A DNA stretch of 64,000 bases, from NCBI RefSeq assembly GCF_036053395.1, contig NZ_CP107942.1:10468001-10532000 (forward strand), read 5' to 3'. Under the pieces are notes generated by a model that ran no database searches, was not told where the DNA came from, and saw nothing but the letters and a program-made list of their open reading frames with translations. The translations under genes were made by a program, and so were the position numbers. The number at the start of each line of letters is the position of its first letter. The stretch's first letter is position 1. Origin of the DNA: Actinoplanes sp. NBC_00393. Lineage in GTDB: Bacteria; Actinomycetota; Actinomycetes; Mycobacteriales; Micromonosporaceae. Below, piece by piece: positions 1 to 64,000 of the stretch.

Positions 1-107
1 TTGTCCATCGGGCCGACCGACACCTTGGTGAGGATCAGGCCGCCGCCCAGGTCACGGACCGCGGGCTCGCCGCCCGCCCGGACGTCACCGGTGTACTCGT
101 CGCTCAT
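1..107 (-). CDS. MBL-fold metallo-hydrolase, N-terminal fragment
   Basis: Only the first 35 codons lie in the window; the gene continues past the left edge. The start ATG overlaps the stop of the preceding gene by 4 nt (ATGA), so the two are translationally coupled. The peptide ends in a VSVGPMD stretch that resembles the N-terminus of actinobacterial MBL-fold hydrolases found near uvrA. The metal-binding HxHxDH motif would lie outside the window, so the family call rests on a short N-terminal resemblance. Confidence 0.5.
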   Translation of the reverse strand, partial: MSDEYTGDVRAGGEPAVRDLGGGLILTKVSVGPMD

Positions 108-805
108 TTCCACCTCGCGGGTGTGGGCAGCTCGCCGTCCGGCGAGACGGTCAGGTCGGCGCCGTCGGCGCGGCCGGCCAGCCAGGCGGCGATCGACTTG
201 GTGGGCCCGCCGACCACCGGGCCGTCGTCGCCGATCGTCAGGGGATGGTCCAGGCCGAACGGGCGCAGCGTCATGGCGGGCGCGTCGTCGTGGGCGCCGG
301 TGACGATCTCGCGGAGCAGTCGCAGGGCGAACGCGTCCGTCCAGTCCGCCGGGGTGTAGCCGCGACCGAGGTCGACGTGGTGTACCTCGACCTCGCGCAG
401 CCGGCCCCACGGCACCCCGGCCGCGGACTGGCCGACCGGCGGTGGCAGGTGGAAGGCCCAGGCGGAGGCCGGCATCGCCGCGGCGGCGTCGGCGAACCGC
501 TCGTGCGCCTCGCGGATGTCGGCGATCTGCTCGGACAGCGGTCGCCCGGCGCCGGCCTCGATACCGGCCCGGCGGGCGTCGGGTCCGGCGTAGGCCGGGG
601 TCTCCACGCCGGTGCGGGCCCAGGTCAGCATGTTCGTGTACGCGTCTGCGTTGCGCGCCACATGGGTCAGCACATGCCCGACCGTCCAGCCCGGGAGCAG
701 GGACGGTTCGCCCACCGCGGCGTCGTCCAGCCCCTCCGCCGTACGCAACAGGGCCTCGGTCGCCGCTTCGACATCAGTCATCAGGACCAGCGGGTCGATC
801 GTCAC
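104..805 (-). CDS. Maleylpyruvate isomerase family mycothiol-dependent enzyme (TIGR03083-like)
   Basis: 233 residues with the DinB/MDMPI-type four-helix N-terminus: LLPGWTVGHVLTHVARNAD around residues 37-55 carries the His residues that bind the divalent metal in this family. The C-terminal half (LTVSPDG) is the usual SCP-like end. Known members are mycothiol-dependent isomerases or uncharacterised thiol transferases, and the substrate cannot be told from sequence. The GTG start is chosen because a TAGGGT hexamer ends 6 nt before it, which implies a leaderless mRNA. It is followed by an MBL-fold gene with ATGA overlap. Confidence 0.8.
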   Translation of the reverse strand: MTIDPLVLMTDVEAATEALLRTAEGLDDAAVGEPSLLPGWTVGHVLTHVARNADAYTNMLTWARTGVETPAYAGPDARRAGIEAGAGRPLSEQIADIREAHERFADAAAAMPASAWAFHLPPPVGQSAAGVPWGRLREVEVHHVDLGRGYTPADWTDAFALRLLREIVTGAHDDAPAMTLRPFGLDHPLTIGDDGPVVGGPTKSIAAWLAGRADGADLTVSPDGELPTPARWK

Positions 806-811
806 AAGGCG

Positions 812-817
812 ACCCTA
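812..817 (-). promoter_or_regulatory. -10 hexamer TAGGGT, leaderless promoter of the isomerase-family gene
   Basis: TAGGGT is followed by 6 nt and then the GTG at 805. No Shine-Dalgarno sequence fits in that space. Confidence 0.55.
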
Positions 818-984
818 GCGGAATTCGCTTTCGTCCCGGTGGGCGTGACCGTACCGTCGGTGCCAGACGCGATCGACCGAACCCGCGGGGAGGTGAGGAA
901 CGTGCTGTTCGAGATCACCGCGTCCCTTCACCAGGGGGCCGTCGCCTGACGGCGCAGTGCTCCCTCGACCGTAAAGGGTTCCCC

Positions 985-2010
985 ATGTCGTACGACCTGT
1001 CCCAGCTCGGCTGGGACGAGACCTTCGCATCCTCGTATCGGCCGTTCGACCGCCCGGACGCGGTCGCGGGCCGGGTGCTGCGGGCCGACCGCGGCATCAG
1101 CACCGTGCTGACCGCGGACGGGGTGACCCGGGCCAGCCTCGGCGGCAGCGTCCTGCTCGACTGTGCCCGCGACCCGGCCGGGCTGCCCTGCGCCGGGGAC
1201 TGGGTGGTGCTGCGCCACTGGCCCGACCGGCGTACCACCCTGGAGATCGTCCTGCCGCGCCGGACCGTCCTGATCCGCCGCACCGCCGACAAGGACGCCT
1301 CCGGCCAGGTGCTGGCCGCGAATATGGACACCGTCGCGGTGGTCGAGCCGATCCATCCCGAGCCCGACGAGGCCCGGGTCGAGCGGCTGCTCGCGCTGGC
1401 CTTCGAGTCGGGTGCCGAGCCAGTCCTGGTGCTCACGAAGAGTGACACCAGTCAGGATCCGGGCGCGATCGCCCGGCAGCTCTCCGCGATCGCGCCGGGC
1501 GTGCCGGTGCTCCCGGTCAGCGTGCGGCGCGGCACCGGGGTGGACCAGCTGCGCAGATATGTCGCCCCCGGCCGCACGTGTGCGTTGCTCGGCCGTTCCG
1601 GCGCGGGCAAGTCGACGCTGGCCAACGCCCTGGCCGGCGCCGCGGTGATGCCGGTGCAGGCGATCCGGGACGCCGACGGCAAGGGCCGGCACACCACGGC
1701 GTACCGAAATCTGATCACTGTGCCCGGCGGCGGCGCTGTGCTGGACACGCCGGGCATCCGTGGCGTCGGCCTGCTGGACACCGGCAGCGGCCTGGCCCGC
1801 GCCTTCGCCGACGTGACCGAGCTCGCCGCGCGATGCCGCTTCGACGACTGCGGGCACGAGGCCGAACCGGGCTGTGCCGTGCAGGCCGCCCTGGCCGACG
1901 GCACGCTGACGGCGCGCCGGCTGGCCAGCTGGCGCAAGCTGCGCCACGAGATCGAGGTGGAGAGCGGGCGTCGCTCCGAGCGCCTCGCGAGAGCACGGCG
2001 CGGCAGATGA
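985..2010 (+). CDS. rsgA: Ribosome small subunit-dependent GTPase A
   Basis: RsgA is a circularly permuted GTPase that helps late maturation of the 30S subunit. Seen in the 341-residue product: an N-terminal OB-fold region, then the permuted G motifs in the order G4 (LTKSD, residues ~152-156), G1 Walker A (GRSGAGKST, ~202-210) and G3 (DTPG, ~253-256). These are followed by the C-terminal zinc-binding CRFDDCGHEAEPGC pattern. The ATG at 985 is chosen because the N-terminus then matches the family; the frame is open further upstream but that part looks non-coding. A TAAAGG about 7 nt before the ATG suggests a leaderless or very short leader. Confidence 0.93.
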   Translation: MSYDLSQLGWDETFASSYRPFDRPDAVAGRVLRADRGISTVLTADGVTRASLGGSVLLDCARDPAGLPCAGDWVVLRHWPDRRTTLEIVLPRRTVLIRRTADKDASGQVLAANMDTVAVVEPIHPEPDEARVERLLALAFESGAEPVLVLTKSDTSQDPGAIARQLSAIAPGVPVLPVSVRRGTGVDQLRRYVAPGRTCALLGRSGAGKSTLANALAGAAVMPVQAIRDADGKGRHTTAYRNLITVPGGGAVLDTPGIRGVGLLDTGSGLARAFADVTELAARCRFDDCGHEAEPGCAVQAALADGTLTARRLASWRKLRHEIEVESGRRSERLARARRGR

Positions 2011-2186
2011 TCTCCCCGTGCTTCAGCCCGGCGGTCGCGTTGCGGCCGTGAGTGGGCAGCCGCTCGCGCGGCTCGGCGGAACTCCTTCGTCACGCGTACC
2101 GGGAATGGTTCTCGACGGGCGCTGAAGGGTGCGCCGCGGCAGGCGGCCGTGCGGGACGTGGTCGCGGCTCTGGCAGAATTCGGCCG

Positions 2187-3977
2187 GTGCGTGCGGCAGA
2201 AGAGATGATCGAGGAGCCGGTGGCGACCACGGAGGAGACCACCGTCACACCCGTCTCCGGCTGGCGCCGGTGGCTGGATCTCTGGGTGCTGCTGGGCTTC
2301 CTGGCGCTCGCCGTGCTGGTGACGATCCAGCTCTGGATCGACCCGAACGGGCGGGTGCTGGCCGGCAACGACGACGACCACGGGGTCTTCCTCGCCGTGC
2401 TGGCGCACGCCGAACGGGTGATCTTCGACGGGGCGAACCCGTTCTTCAACGACCGGCTGAACGCGCCGGTCGGCGTGAACATGATGGCGAACACGTCGAT
2501 CCTGGCGCTGAGCCTGCCGCTGGCCCCGGTCACCCACTTCCTCGGCGCCGGCGTCTCGGTCGCGCTGCTGATCACGCTGGGTCTGGCCGGCACCGCGTTC
2601 GCCTGGTACTGGGTGCTGTCCCGGCACCTGGTGAACAGCCGGCTCGCGGCCTGGATCGGCGGCGCCTGGTGCGGCTTCGCGCCGACCATGGTGTCGCACG
2701 CCAACGGGCATGTGAACTTCGTCAACCAGTACGTGGTGCCGTTCATCGTCTGGCAGGTGCTGCGGCTGCGGGAGCCGGGCCGGGCGGTGCGCGGCGGGGT
2801 GATCCTCGGCCTGCTGATCGTGCTGCAGTGCTTCATCAACGAGGAGACGCTGCTCTTCACCGCGCTGACCCTCGGGGTGTTCGTGCTGGCGTACGCGGTG
2901 ATGCGGCCGCGTGAGGTGGCGGCGGTGTGGCGCCGGTTCACCGCCGGGCTCGCGGTGGCCGCGGTGACCGCGTTCGTGCCGCTGGCGTACCCGTTGTGGT
3001 ACCAGTTCTTCGGGCCGGGCAACTATCACGGCCAGCCGTTCGCGCCGTCGGACTACGTCACCGACCTGGCCTCGCTGGGCTTCTTCGCCCGGCAGTCGCT
3101 GGCCGGCTACGCCGCGCTGACCCGGCAGATGAGCGTGAGCTCCACCGAGGACAACACCTTCTTCGGCCCGGCCGGCCTGGTCATGATCGTGGTGGCCGTG
3201 GTGATGCTGTGGCGCTCGGCGGCGGCCCGGTCGGCGGGGATCGCGGGCCTGGTGCTGCTGCTCATGTCGATGGGCCCCACGCTGCAGGTGTTCGGCCGCG
3301 ACACCGGCATCCCGTTGCCGTTCGGCCTGATCAGCCACGTGCCGGTGATCGACCTGGTGAGCGTCACCCGGTTCGCGATGGTGCCGGCCACGGTCGCCGG
3401 GGTGCTGCTGGCGCTCGCCGCCGACCGGATCCGGGACTACCCGCAGCGGCGCCGCCGCTGGTTCTGGACCGGCATGGTGCTGGCCCTGGTGCCGCTCATC
3501 CCGAAGCCGCTGCCGGTGGTGGCCGGCGACCCGATGCCGGCGTTCCTCTCCGAGGGGATTTGGCGGGAGTACGTGCCGGAGGACCGCACCCTGGTGACCG
3601 TGCCGCTGCCCGAGGTGACCACCGGGCGGACCGGGATGCGCTGGGCCACGCTCAACAACTTCGACTACGCCACCCCGCGCGGCTACTTCATGGGCCCGGC
3701 GGACGCGCCGCGGGACCGGACCGGCTCGTGGAGCGCGCCGGCGCGGTTCACCTCCGACCTGCTCTGGCGGGTCCGCGAGTACGGCGTCGTCCCGGTTCTC
3801 ACCGAGGCCGACCGGCGGAAGATCACCGAGGATCTGGTGTACTGGCGTACAGCAGTGGTGTTGCTGGTTCCGGAGGGCCGCAACGTCGCCGCCCAGCGGG
3901 CCGTGCTGGTCGACGCGCTGGGTGAGCCGCAACTCGTCGGCGGTGCCGAGATCTGGCGGGTACCCCCGTTCGAGTGA
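2187..3977 (+). CDS. Polytopic membrane protein, possible GT-C type glycosyltransferase
   Basis: 596 residues with about ten hydrophobic segments, beginning with one at roughly residues 31-50. An early acidic loop (GNDDDHGVFL) follows TM1, and the C-terminal ~130 residues are hydrophilic and probably extracytoplasmic. TM1, an acidic loop and a soluble C-terminal domain resemble GT-C mannosyl/arabinosyl transferases, but no family motif is decisive, so function stays open. The GTG at 2187 is preceded by CAGAAT and 7 nt (leaderless); an ATG at 2205 would remove six residues. It lies upstream of uvrA on the same strand but separated from it by uvrA's own promoter. Confidence 0.7.
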   Translation: MRAAEEMIEEPVATTEETTVTPVSGWRRWLDLWVLLGFLALAVLVTIQLWIDPNGRVLAGNDDDHGVFLAVLAHAERVIFDGANPFFNDRLNAPVGVNMMANTSILALSLPLAPVTHFLGAGVSVALLITLGLAGTAFAWYWVLSRHLVNSRLAAWIGGAWCGFAPTMVSHANGHVNFVNQYVVPFIVWQVLRLREPGRAVRGGVILGLLIVLQCFINEETLLFTALTLGVFVLAYAVMRPREVAAVWRRFTAGLAVAAVTAFVPLAYPLWYQFFGPGNYHGQPFAPSDYVTDLASLGFFARQSLAGYAALTRQMSVSSTEDNTFFGPAGLVMIVVAVVMLWRSAAARSAGIAGLVLLLMSMGPTLQVFGRDTGIPLPFGLISHVPVIDLVSVTRFAMVPATVAGVLLALAADRIRDYPQRRRRWFWTGMVLALVPLIPKPLPVVAGDPMPAFLSEGIWREYVPEDRTLVTVPLPEVTTGRTGMRWATLNNFDYATPRGYFMGPADAPRDRTGSWSAPARFTSDLLWRVREYGVVPVLTEADRRKITEDLVYWRTAVVLLVPEGRNVAAQRAVLVDALGEPQLVGGAEIWRVPPFE

Positions 3978-4044
3978 GGTTCGTGACGTCCGAACTGCGG
4001 GAATGTCCGGCATGTGAACGGCGCTGCACCTAGGCCGACAGAAA

Positions 4045-4067
4045 TTGTCGTACCCCGTGGCTAGAGT
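4045..4067 (+). promoter_or_regulatory. PafBC / RecA-NDp type DNA-damage promoter of uvrA
   Basis: TTGTCGTAC (4045-4053), 8 nt, TAGAGT (4062-4067). This fits the mycobacterial RecA/LexA-independent damage promoter TTGTCRGTG-N8-TANNNT in core and in exact spacing. The uvrA GTG lies 46 nt downstream. Confidence 0.75.
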
Positions 4068-4113
4068 GTCCGCGGCTCTGTCTTTTTCAAACACCTGTAC
4101 GGAGAGGCTGACC

Positions 4114-7065
4114 GTGGCCGACCGACTGACCATTCGCGGCGCTCGCGAGCACAACCTGCGCGACGTCAATCTCGACCTGCCCCGAGACGCCATGATCGTC
4201 TTCACCGGGTTGTCCGGTTCCGGCAAGTCGAGTCTCGCGTTCGACACGATCTTCGCCGAGGGGCAGCGGCGCTACGTCGAGTCGCTCTCGTCGTATGCGA
4301 GGCAGTTCCTCGGCCAGATGGACAAGCCCGATGTCGACTTCATCGAGGGCCTGTCCCCAGCGGTCTCGATCGACCAGAAATCGACGAACCGCAACCCACG
4401 CTCGACCGTCGGGACCATCACCGAGGTCTACGACTACCTGCGACTCCTCTTCGCCCGTGCCGGCACCCCGCACTGCCCGGTCTGCGGCGAGCGGATCAGC
4501 AAGCAGACCCCGCAGCAGATCGTCGACCGGGTCCTGGCGATGCCCGAGGGCACCCGGTTCATGGTTCTCGCCCCGGTGGTCCGCGGCCGCAAGGGGGAGT
4601 ATGTCGACCTGTTCGCCGAGCTCCAGGCCAAGGGCTACGCCCGGGCCCGGGTCGACGGCACGGTGCACCCGCTCACCGAGCCGCCGAAGCTGAAGAAGCA
4701 GGAGAAGCACACCATCGAGGTGGTGGTCGACCGGCTCAGCGTCAAGACGAGCAGCAAGCAGCGGCTCACCGACTCGGTGGAGGCGGCGCTCGGCCTGGCC
4801 GGCGGCGTCCTGCTGCTCGACTTCGTCGACCTGCCGGAGGACGACCCGGATCGGGAACGCCGGTTCTCCGAGCACCTGGCCTGCCCGAACGACCACCCGC
4901 TCGCCATCGAGGACCTCGAGCCGCGGGTCTTCTCCTTCAACGCGCCGTACGGCGCCTGTCCCGAGTGCTCCGGCCTCGGGACGAAGAAGGAGGTCGACCC
5001 CGAGCTGATCATCCCGGACGAGGAGGCCAGCCTCCGCTCCGGCGCGATCCAGCCGTGGGCCGGCGGCACCACCCAGGAGTATTTCCTGCGTCTTCTCGAG
5101 GCACTCGCCGAGGCGGAGAAGTTCAGCCTGGACACACCCTGGCGGCAGCTGCCCAGCCGGGCGCAGAAGACGATTCTGTACGGCGCGGAGGACCAGGTCC
5201 ACGTGCGGTACCGGAACAAGTACGGCCGTGAGCGCTCCTACTACACCGGCTTCGAGGGCGTGGTGCAGTGGATCGAGCGGCGGCACAACGACACCGAGAG
5301 CGACTGGTCGCGCGAGAAGTACGAGGGGTACATGCGCGACGTCCCCTGCAAGGTGTGCGGCGGCGCGCGGCTCAAGCCCGAGGTGCTCGCGGTGACCGTG
5401 GCCGGCAAGAGCATCGCCGAGGTGTGCAACCTCTCGGTCGGCGAGTGCGCCGAGCTGCTGGCCGGCCTGAAGCTCGACGACCGGCAGAAGATGATCGCCG
5501 AGCGGGTGCTCAAGGAGATCAACGCCCGGCTGCGGTTCCTGGTCGACGTCGGCCTCGACTACCTGTCACTGGACCGCGGGGCGGGCACCCTGTCCGGCGG
5601 TGAGGCGCAGCGCATCCGGCTCGCCACCCAGATCGGCTCCGGCCTGGTCGGCGTGCTGTACGTGCTGGACGAGCCGTCCATCGGCCTGCACCAGCGGGAC
5701 AACCACCGGCTCATCGAGACCCTGGTCCGGCTGCGCAACCTGGGCAACACGCTGATCGTGGTGGAGCACGACGAGGACACCATCCGCACGGCGGACTGGA
5801 TCGTCGACATCGGCCCGGGCGCCGGCGAGCACGGCGGGGAGATCGTGCACAGCGGCACCGTCGACGGGCTGCTGGCCAACGAGAAGTCGCCCACGGGGGC
5901 TTATCTGTCCGGTCGCAAGTCGATCCCGGTGCCGGCCACCCGCCGGCCGCAGACGCCGGGGCGCGAGGTGGTGGTGCAGGGTGCGCGCGAGCACAACCTG
6001 CGCAACCTGACCGTGCCGTTCCCGCTGGGCCAGTTCATCGCGGTCACCGGTGTATCCGGGTCCGGCAAGTCGACACTGGTCAACGACATCCTGCACACCG
6101 TCCTGGCGAACCAGATCAACCGCGCCCGGATGGTGCCCGGCCGGCACACCCGGGTCACCGGCATCGAGAACGTCGACAAGGTCGTCGGGGTGGATCAGTC
6201 GCCGATCGGGCGTACGCCGCGGTCCAACCCGGCCACCTACACCGGGGTCTTCGACCACGTCCGCAAGCTGTTCGCCGAGACCAGCGAGGCCAAGGTGCGC
6301 GGCTACGGCCCGGGCCGGTTCTCCTTCAACGTCAAGGGCGGCCGCTGCGAGAACTGCTCCGGTGACGGCACCATCAAGATCGAGATGAACTTCCTGCCGG
6401 ATGTGTATGTGCCGTGCGAGGTGTGCAAGGGCGCCCGGTACAACCGGGAGACCCTGGAGGTGCACTACAAGGGGAAGACCATCTCCGAGGTGCTGAACAT
6501 GCCGATCGAGGAGGCCGCGGAGTTCTTCTCGGCGCTGCCGGCGATCCACCGGCACCTGCGGACCCTGGTCGACGTTGGCCTCGGCTACGTCCGGCTCGGC
6601 CAGCCGGCCACCACGCTCTCCGGCGGTGAGGCGCAGCGCGTCAAGCTCGCCTCCGAGCTGCAGAAGCGGTCCACCGGCCGGACGGTGTACGTGCTCGACG
6701 AGCCGACCACCGGCCTGCACTTCGAGGACATCCGCAAGCTGCTCATCGTGCTCAACGGCCTGGTCGACAAGGGCAACACGGTGATCACGATCGAGCACAA
6801 CCTGGACGTCATCAAGACGGCGGACTGGTTGATCGACATGGGTCCCGAGGGCGGCAGCAAGGGCGGCATGGTGCTCGCCACCGGCACGCCCGAGGAGCTC
6901 GCCGAGGTGCCGGAAAGTCACACCGGCCAGTTCCTGCGGCACGTCCTGAGCCTCTCCGGCGAGGCGAAGGGCGCTGCGGCGGCGACGTCCCGGGCGGCGA
7001 AGGCCAACGGGGTGAACGGGACACGGGCACGGGCGACGCGCTCCCGGGCCAAGGCGACGGTTTGA
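4114..7065 (+). CDS. uvrA: Excinuclease ABC subunit A
   Basis: UvrA is the damage-recognition ATPase of nucleotide excision repair and loads UvrB on DNA. The 983-residue product has two ABC modules: Walker [10 protein letters not shown] (~32-40) with signature LSGGEAQRI (~493), and Walker [10 protein letters not shown] (~646) with LSGGEAQRV (~835). The zinc finger CENCSGDG...CEVC begins near residue 746, and a further CPVC lies in the first module's insertion. The [11 protein letters not shown] motif is intact. Start: GTG at 4114 with GGAGAGG 6 nt upstream gives the canonical [17 protein letters not shown]-terminus; the frame extends upstream through the promoter. The Ala/Arg/Thr-rich C-terminal tail is normal for actinobacteria. 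Confidence 0.97.
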
Positions 7066-7098
7066 TTCAGGAGAGTCTCAGGTAACTCAAAGCTACGA

Positions 7099-7130
7099 TG
7101 CCCGGTCGGGGCCATAGTCTCGACCGGGCA
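7099..7130 (+). terminator. Hairpin terminator after uvrA
   Basis: Perfect 10-bp stem TGCCCGGTCG / CGACCGGGCA with a 12-nt loop, 33 nt after the uvrA stop. The 3' side is only moderately T-rich (CCTGTCTGTT), so termination may be partial. Confidence 0.6.
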
Positions 7131-7308
7131 CCTGTCTGTTCGGCCCGGCATGGCCGAGCCGACCGGGCGAAGGCGTACCAATCGGGAGAAGCTGCAACCT
7201 CTGTGGCGGAGAATTCCGGGGTGTGCCTGAACTGATCGTGGCGGCGGCTGCGTATTTAGTGGCGACTCCGCGTGACTTTTGAGCGGAAACCATCTGGAGG
7301 GGCGACAT

Positions 7309-7821
7309 ATGACTGACGTGCAGACGAGGACCGACGCCGAGACTCAGCCGGAGCCGGCGGGCGCCACCTCGACACGGCGCGTCGTCCTGCTGAGCGCAGG
7401 AGCGCTCGGTGCCGGTGCAGTCCTGACGGCCTGCGGCACCGATGCCACCGGCACCAACCCGAACGGCACCGACTTCGACAGCAACCCGGTCCCGGCCGGC
7501 AGCGCGGGCGCCCAGGCCGACTCGGCCGGCGGCAACGCGGGCAAGGTGCTGGTGGCGGCTTCCGAGGTGACCGTCGGCGGCGGCGTGATCAAGGGTGACC
7601 TGGTGATCACCCAGCCCGAGGAGGGCACTTTCAAGGCGTTCAGCAAGGTGTGCACCCACCAGGGGTGTGACGTCACCGAGGTCAACGACGGTTCGATCCT
7701 GTGCAAGTGCCACAACAGCGCGTTCTCCATCAAGGACGGTGCCCCGACGGCCGGCCCGGCCAGTCAGCCGCTGGCCGAGACCAAGGTCGCGCTGGACGGG
7801 GACAACGTGGTCGCGGCCTGA
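7309..7821 (+). CDS. Rieske (2Fe-2S) protein with Tat signal and lipobox
   Basis: 170 residues. The N-terminus has twin arginines (STRRVVLLSAGALGAGAVLTAC), and the LTAC|G end is a lipobox, so the product is probably Tat-exported and lipid-anchored on the outer face of the membrane. After a Gly/Ser/Asn linker comes one Rieske domain with CTH...CKCH ligands (box I CTHQGC, box II CKCHNSAF), which holds a 2Fe-2S cluster. No catalytic oxygenase domain is present, so it is likely an electron carrier; its partner is unknown. ATG at 7309 has GGAGGGG just upstream. A lone Rieske gene next to uvr genes is a recurrent actinobacterial arrangement. Confidence 0.88.
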   Translation: MTDVQTRTDAETQPEPAGATSTRRVVLLSAGALGAGAVLTACGTDATGTNPNGTDFDSNPVPAGSAGAQADSAGGNAGKVLVAASEVTVGGGVIKGDLVITQPEEGTFKAFSKVCTHQGCDVTEVNDGSILCKCHNSAFSIKDGAPTAGPASQPLAETKVALDGDNVVAA

Positions 7822-7892
7822 CCGGCCGACCGTGAACAGAGGCCGGAGATCCGGCGCCGTGGCGGCGGCACCGGACCTCCGGTCGGGCAATT

Positions 7893-7915
7893 CTGTCAGT
7901 CCCAGGCACTAGTGT
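7893..7915 (+). promoter_or_regulatory. PafBC / RecA-NDp type promoter of uvrC
   Basis: CTGTCAGTC (7893-7901), 8 nt, TAGTGT (7910-7915). The spacing is identical to that at uvrA. The -10 ends 7 nt before the uvrC GTG, so the transcript would be leaderless. Confidence 0.7.
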
Positions 7916-7922
7916 TGGAGTT

Positions 7923-10040
7923 GTGCCAGACCCGTCCACCTATCGCCCCGCTCCCGGTACCATCCCGGACGCTCCCGGTGTCTACCGCTTCCGCGATCCG
8001 GCCGGCCGGGTGATCTACGTCGGCAAGGCGAAGAGTCTGCGCAACCGGCTCAACTCCTATTTCGCCGACATCTGGTCGCTGCACGCGCGGACCCAGCAGA
8101 TGGTCACCACCGCGGGCAGCGTCGACTGGGTGACAGTGGGCACCGAGGTCGAGGCGCTCCAGCTGGAGTTCTCCTGGATCAAGGAGTTCGATCCGCGCTT
8201 CAACGTGAAATATCGGGACGACAAGTCGTACCCGTTTCTGGCCGTCACCCTCGACGAGGAGTTCCCCCGTCTGCAGGTGATGCGCGGCGCCAAGCGCAAG
8301 GGCGTGCGCTACTTCGGGCCCTATTCGCACGCCTGGGCCATCCGCGAGACGCTCGACCTGCTGCTGCGCGTCTTCCCGGCGCGCACCTGCTCGTCCGGCG
8401 TCTTCAAACGGCACGGCCAGATCGGCCGGCCCTGCCTGCTGGGCTACATCGGCAAGTGCTCGGCGCCGTGCACCGGGCAGGTCAGCGCCGAGCAGCACCG
8501 GGCGATCGTCGACGACTTCTGCGACTTCATGGCCGGCCGCACCGACGCGTTCGTCAAGCGCCTCGAGAAGGACATGTTCCAGGCCTCCGAGGACCTGGAG
8601 TTCGAGCGGGCGGCCCGCCTGCGCGACGACATCGCCGCCCTGCGCCGGGCGATGGAGAAGCAGACCGTCGTGCTCGGCGACGGCACCGACGCCGACGTCG
8701 TCGCCTTCGCCGAGGATCCGCTCGAGGCCGCCGTGCAGGTCTTCCACGTCCGCGACGGCCGGGTCCGCGGTCAGCGCGGCTGGGTGGTGGAGAAGGTGGA
8801 GGATCTGAGCACCGGCGACCTGGTCCACCACTTCTGCAGCCAGATGTATGGCGGGTCACAGGGCGAGGGCGACGTGCCCCGGGAGCTGTTGGTGCCGGCC
8901 CTGCCCGAGGACGCCGACGCGCTCGCCGACTGGCTCACCCAGCACCGGGGCAGCCGGGTCAGCCTGCGGATCCCGCAGCGCGGCGACAAGAAGTCGCTGA
9001 TGGAGACGGTCGCCCGCAACGCCGCCGAGTCGCTGCAACGGCACAAGCTGCGCCGCGCCGGTGACCTGACGACCCGCAACAAGGCGCTCGAGGAGATCGC
9101 CGACGCGCTCGGGATGGACACCGTGCCGCTGCGCATCGAGTGCTTCGACGTGTCGCAGATCCAGGGCACCGACGTGGTCGCCTCGATGGTCGTCTTCGAG
9201 GACGGCCTGGCCCGCAAGAGTGAGTATCGACGTTTTGCCGTCCGGGGCGAGGCGACCGACGATCTCTCTGCGATGAGCGAGGTGCTGCGGCGGCGGTTCG
9301 CCCGGTTCAAGGCGCAGCCGGGAGCGGACGGGCCGCGGGACCAGCCCGAGTCCGACGTCGCCGACGAGGTGGCCGACGCCAAGCTGCACGGCATCGAGCC
9401 CGCCACCGCCGATCTGCCGGGGGTCGACCCGCTCACCGGGAAACCGCGGCGGTTTGCCTACCCGCCTCAGCTGGTCGTGGTGGACGGCGGCCAGCCGCAG
9501 GTCAACGCGGTCGCCACCGTCCTCTCCGACCTGGGCATCACCGACGTGGCGCTCTGCGGCCTGGCCAAGCGCCTCGAGGAGGTGTGGCTGCCCGGCGACG
9601 ACTTCCCGGTCATCCTGCCGCGCACCTCGGAAGCGCTCTACCTGCTCCAGCGGGTCCGCGACGAGGCACACCGGTTCGCCATCACGTTCCACCGGCAGCG
9701 CCGCTCCAAGCGGATGACCGCCTCCGCGCTGGACGACATCGCCGGCCTCGGCGAGGTCCGGCGCAAGGCGCTGCTGCGGCACTTCGGTTCGCTCAAGCGG
9801 CTGGCGGCCGCCACCCCGGAGGAGATCACCGAGGTGCCCGGCATCGGCCGGCGCACAGCCGATCTGGTGCTGGCCGCGCTGAACCAGACGGCCGCCGACA
9901 CACCCGGGACGGCGTCCGGCGCCGATCCCGCCGCGGTGCCGGCCGGCGGGGCGGGCCGGGCCATCGCGCGCAGTCGTGAGCGCGGCGGCCGCCCGGGAAG
10001 CAAAGCGAGTGATCCCGGCGTTGGATCGGACGGCCCCTGA
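7923..10040 (+). CDS. uvrC: Excinuclease ABC subunit C
   Basis: UvrC makes the dual incisions beside a lesion in the UvrB-DNA complex. The 705-residue product has an N-terminal GIY-YIG nuclease (GVY at 19-21, YVG at 32-34), a Cys-rich segment near residues 155-180, a UvrB-binding UVR motif (~217-250), the RNase-H-like C-terminal nuclease ([20 protein letters not shown]) and tandem helix-hairpin-helix motifs (~604-655). About 50 extra Ala/Gly/Pro-rich residues follow. GTG is taken as the start because the promoter -10 lies 7 nt upstream and the N-terminus matches the family. Confidence 0.96.
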
Positions 10041-10087
10041 CCGGTAGCGGACAGGCTGTCCGGCGGTCGGCGGGCATGTTGACGGCC

Positions 10088-10120
10088 TAGGATGTTGTGT
10101 CCGCCCGCGCGACGCGGGCG
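10088..10120 (+). promoter_or_regulatory. -10 hexamer and 5'-UTR hairpin of rapZ
   Basis: TAGGAT (10088-10093) is followed by an 8-bp perfect hairpin CGCCCGCG-CGA-CGCGGGCG (10102-10120). The hairpin would sit at the very 5' end of the mRNA and could protect it. A GGGAGG ribosome binding site follows before the GTG at 10141. Confidence 0.5.
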
Positions 10121-10140
10121 AAGCGACGCGGGAGGCGTGC

Positions 10141-11055
10141 GTGACGGAAGCGATGCCGGACCTCGGATCCGACGAAGTGGTGGAGCCGGACGAGGCCGGT
10201 ACCGATCTGGTGGTGGTGACCGGTCTCTCCGGCGGTGGGCGCAGCACGGTGGCCCGCGCCCTGGAGAACGTCGGTTTCTACGTGGTCGACAACCTGCCGC
10301 AGGCGCTCATGCTGGAGATGGCGGAGCTGGCCTTCGCCGCGGGGGGTGCGGCCCGGCGGACCGCGATGGTGCTCGACGTACGGAGCAGGGCTTTCTCGAC
10401 CGACCTGGCCGGCGCCGTGCGGGCGCTCAAGGAGCGCGGCTTCTCGCCGCGCGTGGTCTTCGTGGACGCCGACGACGAGGTGCTGATCCGCCGGTTCGAG
10501 TCGGTGCGCCGCTCGCACCCGCTGCAGGGCGACGGCCGGCTGGCCGACGGCATCGCGGCGGAGCGCAAGCTGCTCGAGGAGGCCCGTGACCAGTCCGATG
10601 TGATCATCGACACCAGTCACCTGAACGTGAATCAGCTGCGCCGCCGGGTCGAGGAGCTGTTCGGCGGGGAGGACTCCCGCAAGCTGCGGATCACCGTGCT
10701 CTCCTTCGGCTTCAAGTACGGCCTGCCGCCGGACGCCGACTACGTGCTGGACGCCCGGTTCCTGCCCAACCCGTTCTGGGTGCCGGAGCTGCGCGAGCAC
10801 ACCGGCCTGGAGGAGGGCGTGAGCAGCTATGTGCTGGGCCAGGAGGGGGCGACCGACTTCGTCGCCACCTACGCCGGGCTGATCGCGGCGACCGCGCCCG
10901 GCTTCGAGCGCGAGGGCAAGCGGTATCTGACGGTCGCCATCGGTTGCACCGGCGGCAAGCACCGCAGTGTCGCCATCACCGAGGAGTTGACCTCGCGGCT
11001 GAGCGGGATGCGCCTGTCCGCGCACGCCTCGCACCGCGACCTGGGGCGGGAGTGA
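10141..11055 (+). CDS. rapZ: RNase adapter RapZ (nucleotide-binding protein)
   Basis: RapZ/YvcJ family, 304 residues: P-loop GLSGGGRST near residues 28-36, the VVDNLP motif at about 48-53, and the C-terminal IGCTGGKHRSV motif of the RapZ domain. In E. coli RapZ guides RNase E to the glmZ sRNA; in actinobacteria the role is less clear, although the rapZ-yvcK-whiA cluster is strongly conserved. The third Gly in GGGR replaces the more usual Ala. The start GTG follows GGGAGG by 5 nt. The stop overlaps the yvcK start (GTGA), so the genes are co-transcribed. Confidence 0.93.
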   Translation: MTEAMPDLGSDEVVEPDEAGTDLVVVTGLSGGGRSTVARALENVGFYVVDNLPQALMLEMAELAFAAGGAARRTAMVLDVRSRAFSTDLAGAVRALKERGFSPRVVFVDADDEVLIRRFESVRRSHPLQGDGRLADGIAAERKLLEEARDQSDVIIDTSHLNVNQLRRRVEELFGGEDSRKLRITVLSFGFKYGLPPDADYVLDARFLPNPFWVPELREHTGLEEGVSSYVLGQEGATDFVATYAGLIAATAPGFEREGKRYLTVAIGCTGGKHRSVAITEELTSRLSGMRLSAHASHRDLGRE

Positions 11056-12248
11056 CGGCGGCCGGCCGCGGGGGCGGCCCGGTCCGGGTCGTCGCGTTCG
11101 GCGGCGGGCACGGGCTGAGCGCCTCGCTGCGCGCCCTGCGGCACTGCGCCGGCGAGCTGGAGCTGGAGATCACCGCGATCGTGACGGTCGGTGACGACGG
11201 CGGATCGAGCGGCCGCCTGCGGGTCGAGCGGGACGCCCTGCTGCCCCCGGGTGACCTGCGGCAGGCGCTCGCCGCGCTGGCGGCCGATCACCCGACCTCC
11301 CGGCGCACGGCCAGCCTGATGCAGCACCGGTTCGCCGCGATGCCGGAGCCGGAGGCGCCCCGCCCACCGGTCCCGGCCCAGTCCGGTGCAGCCCAGTCCG
11401 GTGCAGCTCAGTCCGGTGCAGCTCAGTCCGGTACAGCTCAGGATGGTGCGGCTCAGGCCGGCGCCGGCCGGCCCGGCCCGGTGGTGAACGGCGTGCATGC
11501 GGCGGGCGGCGCCCCGGACCGGGTGCTCACCCGCGGCCCGCGGCTGGAGCGCCGGGCCGACCGCAGCAAGGACACCCTGGCCGGGCACGCGGTCGGCAAC
11601 CTGTTGCTGCTCGGCCTGATCGAGATGCTCGGCGACCCGGTGCTGGCCCTCGACCACGCTGCCGAGATGGTCGGCGCCCAGGGCCGGGTGCTGCCGATGG
11701 CCCTGCACGCGGTCGGGATCGAGGCGGACCTGGTGGCCGCCGACGGCCGCCCGGAGACGGTACGCGGACAGCACTCGGTCGCGGTGGCCGACGGCCGGGT
11801 GGAGGCGCTGCGCCTGGTGCCGGAGAACCCGCCGGCCTGCCCCGAGGCGATCGAGGCGGTCCGCGCCGCCGACTGGCTGATCTTCGGCCCGGGCAGCTGG
11901 TTCACCAGCGTGCTCCCGCACCTGCTGGTCCCGGACCTGGCCGCGGCGATCGTGGCGAGTCCGGCGCGCCGGCTGGTGACGCTGAACCTCAGTGCCGACA
12001 AGGAGACGGCCGGCCTCTCCGCCGCCGATCATCTGGCTACGCTGCGGCGTTATCTGCCGCAGTTGCGGGTCGACACGGTGCTGGCCGACGCGAAATGGGC
12101 AGGCGAGCCGGAGCCGGTCCGGATCGCCGCCGGGGAGCTGGGCGCGCAGCTGGTGCTGGCACCCGTCGCCGTTGCGGACGGCAGCCCACGGCATGATCCT
12201 CAGTCATTGGGTGTTGCACTGGTGCCAGTATTGGGCGCCGCTCGTTAG
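11052..12248 (+). CDS. YvcK/CofD-like protein (UPF0052) with tandem-repeat insertion
   Basis: CofD-fold protein of the YvcK family, linked in other bacteria to gluconeogenic growth and peptidoglycan control. Seen: GGGHGLSASLRAL at the N-terminus, VGDDGGSSGRLR, and the GPGSWFTSVLPHLL motif. At 398 residues it is clearly longer than usual family members (about 320-340). The excess is an insertion before GHAVGNLLL that includes five copies of a pentapeptide AQSGA encoded by 15-bp repeats. The GTG start overlaps the rapZ stop. Confidence 0.9.
   Translation: MTAAGRGGGPVRVVAFGGGHGLSASLRALRHCAGELELEITAIVTVGDDGGSSGRLRVERDALLPPGDLRQALAALAADHPTSRRTASLMQHRFAAMPEPEAPRPPVPAQSGAAQSGAAQSGAAQSGTAQDGAAQAGAGRPGPVVNGVHAAGGAPDRVLTRGPRLERRADRSKDTLAGHAVGNLLLLGLIEMLGDPVLALDHAAEMVGAQGRVLPMALHAVGIEADLVAADGRPETVRGQHSVAVADGRVEALRLVPENPPACPEAIEAVRAADWLIFGPGSWFTSVLPHLLVPDLAAAIVASPARRLVTLNLSADKETAGLSAADHLATLRRYLPQLRVDTVLADAKWAGEPEPVRIAAGELGAQLVLAPVAVADGSPRHDPQSLGVALVPVLGAAR
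11376..11460 (+). repeat. 15-bp tandem repeat inside yvcK (about 5.7 copies)
   Basis: The unit GCCCAGTCCGGTGCA repeats at 11376, 11391, 11406, 11421 and 11436 plus a partial copy, drifting to GCTCAGGATGGTGCG. The array stays in frame and encodes AQSGA-type pentapeptides. Confidence 0.92.
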
Positions 12249-12300
12249 GCACAGGCGTAGTACGGCACATTGTTCAAGATCCGGCGCATGAGGTGACGTA

Positions 12301-13281
12301 ATGGCGATGACGGCAGCGGTCAAGGACGAGCTGAGCCGGGTCGACGTGCCCAAGCCCTGCTGCCGGAGGGCCGAGATGGCGGCGCTGCTGCGGTTCGCGG
12401 GCGGGCTGCACATCGTTTCCGGCCGGGTGGTCGTGGAGGCGGAGCTGGACACCGGCGCGGTGGCCCGGCGGCTGCGGCGTGAGATCGCCGACGTCTACGG
12501 CTACCCCTCCGAGGTGCACGTCCTGGCCTCCGGCGGGCTGCGCAAGGGCAGCCACTACATCGTTCGCATCGTGAAGGACGGCGAGGTCCTGGCCCGGCAG
12601 ACCGGCCTGCTTGACGTGCGTGGCCGCCCGGTGCGGGGCCTGCCGCAGCACGTGGTGAACGGCAACGTCTGCTGCTCGGTGGCGGCCTGGCGGGGCGCGT
12701 TCATGGCACACGGCTCGCTCACCGAGCCGGGCCGCTCCAGCGCCCTGGAGATCACCTGCCCGGGCCCGGAAGCGGCGCTGGCCCTGCGCGGCGCCGCGCG
12801 CCGCATCGGGATCACCGCGAAGGACCGCGAGGTACGCGGAGTCGACCGCGTCGTGATCAAGGACGGCGACGCGATCGCGGCGCTGCTCACCCGGGTCGGG
12901 GCGCACTCCAGCGTGCTCGCCTGGGAGGAGCGCCGGGTCCGCCGTGAGGTCCGGGCCACCGCCAACCGGCTGGCCAACTTCGACGACGCCAACCTGCGGC
13001 GTTCGGCCCGTGCGGCGGTCGCGGCCGCGGCCCGGGTCACCCGCGCCCTGGAGATCCTCGCCGACGACGCGCCCAACCACCTGACCTCGGCCGGCCGGCT
13101 GCGGCTGGAGCACCGGCAGGCCTCCCTGGAGGAGCTGGGCGCGCTGGCCGACCCGCCGCTGACCAAGGACGCCATCGCCGGCCGGATCCGGCGGCTGCTG
13201 GCGCTCGCCGACAAGCGGGCCCGCGATCTCGGGATTCCGGACACCGAGGCGGCCGTCACCCCGGAGATGATGGCCTGCTGA
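12301..13281 (+). CDS. whiA: DNA-binding regulator WhiA
   Basis: WhiA combines a LAGLIDADG-like N-terminal domain without endonuclease function and a C-terminal helix-turn-helix. In Streptomyces it works with WhiB to switch on sporulation septation genes. The 326-residue product starts [13 protein letters not shown] and ends with the HTH segment [30 protein letters not shown]. The ATG follows AGGTG by a few nt. It is third in the rapZ-yvcK-whiA cluster, after a 52-nt gap. Confidence 0.96.
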
Positions 13282-14642
<1,361 letters not shown>

Positions 14643-14650
14643 GCCTCATC

Positions 14651-15847
14651 ATGAAGACTCTCGACGACCTGCTCGGCGAGGGTGTCTCGGGTCGGCGCGT
14701 GCTCGTGCGCGCCGACCTGAACGTCCCGTTCGACAAGGCGAACCCGGGTGTGATCAGCGACGACGGCCGTGCCCGCGCGGTGCTGCCGACCCTGATCGCG
14801 CTGCGTGACGCGGGCGCCCGCGTCATCGTGATGTCGCACCTCGGCCGCCCGAAGGGCGAGCCGGACCCCAAGTTCACCCTGCGCCCGGTCGCCACCCGGC
14901 TGGCCGAGCTGCTGGGCTCCTCGGTCGTCTTCGCGGACGACACGGTGGGCCCGGAGGCCACCCAGGCGGTCGCCGAGCTGCAGGACGGCCAGGTGCTGCT
15001 CCTGGAGAACCTGCGCTTCAACAAGGGCGAGACCTCGAAGGACGACGCCGAGCGCGGCGCTTTCGCGGACCAGCTCGCGGCCTTCGCCGACTTCTACGTG
15101 GACGACGCGTTCGGCGCGGTGCACCGCAAGCACGCCTCGGTGTACGACGTGGCGGCCCGTCTGCCGCACTACGCGGGTGGTCTCGTCCTCAAGGAGGTCG
15201 AGGTCCTCAAGCGGGTGTCGGACTCGCCGGAGCAGCCCTATGTGGTCGTGCTCGGCGGTTCGAAGGTCTCCGACAAGCTGGCCGTCATCCAGGCGCTGCT
15301 GCCGAAGGTCGACAAGCTCCTGGTCGGTGGCGGGATGTGCTTCACCTTCCTCAAGGCTCAGGGGCACGAGGTCGGCAAGTCGCTGCTCGAAGCCGAGATG
15401 ATCGACACGTGCCGTGACCTGCTCGCGCAGGCCGACGGCCGGATCGTCCTGCCGGTGGACGTGGTCGCGGCGACGGAGTTCTCCGCCGATGCCGATCACG
15501 ATATTTACGACATTTCGGATATTCCGGCTGATCGGCTGGGTCTGGACATCGGCCCGCGTTCGGTCGAGCTCTTCGCAGGCGCGATCGCCGGCGCGAAGAC
15601 CGTGTTCTGGAACGGCCCGATGGGCGTCTTCGAGCTCGCCCCGTTCGCTGCGGGCACCCGCGGCGTCGCCGAGGCGATCACCAAGATCGACGGCTTCTCG
15701 GTCGTCGGCGGCGGTGACTCGGCCGCGGCGGTCCGCACCCTGGGCCTGGACGAGTCCGCGTTCGGCCACATCTCCACCGGCGGGGGCGCGTCCCTGGAGT
15801 ACCTCGAAGGCAAGACGCTGCCGGGCGTCGCCGCACTGGAGAATTGA
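14651..15847 (+). CDS. pgk: Phosphoglycerate kinase
   Basis: Makes ATP from 1,3-bisphosphoglycerate. 398 residues; [12 protein letters not shown] near the N-terminus, MSHLGRPKG substrate loop, and the nucleotide-binding GGGDSAAA near the C-terminus. The ATG at 14651 lies 8 nt after the gap stop. A ribosome binding site is weak, so translation is probably coupled to gap. Its TGA shares one base with the tpiA ATG. Confidence 0.97.
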
Positions 15848-16632
15848 TGACGACCCGTAAGCCGATCATTGCCGGCAACTGGAAGATGAACCTCAACCAC
15901 TTCGAGGCCAATCTGCTGGTCCAGAAGCTGGCGGCGAGCCTGAGCCCGGAGCAGCTGGACGCCGTGGAGACGGTCGTCCTGCCGCCGTTCACCGACCTGC
16001 GCACCGTGCAGACCGCGGTCGACGGCGACAAGCTGGCCATCGCGTACGGCGCGCAGGACATCTCGCAGCACGCGTCCGGCGCGTACACCGGGGAGATCTC
16101 CGGCGCCATGCTCGCCAAGCTGGGCTGCACCTACGTGGTGATCGGGCACTCCGAGCGCCGCGAGTACCACAACGAGAGCGACGAGCTGATCAACGCGAAG
16201 ATCAAGGCGGCCTTCGCGGCCGGCCTGACCCCGATCTTCTGCGTCGGCGAGGGCCTGTCGGTCCGCGAGGAGTCGGCGCACGTCGGCCACTGCACCGCGC
16301 AGGTCGACGCGGGCCTCGACGGGCTCAAGGAAGACCAGATCAAGCAGATCGTCATCGCGTACGAGCCGGTCTGGGCGATCGGCACCGGCAAGACCGCGAC
16401 GCCGGACGACGCGCAGGAGGTCTGCGGGGAGATCCGCGCCCGGCTCGCCGAGAAGTTCGGCGCCGAGGTGGCCGAGGCGGTCCGGATCCAGTACGGCGGC
16501 TCGGTCAAGGCGGCCAACATCGCCTCGATCATGTCCCAGCCGGACGTGGACGGCGCCCTGGTCGGCGGCGCGAGCCTGGACGCCGAGGAGTTCGCGTCCA
16601 TCGTGCGCTTCCCGGAGCACGTCGCGCGCTGA
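15847..16632 (+). CDS. tpiA: Triosephosphate isomerase
   Basis: Interconverts dihydroxyacetone phosphate and glyceraldehyde-3-phosphate. 261 residues; N/K of the active site in AGNWKMN (residues 9-15), catalytic His in GHSERR, catalytic Glu and loop 6 in [11 protein letters not shown], phosphate-binding YGGSV. The ATG overlaps the pgk TGA by one nt; the preceding in-frame TTG belongs to the end of pgk. Confidence 0.97.
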
Positions 16633-16733
16633 GCTCGCTCGGATGAACACCCCGTGTGCCCGGTCGCCCCGTGCGGCCGGGCACCGGCTATTGTGGGACG
16701 GCTGCCTGTCCCCTGAGAGGAATGAACCCGACC

Positions 16734-16988
16734 ATGCCGATCGAGTTCGCTTACACGTTGATCGTGTTGCTGATCATCACCAGCATCCTGCTGACGCTGC
16801 TGATCCTGCTGCACCGGGGTAAGGGCGGCGGCATGTCCAGCATGTTCGGCGGCGGCGTGACCTCCAGCCTGGCCGGTTCCTCGGTGGCGGAGAAGAACCT
16901 GGACCGCTACACCGTTCTGGTGGGCATCATCTGGTTCGCCTGCATTGTCGGGCTTGGCTTCTGGCTCAAACTTGCGGTGGGTTCCTGA
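16734..16988 (+). CDS. secG: Preprotein translocase subunit SecG
   Basis: 84 residues with two transmembrane helices (~5-26 and ~58-80) joined by the Gly/Ser-rich RGKGGGMSSMFGGG loop typical of SecG. It is the small accessory subunit of the SecYEG channel. The ATG at 16734 gives the normal MPIEFAYTLIV start; an in-frame ATG at 16722 lies too close to GAGAGG. Downstream of tpiA is its usual actinobacterial place. Confidence 0.93.
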   Translation: MPIEFAYTLIVLLIITSILLTLLILLHRGKGGGMSSMFGGGVTSSLAGSSVAEKNLDRYTVLVGIIWFACIVGLGFWLKLAVGS

Positions 16989-17013
16989 CAGCCACCGGTA
17001 GTCGTACAATCTG

Positions 17014-17048
17014 CCGCGCGGCCGGTTTTTCCGGCCGCGCGGTTTTTT
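17014..17048 (+). terminator. Strong intrinsic terminator after secG
   Basis: 12-bp perfect GC stem CCGCGCGGCCGG / CCGGCCGCGCGG with a TTTTT loop, followed by TTTTTT. It ends the gap-pgk-tpiA-secG operon and is the clearest Rho-independent terminator in the window. Confidence 0.95.
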
Positions 17049-17106
17049 GTTCCCGCCGTCCGATTCGACGGCTCCTGAGAGGCCCCTCGAGACAGGAGTG
17101 ACGTCC

Positions 17107-17448
17107 GTGTCCAGTGGCAGCGCTATCCGCGGCAGTCGCGTCGGGTCCAGCCCGATGCGCCCCGACGAGCGCAGCGAACCCGCACCGCGCCGGCAGATCA
17201 CGTATTTCTGCGCGGCCGGTCATGACAGCCAGATCTGGTTCGCGGCCGAGGCCGCGGCACCGGATCACTGGGATTGCCCCCGGTGCGGTCAGCCGGCCGG
17301 GCTCGACCGGTCCAACCCGCCCGGGCGGTTGCGTACCGAACCGTACAAGTCGCATCTCGCGTACGTGAAAGAACGTCGCTCCGAGGCGGACGCGGCGGCT
17401 ATCCTGGCCGAGGCGCTGGCCAAAGTGCGGCGGCGCCGCGGCGAGTAG
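17107..17448 (+). CDS. rbpA: RNA polymerase-binding protein RbpA
   Basis: RbpA binds RNA polymerase and group 1/2 sigma factors and stabilises the open complex in actinobacteria. 113 residues: SSGSAIRGSRVGSSPM at the N-terminus, the Cys/His core (CAAGHDSQIWF...WDCPRCGQPAG) and the sigma-interacting NEPYKTHLAYVKERR-like segment (TEPYKSHLAYVKERRS). GTG at 17107 has AGGAG 8 nt upstream. The gene lies convergent to the GNAT gene with a 3-nt gap. Confidence 0.95.
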   Translation: MSSGSAIRGSRVGSSPMRPDERSEPAPRRQITYFCAAGHDSQIWFAAEAAAPDHWDCPRCGQPAGLDRSNPPGRLRTEPYKSHLAYVKERRSEADAAAILAEALAKVRRRRGE

Positions 17449-17451
17449 ACC

Positions 17452-18054
17452 TCAGAGCGGGCCGGTGTCCCGGCCCAGATAGAGCGCGCCGGCATCCGGG
17501 ACCGCCAGGTCCCGGAAGCCGAGCCGTTGGTAGAAGGCGTAGGCGCCGTGGTTGTCCGGCGCCATCCCGAGATGCACCCGGGGTACGCCGGCCGCGCGCA
17601 GACCGTCCAGGAACGCGGCCATCAGGCCGCGGCCCTGCCCCCTGCCCTGCCACTCCGGCAGCAGGTCGATGTGCAGGTGCGCCGGGTAGTCGGCCAGTTC
17701 GGGCAGCAGCATCCGCTCCGGGTCCCGGTGCAGGCCGAGCATCCCCTCGTCACGCGGATCGCCGTCCGGGTAGCGGCCCTCGGTCGCCGGGAGCCACTCG
17801 GCGCGGTACCACTTCACGAACGCGGCCGTGTCCGCGGTGCCGAGGATGTAGCCGACCGCGTTGCCCGCGCCGTCGTCGAGAACGTGCGCGTGCTGCGGCT
17901 CATGAGTCACGTAGGGCACCGCCCAGATGTCGCCGAGCAGGCGGTCCGAGCTGTGCGCGCCGCGAGCGTCACCGCCCGCGGCGCCGGTGCGCACGCAGAT
18001 GTCGTAGATGGCGTCGAGATCGGCCGGCCGGTAGGCGCGAATGATGGGTTGCAC
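17452..18054 (-). CDS. GNAT family N-acetyltransferase
   Basis: 200 residues. The acetyl-CoA motif A is seen as LHIDLLPEWQGRGQGRGLM (~128-146), where QGRGQG corresponds to the Q/RxxGxG/A loop, and YQRLGFRD closes the fold. The acceptor substrate is unknown. The GTG start is supported by TAGAAT (18061-18066) 6 nt upstream, so it has its own leaderless promoter although it follows pgl closely. Confidence 0.85.
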   Translation of the reverse strand: MQPIIRAYRPADLDAIYDICVRTGAAGGDARGAHSSDRLLGDIWAVPYVTHEPQHAHVLDDGAGNAVGYILGTADTAAFVKWYRAEWLPATEGRYPDGDPRDEGMLGLHRDPERMLLPELADYPAHLHIDLLPEWQGRGQGRGLMAAFLDGLRAAGVPRVHLGMAPDNHGAYAFYQRLGFRDLAVPDAGALYLGRDTGPL

Positions 18055-18060
18055 GGCGCG

Positions 18061-18066
18061 ATTCTA
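18061..18066 (-). promoter_or_regulatory. -10 hexamer TAGAAT, leaderless promoter of the GNAT gene
   Basis: TAGAAT, 6 nt, GTG. It overlaps the 3' end of pgl. Confidence 0.5.
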
Positions 18067-18792
18067 GGGCTGGGTGGGCACCTCGGCCGCGGCCGCGCGG
18101 TCCAGCAGCCAGAGCGTTTTGCGTACGCCCGTCGCGTTCCTCGCCGGCAGCGACCCACCGGCCAGCACGGTGCCGATCGGGGCGGCCTTGTCCGGCCCGG
18201 CCGCGATCAGCCACACCTCCTCGGCGCTCTGGATCGTCGACAGGGTCAGCGTGACCCGGGTCGGCGGCGGCTTCGGGCTGTCGTGCACCGCGGCCGTCGC
18301 ACCGGACTCCTGCAGCACCGGGTGCTCCGGGAAGAGCGACGCCACATGACCGTCCTCGCCGACGCCGAGCATCAGCACATCGAAGCGGGGGAGCGGAGTG
18401 CCCAGCTCGTCCGCGTACCGGGCGGCGGCCGCCACCGCGTCCTCGCCGTCCGGCCCGTCGGAGGCCGGCATCGCGTGCACCCGAGCCGGGTCCAGCGGCA
18501 GCTTGTCCAGCAGGGCCTCGCGGGCCTGGGTCTCGTTGCGGTCCGGGTCGCCGGACGGCAGGAAACGCTCGTCGCCCCACCACAGGTCCACTCGCGACCA
18601 GTCGATCGCGGCGGAGGCCGGCAGTTCGCGGACGGCGCGCAACACCTTCGCGGCGACCCGGCCGCCGGTCAGGACCACGCTCGCCGAACCGTGCACCGCC
18701 TGGGCGTCCAGGATCTTGATGGACAGCCGAGCCGCCACCGTGGACGCCAGGATGTCGGCGTCCGGTACCACCACGACCACGGTCTCACTCAC
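18064..18792 (-). CDS. pgl: 6-phosphogluconolactonase
   Basis: Hydrolyses 6-phosphogluconolactone in the oxidative pentose-phosphate pathway. 242 residues of the DevB/SOL family: VVLTGGRVA phosphate loop region (~39-47), WWGDERFLP (~71-79), and GVGEDGHVASLFP (~143-155). GTG start with AAGGAG upstream. It is the last gene of the tkt-tal-zwf-opcA-pgl operon, separated from opcA by a strong hairpin. Confidence 0.95.
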   Translation of the reverse strand: MSETVVVVVPDADILASTVAARLSIKILDAQAVHGSASVVLTGGRVAAKVLRAVRELPASAAIDWSRVDLWWGDERFLPSGDPDRNETQAREALLDKLPLDPARVHAMPASDGPDGEDAVAAAARYADELGTPLPRFDVLMLGVGEDGHVASLFPEHPVLQESGATAAVHDSPKPPPTRVTLTLSTIQSAEEVWLIAAGPDKAAPIGTVLAGGSLPARNATGVRKTLWLLDRAAAAEVPTQP

Positions 18793-18812
18793 AGCGTTCT
18801 CTCCTTAGTGCA

Positions 18813-18843
18813 GGGCCGCCCGCCGCAGTGCGGCGGGCGGCCC
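18813..18843 (-). terminator. 14-bp intercistronic hairpin between opcA and pgl
   Basis: Perfect palindrome: GGGCCGCCCGCCGC and its complement around a 3-nt loop. Read on the minus strand no U-tract follows, so it may cause partial termination or stabilise the upstream mRNA; on the plus strand it is followed by TTT. It lies 20 nt before the pgl start. Confidence 0.75.
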
Positions 18844-18861
18844 TTTCGTCATCTCAGGGGA

Positions 18862-19848
18862 TCAGGCGACCGAACTGGCGGCCCGGGCGGCCAGCGCCGG
18901 GTCCTTCCAGACGTGTACGCGCATCGGCGCGCGGTGCTCCAGATCGGGCACCCCGGCCATGGCGCCGAGCGCCTCCGCGTAGATCTGGTCGGCGTCCAGC
19001 CGGCGCAGCTCCTCGGCGAGCTCGTCGCCGACCGGCCGCTTCGGCAGCGGCATGTACCGGTCCTCCTGGCCGGTCCGGCTGAACAGCGCCGTGCCCTCCT
19101 CACGGGTGACCCGGACGCAGTCGCCGTTCGCGCACTGCAGCTCCACCGAGTGCATCCGGGGCGCCCGGTCGGTGTGCTCCAGCACCGGCTCGATGCCGAG
19201 GCGGGACTTGAGCCAGCCGAGCATCAGCCAGGCCGTCGGGTCCTTCTCCGGCGCGACGATCCGGGCGCCGATGACCTGCGCCTCGGCGCTGTCGAAGGCG
19301 CCGGCGACCAGGGTCCGCCACAGCGTGATCCGGGTCCAGGTCAGGTCGGTGTCGCCGGGGGCGTAGTCGACCGCCCGCTGCTTCAGCGCCGCGACCGGGT
19401 CGGGGGCCTGCGCGGAGTCGGTGATCCGCCGGTCCGCCACGACGCCCAGGAAGTCGTTGGCGATCATGTTCGGCGGCTCCTCGTGCCACCACGTGACGAC
19501 CGGGACGTCCGGCGCGAGCAGCGGCATCACCACCGACTCGGCGTGCAGGGCGAGCCGCCCGTACATCCGCATGACGACCGCCTCGGCCGGGCCGAGCCGC
19601 CCGCCCACCACGATCTCGGCGTCCAGCCGGCTGCGGCCGTCCAGATCGGAGCGGACCACGATGAGCAGCCGGCAGGGGTGCGCGGCGGCGGCGATGGTGG
19701 CCGCCGCCTCGGCCTCGCGGACCTTCTTCTCCTCGACCACCGAGACCAGCGTGAGCGCCAGGCCGGAGGCCACGCCACCGGCACTGCGCCGTTCCGCGGC
19801 GAGCGCCTTCACTACCTCGTTACCGGTGGTGTCCCACAGTCCGATCAT
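18862..19848 (-). CDS. opcA: Glucose-6-phosphate dehydrogenase assembly protein OpcA
   Basis: OpcA is required for activity of glucose-6-phosphate dehydrogenase in cyanobacteria and actinobacteria. 328 residues, beginning MIGLWDTTGNEVVKAL, with VVTWWHEEPPNMIAND in the middle and the C-terminal MPLPKRPVGDELAEELRRLDAD stretch. The ATG has GGAGG upstream and overlaps the zwf stop by 4 nt, which fits obligate co-expression. Confidence 0.94.
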   Translation of the reverse strand: MIGLWDTTGNEVVKALAAERRSAGGVASGLALTLVSVVEEKKVREAEAAATIAAAAHPCRLLIVVRSDLDGRSRLDAEIVVGGRLGPAEAVVMRMYGRLALHAESVVMPLLAPDVPVVTWWHEEPPNMIANDFLGVVADRRITDSAQAPDPVAALKQRAVDYAPGDTDLTWTRITLWRTLVAGAFDSAEAQVIGARIVAPEKDPTAWLMLGWLKSRLGIEPVLEHTDRAPRMHSVELQCANGDCVRVTREEGTALFSRTGQEDRYMPLPKRPVGDELAEELRRLDADQIYAEALGAMAGVPDLEHRAPMRVHVWKDPALAARAASSVA

Positions 19849-21362
19849 GCTCGCCTCCAGGCACGGCCCTCGCGCGCCAGCATCTCGTCGGAGGCCCGCG
19901 GCCCCCACTCACCGGCCCGGTACGGCTCCGGGGTGGTGCCCGCCCAGGCGGCCTCCAGCGGGTCGATGACCCGCCAGGACTGCTCCACCTCGGCGGCGTC
20001 CGGGAACAGCGTCCGGTCGCCGATCAGGACGTCCAGCACGAGCCGCTCGTACGCCTCCGGGCTGGACTCGGTGAACGCCTCGCCGTACTGGAAGTCCATC
20101 GCGATGTCGCGGACCTCCATCGAGGTGCCCGGCACCTTCGAGCCGAACTTGAGCACCACGCCCTCGTCCGGCTGCACCCGGATGACCAGCTGGTTGTGGC
20201 CGAGCATCTCCACGTCGGCCGGGTCGAACGGCAGGTGCGGTGCCTGCTTGAAGAGGATCGCGATCTCGGTGACCCGGCGCGGCATCCGCTTGCCGACCCG
20301 CACGTAGAACGGGACGCCGGCCCAGCGCCGGTTCTGGATGCCGAGGCGGACCGCTGCGTACGTCTCGGTGGTGGAGTCGGCCGGGATGTTGGCCTCCTCC
20401 AGATAGCCGGGAGCGCGCTCACCGGCCACCCAGCCAGGCAGATACTGCCCGCGGACGGAACCGGTAGAGATGTCGGCCGGCAGGCTGATCGCCTTGAGCA
20501 CCTTGAGCTTCTCCGCGCGGACCTCCTGCGGGTCGAAGCTCGTCGGCTCTTCCATCCCGACCAGGGCGAGCAGCTGCAACAGGTGGTTCTGCAGCACGTC
20601 GCGGGCGGCGCCGGAGGCGTCGTAGAAGGCGGCCCGGGTGCCGATGCCGACGTCCTCGGCCATGGTGATCTGGACACTGTCCACGTACTTCGAGTTCCAC
20701 ACCGGCTCGAACAGGCTGTTCGCGAAGCGCAGGGCCAGAATGTTCTGGACCGTCTCCTTGCCCAGGTAGTGGTCGATCCGGAAGACGTCCTGCGGGGTGA
20801 AGACGTCGTCGACCAGCTGGTTGAGCTGCACGGCGCTCTGGTAGTCGTGGCCGAACGGCTTCTCCACCACGACCCGGCGCCAGCCGCCGGACTTCGTGCT
20901 GTCGGCCATCCCGGTGCGGTTGAGCTGGTTGAGCACCAGCGGGAACGCGGCGGGCGGGATGGAGAAGTAGAAGGCAGCGTGGCCGGAGATGCCGTTGCGC
21001 TCTTTCAGCTCGTCCAGCGTGGCCGCGAGATTGTCGAAGGCGGCGTCGTCGTCGAACGAGCCGGGAATGAAGTGGAACTGGCTGTTCAGCCGCTGCCAGA
21101 CGTCCTCGCGCCACGGGGTGCGGGCGCCCTTCTTGGCGGCGGCGTACGCGAGCGATTCGAAGTCGCCCTCGCCCCAGTCCTGACGGGCGAAGCCGACAAC
21201 CACGAAACCGGGCGGCAGCAGACCACGGTTGGCCAGGTCGTACACGGCCGGGATGAGCTTCTTACGGGACAGGTCACCGGTGACCCCGAAGATCACCAGA
21301 GCGCAGGGCTCCGGGATCCGCGGTAGCCGTCGGTCCTGTGCGGTACGCAGCGGATTACCCAC
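19845..21362 (-). CDS. zwf: Glucose-6-phosphate 1-dehydrogenase
   Basis: First enzyme of the oxidative pentose-phosphate pathway, making NADPH. 505 residues; the dinucleotide fold GVTGDLSRKKL (~27-37), the substrate/catalytic motif RIDHYLGKE, and EKPFGHD. GTG at 21362 is chosen because AGGA lies 6-7 nt upstream and the N-terminus fits the family; the same frame is open far upstream through tal but is not coding there. A 77-nt gap with a 13-bp hairpin separates it from tal. Confidence 0.96.
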   Translation of the reverse strand: MGNPLRTAQDRRLPRIPEPCALVIFGVTGDLSRKKLIPAVYDLANRGLLPPGFVVVGFARQDWGEGDFESLAYAAAKKGARTPWREDVWQRLNSQFHFIPGSFDDDAAFDNLAATLDELKERNGISGHAAFYFSIPPAAFPLVLNQLNRTGMADSTKSGGWRRVVVEKPFGHDYQSAVQLNQLVDDVFTPQDVFRIDHYLGKETVQNILALRFANSLFEPVWNSKYVDSVQITMAEDVGIGTRAAFYDASGAARDVLQNHLLQLLALVGMEEPTSFDPQEVRAEKLKVLKAISLPADISTGSVRGQYLPGWVAGERAPGYLEEANIPADSTTETYAAVRLGIQNRRWAGVPFYVRVGKRMPRRVTEIAILFKQAPHLPFDPADVEMLGHNQLVIRVQPDEGVVLKFGSKVPGTSMEVRDIAMDFQYGEAFTESSPEAYERLVLDVLIGDRTLFPDAAEVEQSWRVIDPLEAAWAGTTPEPYRAGEWGPRASDEMLAREGRAWRRA

Positions 21363-21393
21363 GTTGTCATCCTGCCAGTTTTTCCGGAACCGA

Positions 21394-21427
21394 GCGGCCT
21401 GTCGCGAAGTGTTCCGCGACAGGCCGC
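21394..21427 (-). terminator. 13-bp intercistronic hairpin between tal and zwf
   Basis: Perfect stem GCGGCCTGTCGCG / CGCGACAGGCCGC with an 8-nt loop, 13 nt after the tal stop. No U-tract follows on the minus strand, so it is more likely an attenuating or mRNA-protecting element than a full stop. Confidence 0.75.
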
Positions 21428-21439
21428 ACCAGGTTCTTG

Positions 21440-22552
21440 TCAGACGCCGGTTCCGGCCTTCAGGGACTTCCCTACGCCGTCGAGGAGCTCCTTCCAGCTG
21501 GCCTCGAACTTCTCGACGCCCTCCTCCTCGAGGACCTTGACCGCGTCGTCGAAGTCGACGCCGACCGCGGCCAGGTCCGCGAAGACCTTGCGGGCGTGCT
21601 CGTAGTTGCCGGTGATGGTGTCGCCCTTGGTCTCGCCGTGGTCCGCGTACGCCACGATGACCGACTCCGGCATGGTGTTGACCGTGCCGGGCGCGATCAG
21701 CTCCTCGACGTAGATGGTGTCGCGGAACTCCGGGCTCTTGGTCGACGTGGACGCCCAGAGCGGGCGCTGCGGCTGGGCGCCGGCCGAGGCCAGGGCCTTC
21801 CAGCGGTCGCCGCCGAAGACCTCCTCGTACGCCTCGTACGCCAGCCGGGCGTTGGCGATCGCGGCCTTGCCCTTGAGCGCCTTCGCCTCGTCCGTACCGA
21901 TCTTGTCGAGCCGCTTGTCCACCTCGGTGTCCACGCGGGAGACGAAGAAGGACGCCACCGAGCCGATCTTGGACAGGTCGTGGCCGTTCGCCTTCGCCTG
22001 CTCCAGACCGGACAGGAACGCGTCCATGACCGCGCGGTAGCGCTCGAGCGAGAAGATCAGCGTGACGTTGACGCTGATGCCCGCGGCGAGCGTGGCGGTG
22101 ATGGCGGGCAGCCCGCCCATCGTCGCCGGGATCTTGATGTACAGGTTCTCCCGATCGACCAGCCACCAGAGCGTCTTCGCCTCGGCGACGGTGGCCTCGG
22201 CCTCGTGCGCCTTGCGCGGGTCGACCTCGATCGAGACCCGGCCGTCGACGCCACCGGACCGGTCGTACTCCGGCCGCTGGACGTCGCACGCCCAGCGGAC
22301 GTCCTTGGCGGTCATCAGGCGGACGGCCTCCTCGACCGTCACCTTCTGCGCCGCCAGGTCACGGACCTGCTCGTCGTACGCGTCCGCGTCGGACAGCGCC
22401 TTCTGGAAGATGCTCGGGTTCGTGGTCACCCCGACCACGTGCTGCTCGGTGCGCATCTTGTCCAGCGAACCGCTGGTGAGGCGCACCCGGGAGAGATCGT
22501 CGAGCCACACCGCGACGCCCGCGGCGGAGAGCTCGGCCAGCCTGTCGGTCAT
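21440..22552 (-). CDS. tal: Transaldolase
   Basis: Transfers dihydroxyacetone units between sugar phosphates in the non-oxidative pentose-phosphate pathway. 370 residues, the long actinobacterial type; [10 protein letters not shown] (~40-49) and the Schiff-base Lys in YIKIPAT (K140). ATG lies 11 nt after the tkt stop with GGAG upstream. Confidence 0.96.
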
Positions 22553-22563
22553 GGTTTGTCTCC

Positions 22564-24678
22564 TCAGTTTCCGGTCTTGTGACCGGTGATCTCGCCAACC
22601 TTGGCCAGGCTGGCATTGGCCTTCGCAACGACGTTGTCGGCGGTGAAGCCGAACTGCTCGAACAGGATCTTCGCCGGGGCGCTGGCGCCGTAGTGCTCGA
22701 TGCTGACCGCCTCGCCGGCGTCACCGAGGATGCGGTCCCAGCTCATCCGGATGCCGGCCTCGACGGAGACCCGGGCCTTCACCCCGTGCGGCAGGACCTG
22801 CTGCTGGTACGCGGTGTCCTGCTGGAAGAACCACTCCTGGCAGGGCATCGAGACGACGCGGGTCGGGGTGCCCTGGGCCTCCAGGCGCTCCTGCGCGGTC
22901 AGCGCGATCGACACCTCGGAGCCGCTGGCGATCAGGATGACCTGCGGGGTGCCGCTGGACGCCTCGGACAGGATGTAACCGCCCCGGAGGGTGCCCTCGG
23001 CCGACGCGTACTTCGAGCGGTCGATCGTCGGCAGGTTCTGCCGGGACAGCGCCAGCGCGGTCGGCCGGTCGGTGTGCTCGAGGGCGCCGCGCCAGGCCCA
23101 CGCGGTCTCGTTGGCGTCGGCCGGGCGGACGACGTCGAGGCCGACGATGGCGCGCAGGGCGGTCAGCGTCTCGATCGGCTGGTGCGTCGGGCCGTCCTCG
23201 CCGAGACCGATCGAGTCGTGCGTCCACACGAAGATGACCGGCAGCTTCATCAGCGCGGAGAGGCGTACCGCGCCGCGCATGTAGTCGCTGAAGACCAGGA
23301 ACGTGCCACCGTACGGACGGGTGCGCCCGTCCGCCGCGATGCCGTTGAGGATCGAGCCCATGCCGTGCTCGCGGATACCGAAGTGCAGGGTCCGGCCGTA
23401 CTCGTGGCCGGGGAACTCCTTGGTCGCGTACTCCGCCGGGATGAACGACGGCTCACCCTTCATGGTGGTGTTGTTGCTCTCCGCCAGGTCGGCGGAGCCA
23501 CCCCACAGCTCGGGCAGGACCGGGGCCAGCGCCTCCAGGATCTTGCCGGACGCGGCCCGGGTGGCCAGGCCCTTCTCGTCGGCCGGGAACTCGGGCAGCG
23601 CCTGGTGCCAGCCGTCCGGCAGGGTCTTGCTGGAGAGCCGGTCGAAGAGCGCCTTGGCCTCGGTGTTGCCGGTGGCCCAGGCGTCGAAGCCCTTCTGCCA
23701 CTCTGCGCGGGCCGCCTTGCCCCGCTCGACGACCTGCTGCGCGTGCTTGACGACCTCGTCCTCGATGGCGAACGGCTCGTCGGCGAAGCCGAGCAGCTTC
23801 TTGGTGGCGGTGATCTCGTCGGCGCCCAGCGCAGAACCGTGGATCTTGCCGGTGTTCTGCTTCTTCGGCGCCGGCCAGCCGATGATCGTCTTGAGGACGA
23901 TGAACGACGGCTTGTCGGTCACCGCCTTGGCGGCCTGGATCGCGTTCCAGAGCGCCTCGACGTCCTCCGCGTACTCACCCTCGCCGCGCCAGGCCACCGT
24001 CTGGACATGCCAGCCGTACGCCGCGTAGCGCGCGCCGACGTCCTCGTTCTTGGCGATCCGGGTGTCGTCCTCGATGGAGATCTCGTTGTCGTCGTAGATC
24101 ACGACGAGGTTGCCGAGCTTCTGCACCGCGGCGATCGCGCTCGACTCGTGGCTCACGCCCTCCTCGATGTCGCCGTCCGAGGCGATCGAGTAGACGTAGT
24201 GGTCGAACGGCGACTGACCGGCCGCCGCCTCCGGGTCGAACAGGCCGCGCTGGCGACGCGCCGACATGGCCATGCCGACCGCGTTGCCGATGCCCTGGCC
24301 GAGCGGCCCGGTGGTGATCTCGACGCCGGGGGTGTGCCCGTACTCCGGGTGACCCGGGGTCAGGGAGTCCCACTGACGCAGTGACTTGAGGTCATCGAGC
24401 GACAGGCTGTAACCATTGAGGAACAACTGAATGTAGAGGGTGAGGCTGGAGTGACCACAGGACAACACGAAGCGGTCGCGTCCCGCCCACTCCGGATCCG
24501 TCGGGTCGTGCCGCATCACGCGGTTGAACAGCAGGTAGGCGGCCGGGGCCAGGCTCATGGCCGTACCGGGGTGGCCGTTGCCGGCCTTCTCCACGGCGTC
24601 CATGGCCAGCACCCGGGTCGTGTCCACCGCCTTGCGGTCGAGGTCGGACCAGTTGAGAGCGGGATCTGTGGCAGCCAC
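22564..24678 (-). CDS. tkt: Transketolase
   Basis: Thiamine-diphosphate enzyme moving two-carbon units. 704 residues; [13 protein letters not shown] near residue 33, the ThDP-binding [12 protein letters not shown] (~168-179), and the pyrimidine-domain [14 protein letters not shown] start with GAGGAG 10 nt upstream. It leads the pentose-phosphate operon; TAGGGT at 24725-24730 is the likely -10, giving a leader of about 40 nt. Confidence 0.97.
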
Positions 24679-24724
24679 GTCGGTTGTGCTCCTCGGGCAA
24701 AATTATGGAACCCTTTTCGGCTTG

Positions 24725-24730
24725 ACCCTA
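24725..24730 (-). promoter_or_regulatory. Probable -10 (TAGGGT) of the tkt operon
   Basis: TAGGGT read on the minus strand, 46 nt before the tkt start. No clear -35 is visible at the usual distance. Confidence 0.45.
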
Positions 24731-24798
24731 TCCAGTCGGGCTAAACACGTGCGCAGTGAACGCCTTAGGCACATACGCTGTGAGCGGACAGGCCGGTT

Positions 24799-24817
24799 CA
24801 GACGGTGTGACCGTCTG
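24799..24817. promoter_or_regulatory. Operator-like palindrome between tkt and ctaB
   Basis: CAGACGGT-GTG-ACCGTCTG: perfect 8-bp arms around 3 nt, in the divergent tkt/ctaB region. A TACGCT hexamer 20-odd nt upstream could be a ctaB -10. The binding protein is unknown. Confidence 0.5.
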
Positions 24818-24936
24818 CACCCGTGCTGGGTGCGCCGAGCAGCGGAGACGGCTGCGCGTACGCTGTCCGGGCGGGCCGCCGGGTGGATCCCTGGTTACGG
24901 CCGCGAGTCGAAGCCGATGCCGGAAGGTGGCTGTCC

Positions 24937-25887
24937 GTGAGCATGATCACCGAGCGTCCCGTCCCCGGACGGCCGCCCGGCGTGGCGGAGCGTGCGCCAC
25001 GTGTCGAAACTCGACGCAATCGGGCTGCGGTGTTCCGCGCCTATCTGGCTCTGACGAAGCCGGCGATCGTCGAGCTCCTGCTGGTCACCACCGTGCCGAC
25101 GATGATGCTCGCGGCCGGCGGCTGGCCGGACCCGCTGACGTTCTTCGTGGTCCTGGTGGGTGGCGCCCTGGCGGGCGGCGCGGCGAGCGCGCTGAACTGC
25201 TACATCGACCGCGACATCGATCAGCTGATGCGGCGGACGAAACGGCGCCCGCTGCCGGCCCACGAGATGACCCCGCGGGCGGTGCTCGTCTTCGGTCTCA
25301 CGCTCGCCGTGATCTCGATCGTGTTGATGGCGGCGTTCACCAACTGGCTGGCGACCGCGCTCACCGCGGCGTCGATCTTCTACTACGACGTCGTCTACAC
25401 GATGTGGTTGAAGCGGCGAACCCCGGCGAACACCTTCTGGGGTGGCGTCTGCGGCGCGGCGCCGGTGATCATCGGCTGGGCCGCGGTGACCGGCACCATC
25501 GCCCCGATGGGATGGGCGCTTTTTGCGGTTGTCTTCTTTTGGCAGATGCCGCACTTCTATGCGCTCGCGGTGAAGTACAAGGACGACTATGCGCGGGCCG
25601 GCATTCCGATGCTGCCCGTCGTGCGCTCCATGGAGCGGGTGAACTTCGAGATCCTGATCTACACGGTGCTCACCGTGGCGGTGTCCCTGGTGGCCTGGCC
25701 GCTCGGGCTCGGACCGATCTACGGCGTCACCGCACTCGTGATGGGCGGCGTCTTCCTGGGCGAGGCGATCCGGCTGGTCTACCGGGCCAAGGTGGGCCGC
25801 CCGATCATGCCGATGCGGCTGTTCCACCTGTCGATCACGTACCTCACCGTGGTCTTCATGGCTGTCGCGGTTGACGCTCTGGTCTGA
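24937..25887 (+). CDS. ctaB: Heme O synthase (protoheme IX farnesyltransferase)
   Basis: UbiA-family membrane prenyltransferase that adds farnesyl to heme b for cytochrome oxidase. 316 residues, about nine TM helices; the two Asp-rich motifs are seen as [12 protein letters not shown] and [15 protein letters not shown] at 24937 is preceded by GGAAGG at a 9-nt spacing; an ATG two codons later is the alternative. Divergent from tkt, as in other actinobacteria. Confidence 0.95.
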
Positions 25888-26074
25888 CGGCGTCGCACAG
25901 GATGCCCGGATTGTGGTCAGTGTCAGTCACTGTCCGTCACTCGAAGGGTTGATTGTCGGGCGCAGCGCAATTCGGACGTTATCGGCGCATAACAATGCGT
26001 CATCCGTTGAAACGCGCAGGTAATTGGAGTCACAAAAAGGCGACGGAGGGCCCCCTAGCACAGGGCTGACTGCT

Positions 26075-26080
26075 TAGGCT
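26075..26080 (+). promoter_or_regulatory. -10 hexamer TAGGCT, leaderless promoter
   Basis: TAGGCT, 7 nt, ATG of the 97-residue gene. Confidence 0.5.
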
Positions 26081-26087
26081 TCGATCC

Positions 26088-26381
26088 ATGGCAGAAGGTT
26101 CCGTTACGACACTGACCTCCGACATCAAGTCTTTCGCCGCCGAGCACGGCGGTGCGAAGGCGGTGGTGGAGTACGTCGGTAAGCGCGGCGCCCGCATCGT
26201 CCTCGTCGGTGAGGACGGCGAGTGGTCCGACCAGTTCGCCCAGGACACCAACCAGGCCCGCACGGCCTGCCAGCACGCCGGTGTCGAGGTGGAGAACGAG
26301 TGGGAGCGCGAGCTTCTCGAGCAGATGCGACCCAGCAACGACCTGTGGCGTTCCATGGCTCGCCGGAGCATGGCCCGCTAG
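26088..26381 (+). CDS. Conserved small hypothetical protein (97 aa)
   Basis: Soluble, mixed charge, no signal peptide or membrane segment. It opens with a predicted helix (LTSDIKSFAAEHGGAKAVVEYVGKRG), a beta strand (ARIVLVGEDG) and a long acidic/basic helix to the C-terminus ending in two RRSMAR-like segments. I do not recognise a characterised family. Its TAG overlaps the GTG of the downstream ATP-grasp gene by one nt, so the two are likely one operon. Confidence 0.75.
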   Translation: MAEGSVTTLTSDIKSFAAEHGGAKAVVEYVGKRGARIVLVGEDGEWSDQFAQDTNQARTACQHAGVEVENEWERELLEQMRPSNDLWRSMARRSMAR

Positions 26382-27259
26382 TGAGTTCCGAATTTCGGGT
26401 GGCCCTGGTTACCTGCGCCACCTTTCCCGACCTCTGGGACGACGATCACCCCTTGCGTGACGCGCTGCGCGAGCGCGGGGTGATCGTCGAGGCGGTCCGC
26501 TGGGACGACGCCGACGCGGACTGGTCCCGGTACGACCTGACGGTCATCCGCTCCCCGTGGGACTATGTGGCCCGCCGCGACGCCTTCGTCGACTGGGCCC
26601 GCCGCGTGCCACGCCTGGCCAACCCGGCCGACATCATCGCGTGGAACACCGACAAGCGTTATCTGAGCGACCTCGCCGCGGCCGGCATCCCGGCCATCCC
26701 GACCGAGTTCATCGGCCCCGGTGAGACGTGGACGGCGCCGGCCGAGGGCGAGTGGGTGGTCAAGCCGACGATCAGCGCCGGCAGCCAGGACACCGGCCGC
26801 TACACGCTGCCGGCCCAGAGCGCTCTCGCCGAGGCCCACGTCGCGCGCCTCACCACCGCCGGCCGCACCGCGATGATCCAGCCGTACCTTGCCGCGGTCG
26901 ACACGGCCGGCGAGACCGCCGTCCTCTGCACCCCTGACGCGGCCGGCGAGCTGACCTTCAGCCACGGCATCCGCAAGGGCGCCATGCTCAACGCCCCCGG
27001 CGAGGGCGCCAAGGACGCCGGCGACGAGAACATCAGCCCGCGCACCCCGTCACCCGCCGAGCTGGACCTCGCCGCACGCGTCCTGGCCGCGGTCCCCGGC
27101 GGTGCCAAGCGCCTCCTCTACGCCCGCGTCGACATGATTCCGGGCCCGGACGGCTCGCCGCTGCTCATCGAACTCGAGCTCACCGAGCCCTCGCTCTTCC
27201 TGCGCACCGCGCCCGGCGCCGCCGCCCGCCTGGCCGACGCCATCCTCACCCGCCTCTGA
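26381..27259 (+). CDS. ATP-grasp domain protein
   Basis: 292 residues with an N-terminal preATP-grasp fold (VALVTCATFPDLWDDDHPL...VIRSPWDYV), the lysine-bearing strand EGEWVVKPTISAGSQDT (~120-136) and the C-terminal metal/ATP-binding ARVDMIPGPDG...LIELELTEPSLFL. The sequence type is that of glutathione-synthetase-like ATP-grasp ligases that join a carboxylate to an amine. Substrates are unknown. The GTG overlaps the upstream stop by one nt. Confidence 0.85.
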   Translation: MSSEFRVALVTCATFPDLWDDDHPLRDALRERGVIVEAVRWDDADADWSRYDLTVIRSPWDYVARRDAFVDWARRVPRLANPADIIAWNTDKRYLSDLAAAGIPAIPTEFIGPGETWTAPAEGEWVVKPTISAGSQDTGRYTLPAQSALAEAHVARLTTAGRTAMIQPYLAAVDTAGETAVLCTPDAAGELTFSHGIRKGAMLNAPGEGAKDAGDENISPRTPSPAELDLAARVLAAVPGGAKRLLYARVDMIPGPDGSPLLIELELTEPSLFLRTAPGAAARLADAILTRL

Positions 27260-27324
27260 CGCCCCACCCCGAGACAACTCGTCGGCCGTCGCGGTCGCGC
27301 GTCGGCCTGAATTCCACCCCCTCC

Positions 27325-27425
27325 CCGGTACGCGCGACGCCGCTCCGCCGACCTACACCGTCCCGCCGCACGACGCGATCACCAGCCCGCTCCAGGCCGC
27401 CCGGCGCCCGCCGGGCTCATGCAGG
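27325..27425 (+). repeat. Left 101-bp inverted-repeat arm
   Basis: Begins CCGGTACGCGCGACGCCGCT. It is the reverse complement of 27816-27916 with 5 mismatches in 101 positions and no gaps. Similarity stops at both ends of the arm. Confidence 0.95.
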
Positions 27426-27478
27426 TGGCCGGCCGGGCCGCCCTTGGCCGGCCGTCGCGCAGTGCTTCTGCTCTCTCG

Positions 27479-27525
27479 GCAGCGCTCGCCGTCAGCCGCC
27501 ACGCAGGGCTGACGCCGAGCGCTGC
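27479..27525 (+). repeat. Hairpin leading into the 62-bp array
   Basis: GCAGCGCTC (27479-27487) and GAGCGCTGC (27517-27525) form a perfect 9-bp outer stem. It is extended inward by CGTCAGC / GCTGACG with one-base irregularities. The right half is the start of repeat copy 1. Confidence 0.75.
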
Positions 27526-27785
27526 TTCGCGCCGCCGGAGGCGACGCTGGCGGTCAGCTGGTTTGCTCGGCTGACGCCGAGTGCTGCTTCGCGCCGGCGG
27601 AGGCGACATTGGCGGTCAGCTGGTTTGCTCGGCTGACGCCGAGTGCTGCTTCGCGCGGCGGGAGGCGACATTGGCGGTCAGCTGGTTTGCTCGGCTGACG
27701 CCGAGTGCTGCTTCGCGCCGGCGGAGGCGACGCTGGCGGTCAGCTGGTTTGCTCGGCTGACGCCGAGTGCTGCTTTGCGTCGCCA
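27507..27785 (+). repeat. 62-bp tandem repeat, about 4.5 copies
   Basis: Copies start at 27507, 27569, 27631 and 27693, with a partial copy at 27755. Each begins GGCTGACGCCGAG and ends GGTCAGCTGGTTTGCTC. The ends of each unit (GCTGACGCC and GGCGGTCAGC) can pair, so each copy can form its own hairpin. Reading frames through it are by-products of the repeat. Confidence 0.95.
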
Positions 27786-27815
27786 AGGAGCGGTCCGGGG
27801 TTGTGAGAGTGGGCG

Positions 27816-27916
27816 CCTGCATCAGCCCGGCGGCCGCCGGGCGGCCTGGAGCGGGCAAGTGATCGCGTCGTGCGGCGGGACGGTGTAGTTCGGCGGAGCG
27901 GCGTCGCGCGTACCGG
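27816..27916 (-). repeat. Right 101-bp inverted-repeat arm
   Basis: Reverse complement of 27325-27425 (96 of 101 positions identical). It ends GCGCGTACCGG just before the 3' end of ctaA. No flanking target duplication is obvious. Confidence 0.95.
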
Positions 27917-27945
27917 AAAAGCGCTTGAGGAAGGTCTCGCTGTGC

Positions 27946-28896
27946 TCAGGCCGCGCTGACCGGCTCGGCCGGGTGAAGATCGTCGAGCGGCGCCGTAGGC
28001 GGCGTGGCCAGCAAGACGGGGCGTTCGCGCAGGGACCAGAGGACCGCGAGGGTGGAGGTCCAGACCAGGCCGGAGCCGAGCATGTGTGCGGCGACCAGGA
28101 GGACCGGCAGGTTGGTGAAGTACTGGACGAAGCCGATCACGCCCTGGCCGAGCTCGACGGCGATCAGTACGACGGCGGCGCGGATCGCGGTCGGGGGAGC
28201 GTTGACCGCGCGCAGGGCGAACCAGAGCGCGACGCTGAGGCCGATCAGCAGGAACACCAGGTCGGCGTGGATCTGCGAGACGGTTGCCGGGTCGAGGCCG
28301 TTGCGCTTGGCGTTCGCGTCGCCGGCGTGCGGGCCGCTGCCGGTGACCACGACGCCGGCCGCGATGACCGCGAAGCTGACCGTGGTGGTGATCCACGCCA
28401 GGTGGCGGATCGGGGCGGGCACCAGCCGGACCGGCTCGCCGTCGCCCTCGCCGGCGCGGCGCCACAGGGCGTAGCAGCCGGCGATCAGCGCGACGGAGAG
28501 GATGAAGTGCAGGCCGACCACCCACGGGTTGAGGTCGGTGAGCACCGTGATCCCGCCCACCACGCCCTGGCCGGGGATGCCGAGCGCGACCGCGACCGAC
28601 AGCACGATCAGCGCCCGGCGGCGGGTCGCCAGCGCGGCCGCGAAGCAGGCGAAGGCGAGCGCGACCAGCACGAACGTCAGCAAGCGGTTGCCGAACTCGA
28701 TCACACCGTGGATGCCCATCTCGGGTGTGGTCGTGTACGAGTCCTCGGTGCATCGCGGCCAGGTGGGACAGCCGAGGCCGGATTTGGTCAGCCGGACGGC
28801 CGCGCCGGTGACGATCAGGCCGACGTTGGCGATCAGGGACGCCAGGGCGAGCGGGCGCATGGCGGAGGCCAGACGGCTCAACGCGGAGGACTTCAC
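27946..28896 (-). CDS. ctaA: Heme A synthase (COX15/CtaA family)
   Basis: Oxidises heme O to heme A for aa3-type cytochrome oxidase. 316 residues, eight TM helices expected; GAAVRLTKSGLGCPTWPRC near residues 32-50 is the family signature with a Cys pair, and heme-ligand His residues lie in IHGVIEFGNR, GLHFILS, QIHADLVF and AAHMLGSG. GTG at 28896 follows TACGAT (28904-28909) by 7 nt; the frame is open upstream without family similarity. Divergent from sufR. Confidence 0.93.
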   Translation of the reverse strand: MKSSALSRLASAMRPLALASLIANVGLIVTGAAVRLTKSGLGCPTWPRCTEDSYTTTPEMGIHGVIEFGNRLLTFVLVALAFACFAAALATRRRALIVLSVAVALGIPGQGVVGGITVLTDLNPWVVGLHFILSVALIAGCYALWRRAGEGDGEPVRLVPAPIRHLAWITTTVSFAVIAAGVVVTGSGPHAGDANAKRNGLDPATVSQIHADLVFLLIGLSVALWFALRAVNAPPTAIRAAVVLIAVELGQGVIGFVQYFTNLPVLLVAAHMLGSGLVWTSTLAVLWSLRERPVLLATPPTAPLDDLHPAEPVSAA

Positions 28897-28974
28897 GCGG
28901 CGAATCGTACGCGCGCCCCGGACCGGCGATTTCCGGAGCTCCGGTAACCGGTGTGGTGGATCACCGGGGATCGG

Positions 28975-29004
28975 TTTGCAGGGCCCTGGCGAAATACGTA
29001 ACGT
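28975..29004 (+). promoter_or_regulatory. Promoter of the sufR-suf operon
   Basis: TTTGCA (28975-28980), 18 nt, TAACGT (28999-29004). The sufR GTG follows 7 nt later, so the mRNA is leaderless. TACG-N9-CGTA overlaps the -10 and start and could be the SufR operator. Confidence 0.6.
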
Positions 29005-29011
29005 TGGCGTA

Positions 29012-29737
29012 GTGAAAAACGAGGTGCTGATCCAGATCGGCTCGGTGGCGTCCGCCACCGTGTCGGACGGGCGCACCCGTGACCGGGTCGCACAGCTGCT
29101 CCTGACGCGTGGCGCCACGACCGCCGCCGAGCTCGGGGCCGAGCTGGGGCTGAGCCCGGCCGCCATCCGCAAGCACCTCGACGCCATGCTCGCCGAGGAC
29201 CTCGTGGAGACGCGCGAGCTGCGCAGCGACAAGCCCCGCGGCCGCGGCCGCCCGGCGAAGGCGTTCGTGCTCACCGCCGCCGGCCGCGAGGATCTGAACC
29301 CGCACCACTACGACGGCATCGCCACTGCCGCGCTGCGCTGGATCGCCGACAACCACGGTCCGGAGGCGGTGAGCGCGTTCGCCTCCGCCCAGGTCCAGGC
29401 GCTCGGGGATCGGCTGGCGGCGGCGCTGCGGTCGGCCGGTCACGATCCGATCGCCCGCGCGGAGGCGCTCGCTGAGGCGCTGACCGCGGAAGGCTACGCT
29501 GCCAGTGCGACCACGATCGCGTCCGGCGGGCAGCTGTGCCAGCATCACTGTCCGGTGGCTCACGTGGCTGCCGAGTTTCCTCAGCTGTGCGACGCCGAGA
29601 CCGAAGTCATCTCGCGGCTCATCGGCACCCACGTGCAGCGTCTCGCCACCATCGCGCACGGCGACGGGGTGTGCACCACGCACATCCCGGCCTCGTCGGG
29701 CGCACCCACCGCAATCACGGTTAGGACAGATACATGA
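29012..29737 (+). CDS. sufR: Fe-S cluster-dependent repressor SufR
   Basis: DeoR/ArsR-type winged helix regulator of the SUF operon, 241 residues. HTH at about 28-70 ([30 protein letters not shown]) and a C-terminal CxxxC-x12-C pattern (CQHHC...C) that carries the Fe-S cluster in SufR proteins. It senses cluster status and represses suf when clusters are sufficient. Its TGA overlaps the sufB ATG (ATGA), so it is the first gene of the operon and probably autoregulated. Confidence 0.94.
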
Positions 29738-31155
29738 CTGACCAGATCGTCACTCAGGAAGAGCACCTCGCCGCTCTTGGTCGGTATGAATACGGCTGGG
29801 CCGACGCCGACCACGCGGGCGCGACCGCCCAGCGCGGGCTGTCCGAAGCGGTGGTGCGCAACATCTCGGCGCTCAAGAGCGAGCCGCAGTGGATGCTCGA
29901 CCTGCGCCTGAAGGGCCTGCGGCTGTTCGACCGCAAGCCCATGCCGAACTGGGGCGCCGACCTCACCGGCATCGACTTCCAGAACATCAAGTACTTCGTG
30001 CGTTCCACCGAGAAGCAGGCCGCTTCCTGGGAGGACCTGCCCGAGGACATCAAGGCGACGTACGACAAGCTCGGCATCCCCGAGGCGGAGAAGCAGCGCC
30101 TCGTCGCCGGTGTCGCCGCGCAGTACGAGTCGGAGGTCGTCTACCACGCGATCCGTGAGGACCTCGAGGCGCAGGGCGTCCTGTTCCTGGACACCGACAC
30201 CGCGCTGAAGGAGCACGAAGAGCTCTTCAAGGAGTACTTCGGCACCGTCATCCCGGTCGGCGACAACAAGTTCGCCGCGCTGAACACCAGCGTGTGGTCC
30301 GGCGGGTCGTTCATCTACGTGCCGAAGGGCGTGCACGTGGACATCCCGCTGCAGGCCTACTTCCGGATCAACACGGAGAACATGGGCCAGTTCGAGCGGA
30401 CCCTGATCATCGCCGACGAGGGCTCGTACGTGCACTACGTCGAGGGCTGCACCGCGCCGATCTACTCGTCCGACTCGCTGCACTCCGCGGTCGTCGAGAT
30501 CGTCGTGAAGAAGAACGCCCGGGTGCGTTACACGACCATCCAGAACTGGTCGAACAACGTCTACAACCTGGTCACCAAGCGCGCCACCTGCGAAGAGGGC
30601 GCGACCATGGAGTGGGTCGACGGCAACATCGGCTCCAAGGTGACGATGAAGTACCCGGCCGTCTACATGACCGGCGCGCACGCCAAGGGCGAGGTTCTGT
30701 CGATCGCCATGGCCGGCGAGGGCCAGCACCAGGACTCCGGCGCCAAGATGGTGCATGCCGCGCCGCACACCTCCTCGACGATCATCTCGAAGTCGATCGC
30801 GCGGGGTGGCGGCCGGACGTCGTACCGGGGTCTGGTGCAGGTGCTCGAGGGCTCGTCGAACTCGAAGAGCACGGTCAAGTGCGACGCGCTCCTGGTCGAC
30901 ACGATCTCCCGGTCGGACACGTACCCGTACGTCGACATCCGCGAGGACGACGTGAACATGGGTCACGAGGCGACCGTCTCCAAGGTCAGCGAGGACCAGC
31001 TCTTCTACCTGATGAGCCGCGGCCTGACCGAGGACGAGGCGATGGCGATGATCGTGCGTGGCTTCATCGAGCCGATCGCCAAGGAGCTCCCGATGGAGTA
31101 CGCGCTCGAGCTGAACCGCCTGATCGAGCTCCAGATGGAAGGGGCTGTGGGTTAA
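29734..31155 (+). CDS. sufB: Fe-S cluster assembly scaffold SufB
   Basis: SufB is the scaffold of the SufBC2D complex. 473 residues, with the right-handed beta-helix core ([27 protein letters not shown]) and the conserved C-terminal [20 protein letters not shown] segment. ATG overlaps the sufR stop; AGGAC lies upstream. Length is normal for the family. Confidence 0.96.
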
Positions 31156-31196
31156 TCACCCCGGCCATCTGTTGGTAAAGCGGACATAAGGAAGAA

Positions 31197-32324
31197 ATGA
31201 CTACCGAGGCCATCGCCCCGCCGAGCACCAAGTCGCAGGTGCTGCGCTCCTTCGACGTCACCGACTTCCCGGCCCTGAACGGGCTGGAGGAGGAGTGGCG
31301 CTTCACCCCGCTGAAGCGGCTGCGTGACCTGGTCAAGGCCACGTCGTTGACCGGCGCCGCGCCGTCCGTCGAGTACGGCGACCTGCCGGCCGGCGTGACG
31401 GTGACCTCCGCTGCTTCGGTGCAGGACGTGCTCACGCCGTTCGACCGGATCAGCGCCCTGGCCTACGGCTCGGCCGCCGGTGTCACCCTCATCGAGGTGG
31501 CGGCCGAGGCCGAGCTCGCCGAGCCCGCTGTCATCCGGCTGGTCGGCAAGGGCGGCGACGCGGCGGCCGCGCGCACCTACGTGAAGCTGGGCAACTTCGC
31601 CAAGGCGACGATCGTTCTGGAGCAGACCGGCTCGGTCACCCTCGCGGACAACATCGAGGTCGTGCTCGGCGACAGCGCCCAGCTGACCTTCGTGACGCTC
31701 GCCGAGTGGGACCGCGACGCCGTCCAAGCGCAGCACGTCAAGTTCCGGGTCGGCAAGGATGCCCGGGTCCAGCACGTGCAGGTCACTCTCGGCGGCGACC
31801 TGGTCCGGCAGTTCACCAGCGTGGAGTACGCGGGACGCGGCGGCGACGCCGAGCTCTGGGGTCTGTACTTCGCCGACTCCGGTCAGCACCACGAGCACCG
31901 CCAGCTGGTCGACCACAGCGTTCCGGACTGCCGCAGCTACGTGGGTTACCGCGGGGCGCTGCAGGGGGCGTCGGCGCACACCGTCTGGGTCGGCGACGTG
32001 CTGATCCGGGCGGCGGCGACCGGCACCGACACGTACGAGATCAACCGGAACCTGGTCCTGACCGACGGGGCGCGCGCCGACTCGGTGCCGAACCTGGAGA
32101 TCGAGACCGGCGAGGTCGCCGGCGCCGGCCACGCGAGCGCGACCGGCCGTTTCGACGACGAGCAGCTGTTCTACCTGATGGCCCGCGGCATCCCCGAGGA
32201 GGAGGCCCGCAAGCTGGTGGTTCGCGGCTTCTTCGCCGAGCTGATCAACAAGATCCCGGTCGAGGAGCTCCGCGAGCGCCTGGGCGACGCGGTCGAGGCC
32301 CGGCTGGCCTCGTCAGGCTCATGA
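31197..32324 (+). CDS. sufD: Fe-S cluster assembly protein SufD
   Basis: Paralogue and partner of SufB. 375 residues: WRFTPLKRL near the N-terminus, the beta-helix domain, and LFYLMARGIPEEEARKLVVRGFF at the C-terminus. AAGGAAG lies 5 nt before the ATG. The stop overlaps the next ATG by 4 nt. Confidence 0.95.
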   Translation: MTTEAIAPPSTKSQVLRSFDVTDFPALNGLEEEWRFTPLKRLRDLVKATSLTGAAPSVEYGDLPAGVTVTSAASVQDVLTPFDRISALAYGSAAGVTLIEVAAEAELAEPAVIRLVGKGGDAAAARTYVKLGNFAKATIVLEQTGSVTLADNIEVVLGDSAQLTFVTLAEWDRDAVQAQHVKFRVGKDARVQHVQVTLGGDLVRQFTSVEYAGRGGDAELWGLYFADSGQHHEHRQLVDHSVPDCRSYVGYRGALQGASAHTVWVGDVLIRAAATGTDTYEINRNLVLTDGARADSVPNLEIETGEVAGAGHASATGRFDDEQLFYLMARGIPEEEARKLVVRGFFAELINKIPVEELRERLGDAVEARLASSGS

Positions 32325-32656
32325 CCTTCGAGTACGTCGGTCCGGTGACGGACGTGGCCAAGGGCACCGCTCTCCAGGTGGAGCTCGACAGCGGCATCGA
32401 GGTCGCGGTCGTGCACGCCGACGACGACAACTTCTACGCGGTCCGTGACGAGTGCAGTCACGCTTCCGTGGCGCTCTCCGAGGGGGAGGTGGACGGGTGC
32501 ACGCTGGAGTGCTGGCTGCACGGCTCCCGCTTCGACCTGCGCACCGGTGAGCCTTCCGGACCGCCGGCCTTCTCGCCGGTGGCGACCTTCGCCGTCGAGA
32601 TCCGCGACGGTGACATCTACGTTTCGACGACACCGAGTAATGGAGTAGAGCCGTGA
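32321..32656 (+). CDS. Rieske-type ferredoxin in the SUF operon
   Basis: 111 residues, one Rieske domain with CSHASV and CWLHGSRFD (CxH...CxxH) binding a 2Fe-2S cluster. It resembles the small non-heme-oxygenase ferredoxin subunits and recurs between sufD and sufC in actinobacteria. A role in supplying electrons for cluster assembly is plausible but inferred from position. Overlaps sufD (ATGA) and sufC (GTGA). Confidence 0.92.
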   Translation: MTFEYVGPVTDVAKGTALQVELDSGIEVAVVHADDDNFYAVRDECSHASVALSEGEVDGCTLECWLHGSRFDLRTGEPSGPPAFSPVATFAVEIRDGDIYVSTTPSNGVEP

Positions 32657-33411
32657 GCACCCTGGAGATCCGCGACCTGCAGGTTTCGGTGAAGCTGCCC
32701 GAGGGCGAGCTGAAGCCGATCCTGTCCGGTGTCGACCTGACCGTGAAGGCCGGCGAGACCCACGCCATCATGGGCCCGAACGGCTCCGGCAAGTCGACCC
32801 TGGCCTACTCGATCGCGGGCCACCCGAAGTACGAGATCACCGGCGGAACGGTGCACCTCGACGGGGTGGACGTGCTCGAGCTGAGCGTGGACGAGCGCGC
32901 CCGGGCCGGTCTCTTCCTCGCCATGCAGTACCCGGTCGAGGTCCCCGGCGTCTCGGTGGCGAACTTCCTGCGGACCGCGAAGACCGCGATCGACGGCGAG
33001 GCGCCCAAGCTGCGTACCTGGGCCGGCGAGCTGCGGGGCGCCATGGAGAAGCTGCAGATGGACCCCGCGTTCGCCCAGCGCAACGTGAACGAGGGCTTCT
33101 CCGGCGGTGAGAAGAAGCGGCACGAGATCATGCAGCTCGAGCTGCTCAAGCCGAAGGTCGCGATCCTCGACGAGACCGACTCCGGCCTCGACATCGACGC
33201 CCTGCGCGTGGTCAGCGAGGGTGTGAACCGGGTTCGCGCGACCGGGACGACCGGCTTCCTCCTGATCACCCACTACACCCGGATCCTGCGCTACATCAAG
33301 CCGGACTTCGTGCACGTCTTCGTGGGCGGCAAGATCGTCCAGGAGGGTGGCCCGGAGCTCGCCGAGCAGCTCGAGGCCGAGGGTTACGAGAAGTTCCTGA
33401 CCAAGGCCTGA
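32653..33411 (+). CDS. sufC: Fe-S cluster assembly ATPase SufC
   Basis: ABC-type ATPase of SufBCD, 252 residues. Walker A GPNGSGKST (~39-47), signature FSGGEKKRHE, Walker B VAILDETDSGLD. The SufC-specific LETDSGLD-like extension after Walker B is present. The GTG start overlaps the upstream stop. Confidence 0.97.
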   Translation: MSTLEIRDLQVSVKLPEGELKPILSGVDLTVKAGETHAIMGPNGSGKSTLAYSIAGHPKYEITGGTVHLDGVDVLELSVDERARAGLFLAMQYPVEVPGVSVANFLRTAKTAIDGEAPKLRTWAGELRGAMEKLQMDPAFAQRNVNEGFSGGEKKRHEIMQLELLKPKVAILDETDSGLDIDALRVVSEGVNRVRATGTTGFLLITHYTRILRYIKPDFVHVFVGGKIVQEGGPELAEQLEAEGYEKFLTKA

Positions 33412-33421
33412 GGGGTTTCCG

Positions 33422-34651
33422 ATGAGCTTTGACGTCGAGCGGGTCCGCAAGGACTTCCCGATCTTCCAGCGTGAGGTCAACGGCCACCCGCTGGTCTACC
33501 TGGACAGCGCCAACACCTCGCAGAAACCGGTGCAGGTGCTCGACGTCATGCGCGCGCACCAGGAGCGGTACAACGGCAACGTGTCCCGCTCGGTGCACAC
33601 ACTCGGGACCGAGTCGACCGAGGCGTACGAAGGCGCCCGATCGAAGATCGCGTCCTTCATCGGCGCGGCGAGCCCGGACGAGGTGGTGTTCACCAAGAAC
33701 TCCACCGAGGCGATCAACCTGGTCGCCCACTCGGCCGGGCAGCTGCTCCGGCTCGGGCCGGGGGACGAGATCGTGATCTCCGAGATGGAGCATCACTCGA
33801 ACATCGTCCCCTGGCAGCTCCTCTGTGAGCGGACCGGCGCCACGCTGCGCTGGTTCGGCATCACCGACGAGGGCCGCCTCGACGAGTCTTCACTGGACTC
33901 GCTGATCACGCCGCGGACCAAGATCGTTTCGGTCGTGCACATGTCCAACGTGCTCGGCACGGTCAACGACGTGTCCCGGATCTCGGAGCGCGCGCACGAG
34001 GTCGGTGCGCTGGTGATGCTCGACTGCTCGCAATCCGTGCCGCACCTGCCGATCGATGTTTCGTCGCTCGGCGCCGACCTGATCGCGTTCACCGGGCACA
34101 AGATGCTCGGCCCGACCGGGATCGGCGTGCTCTGGGGCCGCTTCGAGCTGCTGTCGCAGCTGCCGCCGTTCCTGGCCGGCGGCTCGATGATCGAGACGGT
34201 CACGATGACCGGGACCACCTACGCCGCGCCGCCGGCGCGGTTCGAGGCCGGCACTCCGCCGATCACCGAGGCCATCGGCCTCGGCGCGGCCGTCGATTAC
34301 CTCAGCGGGCTGGGCATGGAGGCGATCCACCAGCACGAACAGGACATCACACGGTACGCGCTGAGCACCCTTACCGCTGTCCCCGGCGTACGGATCTTCG
34401 GGCCCTCCTCGGTTGAAGGGCGCGGCGGCACGGTGTCGTTCGGCGTCGACGGGGTACATCCGCACGACGTGGGCCAGATTCTCGACGCGCTCGGAGTCGA
34501 GGTGCGGGTCGGCCACCACTGCGCGCGGCCGGTCTGCTCCCGCTTCAGCGTGCCGGCGATGACGCGGGCCTCGTTCTACCTCTACACGACCACGGACGAG
34601 ATCGACGCCCTGGCGCGCGGTCTCGACCAGGTGCGGAAGGTGTTCGGCTGA
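33422..34651 (+). CDS. sufS: Cysteine desulfurase SufS
   Basis: PLP enzyme that takes sulfur from cysteine for cluster assembly. 409 residues; PLP Lys in TGHKMLGPTG (K227), catalytic Cys in HHCARPVC (about C367). ATG lies 10 nt after sufC with GAGG upstream. Its TGA shares one base with the sufU ATG. Confidence 0.97.
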   Translation: MSFDVERVRKDFPIFQREVNGHPLVYLDSANTSQKPVQVLDVMRAHQERYNGNVSRSVHTLGTESTEAYEGARSKIASFIGAASPDEVVFTKNSTEAINLVAHSAGQLLRLGPGDEIVISEMEHHSNIVPWQLLCERTGATLRWFGITDEGRLDESSLDSLITPRTKIVSVVHMSNVLGTVNDVSRISERAHEVGALVMLDCSQSVPHLPIDVSSLGADLIAFTGHKMLGPTGIGVLWGRFELLSQLPPFLAGGSMIETVTMTGTTYAAPPARFEAGTPPITEAIGLGAAVDYLSGLGMEAIHQHEQDITRYALSTLTAVPGVRIFGPSSVEGRGGTVSFGVDGVHPHDVGQILDALGVEVRVGHHCARPVCSRFSVPAMTRASFYLYTTTDEIDALARGLDQVRKVFG

Positions 34652-35106
34652 TGATGCTCGACGGTCTCTACCAGGAGATCATCCTCGACCACTACAAGAA
34701 TCCGCACGGGCGGGGACTGCGGGACCCGTTCGACGGGGAGGCGCACCACGTCAACCCGACTTGCGGGGACGAGATCACCGTACGTGTCTCCACCGACTTG
34801 TCTGATATTTCGTACGATGGGCTGGGTTGTTCCATCAGCCAGGCCTCGGCGTCGGTCCTGCACGAGCTGTTGCAGGGGCGCGACCCGGCTTCCGCCGCGG
34901 AGATCCACCACGCGTTCGTGGAGCTGATGCAGAGCCGCGGCCAGATCGAGCCGGACGAGGCGGTGCTCGGCGACGGCATCGCGTTCGCCGGGGTCGCGAA
35001 ATTCCCGGCCCGGGTCAAGTGCGCGCTGCTGCCGTGGATGGCGTTCAAGGACGCGGCGGCGCGTGCGGGCGTGGACGTGGGCGTGAGCCCGGAAGTGAAG
35101 GCATGA
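34651..35106 (+). CDS. sufU: Sulfur acceptor SufU
   Basis: Zinc-dependent sulfur-transfer partner of SufS. 151 residues: MMLDGLYQEIILDHYKNPHGRG, then the zinc ligands in NPTCGDEI (Cys with nearby Asp), LGCSISQAS and RVKCALLPW. Two adjacent ATGs (34651 and 34654) can serve as start. Confidence 0.96.
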   Translation: MMLDGLYQEIILDHYKNPHGRGLRDPFDGEAHHVNPTCGDEITVRVSTDLSDISYDGLGCSISQASASVLHELLQGRDPASAAEIHHAFVELMQSRGQIEPDEAVLGDGIAFAGVAKFPARVKCALLPWMAFKDAAARAGVDVGVSPEVKA

Positions 35107-35191
35107 TCGCTGCGTCAGCGACGGCCGGCAATGCTCGGCCGGCGCTGAGGCAGCTGCACCGAGTGCGACGGCATGCCCGAGGAGGCACAGC

Positions 35192-35776
35192 ATGACTGAC
35201 AAGACCGATACCGCTCAGACCGTGGCGACCGCCCCGGGCTCGGCCACCGACCCCTCCGTCGACGAGGTTCCGGCCTGGCTCGCCGCCGAGCGTGCCGAGG
35301 CCGCCGAGGGTGGCGAGCCGGTCGAGGTTCCGTCGGCCGCAGTCTCAGAGGCTGCCGTCTCGGAGTCTGCCGTGTCGGCGGCTGCCGTCTCGGAGGCCGC
35401 CATCTCGGCGGCCGCCTCCTCGGAGGCCGCCGACAAGCCCGCGGTCACCAAGAAGGCCTCCGTCGCCGACGTCGAAGAGGCGATGAAGGACGTCGTCGAC
35501 CCCGAGCTCGGCATCAACGTGGTCGATTTGGGCCTGGTCTACGGCACCCACATCGACGACGACAACGTGGCCACCCTGGACATGACGCTGACCTCGGCGG
35601 CCTGCCCGCTGACCGACGTGATCGAGGACCAGACCCGGCAGGCGCTGACCACCGGCCCCGGCGGCGGACTGGTCCAGGACTTCCGGATCAACTGGGTCTG
35701 GCTGCCGCCGTGGGGCCCGGACAAGATCACCGACGACGGGCGCGAGCAGTTGCGCGCGCTGGGTTTCAACGTCTGA
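35192..35776 (+). CDS. sufT: SufT-like metal-sulfur cluster assembly factor (MIP18/DUF59) with repeat-bearing N-terminus
   Basis: The C-terminal ~105 residues are the MIP18/DUF59 domain (VEEAMKDVVDPELGINVVDLGLVYG; catalytic-type Cys in LTSAACPLTDVIEDQ; VWLPPWGPDKITDDGREQLRALGF). SufT proteins help cluster maturation or carriage. The first ~85 residues are Ala/Ser/Val/Glu-rich, including six pentapeptides of AVSEA type from a 15-bp tandem array, and are probably disordered. GAGGAGG precedes the ATG. Last gene of the suf operon. Confidence 0.93.
   Translation: MTDKTDTAQTVATAPGSATDPSVDEVPAWLAAERAEAAEGGEPVEVPSAAVSEAAVSESAVSAAAVSEAAISAAASSEAADKPAVTKKASVADVEEAMKDVVDPELGINVVDLGLVYGTHIDDDNVATLDMTLTSAACPLTDVIEDQTRQALTTGPGGGLVQDFRINWVWLPPWGPDKITDDGREQLRALGFNV
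35339..35428 (+). repeat. 15-bp tandem repeat inside sufT (6 copies)
   Basis: Six in-frame units near GCCGTCTCGGAGGCT starting at 35339, 35354, 35369, 35384, 35399 and 35414. They encode AVSEA, AVSES, AVSAA, AVSEA, AISAA and ASSEA. Confidence 0.93.
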
Positions 35777-35789
35777 TCGGTACGTCTAG

Positions 35790-35820
35790 AGGGCGGTGCG
35801 GGTTCAGCGCGCCGCCCTTT
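35790..35820 (+). terminator. Terminator of the suf operon
   Basis: 11-bp stem AGGGCGGTGCG / CGCGCCGCCCT with one G-U pair, loop GGTTCAG, then TT. It begins 14 nt after the sufT stop. Its T-run overlaps the TTGTCG element of the next promoter. Confidence 0.75.
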
Positions 35821-35841
35821 GTCGTACCCCGGTGGTAGAAA
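35819..35841 (+). promoter_or_regulatory. PafBC-type promoter before the mycothiol-isomerase-family gene
   Basis: TTGTCGTAC (35819-35827), 8 nt, TAGAAA (35836-35841), with the ATG 6 nt after the -10. Its first nine bases equal those of the uvrA promoter. The last base of the -10 is A instead of T. Confidence 0.6.
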
Positions 35842-35847
35842 CCGGGA

Positions 35848-36603
35848 ATGAGCCCGATCCCGCCCTTCCCGGAGTTGTTGTCGCTGATCGTCGGCCGCTC
35901 GGCCGCCCTGCGCGACGCCGCCGCCGCAGCCCCCGACCGGAGCGTGCGCGTCCCCGGCTGTCCAGACTGGTCGCTGCACGACCTGGTCGCCCACCTCGGC
36001 GCGGTCCAGCGCTTCTGGGCCGTGACAGTCTCCCTGGCCGACGACTCCGCACCGCCCACGGTGGAGCAGCGGCCAGACCAGAGCCCGCACGGTGACCTGC
36101 TGGAGTGGTTCGAGGAGTCCACCCGGCTGTTGGTGACCGCTCTGCGGGCGGCCGGCCCTGACGCGCCGAGCTGGGCCTGGTGGGGCGCCTCCGGCGCGCC
36201 GCTGACCGCCGGGGCCGTCGCCCGGCACCAGGTGCAGGAGGCGGCCGTGCACGCGTTCGACGCCCAGGAGGCGCTGGGCAAGCCGGAGCCGCTGCCGGCC
36301 GCCGTCGCGGTCGACGGCGTGGCCGAGTTCCTGTCCGTCGGTCTCGGCTCGCTCGGGGCCTGGCCACACCGCCCAGCCCGGGTGCAGCTCCAGGCGATCG
36401 AGGGCCCGTCATGGACGGTCGACCTGTCCCCCACGGGCGCCCTCGCCGACCCAGCCGCAAGCGGCGCACCGGTCACCCGCATCCAGGGCACAGCGAGCGA
36501 GCTGGTGCTCGTGCTGTACCGCCGCATTGCCCTGGACGAGGTGCGAATCGACGGCGACCGCGCCGTCGCCGAGCAGCTCCGAGAGTGGAGCAAGATGGAT
36601 TGA
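35848..36603 (+). CDS. Maleylpyruvate isomerase family mycothiol-dependent enzyme
   Basis: 251 residues, second member of this fold in the window. The N-terminal helices carry VPGCPDWSLHDLVAHLGAVQRFW (~32-54) with the metal-binding His residues, and HQVQEAAVHAFDAQEALG supplies the third His. The C-terminal half is the SCP-like domain. Substrate unknown. Leaderless ATG with a damage-type promoter, so a stress or detoxification role is possible. Confidence 0.8.
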   Translation: MSPIPPFPELLSLIVGRSAALRDAAAAAPDRSVRVPGCPDWSLHDLVAHLGAVQRFWAVTVSLADDSAPPTVEQRPDQSPHGDLLEWFEESTRLLVTALRAAGPDAPSWAWWGASGAPLTAGAVARHQVQEAAVHAFDAQEALGKPEPLPAAVAVDGVAEFLSVGLGSLGAWPHRPARVQLQAIEGPSWTVDLSPTGALADPAASGAPVTRIQGTASELVLVLYRRIALDEVRIDGDRAVAEQLREWSKMD

Positions 36604-36630
36604 TCCCCCGTCAGGGCTTCTGAGCCTCTC

Positions 36631-36870
36631 TTGCCAGCTCGGTTGGTGGCGCTGCCCTTTGCCAGCTCGCGGTCGGTGGGGGCTGCCCATTGCCGAGTCA
36701 GCGTTGGCCACGGCGCCCTCGTCATCTTGGGTTAGTGGCGCCCGGTCAGCTTGGGTTGGTGGCGCCCGGTCAGCTTGGGTTGGTGGCGGCGCGCTCGTCA
36801 GCGCCGGTTCGTGGCGCTGTCCGTTGTCAGCTTCGGTTCGTGGCGCTGTCCCTTGTCAGCTCGGGTTTGC
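36631..36870 (+). repeat. Degenerate minisatellite, about 8 copies of 24-31 bp
   Basis: Copies centre on TCAGCTTGGGTTGGTGGCGC, e.g. at 36746 and 36770, with diverged copies on both sides. The last copy runs over the stop codon of the alpha/beta hydrolase (36856-36858). It fills the 252 nt between the two convergent genes. Confidence 0.8.
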
Positions 36871-37935
36871 GAGGAAGGAGACGAGCAAGGCGTTGGTGAG
36901 GTCGGGACGCTCCAGGCTGGGCAGGTGGCCGGCCCAGTCCAGATGCAGGTGGCGGGCGTGTGGCAGCACCCCGGCCAGATGAACCGCGATCTCCTCGAAG
37001 TCCGGCAGGTCATGCGCCCCGGATACGACCAGCGCCGGCGCGACGATCGAGCTGAGATCCACCCCGCCGTCCTCCGTGGCGCCTTGCTGCGCGTCGGCCT
37101 CCGCCTCCGCGGTGGGCTGCGAAGTGGCGAGCTCGGCATTCGCGGCGAGCTGCCGGTCGGTGGCGGATTGGGCCGGAGCCAGCTCAGCTTTCTCGGCCGG
37201 CTCAGCGGTGGTGGCGGCCTGTGCATGCGCGGCCTGTTCATGCACGGCCTGTGCATGCGCGGCCTGTGCCTGTGCTGCCTCTGCCTCTGCAGCTTGTGCT
37301 TGCGCGCCCTGAGCCGGTGCCGGTGCCGGTGCCTTTGCCTGTGCCTGTGCCTGCGCCTGTGCAGACTCTGCCTCTGCTTGGGCTTGCGCGACCTCCGACT
37401 GTGCGGCCGTTGCGTCTACGGCGAGCTGGACCTCGAAGGCGTGGCGCTGCATCATGCGGACCTTGGACCGGGTTGCTTCGTCTGCTTCCGGGCCGAGCCA
37501 GAGGTTGACGTTGAGTTCGGTGGCACCGGCAACGTCGCCGGCCTCCAGCAGGGCGTCCTCCTGGGCACCGAACTTTCGCAGCTCGACGCTCGGCTCGTGC
37601 CCACGCATCGCGGAGCAGAGCAACGCCAGCGCGCTGACTCGGGCCGGCCACCGCGCGGCGAACTCGAGCGCCACCCGGCCGCCGCCGGAGGCGCCGACCA
37701 CCGCCAGGCGTTCGATGCCGAGCGAGTCGAGCAGGTCGGCGACGTCCTGCACGTTGTCGAAGGGGCCGTCGGGAACCGGCGAATCGCCGTACCCGCTCAG
37801 GTCGCAGCGGACCACCTGGTAGCCGGCGCCGGTCAGGGCGGGCATCTGCGGATCCCACATGTGCCGGTCGCAAACGGTCGAGTGCAGGAGAAGCACGGCC
37901 GGCCCGTGGCCGGATACGTCATAAGCAAGAGTCAT
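36856..37935 (-). CDS. Alpha/beta hydrolase with ~115-residue Ala/Gln-rich insertion
   Basis: 359 residues. Residues 1-175 and 292-359 together make a normal-sized alpha/beta hydrolase: oxyanion region LLHST (16-20), nucleophile elbow GASGG (Ser83), Asp309 in SGAHD and His337 in WAGHLP. Between them lies a low-complexity stretch (about 176-291) rich in Ala, Gln and Glu, built from short repeats, which replaces or extends the cap-to-core linker. All three catalytic residues survive, so it may be active. TACGGT (37943-37948) lies 7 nt before the ATG (leaderless). Substrate unknown. Confidence 0.85.
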   Translation of the reverse strand: MTLAYDVSGHGPAVLLLHSTVCDRHMWDPQMPALTGAGYQVVRCDLSGYGDSPVPDGPFDNVQDVADLLDSLGIERLAVVGASGGGRVALEFAARWPARVSALALLCSAMRGHEPSVELRKFGAQEDALLEAGDVAGATELNVNLWLGPEADEATRSKVRMMQRHAFEVQLAVDATAAQSEVAQAQAEAESAQAQAQAQAKAPAPAPAQGAQAQAAEAEAAQAQAAHAQAVHEQAAHAQAATTAEPAEKAELAPAQSATDRQLAANAELATSQPTAEAEADAQQGATEDGGVDLSSIVAPALVVSGAHDLPDFEEIAVHLAGVLPHARHLHLDWAGHLPSLERPDLTNALLVSFLANPS

Positions 37936-37985
37936 CGAGGCGACCGTAGCCAGCCGCCTGCGACTCTGCACCAAGTTTTCGCCGG

Positions 37986-38066
37986 GCCCGGACCGACCAG
38001 CCGAGCCCGGCCCGACCAGCCGAGCCCGGCCCGACCAGCTGAACCCGGCCCGGCCAGCCGAGCCCG
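37986..38066 (+). repeat. 19-bp tandem repeat, about 4.3 copies
   Basis: Unit GCCCGGCCCGACCAGCCGA at 37986, 38005, 38024 and 38043 with a partial fifth copy. It lies between the promoter of the alpha/beta hydrolase and the VOC gene, in a 328-nt gene-free stretch. The rest of that stretch (38067-38263) turns AT-richer towards the VOC promoter and holds no gene. Confidence 0.9.
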
Positions 38067-38263
38067 GCATTGCATCCGTGCCCGAAGTGCAGCTCGAGCC
38101 GGCCGAGCCCGGCGTGCCTTCGGTGCCCAAACCCAGCCCGATCCGGCCCGACTCGCTGTGGACGGTTCATCCGCTGCGTTATTCGCGGACAGTTTGCGCA
38201 GCTCAGTGCATCAATGTGCCAACCCATGGGCGCTGATTGGCGAAGCCTGGATAGATGGAGGGC

Positions 38264-38974
38264 ATGGCCGACGAGATTGCTGTACCGCAGTTGCCCTGCG
38301 CTTCTATCGATGTGATGGCCGAGTTCTACACGGCGCTCGGTTTTCGGACCACCTACCGGCAGACCCGGCCGAATCCCTATATCGCGATGCAGAGGGAAGA
38401 CCTGCATCTGGGCTTCTTCGGCATGCCGGAGTTCGAGCCGGAGAATTCCTACAGCACCTGTGTGGTGCTGGTCAAAGACATCGAGGGTCTGCATCGGGCG
38501 TTCGCGGAGGGATTGCGCGAGCGGTTCGGGCGGGTGCCGTTGGCGGGGATTCCGCGGATGACGCGGCCGCGGGCCAGGAAGAACAACGGGGGTGTGACCG
38601 GGTTCAGCGTGGTGGATCCGGGTGGGAACTGGATCCGGATCAGCGCGCTGCGGCCGGTGGCGGCGCCGGAGCAGGGTGGGCGGTTGGCCTCCGCGATGGA
38701 GAACGCGGTGGTGCTGGCCGATTCGAAGGGCGATCACCAGCAGGCGGCTCGCATCCTGGACGCCTCGCTGCGCAAGGCCGGGCCGGACGAGGATCCGGTG
38801 GTGCTGGTCGAGGTGATGGCTTACCGGGCTGAGCTCGCGGTGACCCTGGACGACCCGGACACGGCCCGGGCGGTGCTGAAGCGGGCAGGCGAGGTCGAGC
38901 TGGACCCGGACCAGCGGGAACGAGCCGCCGAAGCGCTGGCCCAGGCCGAAGAACTCGCGGCGGGCCTGCGCTGA
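38264..38974 (+). CDS. VOC-family (glyoxalase fold) protein with helical C-terminal domain
   Basis: 236 residues. Residues 1-~135 are one VOC domain (MAEFYTALGFRTTYRQTRPNPYIAM...GGVTGFSVVDPGGNWIRIS), close to bleomycin-resistance and glyoxalase proteins. The last ~90 residues are amphipathic helices of TPR-like pattern (NAVVLADSKGDHQQAARILDASLRKAG, LAVTLDDPDTARAVLKRAG). Ligand unknown. ATAGAT ends 7 nt before the ATG at 38264; an ATG three codons earlier is possible. Confidence 0.8.
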   Translation: MADEIAVPQLPCASIDVMAEFYTALGFRTTYRQTRPNPYIAMQREDLHLGFFGMPEFEPENSYSTCVVLVKDIEGLHRAFAEGLRERFGRVPLAGIPRMTRPRARKNNGGVTGFSVVDPGGNWIRISALRPVAAPEQGGRLASAMENAVVLADSKGDHQQAARILDASLRKAGPDEDPVVLVEVMAYRAELAVTLDDPDTARAVLKRAGEVELDPDQRERAAEALAQAEELAAGLR

Positions 38975-38978
38975 CAGC

Positions 38979-39172
38979 GGGCCGGACCGGCAGGAGCCCG
39001 GCGAGTGGGCCGGACCGGTAGGGGCCCGGCAAGCGGGCCGGACCGGCAGGAGCCCGGCGAGTGGGCCGGACCGGTAGGGCCCGGCGAGTGGGCCGGACCG
39101 GTAGGGGCCCGGCGACTGGGGCCGGACCAGCAGGAGGCCGGCGAATTCGCCGGACTGGCAGGGAGCCGACGT
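38979..39172 (+). repeat. 28-bp tandem repeat, about 6.5 copies
   Basis: Units of 27-29 bp that begin GGGCCGGACCGG and end CCCGGCGAGT or CCCGGCAAGC; GCAGGAG and GTAGGGG variants alternate. It occupies almost the whole gap between the convergent VOC and MFS genes. Confidence 0.92.
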
Positions 39173-39181
39173 TGAAGGCGG

Positions 39182-40438
39182 TCAGACAGGCACGACCGCC
39201 TTGCTCGGGGTGACCTCGGCCTTGTGCCGGTCCAAGGCCTGCCACGCGGGGAAGAGGAACGGCGCCACGGTGACCAGCAGATAGCCGATCGCGGCCAGCA
39301 GGGCGGCCGTGTGCAGGCCGAGCCGCTCGGTGGCCCAGCCGCCCAGGACGCTGCCGAACGGGATGCCGGCCCAGGAGACGGCGATCAGGACGCTCATCAC
39401 CCGGCCCTGCATGTGCACGGGGATGCGCCGGTAGACCGCGGCCAGCAGGATCGGGTTGACCGTGGACATCAGCGCGCCGGCGAGTGCTGCGGTGGCGAGC
39501 ACAATCCAGACCTGGTCGGTCAGGGCCAGCGCGATCAGTTGCGCCGGGCCGCCGAGGAAGAAGCAGATGCTGAAGGTACGGCGCCGGGGCAGGCGTGGCG
39601 ACAGGATGGCGTAAAGAATGTTCCCGGCGACCGCGCCCAGCCCGAAAGCCGTTCCGACCACCCCCAAGGCGGCTGCCCCGTGCGAGCCGTCGCGGACCCA
39701 GACCGGTACGAACACCGTGGCGAACGCCTGGTCGAACATGTTCGTCATGAACAGCATCGACATGATGCCGAGGATCAACCGGTCCCCGCGGACGTAACGG
39801 AAACCGTTTCGCAGCGCGGCCGCGTACCCCGGCTCTTCTTCCGGACCGGCCGCCGCACCGGCCGAACCGGCCCGGACCAGGCCGGCCAGCAGCAGTGCGC
39901 AGAGTCCGAAGGACGCGGCGTCGAAGAGCAGCACGGTCGCCGGGCCGAAGGTCGCGATCAGGACGCCGGCCAGCGGCAGGCCGATCAGCGTCGACGCGCG
40001 CGACATGCCGTCGTAGAGCGTGGTGCCGCGTTCGGTGGAGAGGCCGGCGGCCGCGATGGTGCGCGGCAGCAGCGCGCGTTTCGCCGCGTCGCCGATTCCG
40101 CGCAGTGCGCCGACCAGGGCGATCAGGGCCAGTAGAAGCCCGAGCGAGACGTTCTGGCAGAAGGCGAGGACGGGGATGCCGGCGACGGCGAACACCGACG
40201 CCGTGTCGGCGGCGATCGCGGTGGGCCGCGGGCCGACCCGGTCGACGATCGGCCCGCCGAGCAGACCGGCCAGAACGTACGGCAGCATCTCGGCGAACCC
40301 GGCCAGCCCGGCGTGCAGGGCGGAGTCGGTGGTGGTGAGCACCAGCCAGGGGAGTGCCACGAAGGTGATCCGGCTGCCGAGCATGGAGATGGCCTCGGCC
40401 GTGAGCAGAGCGGCCAGTTGGCGGTTCGGGGGAACCAT
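39182..40438 (-). CDS. MFS transporter
   Basis: 418 residues, 10-12 TM helices. The GGPIVDRVGPRPTA loop between TM2 and TM3 corresponds to the MFS motif A, and the overall pattern (MLGSRITFVALPWLVL at the start) is that of the drug-efflux/enterobactin-exporter type. Substrate unknown. Starts 6 nt after the stop of the phosphatase gene, so the two form an operon. Confidence 0.85.
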   Translation of the reverse strand: MVPPNRQLAALLTAEAISMLGSRITFVALPWLVLTTTDSALHAGLAGFAEMLPYVLAGLLGGPIVDRVGPRPTAIAADTASVFAVAGIPVLAFCQNVSLGLLLALIALVGALRGIGDAAKRALLPRTIAAAGLSTERGTTLYDGMSRASTLIGLPLAGVLIATFGPATVLLFDAASFGLCALLLAGLVRAGSAGAAAGPEEEPGYAAALRNGFRYVRGDRLILGIMSMLFMTNMFDQAFATVFVPVWVRDGSHGAAALGVVGTAFGLGAVAGNILYAILSPRLPRRRTFSICFFLGGPAQLIALALTDQVWIVLATAALAGALMSTVNPILLAAVYRRIPVHMQGRVMSVLIAVSWAGIPFGSVLGGWATERLGLHTAALLAAIGYLLVTVAPFLFPAWQALDRHKAEVTPSKAVVPV

Positions 40439-40444
40439 CCCTGA

Positions 40445-41134
40445 TCAGGCCGGGGGTAGATGGTCGATGACGTTGTACCGGTCCAGCACGAGGGTGCCGG
40501 ACGAGCCGTCGAAGCGGCTGATCGACGCGTTGCGCACGCTGCCCGCCTCGGCCTCCACCGCCAGCACGTCGTCCCAGGCCAGCTGCTCGATGACGGCCCG
40601 CATCATCAGCACCACCGCGTCGTGCGCCACCACGATCACCCGACGGTCGGCGTGGTCGCGGTGCAGGTCGTCCAGAAAGGACTTCAGGCGTACCGCGATG
40701 TCGGCGAAGGACTCACCGCCCGGTGGCGCGTAGTTGTACTCGCCCGCATCGGCCCGCCGCCCCGCCTCGTCCGGGAACCTGGCCTGGACCGCCGCCCGGG
40801 TCAGCAGTTCCAGCTCGCCCATCAGCCGGTCCACGAGCCGGTCGTCGGTGTGCGGTTCCGGCCATCTCAACCCCGACGACTCGGCCGCTATCCGCCAGGT
40901 CTCGCGCGCCCGCAGGTACGGCGAGGTGATCACCACTTCTGGGCGGTGCTCCTCGGGCAGCGCAGCCAGCCACGTACCGAGCGCCTTGGCCTGCTCCTCC
41001 CCGGTCTCGGTCAGTGGCACCTCCGCGTCCCGGCCGCTGACCTCCACCTCCAGCAGGTTCTCCGCGTCCGCGGCAGGGAAGGCGACGTTGGCCAGGCTCT
41101 GCCCGTGCCGGACCAGAATCAGTTCCGCGACCAT
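40445..41134 (-). CDS. Histidine phosphatase family protein
   Basis: 229 residues, phosphoglycerate-mutase-like fold. Catalytic RHGQS (residues 8-12), second-sphere Glu in the ITSPYLRARET segment (Arg and Glu) and the C-terminal VVAHDAVV carrying the second catalytic His. Probably a phosphatase with an unknown substrate rather than a glycolytic mutase. Leaderless: TAGGGT then 6 nt to the ATG. Confidence 0.87.
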   Translation of the reverse strand: MVAELILVRHGQSLANVAFPAADAENLLEVEVSGRDAEVPLTETGEEQAKALGTWLAALPEEHRPEVVITSPYLRARETWRIAAESSGLRWPEPHTDDRLVDRLMGELELLTRAAVQARFPDEAGRRADAGEYNYAPPGGESFADIAVRLKSFLDDLHRDHADRRVIVVAHDAVVLMMRAVIEQLAWDDVLAVEAEAGSVRNASISRFDGSSGTLVLDRYNVIDHLPPA

Positions 41135-41140
41135 GATCGG

Positions 41141-41146
41141 ACCCTA
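41141..41146 (-). promoter_or_regulatory. -10 hexamer TAGGGT, leaderless promoter of the phosphatase-MFS operon
   Basis: TAGGGT, CCGATC, ATG. Confidence 0.55.
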
Positions 41147-41201
41147 TCGAGAGGGGACGCCGTCGGTCACGCTTCGAGTTCGACAAGGAGCACGATGTGA
41201 T

Positions 41202-41221
41202 CAATATCCGGCAGAATATTG
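41202..41221. promoter_or_regulatory. AT-rich inverted repeat CAATAT-N8-ATATTG
   Basis: Perfect 6-bp arms in an AT-rich patch within the 231-nt divergent space between the phosphatase and LysE genes. It looks like a regulator binding site; the protein is unknown. Confidence 0.4.
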
Positions 41222-41365
41222 AGTAGCCGGAGAACGACCGGAACACCATGATGGCGGCGTGACCAAGCTGAAGCCGTACCCCGCTGTCTCTGTCGCTGTG
41301 GCCGATCGGGCCGCCGCGCGACAGCAGACGGCCGCCTGCCGGACGGCGGTTCCACAGCAGCGGTC

Positions 41366-41962
41366 ATGAACGCGGCGTTTCTGGCCGGCGTGGTCGCCGG
41401 CTACGGCATCGCTGTGCCCGTCGGCGCCATCGCCGTGCTGATCGCAGGGCTCAGCGCCCGCATCTCGCTGCGAGTCGGCGCTGCCGCAGGGCTGGGCGCC
41501 GCCACCGCAGACGGGCTCTACGCGCTGGTCGCGGTGGCCGGCGGGGCAGCCGTCGCCGGCGCCATCGCACCGATCGCCGAGCCGCTGCGCTGGGTCGGCG
41601 CCGTGGTCCTGCTCGGCCTGGCCGGCTGGACCACCTGGGGTGCGCTGCGCCACCGCACGGTGACCGAGCGGTCCGAGCGGCCGACCACGCCGCTGCGCGC
41701 CTACGCCGGGATCCTCGGCCTCACGCTGCTCAACCCGGCGACCGTGATCTATTTCGCCGCGCTGGTCCTCGGCAACGGGGGCGCCGGTGGTGGCGTGTGG
41801 TTCGTGGTCGGCGCGTTCCTCGCGTCGGCGAGCTGGCAGCTGCTGATCGCCGGCGGTGGCTCGCTGATCGGCCGCCTGCTCACCGGCGAGCGCGGTCGCC
41901 TGATCACCGCACTGGTTTCCAGCGCCGTGATCGCTGTCCTCGCGGTCGTCATGCTCCTATAG
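41366..41962 (+). CDS. LysE family transporter
   Basis: 198 residues, six hydrophobic helices. VAGYGIAVPVGAIAVLI and GLTLLNPATVIYFAALVLG match the two halves of LysE/RhtB exporters (the NPxxxxxF segment is present). Probably exports an amino acid or similar metabolite. Its stop TAG lies in the palindrome CTATAG, which also holds the stop of the convergent gene. Confidence 0.85.
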   Translation: MNAAFLAGVVAGYGIAVPVGAIAVLIAGLSARISLRVGAAAGLGAATADGLYALVAVAGGAAVAGAIAPIAEPLRWVGAVVLLGLAGWTTWGALRHRTVTERSERPTTPLRAYAGILGLTLLNPATVIYFAALVLGNGGAGGGVWFVVGAFLASASWQLLIAGGGSLIGRLLTGERGRLITALVSSAVIAVLAVVMLL

Positions 41963-42637
41963 GTGCTTGGCGGCCTCCCGGACGGAAAGCGGTGACAGCC
42001 GCCCACCCTGCTCGGCGAGATATGCCCGGACCGCCTCCGGATCGGTCCGGGCATAGTGCCGCAGAGCCCAGCCGATCGCCTTGCGGACGAAGAAGTCGGG
42101 GTGGCCGGCCTGAGCGGTGCAGTATCCGAACAGGCGGTCGGTGTCGGTGTCCTTCCCGTAGTGCAGCTGGTGCAGGATCGCCGTCCGCACCAGCCACATA
42201 TCTTCTTCGCGGGACCACTCGTCCATCCGGCTCCGCAGGGTGGGATGCCGGGTCACCAGGGCGCCGGTCACCCGGGTGGCGAGCGGGTCCACAGTGTCCC
42301 ACCAGGACTTCGTGGTGATCAGCTCGGCGACGGTGGACAGGAAACCGGGCCCGGCGATGCGGCCGTGGGCGATCAGGTAGTCGCACGCGAAGTGCTGGAA
42401 CTCCCGCTCGTCACGGGCCCAGCAGGCGACCGCGACCTCGCGCAGGTCGGCCTCGGCCGGCTTGGGCAGGCCGGCCAGCGCGGTGCGGGCCAGCGAGCGC
42501 CGGGCCGGCGCGGCAAGGCCGAGAAACGGGAACTGACCCCTCATGTACGCCGCCGCGCCCGCGGCACGCACCGGATCCCGCCCGCCCTCGAAGGCCGCGG
42601 TGAGCCGCTCCATCAGGATCCCGGTGAGGTCGCTCAT
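41957..42637 (-). CDS. DNA alkylation repair protein (AlkD-like HEAT-repeat glycosylase)
   Basis: 226 residues of helical HEAT-like repeats. Hallmarks of the AlkD/AlkC superfamily: WARDEREFQHFACDYL, ITTKSWWDTVDPLA (Trp/Asp catalytic cleft region), MWLVRTAILHQL and FFVRKAIGWALRHYARTDP. These glycosylases remove alkylated purines. The ATG at 42637 is leaderless behind a damage-type promoter. Six bases overlap with the convergent LysE gene. Confidence 0.92.
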   Translation of the reverse strand: MSDLTGILMERLTAAFEGGRDPVRAAGAAAYMRGQFPFLGLAAPARRSLARTALAGLPKPAEADLREVAVACWARDEREFQHFACDYLIAHGRIAGPGFLSTVAELITTKSWWDTVDPLATRVTGALVTRHPTLRSRMDEWSREEDMWLVRTAILHQLHYGKDTDTDRLFGYCTAQAGHPDFFVRKAIGWALRHYARTDPEAVRAYLAEQGGRLSPLSVREAAKHL

Positions 42638-42644
42638 GGCACGG

Positions 42645-42667
42645 ATCCTGCCACCGTAGTGTGACAA
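42645..42667 (-). promoter_or_regulatory. PafBC-type promoter of the DNA alkylation repair gene
   Basis: Minus strand: TTGTCACAC (42667-42659), 8 nt, CAGGAT (42650-42645), then 7 nt to the ATG. TTGTCA and the N8 spacing fit the consensus; the -10 begins with C instead of T. Confidence 0.6.
42657..42662 (+). promoter_or_regulatory. -10 hexamer TAGTGT, leaderless promoter of acVLRF1
   Basis: TAGTGT, 7 nt, ATG at 42670. It overlaps the oppositely directed repair-gene promoter, so the two may compete. Confidence 0.5.
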
Positions 42668-42669
42668 GA

Positions 42670-43302
42670 ATGGGCGAACGAGCGGCCGCCGGCGGCGGGA
42701 AGTGGGTGGATGTCGCTCCTGAGCGGCTGCCCCGATGGCTGGAGAACTTCGCGACGCGGCACGGGGCGTACACCGAAGAGGGGTTGACCTTGACCGCCGC
42801 GGACGGTGCGTCGGCGACGCTGCATGCGCCACCCGGCGCCGGTCCGGCCGCGACGGTGGCCGAGCTGATCAGCGAGGCCCGGAAGCCGCGCCGGCTGGGG
42901 TTGTTGCTGGCCCGCAAGGGCGCGGTCGCGGTCGGCGTCGCCGACGGCGAGAAACTGATCTCGTCCAAGGTGGACACGCATTACGTGCAGGGACGGACGG
43001 CGGCGGGTGGCTGGTCGCAGCAGCGCTTCGCGCGCCGCCGGGACAATCAGGCCAAAGCGGCCGCTGCGGACGGCGCCGGCATCGTGGGACGTCTGTTGCT
43101 TCCCGAGGTACGCACGATGGCCGCGCTTGTCACCGGCGGTGATCGTACGGCCGTCGACGCCATCCTCGCGGCTCCTCAGCTGGCGGCGGTGGCCGCGTTG
43201 CGTACCGGGCGGCTGCTGGACGTGCCCGAGCCGCGGCATGCGGTGCTGGTCACCGCGGTGGCCGCGGCTCGTGCGGTCCCGATCCTGATCCGCGAGCCCT
43301 AG
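42670..43302 (+). CDS. acVLRF1 family peptidyl-tRNA hydrolase
   Basis: 210 residues of the actinobacterial Vms1-like release factor 1 family. The diagnostic stretch is THYVQGRTAAGGWSQQRFARRR (~101-122), with the GxSQQR motif standing in for the GGQ loop of release factors. Vms1 relatives cleave peptidyl-tRNA on stalled or split 60S/50S subunits, so a ribosome-rescue role is expected; no bacterial substrate can be read from sequence. ATG at 42670 fits the leaderless promoter; GTG at 42661 is the alternative. Stop codon overlaps that of the zinc peptidase in CTAG. Confidence 0.88.
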   Translation: MGERAAAGGGKWVDVAPERLPRWLENFATRHGAYTEEGLTLTAADGASATLHAPPGAGPAATVAELISEARKPRRLGLLLARKGAVAVGVADGEKLISSKVDTHYVQGRTAAGGWSQQRFARRRDNQAKAAAADGAGIVGRLLLPEVRTMAALVTGGDRTAVDAILAAPQLAAVAALRTGRLLDVPEPRHAVLVTAVAAARAVPILIREP

Positions 43303-44198
43303 GTAACCGCGCCCGCCCTGAAGGTGTCGCACTGCTTCGGGTCGCCGGACTCGTAGCCGACCCGGAACCACTGCTGCCGCTGGGCGGCCGTGCCGTGGGT
43401 GAACTGCTCGGGGTCGACCTTGCCGCCGCCGCGCTGCTGGAGGGTGTCGTCGCCGATCTGGCCGGCGGCCTGGATGCCCTCCTGGATGTCCTGGTCGGTG
43501 AGGCTCTTGAAGATCTTGTCGCCGTCCTGGTCGGTGGTGTTCGCCGCGGCGTTGGCCCACGCGCCGGCATAGCAGTCGGCCTGCAGCTCGAGCTTGACCG
43601 ACTCCTGGTTCGCCGAGTCCGGGTCGCGCTGCTGGCGGCGGCGCATCTCCGCCTCGGTGCCGAGGACGTCCTGCACGTGGTGGCCGTACTCGTGGGCGAG
43701 CACGTAGGGCTGGGCGAACTCGCCCGGCGCGCCGAGTTGCTTGGAGAGCACCTCGTAGAAGGAGAGGTCGATGTACACCGCGTCGTCGGCGGGGCAGTAG
43801 AACGGTCCGACACCGGAGTCGGCGGCGCCGCAGGCGGTGTTCACGCCGCCCTCGAAGAGGTTCGTGTCGGCCGGCTGGTACTGCTCACCGAAGGACTTCG
43901 GCAGCTGGTCCCGCCAGTAGGCCTGGATCGAGTTGACGTAGAGAACGTTGCGGCATTTCAGGTTCTGCAGAGCGTTGGGCTGCTCACACTCGGCCAGCTG
44001 GGAGCTCGGTGCGCTGCTCTCCCCGCCGCCGCCCATGGTGTTGATCCCGAAATAGCCGCCGACCAGCGCGATCACCAGGGTGACGACGAGGCCGGCCAGG
44101 CCACCGCCGCCAATCGGGAGGCCACCGATGCCGCCGCCACCGCGGCCGCGATCGTTGACCTGACTGGTGTCGATGTCGGCGCGTTCGTTCAGTTCCAT
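43299..44198 (-). CDS. Neutral zinc metallopeptidase (YpfJ/PF04228 type)
   Basis: 299 residues. After a Gly-rich N-terminus comes one TM helix (LAGLVVTLVIALVGGYFGI, ~36-54), so the enzyme domain is probably extracytoplasmic. It contains HEYGHH (zinc-binding HExxH) within YVLAHEYGHHVQDV, and the downstream ELQADCYAGAWA supplies the third ligand Glu. CxxxNALQNLKC may form a disulfide. ATG at 44198 was chosen for the MELNERADIDTSQVNDRGRG start common in the family. Confidence 0.88.
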   Translation of the reverse strand: MELNERADIDTSQVNDRGRGGGGIGGLPIGGGGLAGLVVTLVIALVGGYFGINTMGGGGESSAPSSQLAECEQPNALQNLKCRNVLYVNSIQAYWRDQLPKSFGEQYQPADTNLFEGGVNTACGAADSGVGPFYCPADDAVYIDLSFYEVLSKQLGAPGEFAQPYVLAHEYGHHVQDVLGTEAEMRRRQQRDPDSANQESVKLELQADCYAGAWANAAANTTDQDGDKIFKSLTDQDIQEGIQAAGQIGDDTLQQRGGGKVDPEQFTHGTAAQRQQWFRVGYESGDPKQCDTFRAGAVT

Positions 44199-44283
44199 GT
44201 CGTCCTGCCTTCGCCACGGTTGCCCGCCGTGTACCCGTTGATCTTGTGAATTAATCGAGTGGGAGCTCGGTGGGGCCGCCCGG

Positions 44284-44289
44284 TAGGAT
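44284..44289 (+). promoter_or_regulatory. -10 hexamer TAGGAT of the ABC-F leader transcript
   Basis: TAGGAT, 6 nt, then the GTG of a six-codon upstream frame, 112 nt before the ABC-F start. Confidence 0.55.
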
Positions 44290-44295
44290 GGCCGG

Positions 44296-44316
44296 GTGCT
44301 GCTCTGCGAAGGCTGA
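44296..44316 (+). CDS. Leaderless six-codon upstream ORF (leader peptide MLLCEG)
   Basis: GTG-CTG-CTC-TGC-GAA-GGC-TGA begins 7 nt after a -10 hexamer, so ribosomes would start at the mRNA 5' end. Its last codons and stop (GGCTGAC, 44311-44317) can pair with GTCAGCC at 44371-44377. This layout is that of a ribosome-sensing leader peptide. Too short to confirm by coding statistics. Confidence 0.45.
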   Translation: MLLCEG

Positions 44317-44325
44317 CCTGCCCCG

Positions 44326-44358
44326 GCGCCGACCATCCCGCCTGATGGCCGGCGCTTT
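44326..44358 (+). terminator. Attenuator-like hairpin in the ABC-F leader
   Basis: 12-bp stem GCGCCGACCATC / GATGGCCGGCGC with one A-C mismatch, 6-nt loop, then TTT. It can be replaced by alternative pairing of 44325-44329 with 44362-44366 together with 44311-44317 with 44371-44377. Confidence 0.5.
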
Positions 44359-44400
44359 ACTGCGCCCTGAGTCAGCCCGATCACCGAGAGCGAGAACGTC

Positions 44401-46005
44401 ATGATCACCGCCACCGGACTGGAACTTCGCGCCGGCGCGCGCATCCTGATCTCCCCGACCACCCTGCGGGTGCAGCCCGGCGACCGGATCGGCCTGGTCG
44501 GCCGCAACGGCGCCGGCAAGACCACCACGTTGAAGGTGCTGGCCGGCGAGGGGATTCCGTACGCGGGAACTGTCGAACGGACCAGCGAGATCGGCTACCT
44601 CCCGCAGGACCCGCGCACCGGCGATTTGAACGTGACCGGCCGCGACCGGGTGCTGTCCGCCCGCGGGCTGGACGCGATCCTCGCCGAGATGCAGAAACTC
44701 GAGGTGCAGCTCGAGGAGAGCAGCGACGAGAAGCTGGTCCGGCGCTACGGCCAGCTGGAGGACCAGTTCTCCGCGTTGGGCGGATACGGCGCCGAGGCCG
44801 AGGCCGCCCGGATCTGCGCGAACCTGGGTCTGCCCGACCGGGCCCTGGCCCAGACCATCGGCACCCTGTCCGGCGGTCAGCGCCGCCGGATCGAGCTGGC
44901 CCGCATCCTGTTCGCCAACTCCGGGCAGAACGGCAAGGGCATCCTGCTGCTCGACGAGCCGACGAACCACCTGGACCAGGACTCGATCGCCTGGCTGCGC
45001 GGGTACATGGCGCAGCACAAGGGCGGCCTCATCGTGATCAGCCACGACGTCGAGCTGCTCGACGCCGCGGTCAACAAGGTCTGGTATCTGGACGCGAACC
45101 GCGCGGTCGTCGACATGTACAACATGGGCTGGAAGACGTACCTCGAAGCGCGCGAGACCGACGAGCGCCGCCGCCGCCGCGAGCGCGCCAACGCGGAGAA
45201 GAAGGCCGGCGCCCTGATGGCCCAGGCGGACAAGATGCGCGCCAAGGCCACCAAGACGGTCGCCGCGCAGAACATGGCGCGTCGTGCCGAGAAGCTGCTC
45301 GGTGGGCTGGAGGAGACCCGCGCCTCGGACAAGGTGGCGAAGGTCCGGTTCCCCAGCCCGGCGCCCTGCGGCAAGACCCCGCTGACCGCGAGCGGCCTGT
45401 CGAAGTCGTACGGGTCGTTGGAGATCTTCACCGACGTCGATGTGGCGGTGGACCGCGGTTCCCGGGTGGCCATCCTCGGCCTGAACGGCGCCGGCAAGAC
45501 GACTCTGCTGCGCATGCTCGGCGGCCTGCTCGAGCCGGACACCGGTGAGGTGCGGCCGGGGCACGGGCTGCGGATCGGCTACTACGCGCAGGAGCACGAG
45601 ACGCTGGACGTGGACCGCACGATCCTGGAGCACATGCGCAGCGCCGGGTCGGAGCAGACCGACACCGAGCTGCGGAAGATCCTGGGCGCGTTCCTCTTCT
45701 CGGGTGACGACGTGGACAAGCCGGCCGGTGTGCTCTCCGGTGGCGAGAAGACCCGGCTGGCCCTGGCCACCCTGGTCTGCTCGGGTGCCAACGTGCTGCT
45801 GCTGGACGAGCCGACCAACAACCTGGACCCGGTGAGCCGCGAGCAGGTGCTCGACGCCATCGCCAACTACCCGGGCGCGATTGTGCTGGTCACGCACGAC
45901 GCCGGCTGCGTGCAGGCGCTCAAGCCGGACCGCGCGATCCTGCTGCCGGACGGCGACGAGGACGCGTGGAGCGACGACCTCCTGGAGCTTGTCGAGCTCG
46001 CTTGA
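44401..46005 (+). CDS. ABC-F family ribosome-associated ATPase
   Basis: 534 residues, two ABC domains without membrane segments. Walker A GRNGAGKTT (~37) and GLNGAGKTT (~363), signatures LSGGQRRRIELAR and LSGGEKTRLALAT, Walker B LLLDEPTNHLD and LLLDEPTNNLD. The interdomain linker is a charged coiled coil (ETDERRRRRERANAEKKAGALMAQADK). ABC-F proteins enter the ribosomal E site to relieve stalls or give antibiotic protection; this one looks like the widespread actinobacterial housekeeping type. The leader suggests translation-dependent control. Confidence 0.93.
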   Translation: MITATGLELRAGARILISPTTLRVQPGDRIGLVGRNGAGKTTTLKVLAGEGIPYAGTVERTSEIGYLPQDPRTGDLNVTGRDRVLSARGLDAILAEMQKLEVQLEESSDEKLVRRYGQLEDQFSALGGYGAEAEAARICANLGLPDRALAQTIGTLSGGQRRRIELARILFANSGQNGKGILLLDEPTNHLDQDSIAWLRGYMAQHKGGLIVISHDVELLDAAVNKVWYLDANRAVVDMYNMGWKTYLEARETDERRRRRERANAEKKAGALMAQADKMRAKATKTVAAQNMARRAEKLLGGLEETRASDKVAKVRFPSPAPCGKTPLTASGLSKSYGSLEIFTDVDVAVDRGSRVAILGLNGAGKTTLLRMLGGLLEPDTGEVRPGHGLRIGYYAQEHETLDVDRTILEHMRSAGSEQTDTELRKILGAFLFSGDDVDKPAGVLSGGEKTRLALATLVCSGANVLLLDEPTNNLDPVSREQVLDAIANYPGAIVLVTHDAGCVQALKPDRAILLPDGDEDAWSDDLLELVELA

Positions 46006-46432
46006 ACCTGCGCAACACGCCCGATCATCGGGATCGGCAGTTGTCAACTGGTGCCCACACAGACAGTGCGATGTTCGGGCGTTTGCGGGCAGGTCGGGCG
46101 CGATTGCCCTAGCGGGCCGCTAACCCCTCGGAGCGATCTCGTCACTCTCCGAAGCGGTCATCGTCTTCACCTGCGGGTTGCCTCGATCGAGTGTTTCCGC
46201 AGGTGATCGATGGTCTTGGCGGAGCGGGTGCCCGACACCGGGTGGGCGGGAATTGCCGCACAGTGTGCTGTCGACAAACTGTCTGACATTGATGCCCGTG
46301 GTAACCGTCAAGTTCCTGACAGTAATAAATGGGCACGTTCACGCGTGCCGGATGCCTGGCGCATGATCGTTCGAGACGGTGTAATAGGTGGGACCGTATC
46401 TGACCGCACTGTCTGCGACGTGAGGATTCAAG
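46006..46432. other. 427-nt gene-free region before the small HTH gene
   Basis: Less GC-rich than its surroundings, particularly 46260-46400, with runs such as CCTGACAGTAATAAATGGGC. TAATAG (46382-46387) is a possible -10 for the HTH gene. Several GACA/TGTC inverted motifs occur (CTGTCGACAAACTGTCTGACA). No frame with actinobacterial codon use, no tRNA and no terminator with U-tract could be made out. Confidence 0.5.
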
Positions 46433-46660
46433 ATGGCAGCCACTGGCACAGCTACCAGTACTGAGAAGGGTCGTCGAATCGTCGGTAGCGAGCGGCAGTC
46501 GCTCGCCAAGGACCTGGTGAAGCGATACACCTCCGGCGAGAGCATCCGCGCGCTGGCCGCTTCCACCGGACGGTCCTACGGATTCGTCCACCGGGTGCTC
46601 ACCGAATCGGGCGTTCAGTTGCGCCAGCGTGGCGGCGCCCGCCGCCGCAAGAAGGCGTGA
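46433..46660 (+). CDS. Small helix-turn-helix protein (75 aa)
   Basis: Basic protein made almost only of one HTH: SLAKDLVKRYTSGESIRALAASTGRSYGFVHRVLTESGVQLRQRG, then GARRRKKA. Conserved in many actinobacteria at this place; DNA binding is likely, target unknown. ATG has GAGG about 9 nt upstream. Its TGA overlaps the GTG of the enoyl-CoA hydratase gene. Confidence 0.88.
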   Translation: MAATGTATSTEKGRRIVGSERQSLAKDLVKRYTSGESIRALAASTGRSYGFVHRVLTESGVQLRQRGGARRRKKA

Positions 46661-47448
46661 CGGCCGCCGACGCCGGACCGGTAAGCACCGACGAGGTAGG
46701 CGTTCGCTACGAACAGGACGGGCCGGTTGCGACGGTGACGTTGTGCCGGCCCGACGTTCTCAATGCCCAGACTCCGGCCATGTGGACGGAGCTCGGCAAC
46801 ATTTCACGGAAATTAGCGGGTGACGTCCGCGTCGTCATTGTCCGGGCCGAGGGGCGCGCGTTTTCCGCCGGCCTGGATCTGTCGGTGGCGCGTGGCGACG
46901 GCGATTCTTCGCTGTCCCGGCTGGCACAGTTGTCTGCCGCTGAGTGTGCGGATCAGATTGCTGTGTTCCAGACCGCGTTCACCTGGTTGCGGAGTCCGTC
47001 CATTGTGACGATCGCCGCGGTGCAAGGACACGCGATCGGCGCCGGCTTCCAACTCGCGCTGAACTGCGACATGCGTGTTCTCGCCGACGATGCGCGATTC
47101 TCGATGGCTGAGGTGACCCTCGGCCTGGTGCCCGATCTGGGCGGGACGAAACGGCTCACCGAGCTGGTCGGCCCGTCCCGGGCGCTGGAGATCTGCGTGA
47201 CCGGCCGGCGGATCTCCGCGGACGAGGCGGACCGGATCGGTCTCGCCACCGCGGTGGTCCCGCGGGCCGAGTTGGACGCGGCGGTCGCCGATCTGACCGC
47301 GGCGGTGCTCGCCGGTGACCCCGGCGCGGTCGCCGAGATCAAGGCCCTGCTCACCGGTGCGCCCGCCCGGTCGTACGCGGAGCAGGACCGGGCCGAGCGT
47401 GAGGCCCAGACCCGTCGGCTCAGCGATCTGCTGGGCAGCGGGGAGTAG
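46657..47448 (+). CDS. Enoyl-CoA hydratase/isomerase family protein
   Basis: 263 residues, crotonase fold. VRAEGRAFSAGLDLS (oxyanion hole 1 and CoA site, ~65-79) and AAVQGHAIGAGFQLALNCDMRV (~119-140) with the second oxyanion glycine. The MAEVTLGLVPDLGGTKRL segment contains the Glu often used as catalytic acid. Beta-oxidation or a related acyl-CoA reaction is likely; the exact substrate is open. The GTG overlaps the HTH gene stop. Confidence 0.9.
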   Translation: MTAADAGPVSTDEVGVRYEQDGPVATVTLCRPDVLNAQTPAMWTELGNISRKLAGDVRVVIVRAEGRAFSAGLDLSVARGDGDSSLSRLAQLSAAECADQIAVFQTAFTWLRSPSIVTIAAVQGHAIGAGFQLALNCDMRVLADDARFSMAEVTLGLVPDLGGTKRLTELVGPSRALEICVTGRRISADEADRIGLATAVVPRAELDAAVADLTAAVLAGDPGAVAEIKALLTGAPARSYAEQDRAEREAQTRRLSDLLGSGE

Positions 47449-47468
47449 CGTCCCGACCTCCCGGGTTG

Positions 47469-47491
47469 TTGTCGTACCCACGAGGCAGACT
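47469..47491 (+). promoter_or_regulatory. PafBC-type promoter before the ABC exporter
   Basis: TTGTCGTAC (47469-47477), 8 nt, CAGACT (47486-47491). The first nine bases are the same as at uvrA; the -10 starts with C. The ATG lies 37 nt further on, behind GGGAGG. Confidence 0.5.
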
Positions 47492-47528
47492 TTGTGCTGT
47501 CCGTCGGCGACGTCCCGGGAGGTGGCGC

Positions 47529-49454
47529 ATGTCCATGCCGAGCTGGAGCGTGCTGCGCTCGATCCAGAACGCTGATCGGGTGCGGGAGCACCAGGTCCGG
47601 CGCGGCACGGCCCGGCGGATCACGAGGTTCGCCCGGCCCTATCGGCGTGACATCGCGGTCTTCCTGGTGACCGTGGTCATCGCGGCCGGCATCGGGGTCG
47701 CCACCCCGTTGCTCGCCGGGCAGGTGATCAACGCGATCACCGGCGGTGGGCCGGACGCGGGTGGCACGGTGGTGCGCCTCGCCCTGCTGATCGCCGGTCT
47801 CGCCGTCGCCGACGCGCTGCTGTCACTCGCCCAGCGGTGGTATTCGGCGCGGATCGGCGAGGGGATCATCCTCGACCTGCGCACCCGGGTCTACGACCAC
47901 GTGCAGCGCATGCCGTTGCAGTTCTTCACGCGGACACAGACCGGCGCCCTGGTGAGCCGGCTCAACAACGACGTGGTCGGCGCACAGCGGGCCTTCACCT
48001 CGACGCTGTCCGGCGTGCTGAGCAACGTCATCCAGCTGGTGCTCACCGCGGTGGTGATGTTCACCCTGTCCTGGCCGATCACCGTGCTGTCGCTGGTGCT
48101 ATTGCCGGTCTTCATCATCCCGGCCCGCCGGGTCGGCAAGCGGCTCGCGGAGATCACCCGCGAGTCGTACAACTTGGACGCGAAGATGAACGCGACCATG
48201 ACCGAGCGGTTCAACGTCTCCGGCGCGCTGCTGGTCAAGCTCTTCGGCCGACCCGACGTGGAGGCCGGCCGGTTCGGTGACCGCGCCGCCCGGGTCCGCG
48301 ACATCGGCGTCCAGCAGGCGATGTACTCGCGGACCTTCTTCGTGGCGATGCTGCTGGTCGCCTCTCTCGCACAGGCGCTGACCTACGGTCTGGGCGGCTG
48401 GCTGGCCGTCCGCGGCGAGGTCTCGGCCGGCACCGTCGTCACCCTCGCCCTGCTGCTCACCCGGCTGTATGGTCCGCTCACCGCGCTGAGCAACGTGCGG
48501 GTCGACGTGATGAGTGCGCTGGTCTCCTTCGACCGGGTCTTCGAGGTGCTCGACCTGAAACCCGGGATCGTCGAGAAACCGGACGCCACCGCCATCCCGG
48601 CAGGCTCCGGCCGCGTCGAGTTCCGCGACGTCCGGTTCCGCTATCCGAGCGCCGACGAGGTCTCGCTCGCCACCCTGGAGGACGTCGTCGCGCTGGACCG
48701 GCGGGAGAACCCACCGGTCCTCGACGGGCTCGACTTCGCCGTCGAGCCCGGTCAGATGGTGGCCCTGGTCGGCCCGTCCGGCGCGGGCAAGTCCACCACC
48801 TCGATGCTGGTCTCCCGGGTGTACGACGTGACCGACGGCGCGGTGCTGATCGGCGGCGTCGACGTGCGGGACGCGACTCTCGACTCGCTACGGGACACGG
48901 TCGGCGTCGTTACCCAGGACTCCCACCTGTTCCACGAGAGCATCGCCGAGAACCTTCGGTATGCACGACCAGGCGCCACCGAGGAACAGATGTGGGACGC
49001 CCTCGCCAAAGCGCGTATCGCCGGGCTGGTCCGGGCGCTGCCCGACGGGCTGGACACGGTGGTGGGAGAGCGTGGCTACCGGTTCTCCGGCGGTGAGAAG
49101 CAGCGCATCGCGATCGCCCGGCTACTGCTCAAACAGCCGTCGATCGTGGTCCTGGACGAGGCCACCGCCCACCTGGACAGCGAGTCCGAGGCGGCGGTGC
49201 AGCGGGCTCTGGCCGAGGCGCTGCGCGGCCGGACCGCTCTGGTGATCGCGCACCGGCTCTCCACGATCCGCGACGCCGACCTGATCCTGGTGCTGGACGA
49301 GGGCCGGATCGTCGAGCGCGGCCGGCACGAGGACCTGGTGGAGGCCGGCGGTCTCTACAGCGAGCTGTACCGGACGCAGTTCGCGGCGAGCCCCCCGCGG
49401 TACGAGGACGAGGTCGAGATCGTCACCCTGCCCCCGGCTACCGTGGAGCCGTGA
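47529..49454 (+). CDS. ABC transporter, fused membrane and ATPase domains
   Basis: 641-residue half-transporter of the multidrug/lipid exporter (MsbA/LmrA) type. Six TM helices in residues ~35-330, then the ATPase: Walker A GPSGAGKST, Q-loop VTQDSHLF, signature FSGGEKQRIAIAR, Walker B IVVLDEATAHLD, switch His in IAHRLSTI. It needs to dimerise; no partner gene adjoins it. ATG at 47529 has GGGAGG 7 nt upstream; the longer frame before it includes the promoter. Confidence 0.92.
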   Translation: MSMPSWSVLRSIQNADRVREHQVRRGTARRITRFARPYRRDIAVFLVTVVIAAGIGVATPLLAGQVINAITGGGPDAGGTVVRLALLIAGLAVADALLSLAQRWYSARIGEGIILDLRTRVYDHVQRMPLQFFTRTQTGALVSRLNNDVVGAQRAFTSTLSGVLSNVIQLVLTAVVMFTLSWPITVLSLVLLPVFIIPARRVGKRLAEITRESYNLDAKMNATMTERFNVSGALLVKLFGRPDVEAGRFGDRAARVRDIGVQQAMYSRTFFVAMLLVASLAQALTYGLGGWLAVRGEVSAGTVVTLALLLTRLYGPLTALSNVRVDVMSALVSFDRVFEVLDLKPGIVEKPDATAIPAGSGRVEFRDVRFRYPSADEVSLATLEDVVALDRRENPPVLDGLDFAVEPGQMVALVGPSGAGKSTTSMLVSRVYDVTDGAVLIGGVDVRDATLDSLRDTVGVVTQDSHLFHESIAENLRYARPGATEEQMWDALAKARIAGLVRALPDGLDTVVGERGYRFSGGEKQRIAIARLLLKQPSIVVLDEATAHLDSESEAAVQRALAEALRGRTALVIAHRLSTIRDADLILVLDEGRIVERGRHEDLVEAGGLYSELYRTQFAASPPRYEDEVEIVTLPPATVEP

Positions 49455-49675
49455 TGGAGTTCCTGGTCCTGATCGTGGTGGTGGCGCTGCTGCTGACCGC
49501 GTTGATGCGGTTCGCGGTCTGGGCCCGGCGCAAAGGCATCGGCGGGGGCATCATGGGGCCGATCGACGAGGCCTGGCATCCGTCGGCCGACCGGTTCCGC
49601 CGGGAGACCGCCGTGCATGAGCAGCGCGTGCTGCCACCCCGTCCCGGCGACGACCGGTACCGCGAAATGAGCTAG
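49454..49675 (+). CDS. Small single-span membrane protein (73 aa)
   Basis: One N-terminal TM helix (FLVLIVVVALLLTALMRFAVW) followed by a basic stretch (ARRKG) and a polar tail (GPIDEAWHPSADRFRRETAVHEQRVLPPRPGDDRYREMS). Function unknown. It begins at the last base of the ABC transporter stop (GTGATGG), so it is translationally coupled to the exporter and might modulate it. A GTG one codon earlier is equally possible. Confidence 0.75.
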   Translation: MEFLVLIVVVALLLTALMRFAVWARRKGIGGGIMGPIDEAWHPSADRFRRETAVHEQRVLPPRPGDDRYREMS

Positions 49676-50892
49676 CCGAGGTCGCGGACCGGTAGTGGGG
49701 TGGCGCTGTCTGCTGCTGTGCCGTATCGGCCGGCCAGTGGCTTCGCGCTCAGGCCGTGGGCGAAGACGCTGATCAGGACGGTCATGCCGATCACTGCGAC
49801 GGCCTGGTCGGCGGGCTCCTCCAGGGACTCGGCGGCGAGCAGGGCGAAGATGATCGAGGCCAGGCCGCGGGGACCGAACCAGCCGATGAAGCCCACGGTT
49901 GATGCGGGCAGGCCGCTGCCGAGCAGGACCAGTGCTACCGGGAGCATCCGTACCAGGGTGAGGCTGAGGACTGCGTAGACGACGACCTGCCAGCTGATGT
50001 GCCCGAAGACGACCGGTACCGCTACTGCGCCGAACACCAGCCAGGTCAGCAGCGACACCAGTCCGGCGGTCTGCTCGACGTAGAAGACCTCCCGGACACC
50101 GCCCCGACCGGCGGCCCGGCCGAACGCGATGCCGGCGACGAACGCGGCCACGAAACCGTTGCCGCCGAGGGACAGGGTTCCGGCGTACACGGCGAGGGCC
50201 AGTGCCAGCACGCCGGGGCCGGCGAAATCCTCGGACGCCCAGCCGCGATGCCGGGCGGTTCGCATCGCCCGGCCGCCGGCCAGCCCGGCAGCGATGCCGA
50301 CCGCGATACCGATCGCCAGGTCGATCAGGGCCGCTCCCGGGGTGGCGGCCTCTCCCAGGCCGTGCGCGGTTGCGGCACCCGCGATCGCGAGCGTCACCAC
50401 CGGGGTGGCGATGCCGTCGTTCAGGCCACTCTCCACATTGAGCACCCGGCGGACCCGCTCCGGCACCGCCGGGTCGGTCATCACCGCGGCGCCCAGGGCG
50501 GCATCGGTCGGGGCCAGGGCCGCGCCGACGAACAGGGCGATCCACCAGCCCATACCGTCGAACATCCACGCCGCCAGCAGCGTCCCGGCCGCCATCGTGA
50601 GGGGCAGTCCGAGGCCGAGGAGGCGGGCGTAGAGGCCGAGGTCGGCGCGGAACTCCGGCAGCCCCACCCGGGACGCGTCGGCGAAGAGCACCCAGACCAG
50701 GGTGATCTCGGCGAGCAGGCGGACGCCCTCCGGCGAGATGTCGGGCTCGTGCAGAAAGGTGGAGAGCAGCAGTCCGGTGGTGACGAAGAGGATGGGTGCG
50801 CTGAGGTCGGCCCGGCCGAGCCGGGACGACCACAGGCCCCAGGCGAAGACTGCCAGCAGGACCAGGGCTACCGCGGCCTCTTCCATGTGCAC
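49672..50892 (-). CDS. Cation:proton antiporter (CPA1/NhaP-like)
   Basis: 406 residues with about 12 TM helices. GAALAPTDAALGAAVM and NVESGLNDGIATPVV carry the Asp residues of the ion-binding crossover (TDA and the ND pair) seen in Na+/H+ exchangers; FIGWFGPRGLASIIFALL is the late conserved helix. No C-terminal TrkA domain. Likely roles are pH and Na+ or K+ homeostasis. Its stop overlaps that of the small membrane protein gene in CTAG. Confidence 0.9.
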   Translation of the reverse strand: MHMEEAAVALVLLAVFAWGLWSSRLGRADLSAPILFVTTGLLLSTFLHEPDISPEGVRLLAEITLVWVLFADASRVGLPEFRADLGLYARLLGLGLPLTMAAGTLLAAWMFDGMGWWIALFVGAALAPTDAALGAAVMTDPAVPERVRRVLNVESGLNDGIATPVVTLAIAGAATAHGLGEAATPGAALIDLAIGIAVGIAAGLAGGRAMRTARHRGWASEDFAGPGVLALALAVYAGTLSLGGNGFVAAFVAGIAFGRAAGRGGVREVFYVEQTAGLVSLLTWLVFGAVAVPVVFGHISWQVVVYAVLSLTLVRMLPVALVLLGSGLPASTVGFIGWFGPRGLASIIFALLAAESLEEPADQAVAVIGMTVLISVFAHGLSAKPLAGRYGTAADSATPLPVRDLG

Positions 50893-51065
50893 CTCATCGA
50901 CGGATGAGGGAAATGAGACCGCGGCAGGCGGGTTGCACGGTTCATCCCGGCCGGATGAACGGCATGCGGGTTGGGAATGGCGTCCGCGAGGCCGATATTC
51001 CGCTCATGCCGATGCGGGGTGGGCGTGTGGGTGAGGAACACGCGGGGCCGCGGGGAGGCGCCGCG

Positions 51066-51668
51066 TCAGCTGGGCGGGGAGACCGCGGTGCGCAGGCGGG
51101 CGAACTCCTCGGCCAGTTGGGGCAGCTGGAAGTGGGCGTTCAGGCCGCTCGGGTTGGGGAGGACCCAGACCGGTACGCCGGCGATGGTGTCCGGCTGCGG
51201 GCCGAGCCGGGCCTTGGGGCGGGCGAACGCGGTTCGGTACGCGGTCACGCCCAGCACTGCTATGTGGCGGGGCGCGATTCGGCGTACCAGATCGGTCAGA
51301 AGGTCTCCGCCTGCGACCAGTTCGTCCGTGCTGAGTTCGTCGGCGCGGGCCGTGGCCCGCGCCACGACGTTGGTGATGCCGAGGCCGAGGCCGGGCAGGA
51401 GGTGCTGCTCGGACGGGTGCAGGAGGCGGTCGGTGAAGCCGCCGCCGTGCAACGCCGGCCAGAAGCGGTTGCCGGGGCGGGCGAAATGGTGCCCGGTGGC
51501 GGCCGAGTAGAGGCTCGGGTTGATTCCGGAGAACAGCACCCGCAGGCCGGGGCCGATCAGATCGGGAATGGTCCGGCCGGCCGCCGCGAGCAGATCGGCG
51601 GCGGTCGGCTTGATGATGCCGCCGGCTGCCTGCCCGGCAGGGTTGTGGGTGGGCGGCCCGGGAATCAC
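51066..51668 (-). CDS. mug: G/U mismatch-specific DNA glycosylase
   Basis: Uracil/thymine glycosylase of the Mug/TDG family, 200 residues. Active-site motif GINPSLYSAATGHHFARPGNRFWPAL (~50-75, GINPS box) and NPSGLNAHF, the DNA-intercalating motif, near residue 175. Removes U or ethenocytosine opposite G. GTG start overlaps the stop of the upstream SDR gene (GTGA), so it is co-transcribed with it. Confidence 0.93.
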   Translation of the reverse strand: MIPGPPTHNPAGQAAGGIIKPTAADLLAAAGRTIPDLIGPGLRVLFSGINPSLYSAATGHHFARPGNRFWPALHGGGFTDRLLHPSEQHLLPGLGLGITNVVARATARADELSTDELVAGGDLLTDLVRRIAPRHIAVLGVTAYRTAFARPKARLGPQPDTIAGVPVWVLPNPSGLNAHFQLPQLAEEFARLRTAVSPPS

Positions 51669-52426
51669 AGGGCTCGCAGGGCGCCGCCGTCGACCGCCAC
51701 CGCGACGCCGGTCACGTAGCTTGCCGCGGGGGACAGCAGGAACGCGGCCACCCGGCCGAACTCCGGCGGCTCGCCGATGCGGCGCAGCGGAATCGCCGCG
51801 GCCACCTCGGCTGCTGCGGTGGCCGGGTCGTCCGCCGAGGCGAACAGCTCGCGGTTCCGGTCGGTCATGAACCGGCCGGGCAGGATGCTGAGGATGCGGA
51901 CGCCGCGCGGCGCGTACTCGTCTGCCATGTCTTTGGCGGCCATCGCCAGGCCTGGCCGCAGGCCGTTGGAGAGGCCGAGCCCGGCCAGGGGTGTCTTCAC
52001 CGAGGTGGAGAGCACCAGCCCGACCGCGCCGCCTTCGGGCAGCGCCGACGCGAAGGTCCGGGCGGCCCGGACCGAGCCGAGGAAGACCGTGTCGAACGCG
52101 GCACGCCACTGGTCGTCGGTCATGCTCGCGGCGGTGCCGGGCGTCGGACCGCCGACCGAGACCAGGGCGCCGTCGAGGCGGCCGAACCGTTCGACAGCGG
52201 TGTCCACCAGCTCGCGCGGCGTCTGCGGATCGCTCAGGTCGGCCGCCACGCCCACCGCGTGGTCCGCCCCGCCCAGGTCCTCGACCGCCTCGGCGACCCG
52301 GTCGGCGGACCGGGACGAGATGATCACCCGGGCGCCGTCGGCGACCAGGGCCTGTGCGGTGGCGAAACCGAGCCCGCGTGAGGCCCCGGTGAGGATGTAG
52401 ACGCGATCAGCCAGCCCGAGATCCAT
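51665..52426 (-). CDS. SDR family oxidoreductase lacking the catalytic Tyr/Lys
   Basis: 253 residues, Rossmann fold with TGASRGLG (residues 14-21) and the VSVGGPTPG stretch in place of NNAG. Where most SDRs have YxxxK, this protein reads SNGLR after the STSVKTPLAGLGL segment, so both catalytic Tyr and Lys are absent. Such BKR-like SDRs are a known subgroup of unclear activity. The ATG overlaps the end of the regulator gene by 20 nt. Confidence 0.85.
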   Translation of the reverse strand: MDLGLADRVYILTGASRGLGFATAQALVADGARVIISSRSADRVAEAVEDLGGADHAVGVAADLSDPQTPRELVDTAVERFGRLDGALVSVGGPTPGTAASMTDDQWRAAFDTVFLGSVRAARTFASALPEGGAVGLVLSTSVKTPLAGLGLSNGLRPGLAMAAKDMADEYAPRGVRILSILPGRFMTDRNRELFASADDPATAAAEVAAAIPLRRIGEPPEFGRVAAFLLSPAASYVTGVAVAVDGGALRAL

Positions 52427-53186
52427 GCATTGATCCTGCCACCTCGAGCCGCAGGGCGTCCGCGGTGGCCGGGTCGGCCGGGAGGAACGCCTCGATCGCC
52501 AGTTCGGAGAGGGTGACGTCGCGCGGGGTGCCGAGCACCGAGGTGATGCTGAAGAAGCTGAGCTCGTCGAAGCGCAACGGCACGACCAGGCCGTCCGGGC
52601 GTTCCGCGACCAGGCCGCCGGGGTAGGCGGCGAGTTCGGCGCGCAGCTCCCGCAGCACCGGATCGCCGGTGGCGACGGCCTGCCGGTCGAGGCGGTGCAG
52701 GATGTGCGTACGCCACTCCGCCAGATTGCCGATCCGCGGCGCCATGCCGTCCGGGTGCAGGGCGAGCCGCAGCACGTTGACCGGCGGTTCGAGCAGGTGG
52801 GGCGCGCACCCCGCGGTGAACCGGGCCACCGCGGCGTTCGCGTCGACCATGGTCCAGTGGCGGTCCACCAGCACCGCGGGGCAGGGTTCGTGGCCGGTGA
52901 GCACGTTGCGCAGCGCGGTGAGGACCGTCGACAGCGGGGTGCCGTCCAGTTCGGACTGCGAGTAGGCGGGGGCGTACCCGCCGGCGAGCAGCAACTCGTT
53001 GCGCGCCCGCAGCGGCACGTCGAGTTCCTCGGCGAGTCGCAGGATCATCTCGCTGGTCGGCCGGGACCGCCCGGTCTCGACGAAAGACAGGTGCCGGGTG
53101 GAGACGCCGGACCGCGCCGACAGGTCGAGCTGGCTCATCCGCCGCTCGTCACGCCAGGTCCGCAGCAGTCGTCCCACATCACTCAT
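52407..53186 (-). CDS. XRE-family regulator with MmyB-like ligand-binding domain
   Basis: 259 residues. The N-terminal Cro/C1 HTH (LLRTWRDERRMSQLDLSARSGVSTRHLSFVETGRSRPT, ~6-43) is followed by the PAS-like MmyB domain (VLVDRHWTMVDANAAVARFTAG; ELAAYPGG). These regulators commonly sit next to and control SDR genes. Here it is the first gene of regulator-SDR-mug and divergent from an NTF2-like gene. TACAGT ends 7 nt before the ATG (leaderless). Confidence 0.9.
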   Translation of the reverse strand: MSDVGRLLRTWRDERRMSQLDLSARSGVSTRHLSFVETGRSRPTSEMILRLAEELDVPLRARNELLLAGGYAPAYSQSELDGTPLSTVLTALRNVLTGHEPCPAVLVDRHWTMVDANAAVARFTAGCAPHLLEPPVNVLRLALHPDGMAPRIGNLAEWRTHILHRLDRQAVATGDPVLRELRAELAAYPGGLVAERPDGLVVPLRFDELSFFSITSVLGTPRDVTLSELAIEAFLPADPATADALRLEVAGSMHGSRAG

Positions 53187-53192
53187 GCCCGG

Positions 53193-53198
53193 ACTGTA
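53193..53198 (-). promoter_or_regulatory. -10 hexamer TACAGT, leaderless promoter of the MmyB-type regulator
   Basis: TACAGT, CCGGGC, ATG at 53186. Confidence 0.55.
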
Positions 53199-53232
53199 GG
53201 CAGCGCCCGCCCGCACCCGCCATGACCTCCGA

Positions 53233-53251
53233 GGTAATCGACGCGCTTACC
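53233..53251. promoter_or_regulatory. Operator-like palindrome GGTAA-N9-TTACC
   Basis: Perfect 5-bp arms in the 86-nt space between the divergent regulator and NTF2-like genes, 22 nt before the latter. A natural candidate for the site of the MmyB-type regulator. Confidence 0.45.
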
Positions 53252-53272
53252 GGCGCCCCGCAGGGTGGAGGC

Positions 53273-53629
53273 ATGAGTGATTTCGACACGACGATCCAGC
53301 GCTACCTGGCGATCTGGAACGAGACCGACCCGCAGGCCCGCCGCGCCGGCATCGACGACGTCTTCGCCGAGGACGTGCGCTACTCCGACCCGATCGCCAC
53401 GGTCGAGGGCCGGGACGCGCTGCACGCGCTGATCGGCGAGGTGCACCAGCGCTTCGCCGGCCTGATCTTCACCCCGGGCGGGCTGCTCGACGCACACCAC
53501 GACCAGGCCCGGTTCACCTGGCATCTCGGCCGCCCCGGCGAGGAGCCGCTGGTCATCGGCTTCGACGTGGCCGAACGAGACGCAACCGGCCGGATCCGGC
53601 TGGTGCTCGGCTTCTTCGACAAGGCGTGA
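53273..53629 (+). CDS. NTF2-like (SnoaL) small protein
   Basis: 118 residues of the cone-shaped NTF2 fold: YLAIWNETDPQARRAGIDDVFAEDVRYSDPIATVEGRDAL and a C-terminal sheet (FDVAERDATGRIRLVLGFFD). Members include isomerases, hydrolases and ligand carriers; no active-site set is clear. ATG follows GGAGG. Divergent from the MmyB regulator, so probably its target. Its TGA abuts the stop of the next, convergent gene (TGATCA). Confidence 0.82.
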   Translation: MSDFDTTIQRYLAIWNETDPQARRAGIDDVFAEDVRYSDPIATVEGRDALHALIGEVHQRFAGLIFTPGGLLDAHHDQARFTWHLGRPGEEPLVIGFDVAERDATGRIRLVLGFFDKA

Positions 53630-54367
53630 TCAGTCCATCGTGTACCCGCCGTTGACGGTGATCCGCTCGCCGGTGACGAAACGGCTGTCCGCCGAGGCCA
53701 GGAAGGCGACCACGTCAGCGATCTCGGCGGGCGTGCCCATCCGGCCGAGCGGCACGTCCCGCCGGTAGGCCTCGATGTGCTCCACGGCCACGTCGGCGTG
53801 CCGTTCGACCGGGATCCAGCCCGGCGCCACCAGGTTCACCGTCACCCCGAGCGGGCCGAGCTCGCGGGCCCAGGTGCGGGTCAGCGACATCTGGGCGGCT
53901 TTCGCCGCCGCGTACGCCGACATGCCCGGCGCGGCCCGCTCCGGCATCTCCGATCCGATCTGGACGATGCGCCCACCGCCCAGGCGGCGCATCCCCGGCA
54001 CGACCGCGCGCATCAGCAGCGTCGGGCTCTTCACGAAGAACAGCAGCTGGTCCAGGTGGTCCTGCCAGCCCACTTCCAGCGCCGGTTTCGCCGGCTGCGG
54101 CCCGGTGGCGTTCGGCACCAGCACGCCGATCGGGCCCAGCCGGCCCTCCACCTGGGCGACCAGCGCGGCCACGGCCGCCTCATCGGTGACATCCGCGCGG
54201 AACGCTTCCGCCCTGCCACCGGCCTCCGCGATCCCGGCGACCACCCGCTCAGCATCCGCGCGATCCGGCAGATAGTTGACGGCGACGGCCCAGCCGTCGG
54301 CAGCGAGGCGGCGCGCGATCTGGGCACCCAGCCCGCGCGAGGCTCCGGTCACCAAAGCAACACCCAT
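53630..54367 (-). CDS. SDR family oxidoreductase
   Basis: 245 residues; TGASRGLGAQIA (~7-18), the catalytic Ser region IGSE, and Tyr/Lys in SAYAAAKAAQMSLTR. The C-terminus (MGTPAEIADVVAFLAS...GERITVNGGYTMD) is that of 3-oxoacyl-ACP-reductase-like enzymes. Substrate unknown. The ATG at 54367 removes an unlikely 20-residue N-terminal extension. Confidence 0.88.
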   Translation of the reverse strand: MGVALVTGASRGLGAQIARRLAADGWAVAVNYLPDRADAERVVAGIAEAGGRAEAFRADVTDEAAVAALVAQVEGRLGPIGVLVPNATGPQPAKPALEVGWQDHLDQLLFFVKSPTLLMRAVVPGMRRLGGGRIVQIGSEMPERAAPGMSAYAAAKAAQMSLTRTWARELGPLGVTVNLVAPGWIPVERHADVAVEHIEAYRRDVPLGRMGTPAEIADVVAFLASADSRFVTGERITVNGGYTMD

Positions 54368-54484
54368 GGGGTACGAGTTTGACAGGACGCCCGCCGTGAC
54401 GAGCCGATCAGGCAGGCGGTCCCGCACCCCGGGGGACCGCCGGGCTCACCCTCGGTGCCGGCTGCCTGCCGGCGGCCGTGGGGG

Positions 54485-55063
54485 TCAGCGGTGGCGGACT
54501 GCTTCCTCGACCACGTCGAGGACCCGGATCAGTTCGCCGGGTGGGCGGCCGGTGGCCAGGTGCAGGACCAGGCCGTCGTAGGCCAGCTCGAGGAACTGGG
54601 TGAGGACCTCGACCGGCACGTCCTTGCGCAGGACGCCGGCGTCGTGCTGGCGCTGCAGGCGCTCGCGGGTGGCGTCGGCGATCGCGGCTGAGCGCTGCGC
54701 CCAGCGTTTGGCGAAGGCCGGGTCGGTCCGCAGCCGGTGCGAGACCTCCAGCTGGGTGCCGAGCCAGCCGGCGGTGTCGCCCTCGCTGTTGCCGGCGCGG
54801 GCGAGCAGGTCGCGCATCACCTGAACGAGGCCGTTGCGGGTGACGGTCTCGACCATCGTGGCGGCATCATCCTCGGCGACCGCGAGGAACAGCGATTCCT
54901 TGTCGCGAAAATGGTGGAAAATCGCACCACGGGACATGCCCGTGGCCTCCTCCAGGCGGCGGACCGTGGCGCCCTCGTAGCCGAACCGTGCGAAACAGGC
55001 GCGGGCCGCGCTGAGGATCTCGTGGCGGCGCGCGTCCAGCTGGTCCTGACTAACCCGGGGCAC
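54485..55063 (-). CDS. TetR family regulator, AcnR-like
   Basis: 192 residues. The N-terminus MPRVSQDQLDARRHEILSAA followed by RFGYEGATVRRLEEATGMSRGAIFHHFRDKESLFLAV closely matches actinobacterial AcnR, the TetR repressor of aconitase; the C-terminal domain (WLGTQLEVSHRLRTDPAFAKRWAQRSAAIADATRERL) fits too. acnA lies 3.8 kb away. GTG start is preceded by CACGAT and 6 nt. A perfect 12-bp palindrome sits about 40 nt upstream of the start, which suggests autoregulation. Confidence 0.85.
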   Translation of the reverse strand: MPRVSQDQLDARRHEILSAARACFARFGYEGATVRRLEEATGMSRGAIFHHFRDKESLFLAVAEDDAATMVETVTRNGLVQVMRDLLARAGNSEGDTAGWLGTQLEVSHRLRTDPAFAKRWAQRSAAIADATRERLQRQHDAGVLRKDVPVEVLTQFLELAYDGLVLHLATGRPPGELIRVLDVVEEAVRHR

Positions 55064-55100
55064 GTGCTGATCGTGTCACGGCCCGCCGCGCTCTTGCAAT

Positions 55101-55112
55101 CCGTACGTACGG
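55101..55112. promoter_or_regulatory. Perfect palindrome CCGTACGTACGG, probable AcnR operator
   Basis: 12-bp perfect palindrome 38-49 nt upstream of the TetR gene start. A near copy, CCGTACGTCCGT, lies upstream of acnA at 61726-61737. Confidence 0.6.
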
Positions 55113-55214
55113 CTTTTTAAGACCCGACGTCCCACGATCGGATGATGCGAATTTCGTCATCGTGTCAGGGTTTTGTTAACACTCCTGGACTGTTCGCTTC
55201 CGTCACCGCTCACG

Positions 55215-55220
55215 TAAAGT
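55215..55220 (+). promoter_or_regulatory. -10 hexamer TAAAGT, leaderless promoter of the HAD gene
   Basis: TAAAGT, 6 nt, GTG at 55227. Confidence 0.55.
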
Positions 55221-55226
55221 GCCCGG

Positions 55227-55874
55227 GTGCCTCTCGTCTTCCTCGCTCTGGACGACACCCTGCTCGATCGCAGCGGTGCGTTCCGGCTGTGGGCGAAAGG
55301 TTTCCTCGACGAGATCGCCGCGCCGCACGAGGACCTGGAGTGGCTGGTCTCGGTCGACGCCGACGGGCTGACCTCGCGCTGGGATCTCGCGGACCTGATC
55401 CGCGACCGCTACCAGCTGCGGATCCCGGCGATCGACGTGGTCGACGAGCTGAAGGAGGGGCCGCAGGCGTTCGAGCGGCTGGACCCGATGGTCGGCTGCG
55501 CGCTGGAGATCGCCGCCGACGCGGGCCTGGTTCCGGTGGTGGTCACCAACGGGCCGGCCGAGCAGCAGGAGGCGCGGATCCGGCGTACCGGGCTGGATCG
55601 CTATGTCGCCGACTGGGTGATCTCGGAGCAGTGCGGGGTGAGCAAGCCCAATCCGCGGATCTTCGCGCTCGCCGCGCAGCGCGTGCGGATGCGCCTGGCC
55701 GGCGCCTGGGTGGTCGGTGACAGCCCGGAGGCGGACATCGGCGGCGCGGCCGCGATGGGCCTGCCCAGCGTGTGGCTGCATCGTGGGCGGGACTGGGTGG
55801 ACAACCGGTTCGCCCCGACGCGGGTGGTGGGCAACGTGATCCAGGGCCTGTCCGCGATCATGGCGACGCGCTGA
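55227..55874 (+). CDS. HAD superfamily protein with altered motif I
   Basis: 215 residues, HAD fold: motif II TNG in VVVTNGPAEQQ, motif III Lys in GVSKPNPRIFALA, motif IV GDSPEADIGGAAAMG. Motif I, usually hhDxDxT, reads FLALDDTLLD, so the nucleophilic Asp is Ala7 while the +2 Asp (D9) and Thr11 remain. Phosphotransfer by the normal aspartyl-phosphate route should be lost. It may bind a ligand or act otherwise. GTG leaderless start. Its stop lies inside the first unit of a tandem array. Confidence 0.85.
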   Translation: MPLVFLALDDTLLDRSGAFRLWAKGFLDEIAAPHEDLEWLVSVDADGLTSRWDLADLIRDRYQLRIPAIDVVDELKEGPQAFERLDPMVGCALEIAADAGLVPVVVTNGPAEQQEARIRRTGLDRYVADWVISEQCGVSKPNPRIFALAAQRVRMRLAGAWVVGDSPEADIGGAAAMGLPSVWLHRGRDWVDNRFAPTRVVGNVIQGLSAIMATR

Positions 55875-55955
55875 GCAGGTGTGACGCGCTGAGCAGGTGC
55901 ACGCGCTGAGCAGGTGTGACGCGCTGAGCTGATGTGCTGAGCAGGGCTGAGCAGA
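55865..55955 (+). repeat. 18-bp tandem repeat at the 3' end of the HAD gene
   Basis: Units near GACGCGCTGAGCAGGTGT at 55865, 55883, 55901 (17 bp) and 55918, then shorter GCTGAGCAG copies. The TGA of the HAD gene is part of the first unit. The remaining sequence to 56115 has no gene. Confidence 0.88.
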
Positions 55956-56115
55956 TCCGCTGGATTAATTCGGTTGCGCGGATCCGGCAGATCCGAAAGA
56001 GTCGACCGCGCACGTAGGACCCGACGAGAGAGAAGGGGGTGGACCTCATGGCCGTCTTTGTGATGCCTGCTGTCCGGCCTTCCCTGTTTACTTCTTTCTC
56101 TGAGGAGACCCTCCA

Positions 56116-57021
56116 GTGCGAGAGCACGAGACCACCATGCGCCGCGGCCGTCGTAAGTTCGACGACGACGAGGCAGATTTTCTGAAGATCAGCCGGCTCG
56201 AGCCGGCTCTGCAGGAGGACCCGGACCTGCCCGAGGAGGGCGACCGCTGGTCCACCTGGGATGGTGCGCTGCACGGTCCCGATCCGCGTCCCGACTGGGT
56301 GCGCACCGAACACGGTGCCGTCGACAGCGAGTTGGGGATGCTCAAGACCGGCAAGGAAGCCGACGTTTTCCTTGTCCGGCGGGAATTGCCCGGTACAGGG
56401 CAGGTCAGCATGCTGGCCGCGAAGCGGTATCGCGACGGTGAGCACCGGATGTTCCACCGTGACGCCGGTTACCTCGAGGGCCGCCGGGTCCGCCGGTCCC
56501 GCGAGATGCGGGCCATGACCAACCGCACCTCGTTCGGCAAGGAGCTGATCGCGGGGCAGTGGGCGGCCGCCGAGTTCGGCGCGCTGGGCCGGCTGTGGGA
56601 GATCGGTGCGGAGAGCGGGCTGGTCCGGGTGCCCTACCCGGTGCAGCTGATCGGCACCGAGTTGATGATGGAGTTCATCGGCGACTGGGAGACCGGTGAG
56701 GCCGCGCCCCGGCTCGCTCAGGTGCGGGCCGACGAGGACGGGCTCGCCGATCTGTGGCAGCAGATGACTGACGCGCTGTCGGTGCTGGCCCGGGCGCAGG
56801 TGGCGCACGGTGACCTGTCGCCGTACAACACGATGGTCCACGAGGGCCGGCTCGTCCTGATCGACCTGCCGCAGATCATCGACGTGATCGCCAACCCGCG
56901 CGGTGGCGAGTTCATCGCCCGCGACGTCAACAACGTGGCGAACTGGTTCCGGTCACGCGGTCTGGCCGTGGACGCGGAGGGGCTGATCGAACGCCTGCAC
57001 TACGAAGCGGGGCTGCGCTGA
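56116..57021 (+). CDS. RIO-type serine protein kinase
   Basis: 301 residues of the RIO1-like atypical kinase family. Nucleotide-binding STGKEADVF-like loop (KTGKEADVFLV, ~77-87), catalytic Lys in AAKRYR, catalytic loop VAHGDLSPYNTMV (HxDxxxxN) and metal-binding Asp in VLIDLPQ. Eukaryotic RIO kinases act in small-subunit assembly; the bacterial substrate is unknown. GTG is preceded by GAGGAG at 8 nt. Confidence 0.9.
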   Translation: MREHETTMRRGRRKFDDDEADFLKISRLEPALQEDPDLPEEGDRWSTWDGALHGPDPRPDWVRTEHGAVDSELGMLKTGKEADVFLVRRELPGTGQVSMLAAKRYRDGEHRMFHRDAGYLEGRRVRRSREMRAMTNRTSFGKELIAGQWAAAEFGALGRLWEIGAESGLVRVPYPVQLIGTELMMEFIGDWETGEAAPRLAQVRADEDGLADLWQQMTDALSVLARAQVAHGDLSPYNTMVHEGRLVLIDLPQIIDVIANPRGGEFIARDVNNVANWFRSRGLAVDAEGLIERLHYEAGLR

Positions 57022-57076
57022 CGGCGCGACCCCGGCCCGGCCCGCGGCCGCCGCGTCCACGGCGGCCGCGACCGGT

Positions 57077-57322
57077 TCACTGGAGGTAGCCCTCGACCTC
57101 ACCGACGCCGTGGGCCTGCTCCGCGTCCGGGTCGTGCCCGGCCGAGCGGGCCGCCCGGCGCCGGCGCAGCAGGTCCCAGCACTGGTCCAGGGACTCTTCG
57201 AGCTCCCGGAGCCGGGCGTGCTCCTCGTCCGAGGAGATCTGGCCCTGGCTCAGCTGCTGGCGCAGCTTGTGCTCCTCATCGACCAAGCCGCTGATGCGGC
57301 TCAGCACAGTCTTGTCATCCAT
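57077..57322 (-). CDS. DUF2630 family protein
   Basis: 81 residues. MDDKTVLSRISGLVDEEHKLRQQ...LRELEESLDQCWDLLRRRRAARSAG is the typical helical hairpin of DUF2630, followed by an acidic tail. Function unknown. TAGGCT (57329-57334) lies 6 nt before the ATG, so it is leaderless. Confidence 0.88.
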   Translation of the reverse strand: MDDKTVLSRISGLVDEEHKLRQQLSQGQISSDEEHARLRELEESLDQCWDLLRRRRAARSAGHDPDAEQAHGVGEVEGYLQ

Positions 57323-57335
57323 TCCCGAAGCCTAT

Positions 57336-58046
57336 TCACCACACGGGTTCCGGCGGGGCATCAGGTGGCGTGTCCGACAGTCCGAGCTTCGTACGGGTCG
57401 CCCCGATGTCCGCCCGCAGCCGCCGGAACAGGGCCGGCGGATCCTCTGCCAGGGTGCTCAGCGCTGCCGCGCGCCGGCCGAGTTCGAGCTCCCAGCCGAC
57501 GGCCAGCCGGTCCGGCCGGATCCGGTCGAAGTGTTTGCGCGCCAGCTCGGCGTCCCCGCTCAGGCCCGCGGCCGCCCCGGCGTGGTACGCGTGCCACCAC
57601 GACGTCGCGCCGACCCGGGTCTGCGGCGCGGAGAGCAGCCGGGCGACGTCCGCCGGGGTGCCGGCCTCCTGCCGCAGCTGGAGGACCCGCTGCCGGGCGA
57701 TGCCGGTGATCTGGGTCAGGTCGGCGGTGAACTGGTCGTCGCGGATGTGCCGGATGCTTTCGACCCACACGTGGCCGTCGCCGGGGCGTTCAGTGGCGAA
57801 GTCGCCGGTCTCCTCGCGCCAGAACAGGTGGCCGCCGTAGTCGTAGGAGAACTCCGGCATGGGGCCCCAGAGAAACTTGGCGCCGACGCCCAGGCGGGTG
57901 TCCGACCGGGCCCGCTCGAAGTCGACGAAGAGCAGCCACCAGCCGCGGTCCTCCACCCAGAGCCGGGTGCGTTTGTGGCGGCGCAGTCCGAGGGGGCGCA
58001 GCTCCGCCTGGGCCGCGGCGACGATCATCTGATCCGGTGTGGGCAT
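57336..58046 (-). CDS. Hypothetical protein, possibly DUF4304-like
   Basis: 236 residues, soluble. LRPLGLRRHKRTRLWVEDRGWWLLFVDFERARSDTRLGVGAKFLWGP resembles the N-terminal part of DUF4304 proteins (G-F-x-R...W-x-x-V-x-F-Q). The rest is helical and Ala/Arg/Leu-rich, ending in a Pro-rich tail. No motif points to a catalytic role. TAGGGT (58053-58058) 6 nt before the ATG marks a leaderless start. Confidence 0.65.
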   Translation of the reverse strand: MPTPDQMIVAAAQAELRPLGLRRHKRTRLWVEDRGWWLLFVDFERARSDTRLGVGAKFLWGPMPEFSYDYGGHLFWREETGDFATERPGDGHVWVESIRHIRDDQFTADLTQITGIARQRVLQLRQEAGTPADVARLLSAPQTRVGATSWWHAYHAGAAAGLSGDAELARKHFDRIRPDRLAVGWELELGRRAAALSTLAEDPPALFRRLRADIGATRTKLGLSDTPPDAPPEPVW

Positions 58047-58097
58047 CGGCCGACCCTAACCCGCCGGCGCCGCAGTCCGGTGTGTGACGATCACGCG

Positions 58098-58688
58098 GTG
58101 ACGCTTGAAGCTCAGCGCGAGCACATTCTCTCCGGCCGGATGTACAACGACCTCACCGAGGAGCTGGTGCAGGCGCGGCAACGGACTGTCCTGCTGACCA
58201 CGGAGTACAACGACAGTTTCGGGCAGTCGCCGGCGACGCGGGAGGCGATCCTGCGGCGGCTGCTCGGCGCGGTGGGGGAGGAGTGCTACTTCGAGCCGAC
58301 GTTCCGGTGCGAGTTCGGGTTCAACATCCGGGTCGGCGACCACTTCTACGCCAACTTCGACTGCGTGATGCTCGACGGCGGCGGCATCACCATCGGGGAC
58401 CACGTGCTGTTCGGGCCGAAGGTGGGCATCTACACCTCCAACCACGCCATCGACGCGGGCGAGCGGGTGGCCGGCGGGTGCTACGCCAAGCCGGTCACGA
58501 TCGGCGACCGGGTGTGGGTCGGTGGCGGCGTCACCATCAACCAGGGCGTGAGCATCGGCGACGACACGATCATCGGGTCCGGCAGCGTCGTGACCAGGCC
58601 GATCCCGGCCGGGGTGATCGCGGTCGGCAACCCGGCCCGGGTGCTGCGCGAGATCACCGACGCGGACCGGACGGGATGGCGGCCCTGA
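58098..58688 (+). CDS. Sugar O-acetyltransferase (maltose/galactoside type)
   Basis: 196 residues. N-terminal helical cap (EHILSGRMYNDLTEELVQARQRT) followed by the left-handed beta helix of hexapeptide repeats (GDHFYANFDCVMLDGGGITIGDHVLFGPKV, IGDRVWVGGGVTINQGVSIGDDTIIGSGSVV). Catalytic His in YTSNHAID. Transfers acetyl from acetyl-CoA to a sugar hydroxyl. GTG at 58098 gives the family-length N-terminus; the frame upstream is non-coding. Confidence 0.92.
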   Translation: MTLEAQREHILSGRMYNDLTEELVQARQRTVLLTTEYNDSFGQSPATREAILRRLLGAVGEECYFEPTFRCEFGFNIRVGDHFYANFDCVMLDGGGITIGDHVLFGPKVGIYTSNHAIDAGERVAGGCYAKPVTIGDRVWVGGGVTINQGVSIGDDTIIGSGSVVTRPIPAGVIAVGNPARVLREITDADRTGWRP

Positions 58689-58789
58689 TGTACGTCGACC
58701 ACGTGCTCAAGCCCGGCGGTCGCCATGAAGGCCTGGAATGGCACCCGGGTCGCGTTGCACTCCGGGAACTTTTCGTCGGGCGTACCCCG

Positions 58790-58836
58790 AAAAAGGCAGA
58801 CGCCCTGCCTTCCGTGACCGGAAAGCAGGGCGTCTG
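58790..58836 (-). terminator. Terminator of acnA (possibly bidirectional)
   Basis: Stem CAGACGCCCTGC / GCAGGGCGTCTG (12 bp) continued by TTCCG / CGGAA around a 4-nt loop with one mismatch. Read on the minus strand it is followed by a T5 run, 14 nt past the acnA stop. It also separates acnA from the convergent acetyltransferase gene. Confidence 0.88.
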
Positions 58837-58849
58837 TTGATCTGAAAGA

Positions 58850-61621
<2,772 letters not shown>

Positions 61622-61685
61622 CGTCATCTCCTTCACACCCAGCGACTGGAAGTCAAGTCTTTCGCACCGAAAGGGCGACCTTCGG

Positions 61686-61701
61686 GTTAGGTATGCCTAA
61701 C
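61686..61701. promoter_or_regulatory. Iron-box-like palindrome upstream of acnA
   Basis: GTTAGG-TATG-CCTAAC, 65-80 nt upstream of the acnA start. TTAGGT and CTAAC match half-sites of DtxR/IdeR boxes, but the spacing between TTAGG and CCTAA is 4 nt instead of 9. Confidence 0.45.
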
Positions 61702-61725
61702 TCTCGGTTCACATCTCTTGGTAAA

Positions 61726-61737
61726 CCGTACGTCCGT
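61726..61737. promoter_or_regulatory. AcnR-like operator CCGTACGTCCGT upstream of acnA
   Basis: Ten of twelve bases match the perfect palindrome upstream of the TetR gene (55101-55112). It lies about 105 nt before the acnA start, near a TTTACC that could serve as -35. Confidence 0.5.
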
Positions 61738-61813
61738 CTTGCTAGCCATCGCAAGGCGGGGTCACCTGCGATCGTAGGTTTGCGTGAGTCGATCGGTGGG
61801 CAAACAGCCCGCC

Positions 61814-62203
61814 ATGTCCGCCCCGGCCGAACTCGACCAGCTCGCCGACTTCTTCGGGCGTTACGGCTCCGCCCTCACCACGGGCGACGTCGCCGCCATC
61901 GCCGGCAGCCACACGCTGCCGGGCCTCGTCGTGTCCGACTCGTACAGCTTCACGTTCAGCTCACCGGCCGCGGTGGCGCTGTCGTTCCTGGGCGCGGCGC
62001 CCGCGTACCGGGAGGCCCGGATCGTGGCGGCACACGCGAACCTGCTCGACGTGATGCGCTTGTCCGCGTCGTTGTCCCTGGTCTCGGTCGAGTGGGAGTA
62101 CCTCGACGAGGCCGGCGAGGCGGTGCCCGGCGAGCACTACCGCTACCTGATCCGGACCGATGCGGACGGGCCGCGTATCACTGCAGTCATCACTACCCGC
62201 TGA
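61814..62203 (+). CDS. NTF2-like protein (129 aa)
   Basis: LDQLADFFGRYGSALTTGDVAAIAGSHTLPGLVVSDSYSFTFSSPAAVALSF and the strand-rich C-terminus (VSVEWEYLDEAGEAVPGEHYRYLIRT) fit the NTF2/SnoaL fold. No catalytic set recognised; function unknown. TAGGTT (61775-61780) could be the -10, leaving a leader of about 27 nt to the ATG at 61814; a GTG at 61784 is an alternative start. Convergent with the glycosyltransferase gene, overlapping by 11 nt. Confidence 0.7.
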   Translation: MSAPAELDQLADFFGRYGSALTTGDVAAIAGSHTLPGLVVSDSYSFTFSSPAAVALSFLGAAPAYREARIVAAHANLLDVMRLSASLSLVSVEWEYLDEAGEAVPGEHYRYLIRTDADGPRITAVITTR

Positions 62204-64000
62204 TCCGGATCCCTAACTCGTTCGCTCCGGAGAACTCCGGTTGCATTCCACCGGCCGCCGGCAACACGTAGGCGGTCCGCTTGTCGACGATGTCGTCACC
62301 GACCTTCCCGAGCGGCACCGGTTGCTCTCCGCGGGACGGGCGTAGCCAGAGGCGGTGTACGCCCGTCGGCAGATCAGACACGGTCGCCCGGAACCCGGGG
62401 CCGGTGGCGCTCACCGGAAACTCGCGGTCGCCGGCGACCAGGACCGCATCCCGGAGCCCGGCGCCGATCAGCCGCCCGGCCAGGTGTACGCCCTGCTCGT
62501 CGGCCTGGATCTCGTCCACCTCGGCCCGGACCGGAGCGTCCACGACCCGCAGAGCCAGTCCGCCGTCGGGAAGCCGGTACGGCAGTTCGGTGCGGGTCGC
62601 CTCCGGCCGTGCCAGCAGCGCCCGGGTGTCGCGCCACCCGGCCAGCACCGCGGTGCCGTCGGCCAGGTGCAACCGCCAGGAGCCCGCGGGCACCGGGTCG
62701 CCGGCCGGGATCTCGGCCGGTTCGCCGGTGCCGATCCGGCGCCAGCGCATCCCGGCGACGTCCGGTCCGTGCAGCACCAGCGTGCCGTCGGCGGTCACCG
62801 TGCAGTCGGCGACCGGCATGGTCAGCGACGGCGCCGGGCCCAGCACCGGCACCGGTTTGCCGCGCCGCCGCCACGGCCACCACTTGCCGGCCGCCAGCTC
62901 CTCGAACAGGCGCTCGTACTGCCCGGCGATCGGTCCCGGGTCGTACCGCTGCGAATTGGCCAGCGCACGAGCCGCCATCGCGCGCCGGCCCTCGTCGTCG
63001 TTGATCACCCGCAGCAGGGCGGCGGCCAGCGCCTCCGGATCGCCGACCGGGGTGAGCAGGCCGTCGACCCCGTCGGCGAGGATCTCGCCGGGGCCGTGCG
63101 GGGCGTCGGTGCTGACCACCGGGAGCCCGGCCCGCATCGCCTCGACCAGGGTCATCCCGAACGGCTCCTTGTCGGCCGACACCGCGGCGATCGAGCCCTT
63201 GGCCCACTCCGTCTCGATCGGCGCGTAGCGGCCCATCATCCGCACGTGGTTGTGCAGGCCGAGCTCGAGCACCAGGGCGCGCAGGTCACCCGACTCCTCG
63301 CCGTCGCCGTAGAGCCGCAGCGTCCAGTCCGGGCGCTCGGCCACCACCCTGGCGAAGGCTTGGAGCAGCACGTCGTACCGCTTGCTGCGGACCAGCCGGC
63401 CGGCCGCGAGCACCAGCTTGGCCCGGCCGTCGGAGGGCGGCACCCGCGGCGCCGGCACGCTGTTCGGGATGTGCAGCAGCCGGGTGCGCCCGAGCCGTAG
63501 ATGCTCGCGGTAGTCCTCGGCGTCGCGGGAGCTCACCGTGACGAAGGCGTCCAGCCGGCGCAGATGCGCGGGCATCACCCGGTGCAGGCCCTTGCGGTGG
63601 CGGCCGCGGGTCAGGTGCTCCTGACCGATCCGGATCATGTGGCGTGGGGCGAACCGGGCGGCGTACGCGATCAGGCCGGGCCGGGTGGCGATCACCACAT
63701 CGGCGTCGCTGCCGCGCAGGAACCCGCGGTAGCGGTCCTCCACGAAACGGTCGTAGGTGGCTGCCCGGAAATCGGCCCGCGGGTACACCCGGGCCGGTTC
63801 GCCGCGCCCCGGCGCGTCCTTGACGTAGTCCGGGTGGGCCTTGCGCGCCTCCACCAGCGAGATCAGCTCGATCCGCGGGTCGGCCGGCAGTTGTGGCAGG
63901 TCCCGGCCCCGGACCGTGCTCAGCACCGTCACGTCGTGCCCCCGCTCGGCGAGCGCGCCACCGAGGTTGAAGGTGGTCTGGATGGTGCCGCCGACGCCGA
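62193..64000 (-). CDS. GT4 family glycosyltransferase, 5' end outside the window
   Basis: The reading frame stays open to the right edge, where GVGGTIQTTFNLGGALAERGHDVTVLS is the N-terminal donor-independent motif of GT4/GT-B enzymes; only the first few residues are missing. Central LVLAAGRLVRSKRYDVLLQAFARV and the EPFGMTLVEAMRAGLPVVSTDAPHGPGEI motif (E-x7-E) bind the nucleotide sugar. The last ~220 residues form a beta-rich extension (LTMPVADCTVTADGTLVLHGPDV...) not usual in GT4 and without recognised motif; it resembles C-terminal domains of wall-polymer glycosyltransferases. Confidence 0.87.
   Translation of the reverse strand, partial: GVGGTIQTTFNLGGALAERGHDVTVLSTVRGRDLPQLPADPRIELISLVEARKAHPDYVKDAPGRGEPARVYPRADFRAATYDRFVEDRYRGFLRGSDADVVIATRPGLIAYAARFAPRHMIRIGQEHLTRGRHRKGLHRVMPAHLRRLDAFVTVSSRDAEDYREHLRLGRTRLLHIPNSVPAPRVPPSDGRAKLVLAAGRLVRSKRYDVLLQAFARVVAERPDWTLRLYGDGEESGDLRALVLELGLHNHVRMMGRYAPIETEWAKGSIAAVSADKEPFGMTLVEAMRAGLPVVSTDAPHGPGEILADGVDGLLTPVGDPEALAAALLRVINDDEGRRAMAARALANSQRYDPGPIAGQYERLFEELAAGKWWPWRRRGKPVPVLGPAPSLTMPVADCTVTADGTLVLHGPDVAGMRWRRIGTGEPAEIPAGDPVPAGSWRLHLADGTAVLAGWRDTRALLARPEATRTELPYRLPDGGLALRVVDAPVRAEVDEIQADEQGVHLAGRLIGAGLRDAVLVAGDREFPVSATGPGFRATVSDLPTGVHRLWLRPSRGEQPVPLGKVGDDIVDKRTAYVLPAAGGMQPEFSGANELGIRISG

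Follow-up and report, generated by a model that had tools for sequence, protein, structure and literature searches.

A gene-less palindromic repeat family at gene ends in Actinoplanes, probably a non-autonomous mobile element

Structure of the element and its surroundings

The window referred to below is the whole 64,000-nucleotide stretch of Actinoplanes sp. NBC_00393 DNA that was analyzed (NZ_CP107942.1, positions 10,468,001 to 10,532,000). Two convergent genes in this window flank a palindromic element, and two further arms of the same kind are located elsewhere in it. The relevant features are as follows.

26399–27259, + strand: left convergent gene, 286 aa, without a Pfam match (gene prediction and Pfam search)
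27313–27430, + strand: left arm (terminal inverted repeat), pointing away from the left gene; recognized by similarity to other copies and complementarity to the right arm
27431–27506, no strand: spacer from left arm to array; within it, 27479–27497 matches the beginning of the first unit in inverted orientation
27507–27784, no strand: 4.5 copies of a 62-bp dyad unit (tandem-repeat detection and unit profile)
27811–27928, − strand: right arm, an inverted copy of the left-arm sequence, pointing away from ctaA
27946–28896, − strand: right convergent gene, COX15/CtaA family (gene prediction and Pfam search)
2018–2108, − strand: solo arm between two + strand genes (arm search in the window)
58702–58790, − strand: solo arm between convergent genes; its start coincides with the T-run of a terminator-like, strong hairpin

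A sequence-only reading had described the palindrome as a 592-bp element with two 101-bp inverted arms, a 62-bp tandem array of self-folding units and no gene, located exactly between two convergent stop codons. The arms are confirmed: 27325–27430 and 27811–27916 are 93% complementary over 106 nt, and 95% over the first 101. The array is equally clear, with a period of 62, 4.5 copies and 93% matches across 27507–27784. The gene caller predicted no gene within the window copy; in a mechanical list of ORFs, two of 80 and 81 aa fall within the element, and one of 337 aa (27740–28753, minus strand) extends into it. The location between convergent genes also holds, but the word "exactly" does not. 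The 592-bp stretch is separated by 65 nt from the left stop, whose last base is 27259, and by 29 nt from the end of the right gene at 27946. Moreover, similarity to other copies starts ∼12 nt further out than the two ends of this stretch. Likewise, many of the units can fold on themselves, but 27626–27686 folds poorly (−19.7) and forms no simple hairpin.

Conserved blocks in the arm are GGTACG, CGTCCC, CGCGA, GGCC, and GCGnCCGCCGGG. The product of the left gene may be ATP-grasp-like. Elsewhere in the window, short tandem repeats (periods 6–84) cluster within 4 kb, at 35282–35432, 36631–36861, 37214–37362, 37981–38068, and 38979–39163.

A large dispersed repeat family in some Actinoplanes species

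The palindrome belongs to a large, dispersed, gene-less repeat family found in some Actinoplanes. A left-arm search that covered 60 relatives yielded at least 15 matches in the window's own genome (G000), at least 16 in G015, and at least 14 each in G019 and G021, which, like G029, are related genomes used for comparison. Some match was obtained in 28 of the 60 genomes, mostly a weak one. A profile built from 26 arms finds at least 150 matches in G000 (weakest listed E 3.7e-4) at no fewer than 133 distinct places, at least 149 in G015, 148 in G019, and 150 in G021, and 86 in G029; whole-genome counts of arms are lower bounds, and the profile E-values are rough. The copies elsewhere that the sequence-only reading had named as a check are thus abundant in the genome itself, and further ones exist in its relatives.

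Over 200 Micromonosporaceae genomes, the arm profile matches 15 at E ≤ 1e-5, all of them Actinoplanes, and at this threshold the arm is absent from 20 of the 35 Actinoplanes genomes listed in the same search. A 400-kb sample taken at even intervals across G000 contains four arms, three of them below E 1e-6; the best match in the reversed-sequence control of this sample has E = 0.21. Arms are scarce opposite dnaA (located at 8.53 Mb in G000), with only six between 2 and 3 Mb and three between 3 and 4 Mb among the 150 listed.

Neighboring arms face each other. All 17 of the listed G000 pairs less than 1.3 kb apart, and 27 of the 28 listed G021 pairs less than 2.5 kb apart, are inverted with the GGTACG ends outward. 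The outer end of the repeat is provisional. Of 30 G021 arms compared (among loci L137–L140 and L199–L235), about nine share ∼30 nt more outside the GGTACG end (roughly TTTCGTGGTCGAGGTCCGCGTTTCGCTTCC), and some arms may be ∼30 nt longer than the core. AGATC is weak as an outer-end word, being present in 6 of 67 G000 arms and 6 of 40 G021 arms. The motif TTTTCCGGTACG is found 16 times in G000 (control, 0) and 13–34 times in some other Actinoplanes genomes. We rejected it as a wider motif independent of the arm, given that 10 of 20 fetched places without a listed arm fall in predicted genes; among the seven intergenic G000 places without a listed arm, four resemble diverged arms by eye.

The family is apparently undescribed. 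An Rfam search gave two matches up to E 1, the better one with E = 0.62 and 24 bits, where the gathering threshold is 90, and the 592-bp sequence matched nothing among plasmids and phages. Searches of the open-licence literature yielded no description of the family. The earlier statement that no recognized repeat family explains the element therefore stands with respect to Rfam and these literature searches, yet the element is a member of a family of its own.

Presence, absence, and possible decay of copies in related species

Two-armed elements were inspected for 19 of the 27 listed close pairs of G021, mostly the longer ones (0.98–2.07 kb). None of the 19 holds a predicted gene, and 14 are located between convergent genes. 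When 27 element interiors were compared, matches were observed in 207 of 351 pairs, with few for the interiors of G000; the 25 best-covered pairs are 81%–94% alike in the first matched stretch.

The sister species G019 and G021 (229 orthologues, median 95% at the amino acid level) share 205 intergenic regions. Arms are present in both species in three of these regions, in G019 only in two, and in G021 only in two. The two G021-only regions are 1451 bp each and correspond to G019 gaps of 56 and 4 bp, in which the copy is absent. One of these two G021 elements has a right arm only, and of the two arms listed for G019 only, one apparently persists in G021 in decayed form, as judged by eye. We infer insertion rather than deletion at such filled and empty sites, although absence from the sister species fits deletion as well. 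A further solo arm, with a hairpin behind it by eye, is present in G015 where G000 has a 9-bp gap. No target duplication is readable by eye, and no clean boundary is seen, in the G021/G019 filled and empty pairs or in the G015/G000 pair.

Inspection of positions 2010–2205 of the window by eye reveals a right arm in G000, both ends in G015, both arms in G021, and a left arm in G019; by profile, a right arm is recognized in three of the four (G000, G015, and G021), and G019 gives no match. Because four species keep different arms at one site, solo arms look like remnants. At the place of the window element itself, G015 has one arm on the ctaA side that is 72%–75% identical to either window arm. 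G019 and G021 have no arm there by profile, and their gaps of 87 and 83 bp hold an ordinary hairpin plus a stub that by eye is like the outer end of the arm. Arms found only here, with the same flanks in all relatives, would have argued against mobility; instead, the number of arms at this place differs between species.

A second palindromic repeat (CAAAACGCCGCCGGTG...GAGGCA...CACCGG...GGCGTTTTGCCGCGGAGCGAAGCGGAGC) was noticed at two G021 places, in gaps with arm material (L240–L243 joined, within 10152–10664; L199–L215 joined, within 94395–94681).

Arms behind stop codons and a possible role in termination

The placement of arms relative to genes was determined at 50 G000 sites, drawn from the window and 48 loci fetched for strong arm matches. 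Among the 49 sites with both neighbors known, 34 are convergent, whereas the 400-kb sample has 54 convergent pairs among 329 (p = 1e-13); 11 are tandem and four are divergent. None of 62 arms is fully within a predicted gene, even though 84% of the sample is coding, and a few overlap the last codons of a gene. A stop codon precedes the arm in gene sense for 50 of 63 arms, but not for the other 13. For these 50, the distance from stop to GGTACG is 7–13 nt in 20 cases and 25–66 nt in another 20.

This pattern bears on the suggestion that the element is a bidirectional transcription barrier. The C-rich, unstructured arm would be a putative landing site for Rho or another factor, would have replaced ordinary terminators, and would be kept for this reason. 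Arm composition is in keeping with such a role (C 44%, G 29%; median C/G 1.73 versus 1.08 in controls), as C-rich, G-poor, unstructured RNA behind a stop codon is a feature of Rho-dependent terminators. Furthermore, in 28 genes whose stop is followed by an arm at no more than 15 nt, the next 70 nt contain no strong hairpin (median −12.3 kcal/mol); at 46 convergent ends that have no arm, the median is −20.3 kcal/mol (p = 1e-6). However, this result follows in part from the arm taking up the stretch in question, and the 23 genes with an arm 16–75 nt behind the stop (median −15.4) do not differ significantly from controls (p = 0.17). In several cases, the start of the arm is the T-run of an intact, strong terminator hairpin. 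The tandem and divergent sites, as well as the Actinoplanes genomes in which no arm is detected at the threshold used, also speak against such a barrier. Arms may influence termination, as their location and the missing hairpins near close arms indirectly suggest, and we regard a barrier function as a tentative alternative.

The convergent gap behind ctaA seems to be a gathering place for unrelated repeat families. The corresponding gaps of G007, G010, and G014 carry other palindromic or tandem repeats (L073 1287–1453, L076 1068–1361, and L079 727–1474).

The 62-bp unit and tests for a selected hairpin

The 62-bp unit, with a family consensus of about GGCTGACnCnCAGnGCTGCTTC-N9-GAAGCAGCrCTGnCnGTCAGCC, is itself a second dispersed repeat. 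The G000 DNA examined holds 141 units in 35 arrays, and 92 of 106 spacings between unit centers are 62–64 bp. Ten arrays, one of them a single unit, are present in the 400-kb sample, which was not chosen for the unit; this suggests a few hundred arrays per genome. Some arrays are likewise found close to the ends of genes. In this sample, the single unit almost fills a 73-bp gap between convergent genes. One array provides the stop codon of its gene by eye. Only three of the nine sample arrays with both neighbors known are convergent, and the preference for such sites is therefore weaker for arrays than for arms. A unit model matched 17 of the 200 family genomes, 14 of them Actinoplanes and three, matched weakly, outside the genus. 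Both modules are present in 11 genomes at the thresholds used.

The sequence-only reading proposed that the arms could form a cruciform or a giant RNA hairpin. Folded as RNA, the 592 bp reach −483 kcal/mol (z = −19.5), and 0 of 100 shuffles fold as well. The consensus fold of 26 arms is −2.7 kcal/mol with no compensatory pair, and that of 82 arms is 0.0 kcal/mol. The first 30 nt of these 82 arms fold no better than shuffles (mean z 0.08), and the arms themselves show no hairpin followed by a T-run. Moreover, in only five of 12 pairs does the similarity of partner arms clearly exceed that of non-partner pairs (above 97% of them), and thus pairing is not generally maintained. The unit does form a 52-bp dyad, with 76.4% of cells paired versus 25%–46% when slid, but among 57 units the compensatory pairing is not above that of shuffles (76.4% versus 77.5%; score 0.116 versus 0.134). 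Since compensatory changes do not exceed chance for arm or unit, a selected hairpin is unlikely for either, and these tests lend no support to the idea that either was selected to form a cruciform or a giant hairpin.

The unit dyad would be better suited to binding as DNA than to an RNA hairpin, because its variable positions do not compensate beyond chance; the invariant pairs fit both equally well. Another explanation holds that the unit is a dyad site for a putative DNA-binding protein, clustered as for a nucleoid or partition factor, and that its association with the arm arose by chance or joint spread. All 57 units used align without gaps, with 12 invariant columns next to very variable ones, but these are 57 of 75 non-redundant units, mostly better scoring, and leaving out partial profile matches favors gap-free ones. 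The regular spacing of unit centers could reflect bound protein, although homogenization of tandem copies is also able to keep it. Array period is 70–71 bp in 15 of 19 G021 elements; therefore there is no fixed helical phase, and helical phasing of 62 bp (six turns) was dropped as a rule. No protein was found for the dyad, and as an account of the element this explanation seems doubtful.

A non-autonomous mobile element as the best explanation

The 592-bp stretch is probably a copy of a non-autonomous Actinoplanes mobile element that is retained at gene ends and whose terminal inverted repeats are unusually long. The many copies, their inverted pairing, and their absence from matching sites of a sister species all favor this possibility, which was among those first proposed for the palindrome. 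The arms would represent the terminal inverted repeats, ∼115 bp and longer in some copies, and the interior would be filler made largely of tandem units. An enzyme acting in trans presumably moved the element. Copies would settle or survive just behind stop codons, where the arms are indeed located, above all between convergent genes, where an arm copy breaks neither gene. Over time, one arm or the center may be lost to give solo arms, as seen by eye at one site. The two arms of the window copy are still very alike (0.92 identical, versus a mean of 0.755 and a maximum of 0.90 for 1879 non-partner pairs), and thus this copy was probably inserted, or its arms made alike, recently compared to most others.

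Some observations do not fit easily with a mobile element. As noted above, fewer than half of the partner pairs stand out in similarity, and the scarcity of arms opposite dnaA is the reverse of what is expected for a selfish element. No transposase was found in the 19 two-armed G021 elements, and no autonomous element with the same ends is seen among the listed arm pairs of G000 and G021. A 3.3-kb arm pair was rejected as an autonomous copy because it encloses ordinary genes (MCP, solute-binding protein).

A combined scenario is that the mobile element was co-opted to form genome-wide two-way barriers. The arm would act as a sequence-specific, structure-free terminator replacing hairpins, and the dyads, as putative sites for a host protein, would reinforce the block between convergent genes. 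We consider this unlikely.

REP sequences are present in high copy number, form inverted doublets, and are located behind genes and between convergent genes, according to two reports (PMC3733652, PMC3116915). Actinoplanes arms resemble these REP, BIME, and REPIN elements in number, doublet arrangement, and gene-end location, and might similarly have been moved by a Y1 (RAYT) transposase. Y1 matches are indeed present in five of eight arm-bearing genomes tested, versus one of six without arms. However, there is no Y1 match in the other three arm-bearing genomes (G015, G231, and G197), the matches in G000 are limited to two partial ones, of which one contains a stop, and the search as a whole does not support a RAYT link. 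Relative to REP elements, the Actinoplanes modules are also much longer (units of 52–62 bp and arms of 115 nt rather than hairpins of 20–40 bp), with no GTAG/CGTC-tagged hairpin seen by eye and no covarying hairpin. A REP-like origin is thus quite improbable.

Two equal-scoring matches to DnaA-like ATPases were observed in G000 (C1:88905–89207 and 231367–231669), which we take to be possibly duplicated IS helper genes.

Finally, long inverted repeats are error-prone in assembly, but an artefact or a chance palindrome deserves practically no weight, as similar copies in other assemblies, a G000 assembly of one contig, and the reversed-sequence control refute both for the family.

Relationship to known elements and significance

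Bacterial MITEs (miniature inverted-repeat transposable elements) have terminal inverted repeats and no gene, and their dispersed intergenic copies are absent from some matching sites. The non-autonomous element proposed here is similar in each respect: it has terminal inverted repeats, carries no transposase gene in the copies inspected, and exists in many dispersed intergenic copies whose presence varies between relatives. In contrast to MITEs, its inverted repeats are ∼115 bp or more, its size ranges from ∼0.28 to 2.1 kb, and its interior holds tandem arrays whose period depends on the species (62–63 or 70–71 bp). It also differs in that neither an autonomous partner (among pairs of G000 and G021) nor a target duplication (by eye) was seen.

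Drosophila foldback (FB) elements likewise combine long inverted repeats with tandem repeats, but there the tandem repeats are within the arms; in the Actinoplanes element, whose host is a bacterium, they are between them. Like intrinsic terminators, the arm is found directly behind stop codons and sometimes adjoins a T-run, but it has no conserved hairpin.

A single genome of this genus, which is used in industry, carries 150 arms or more and, by estimate, a few hundred arrays of the unit. These repeats provide a natural experiment for asking why small mobile DNA accumulates behind genes, whether it assumes the role of hairpins in termination, and by what steps an inverted repeat is reduced to one arm. 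Should the barrier reading be true, the arms would be ready-made, hairpin-free terminators for high-GC bacteria.
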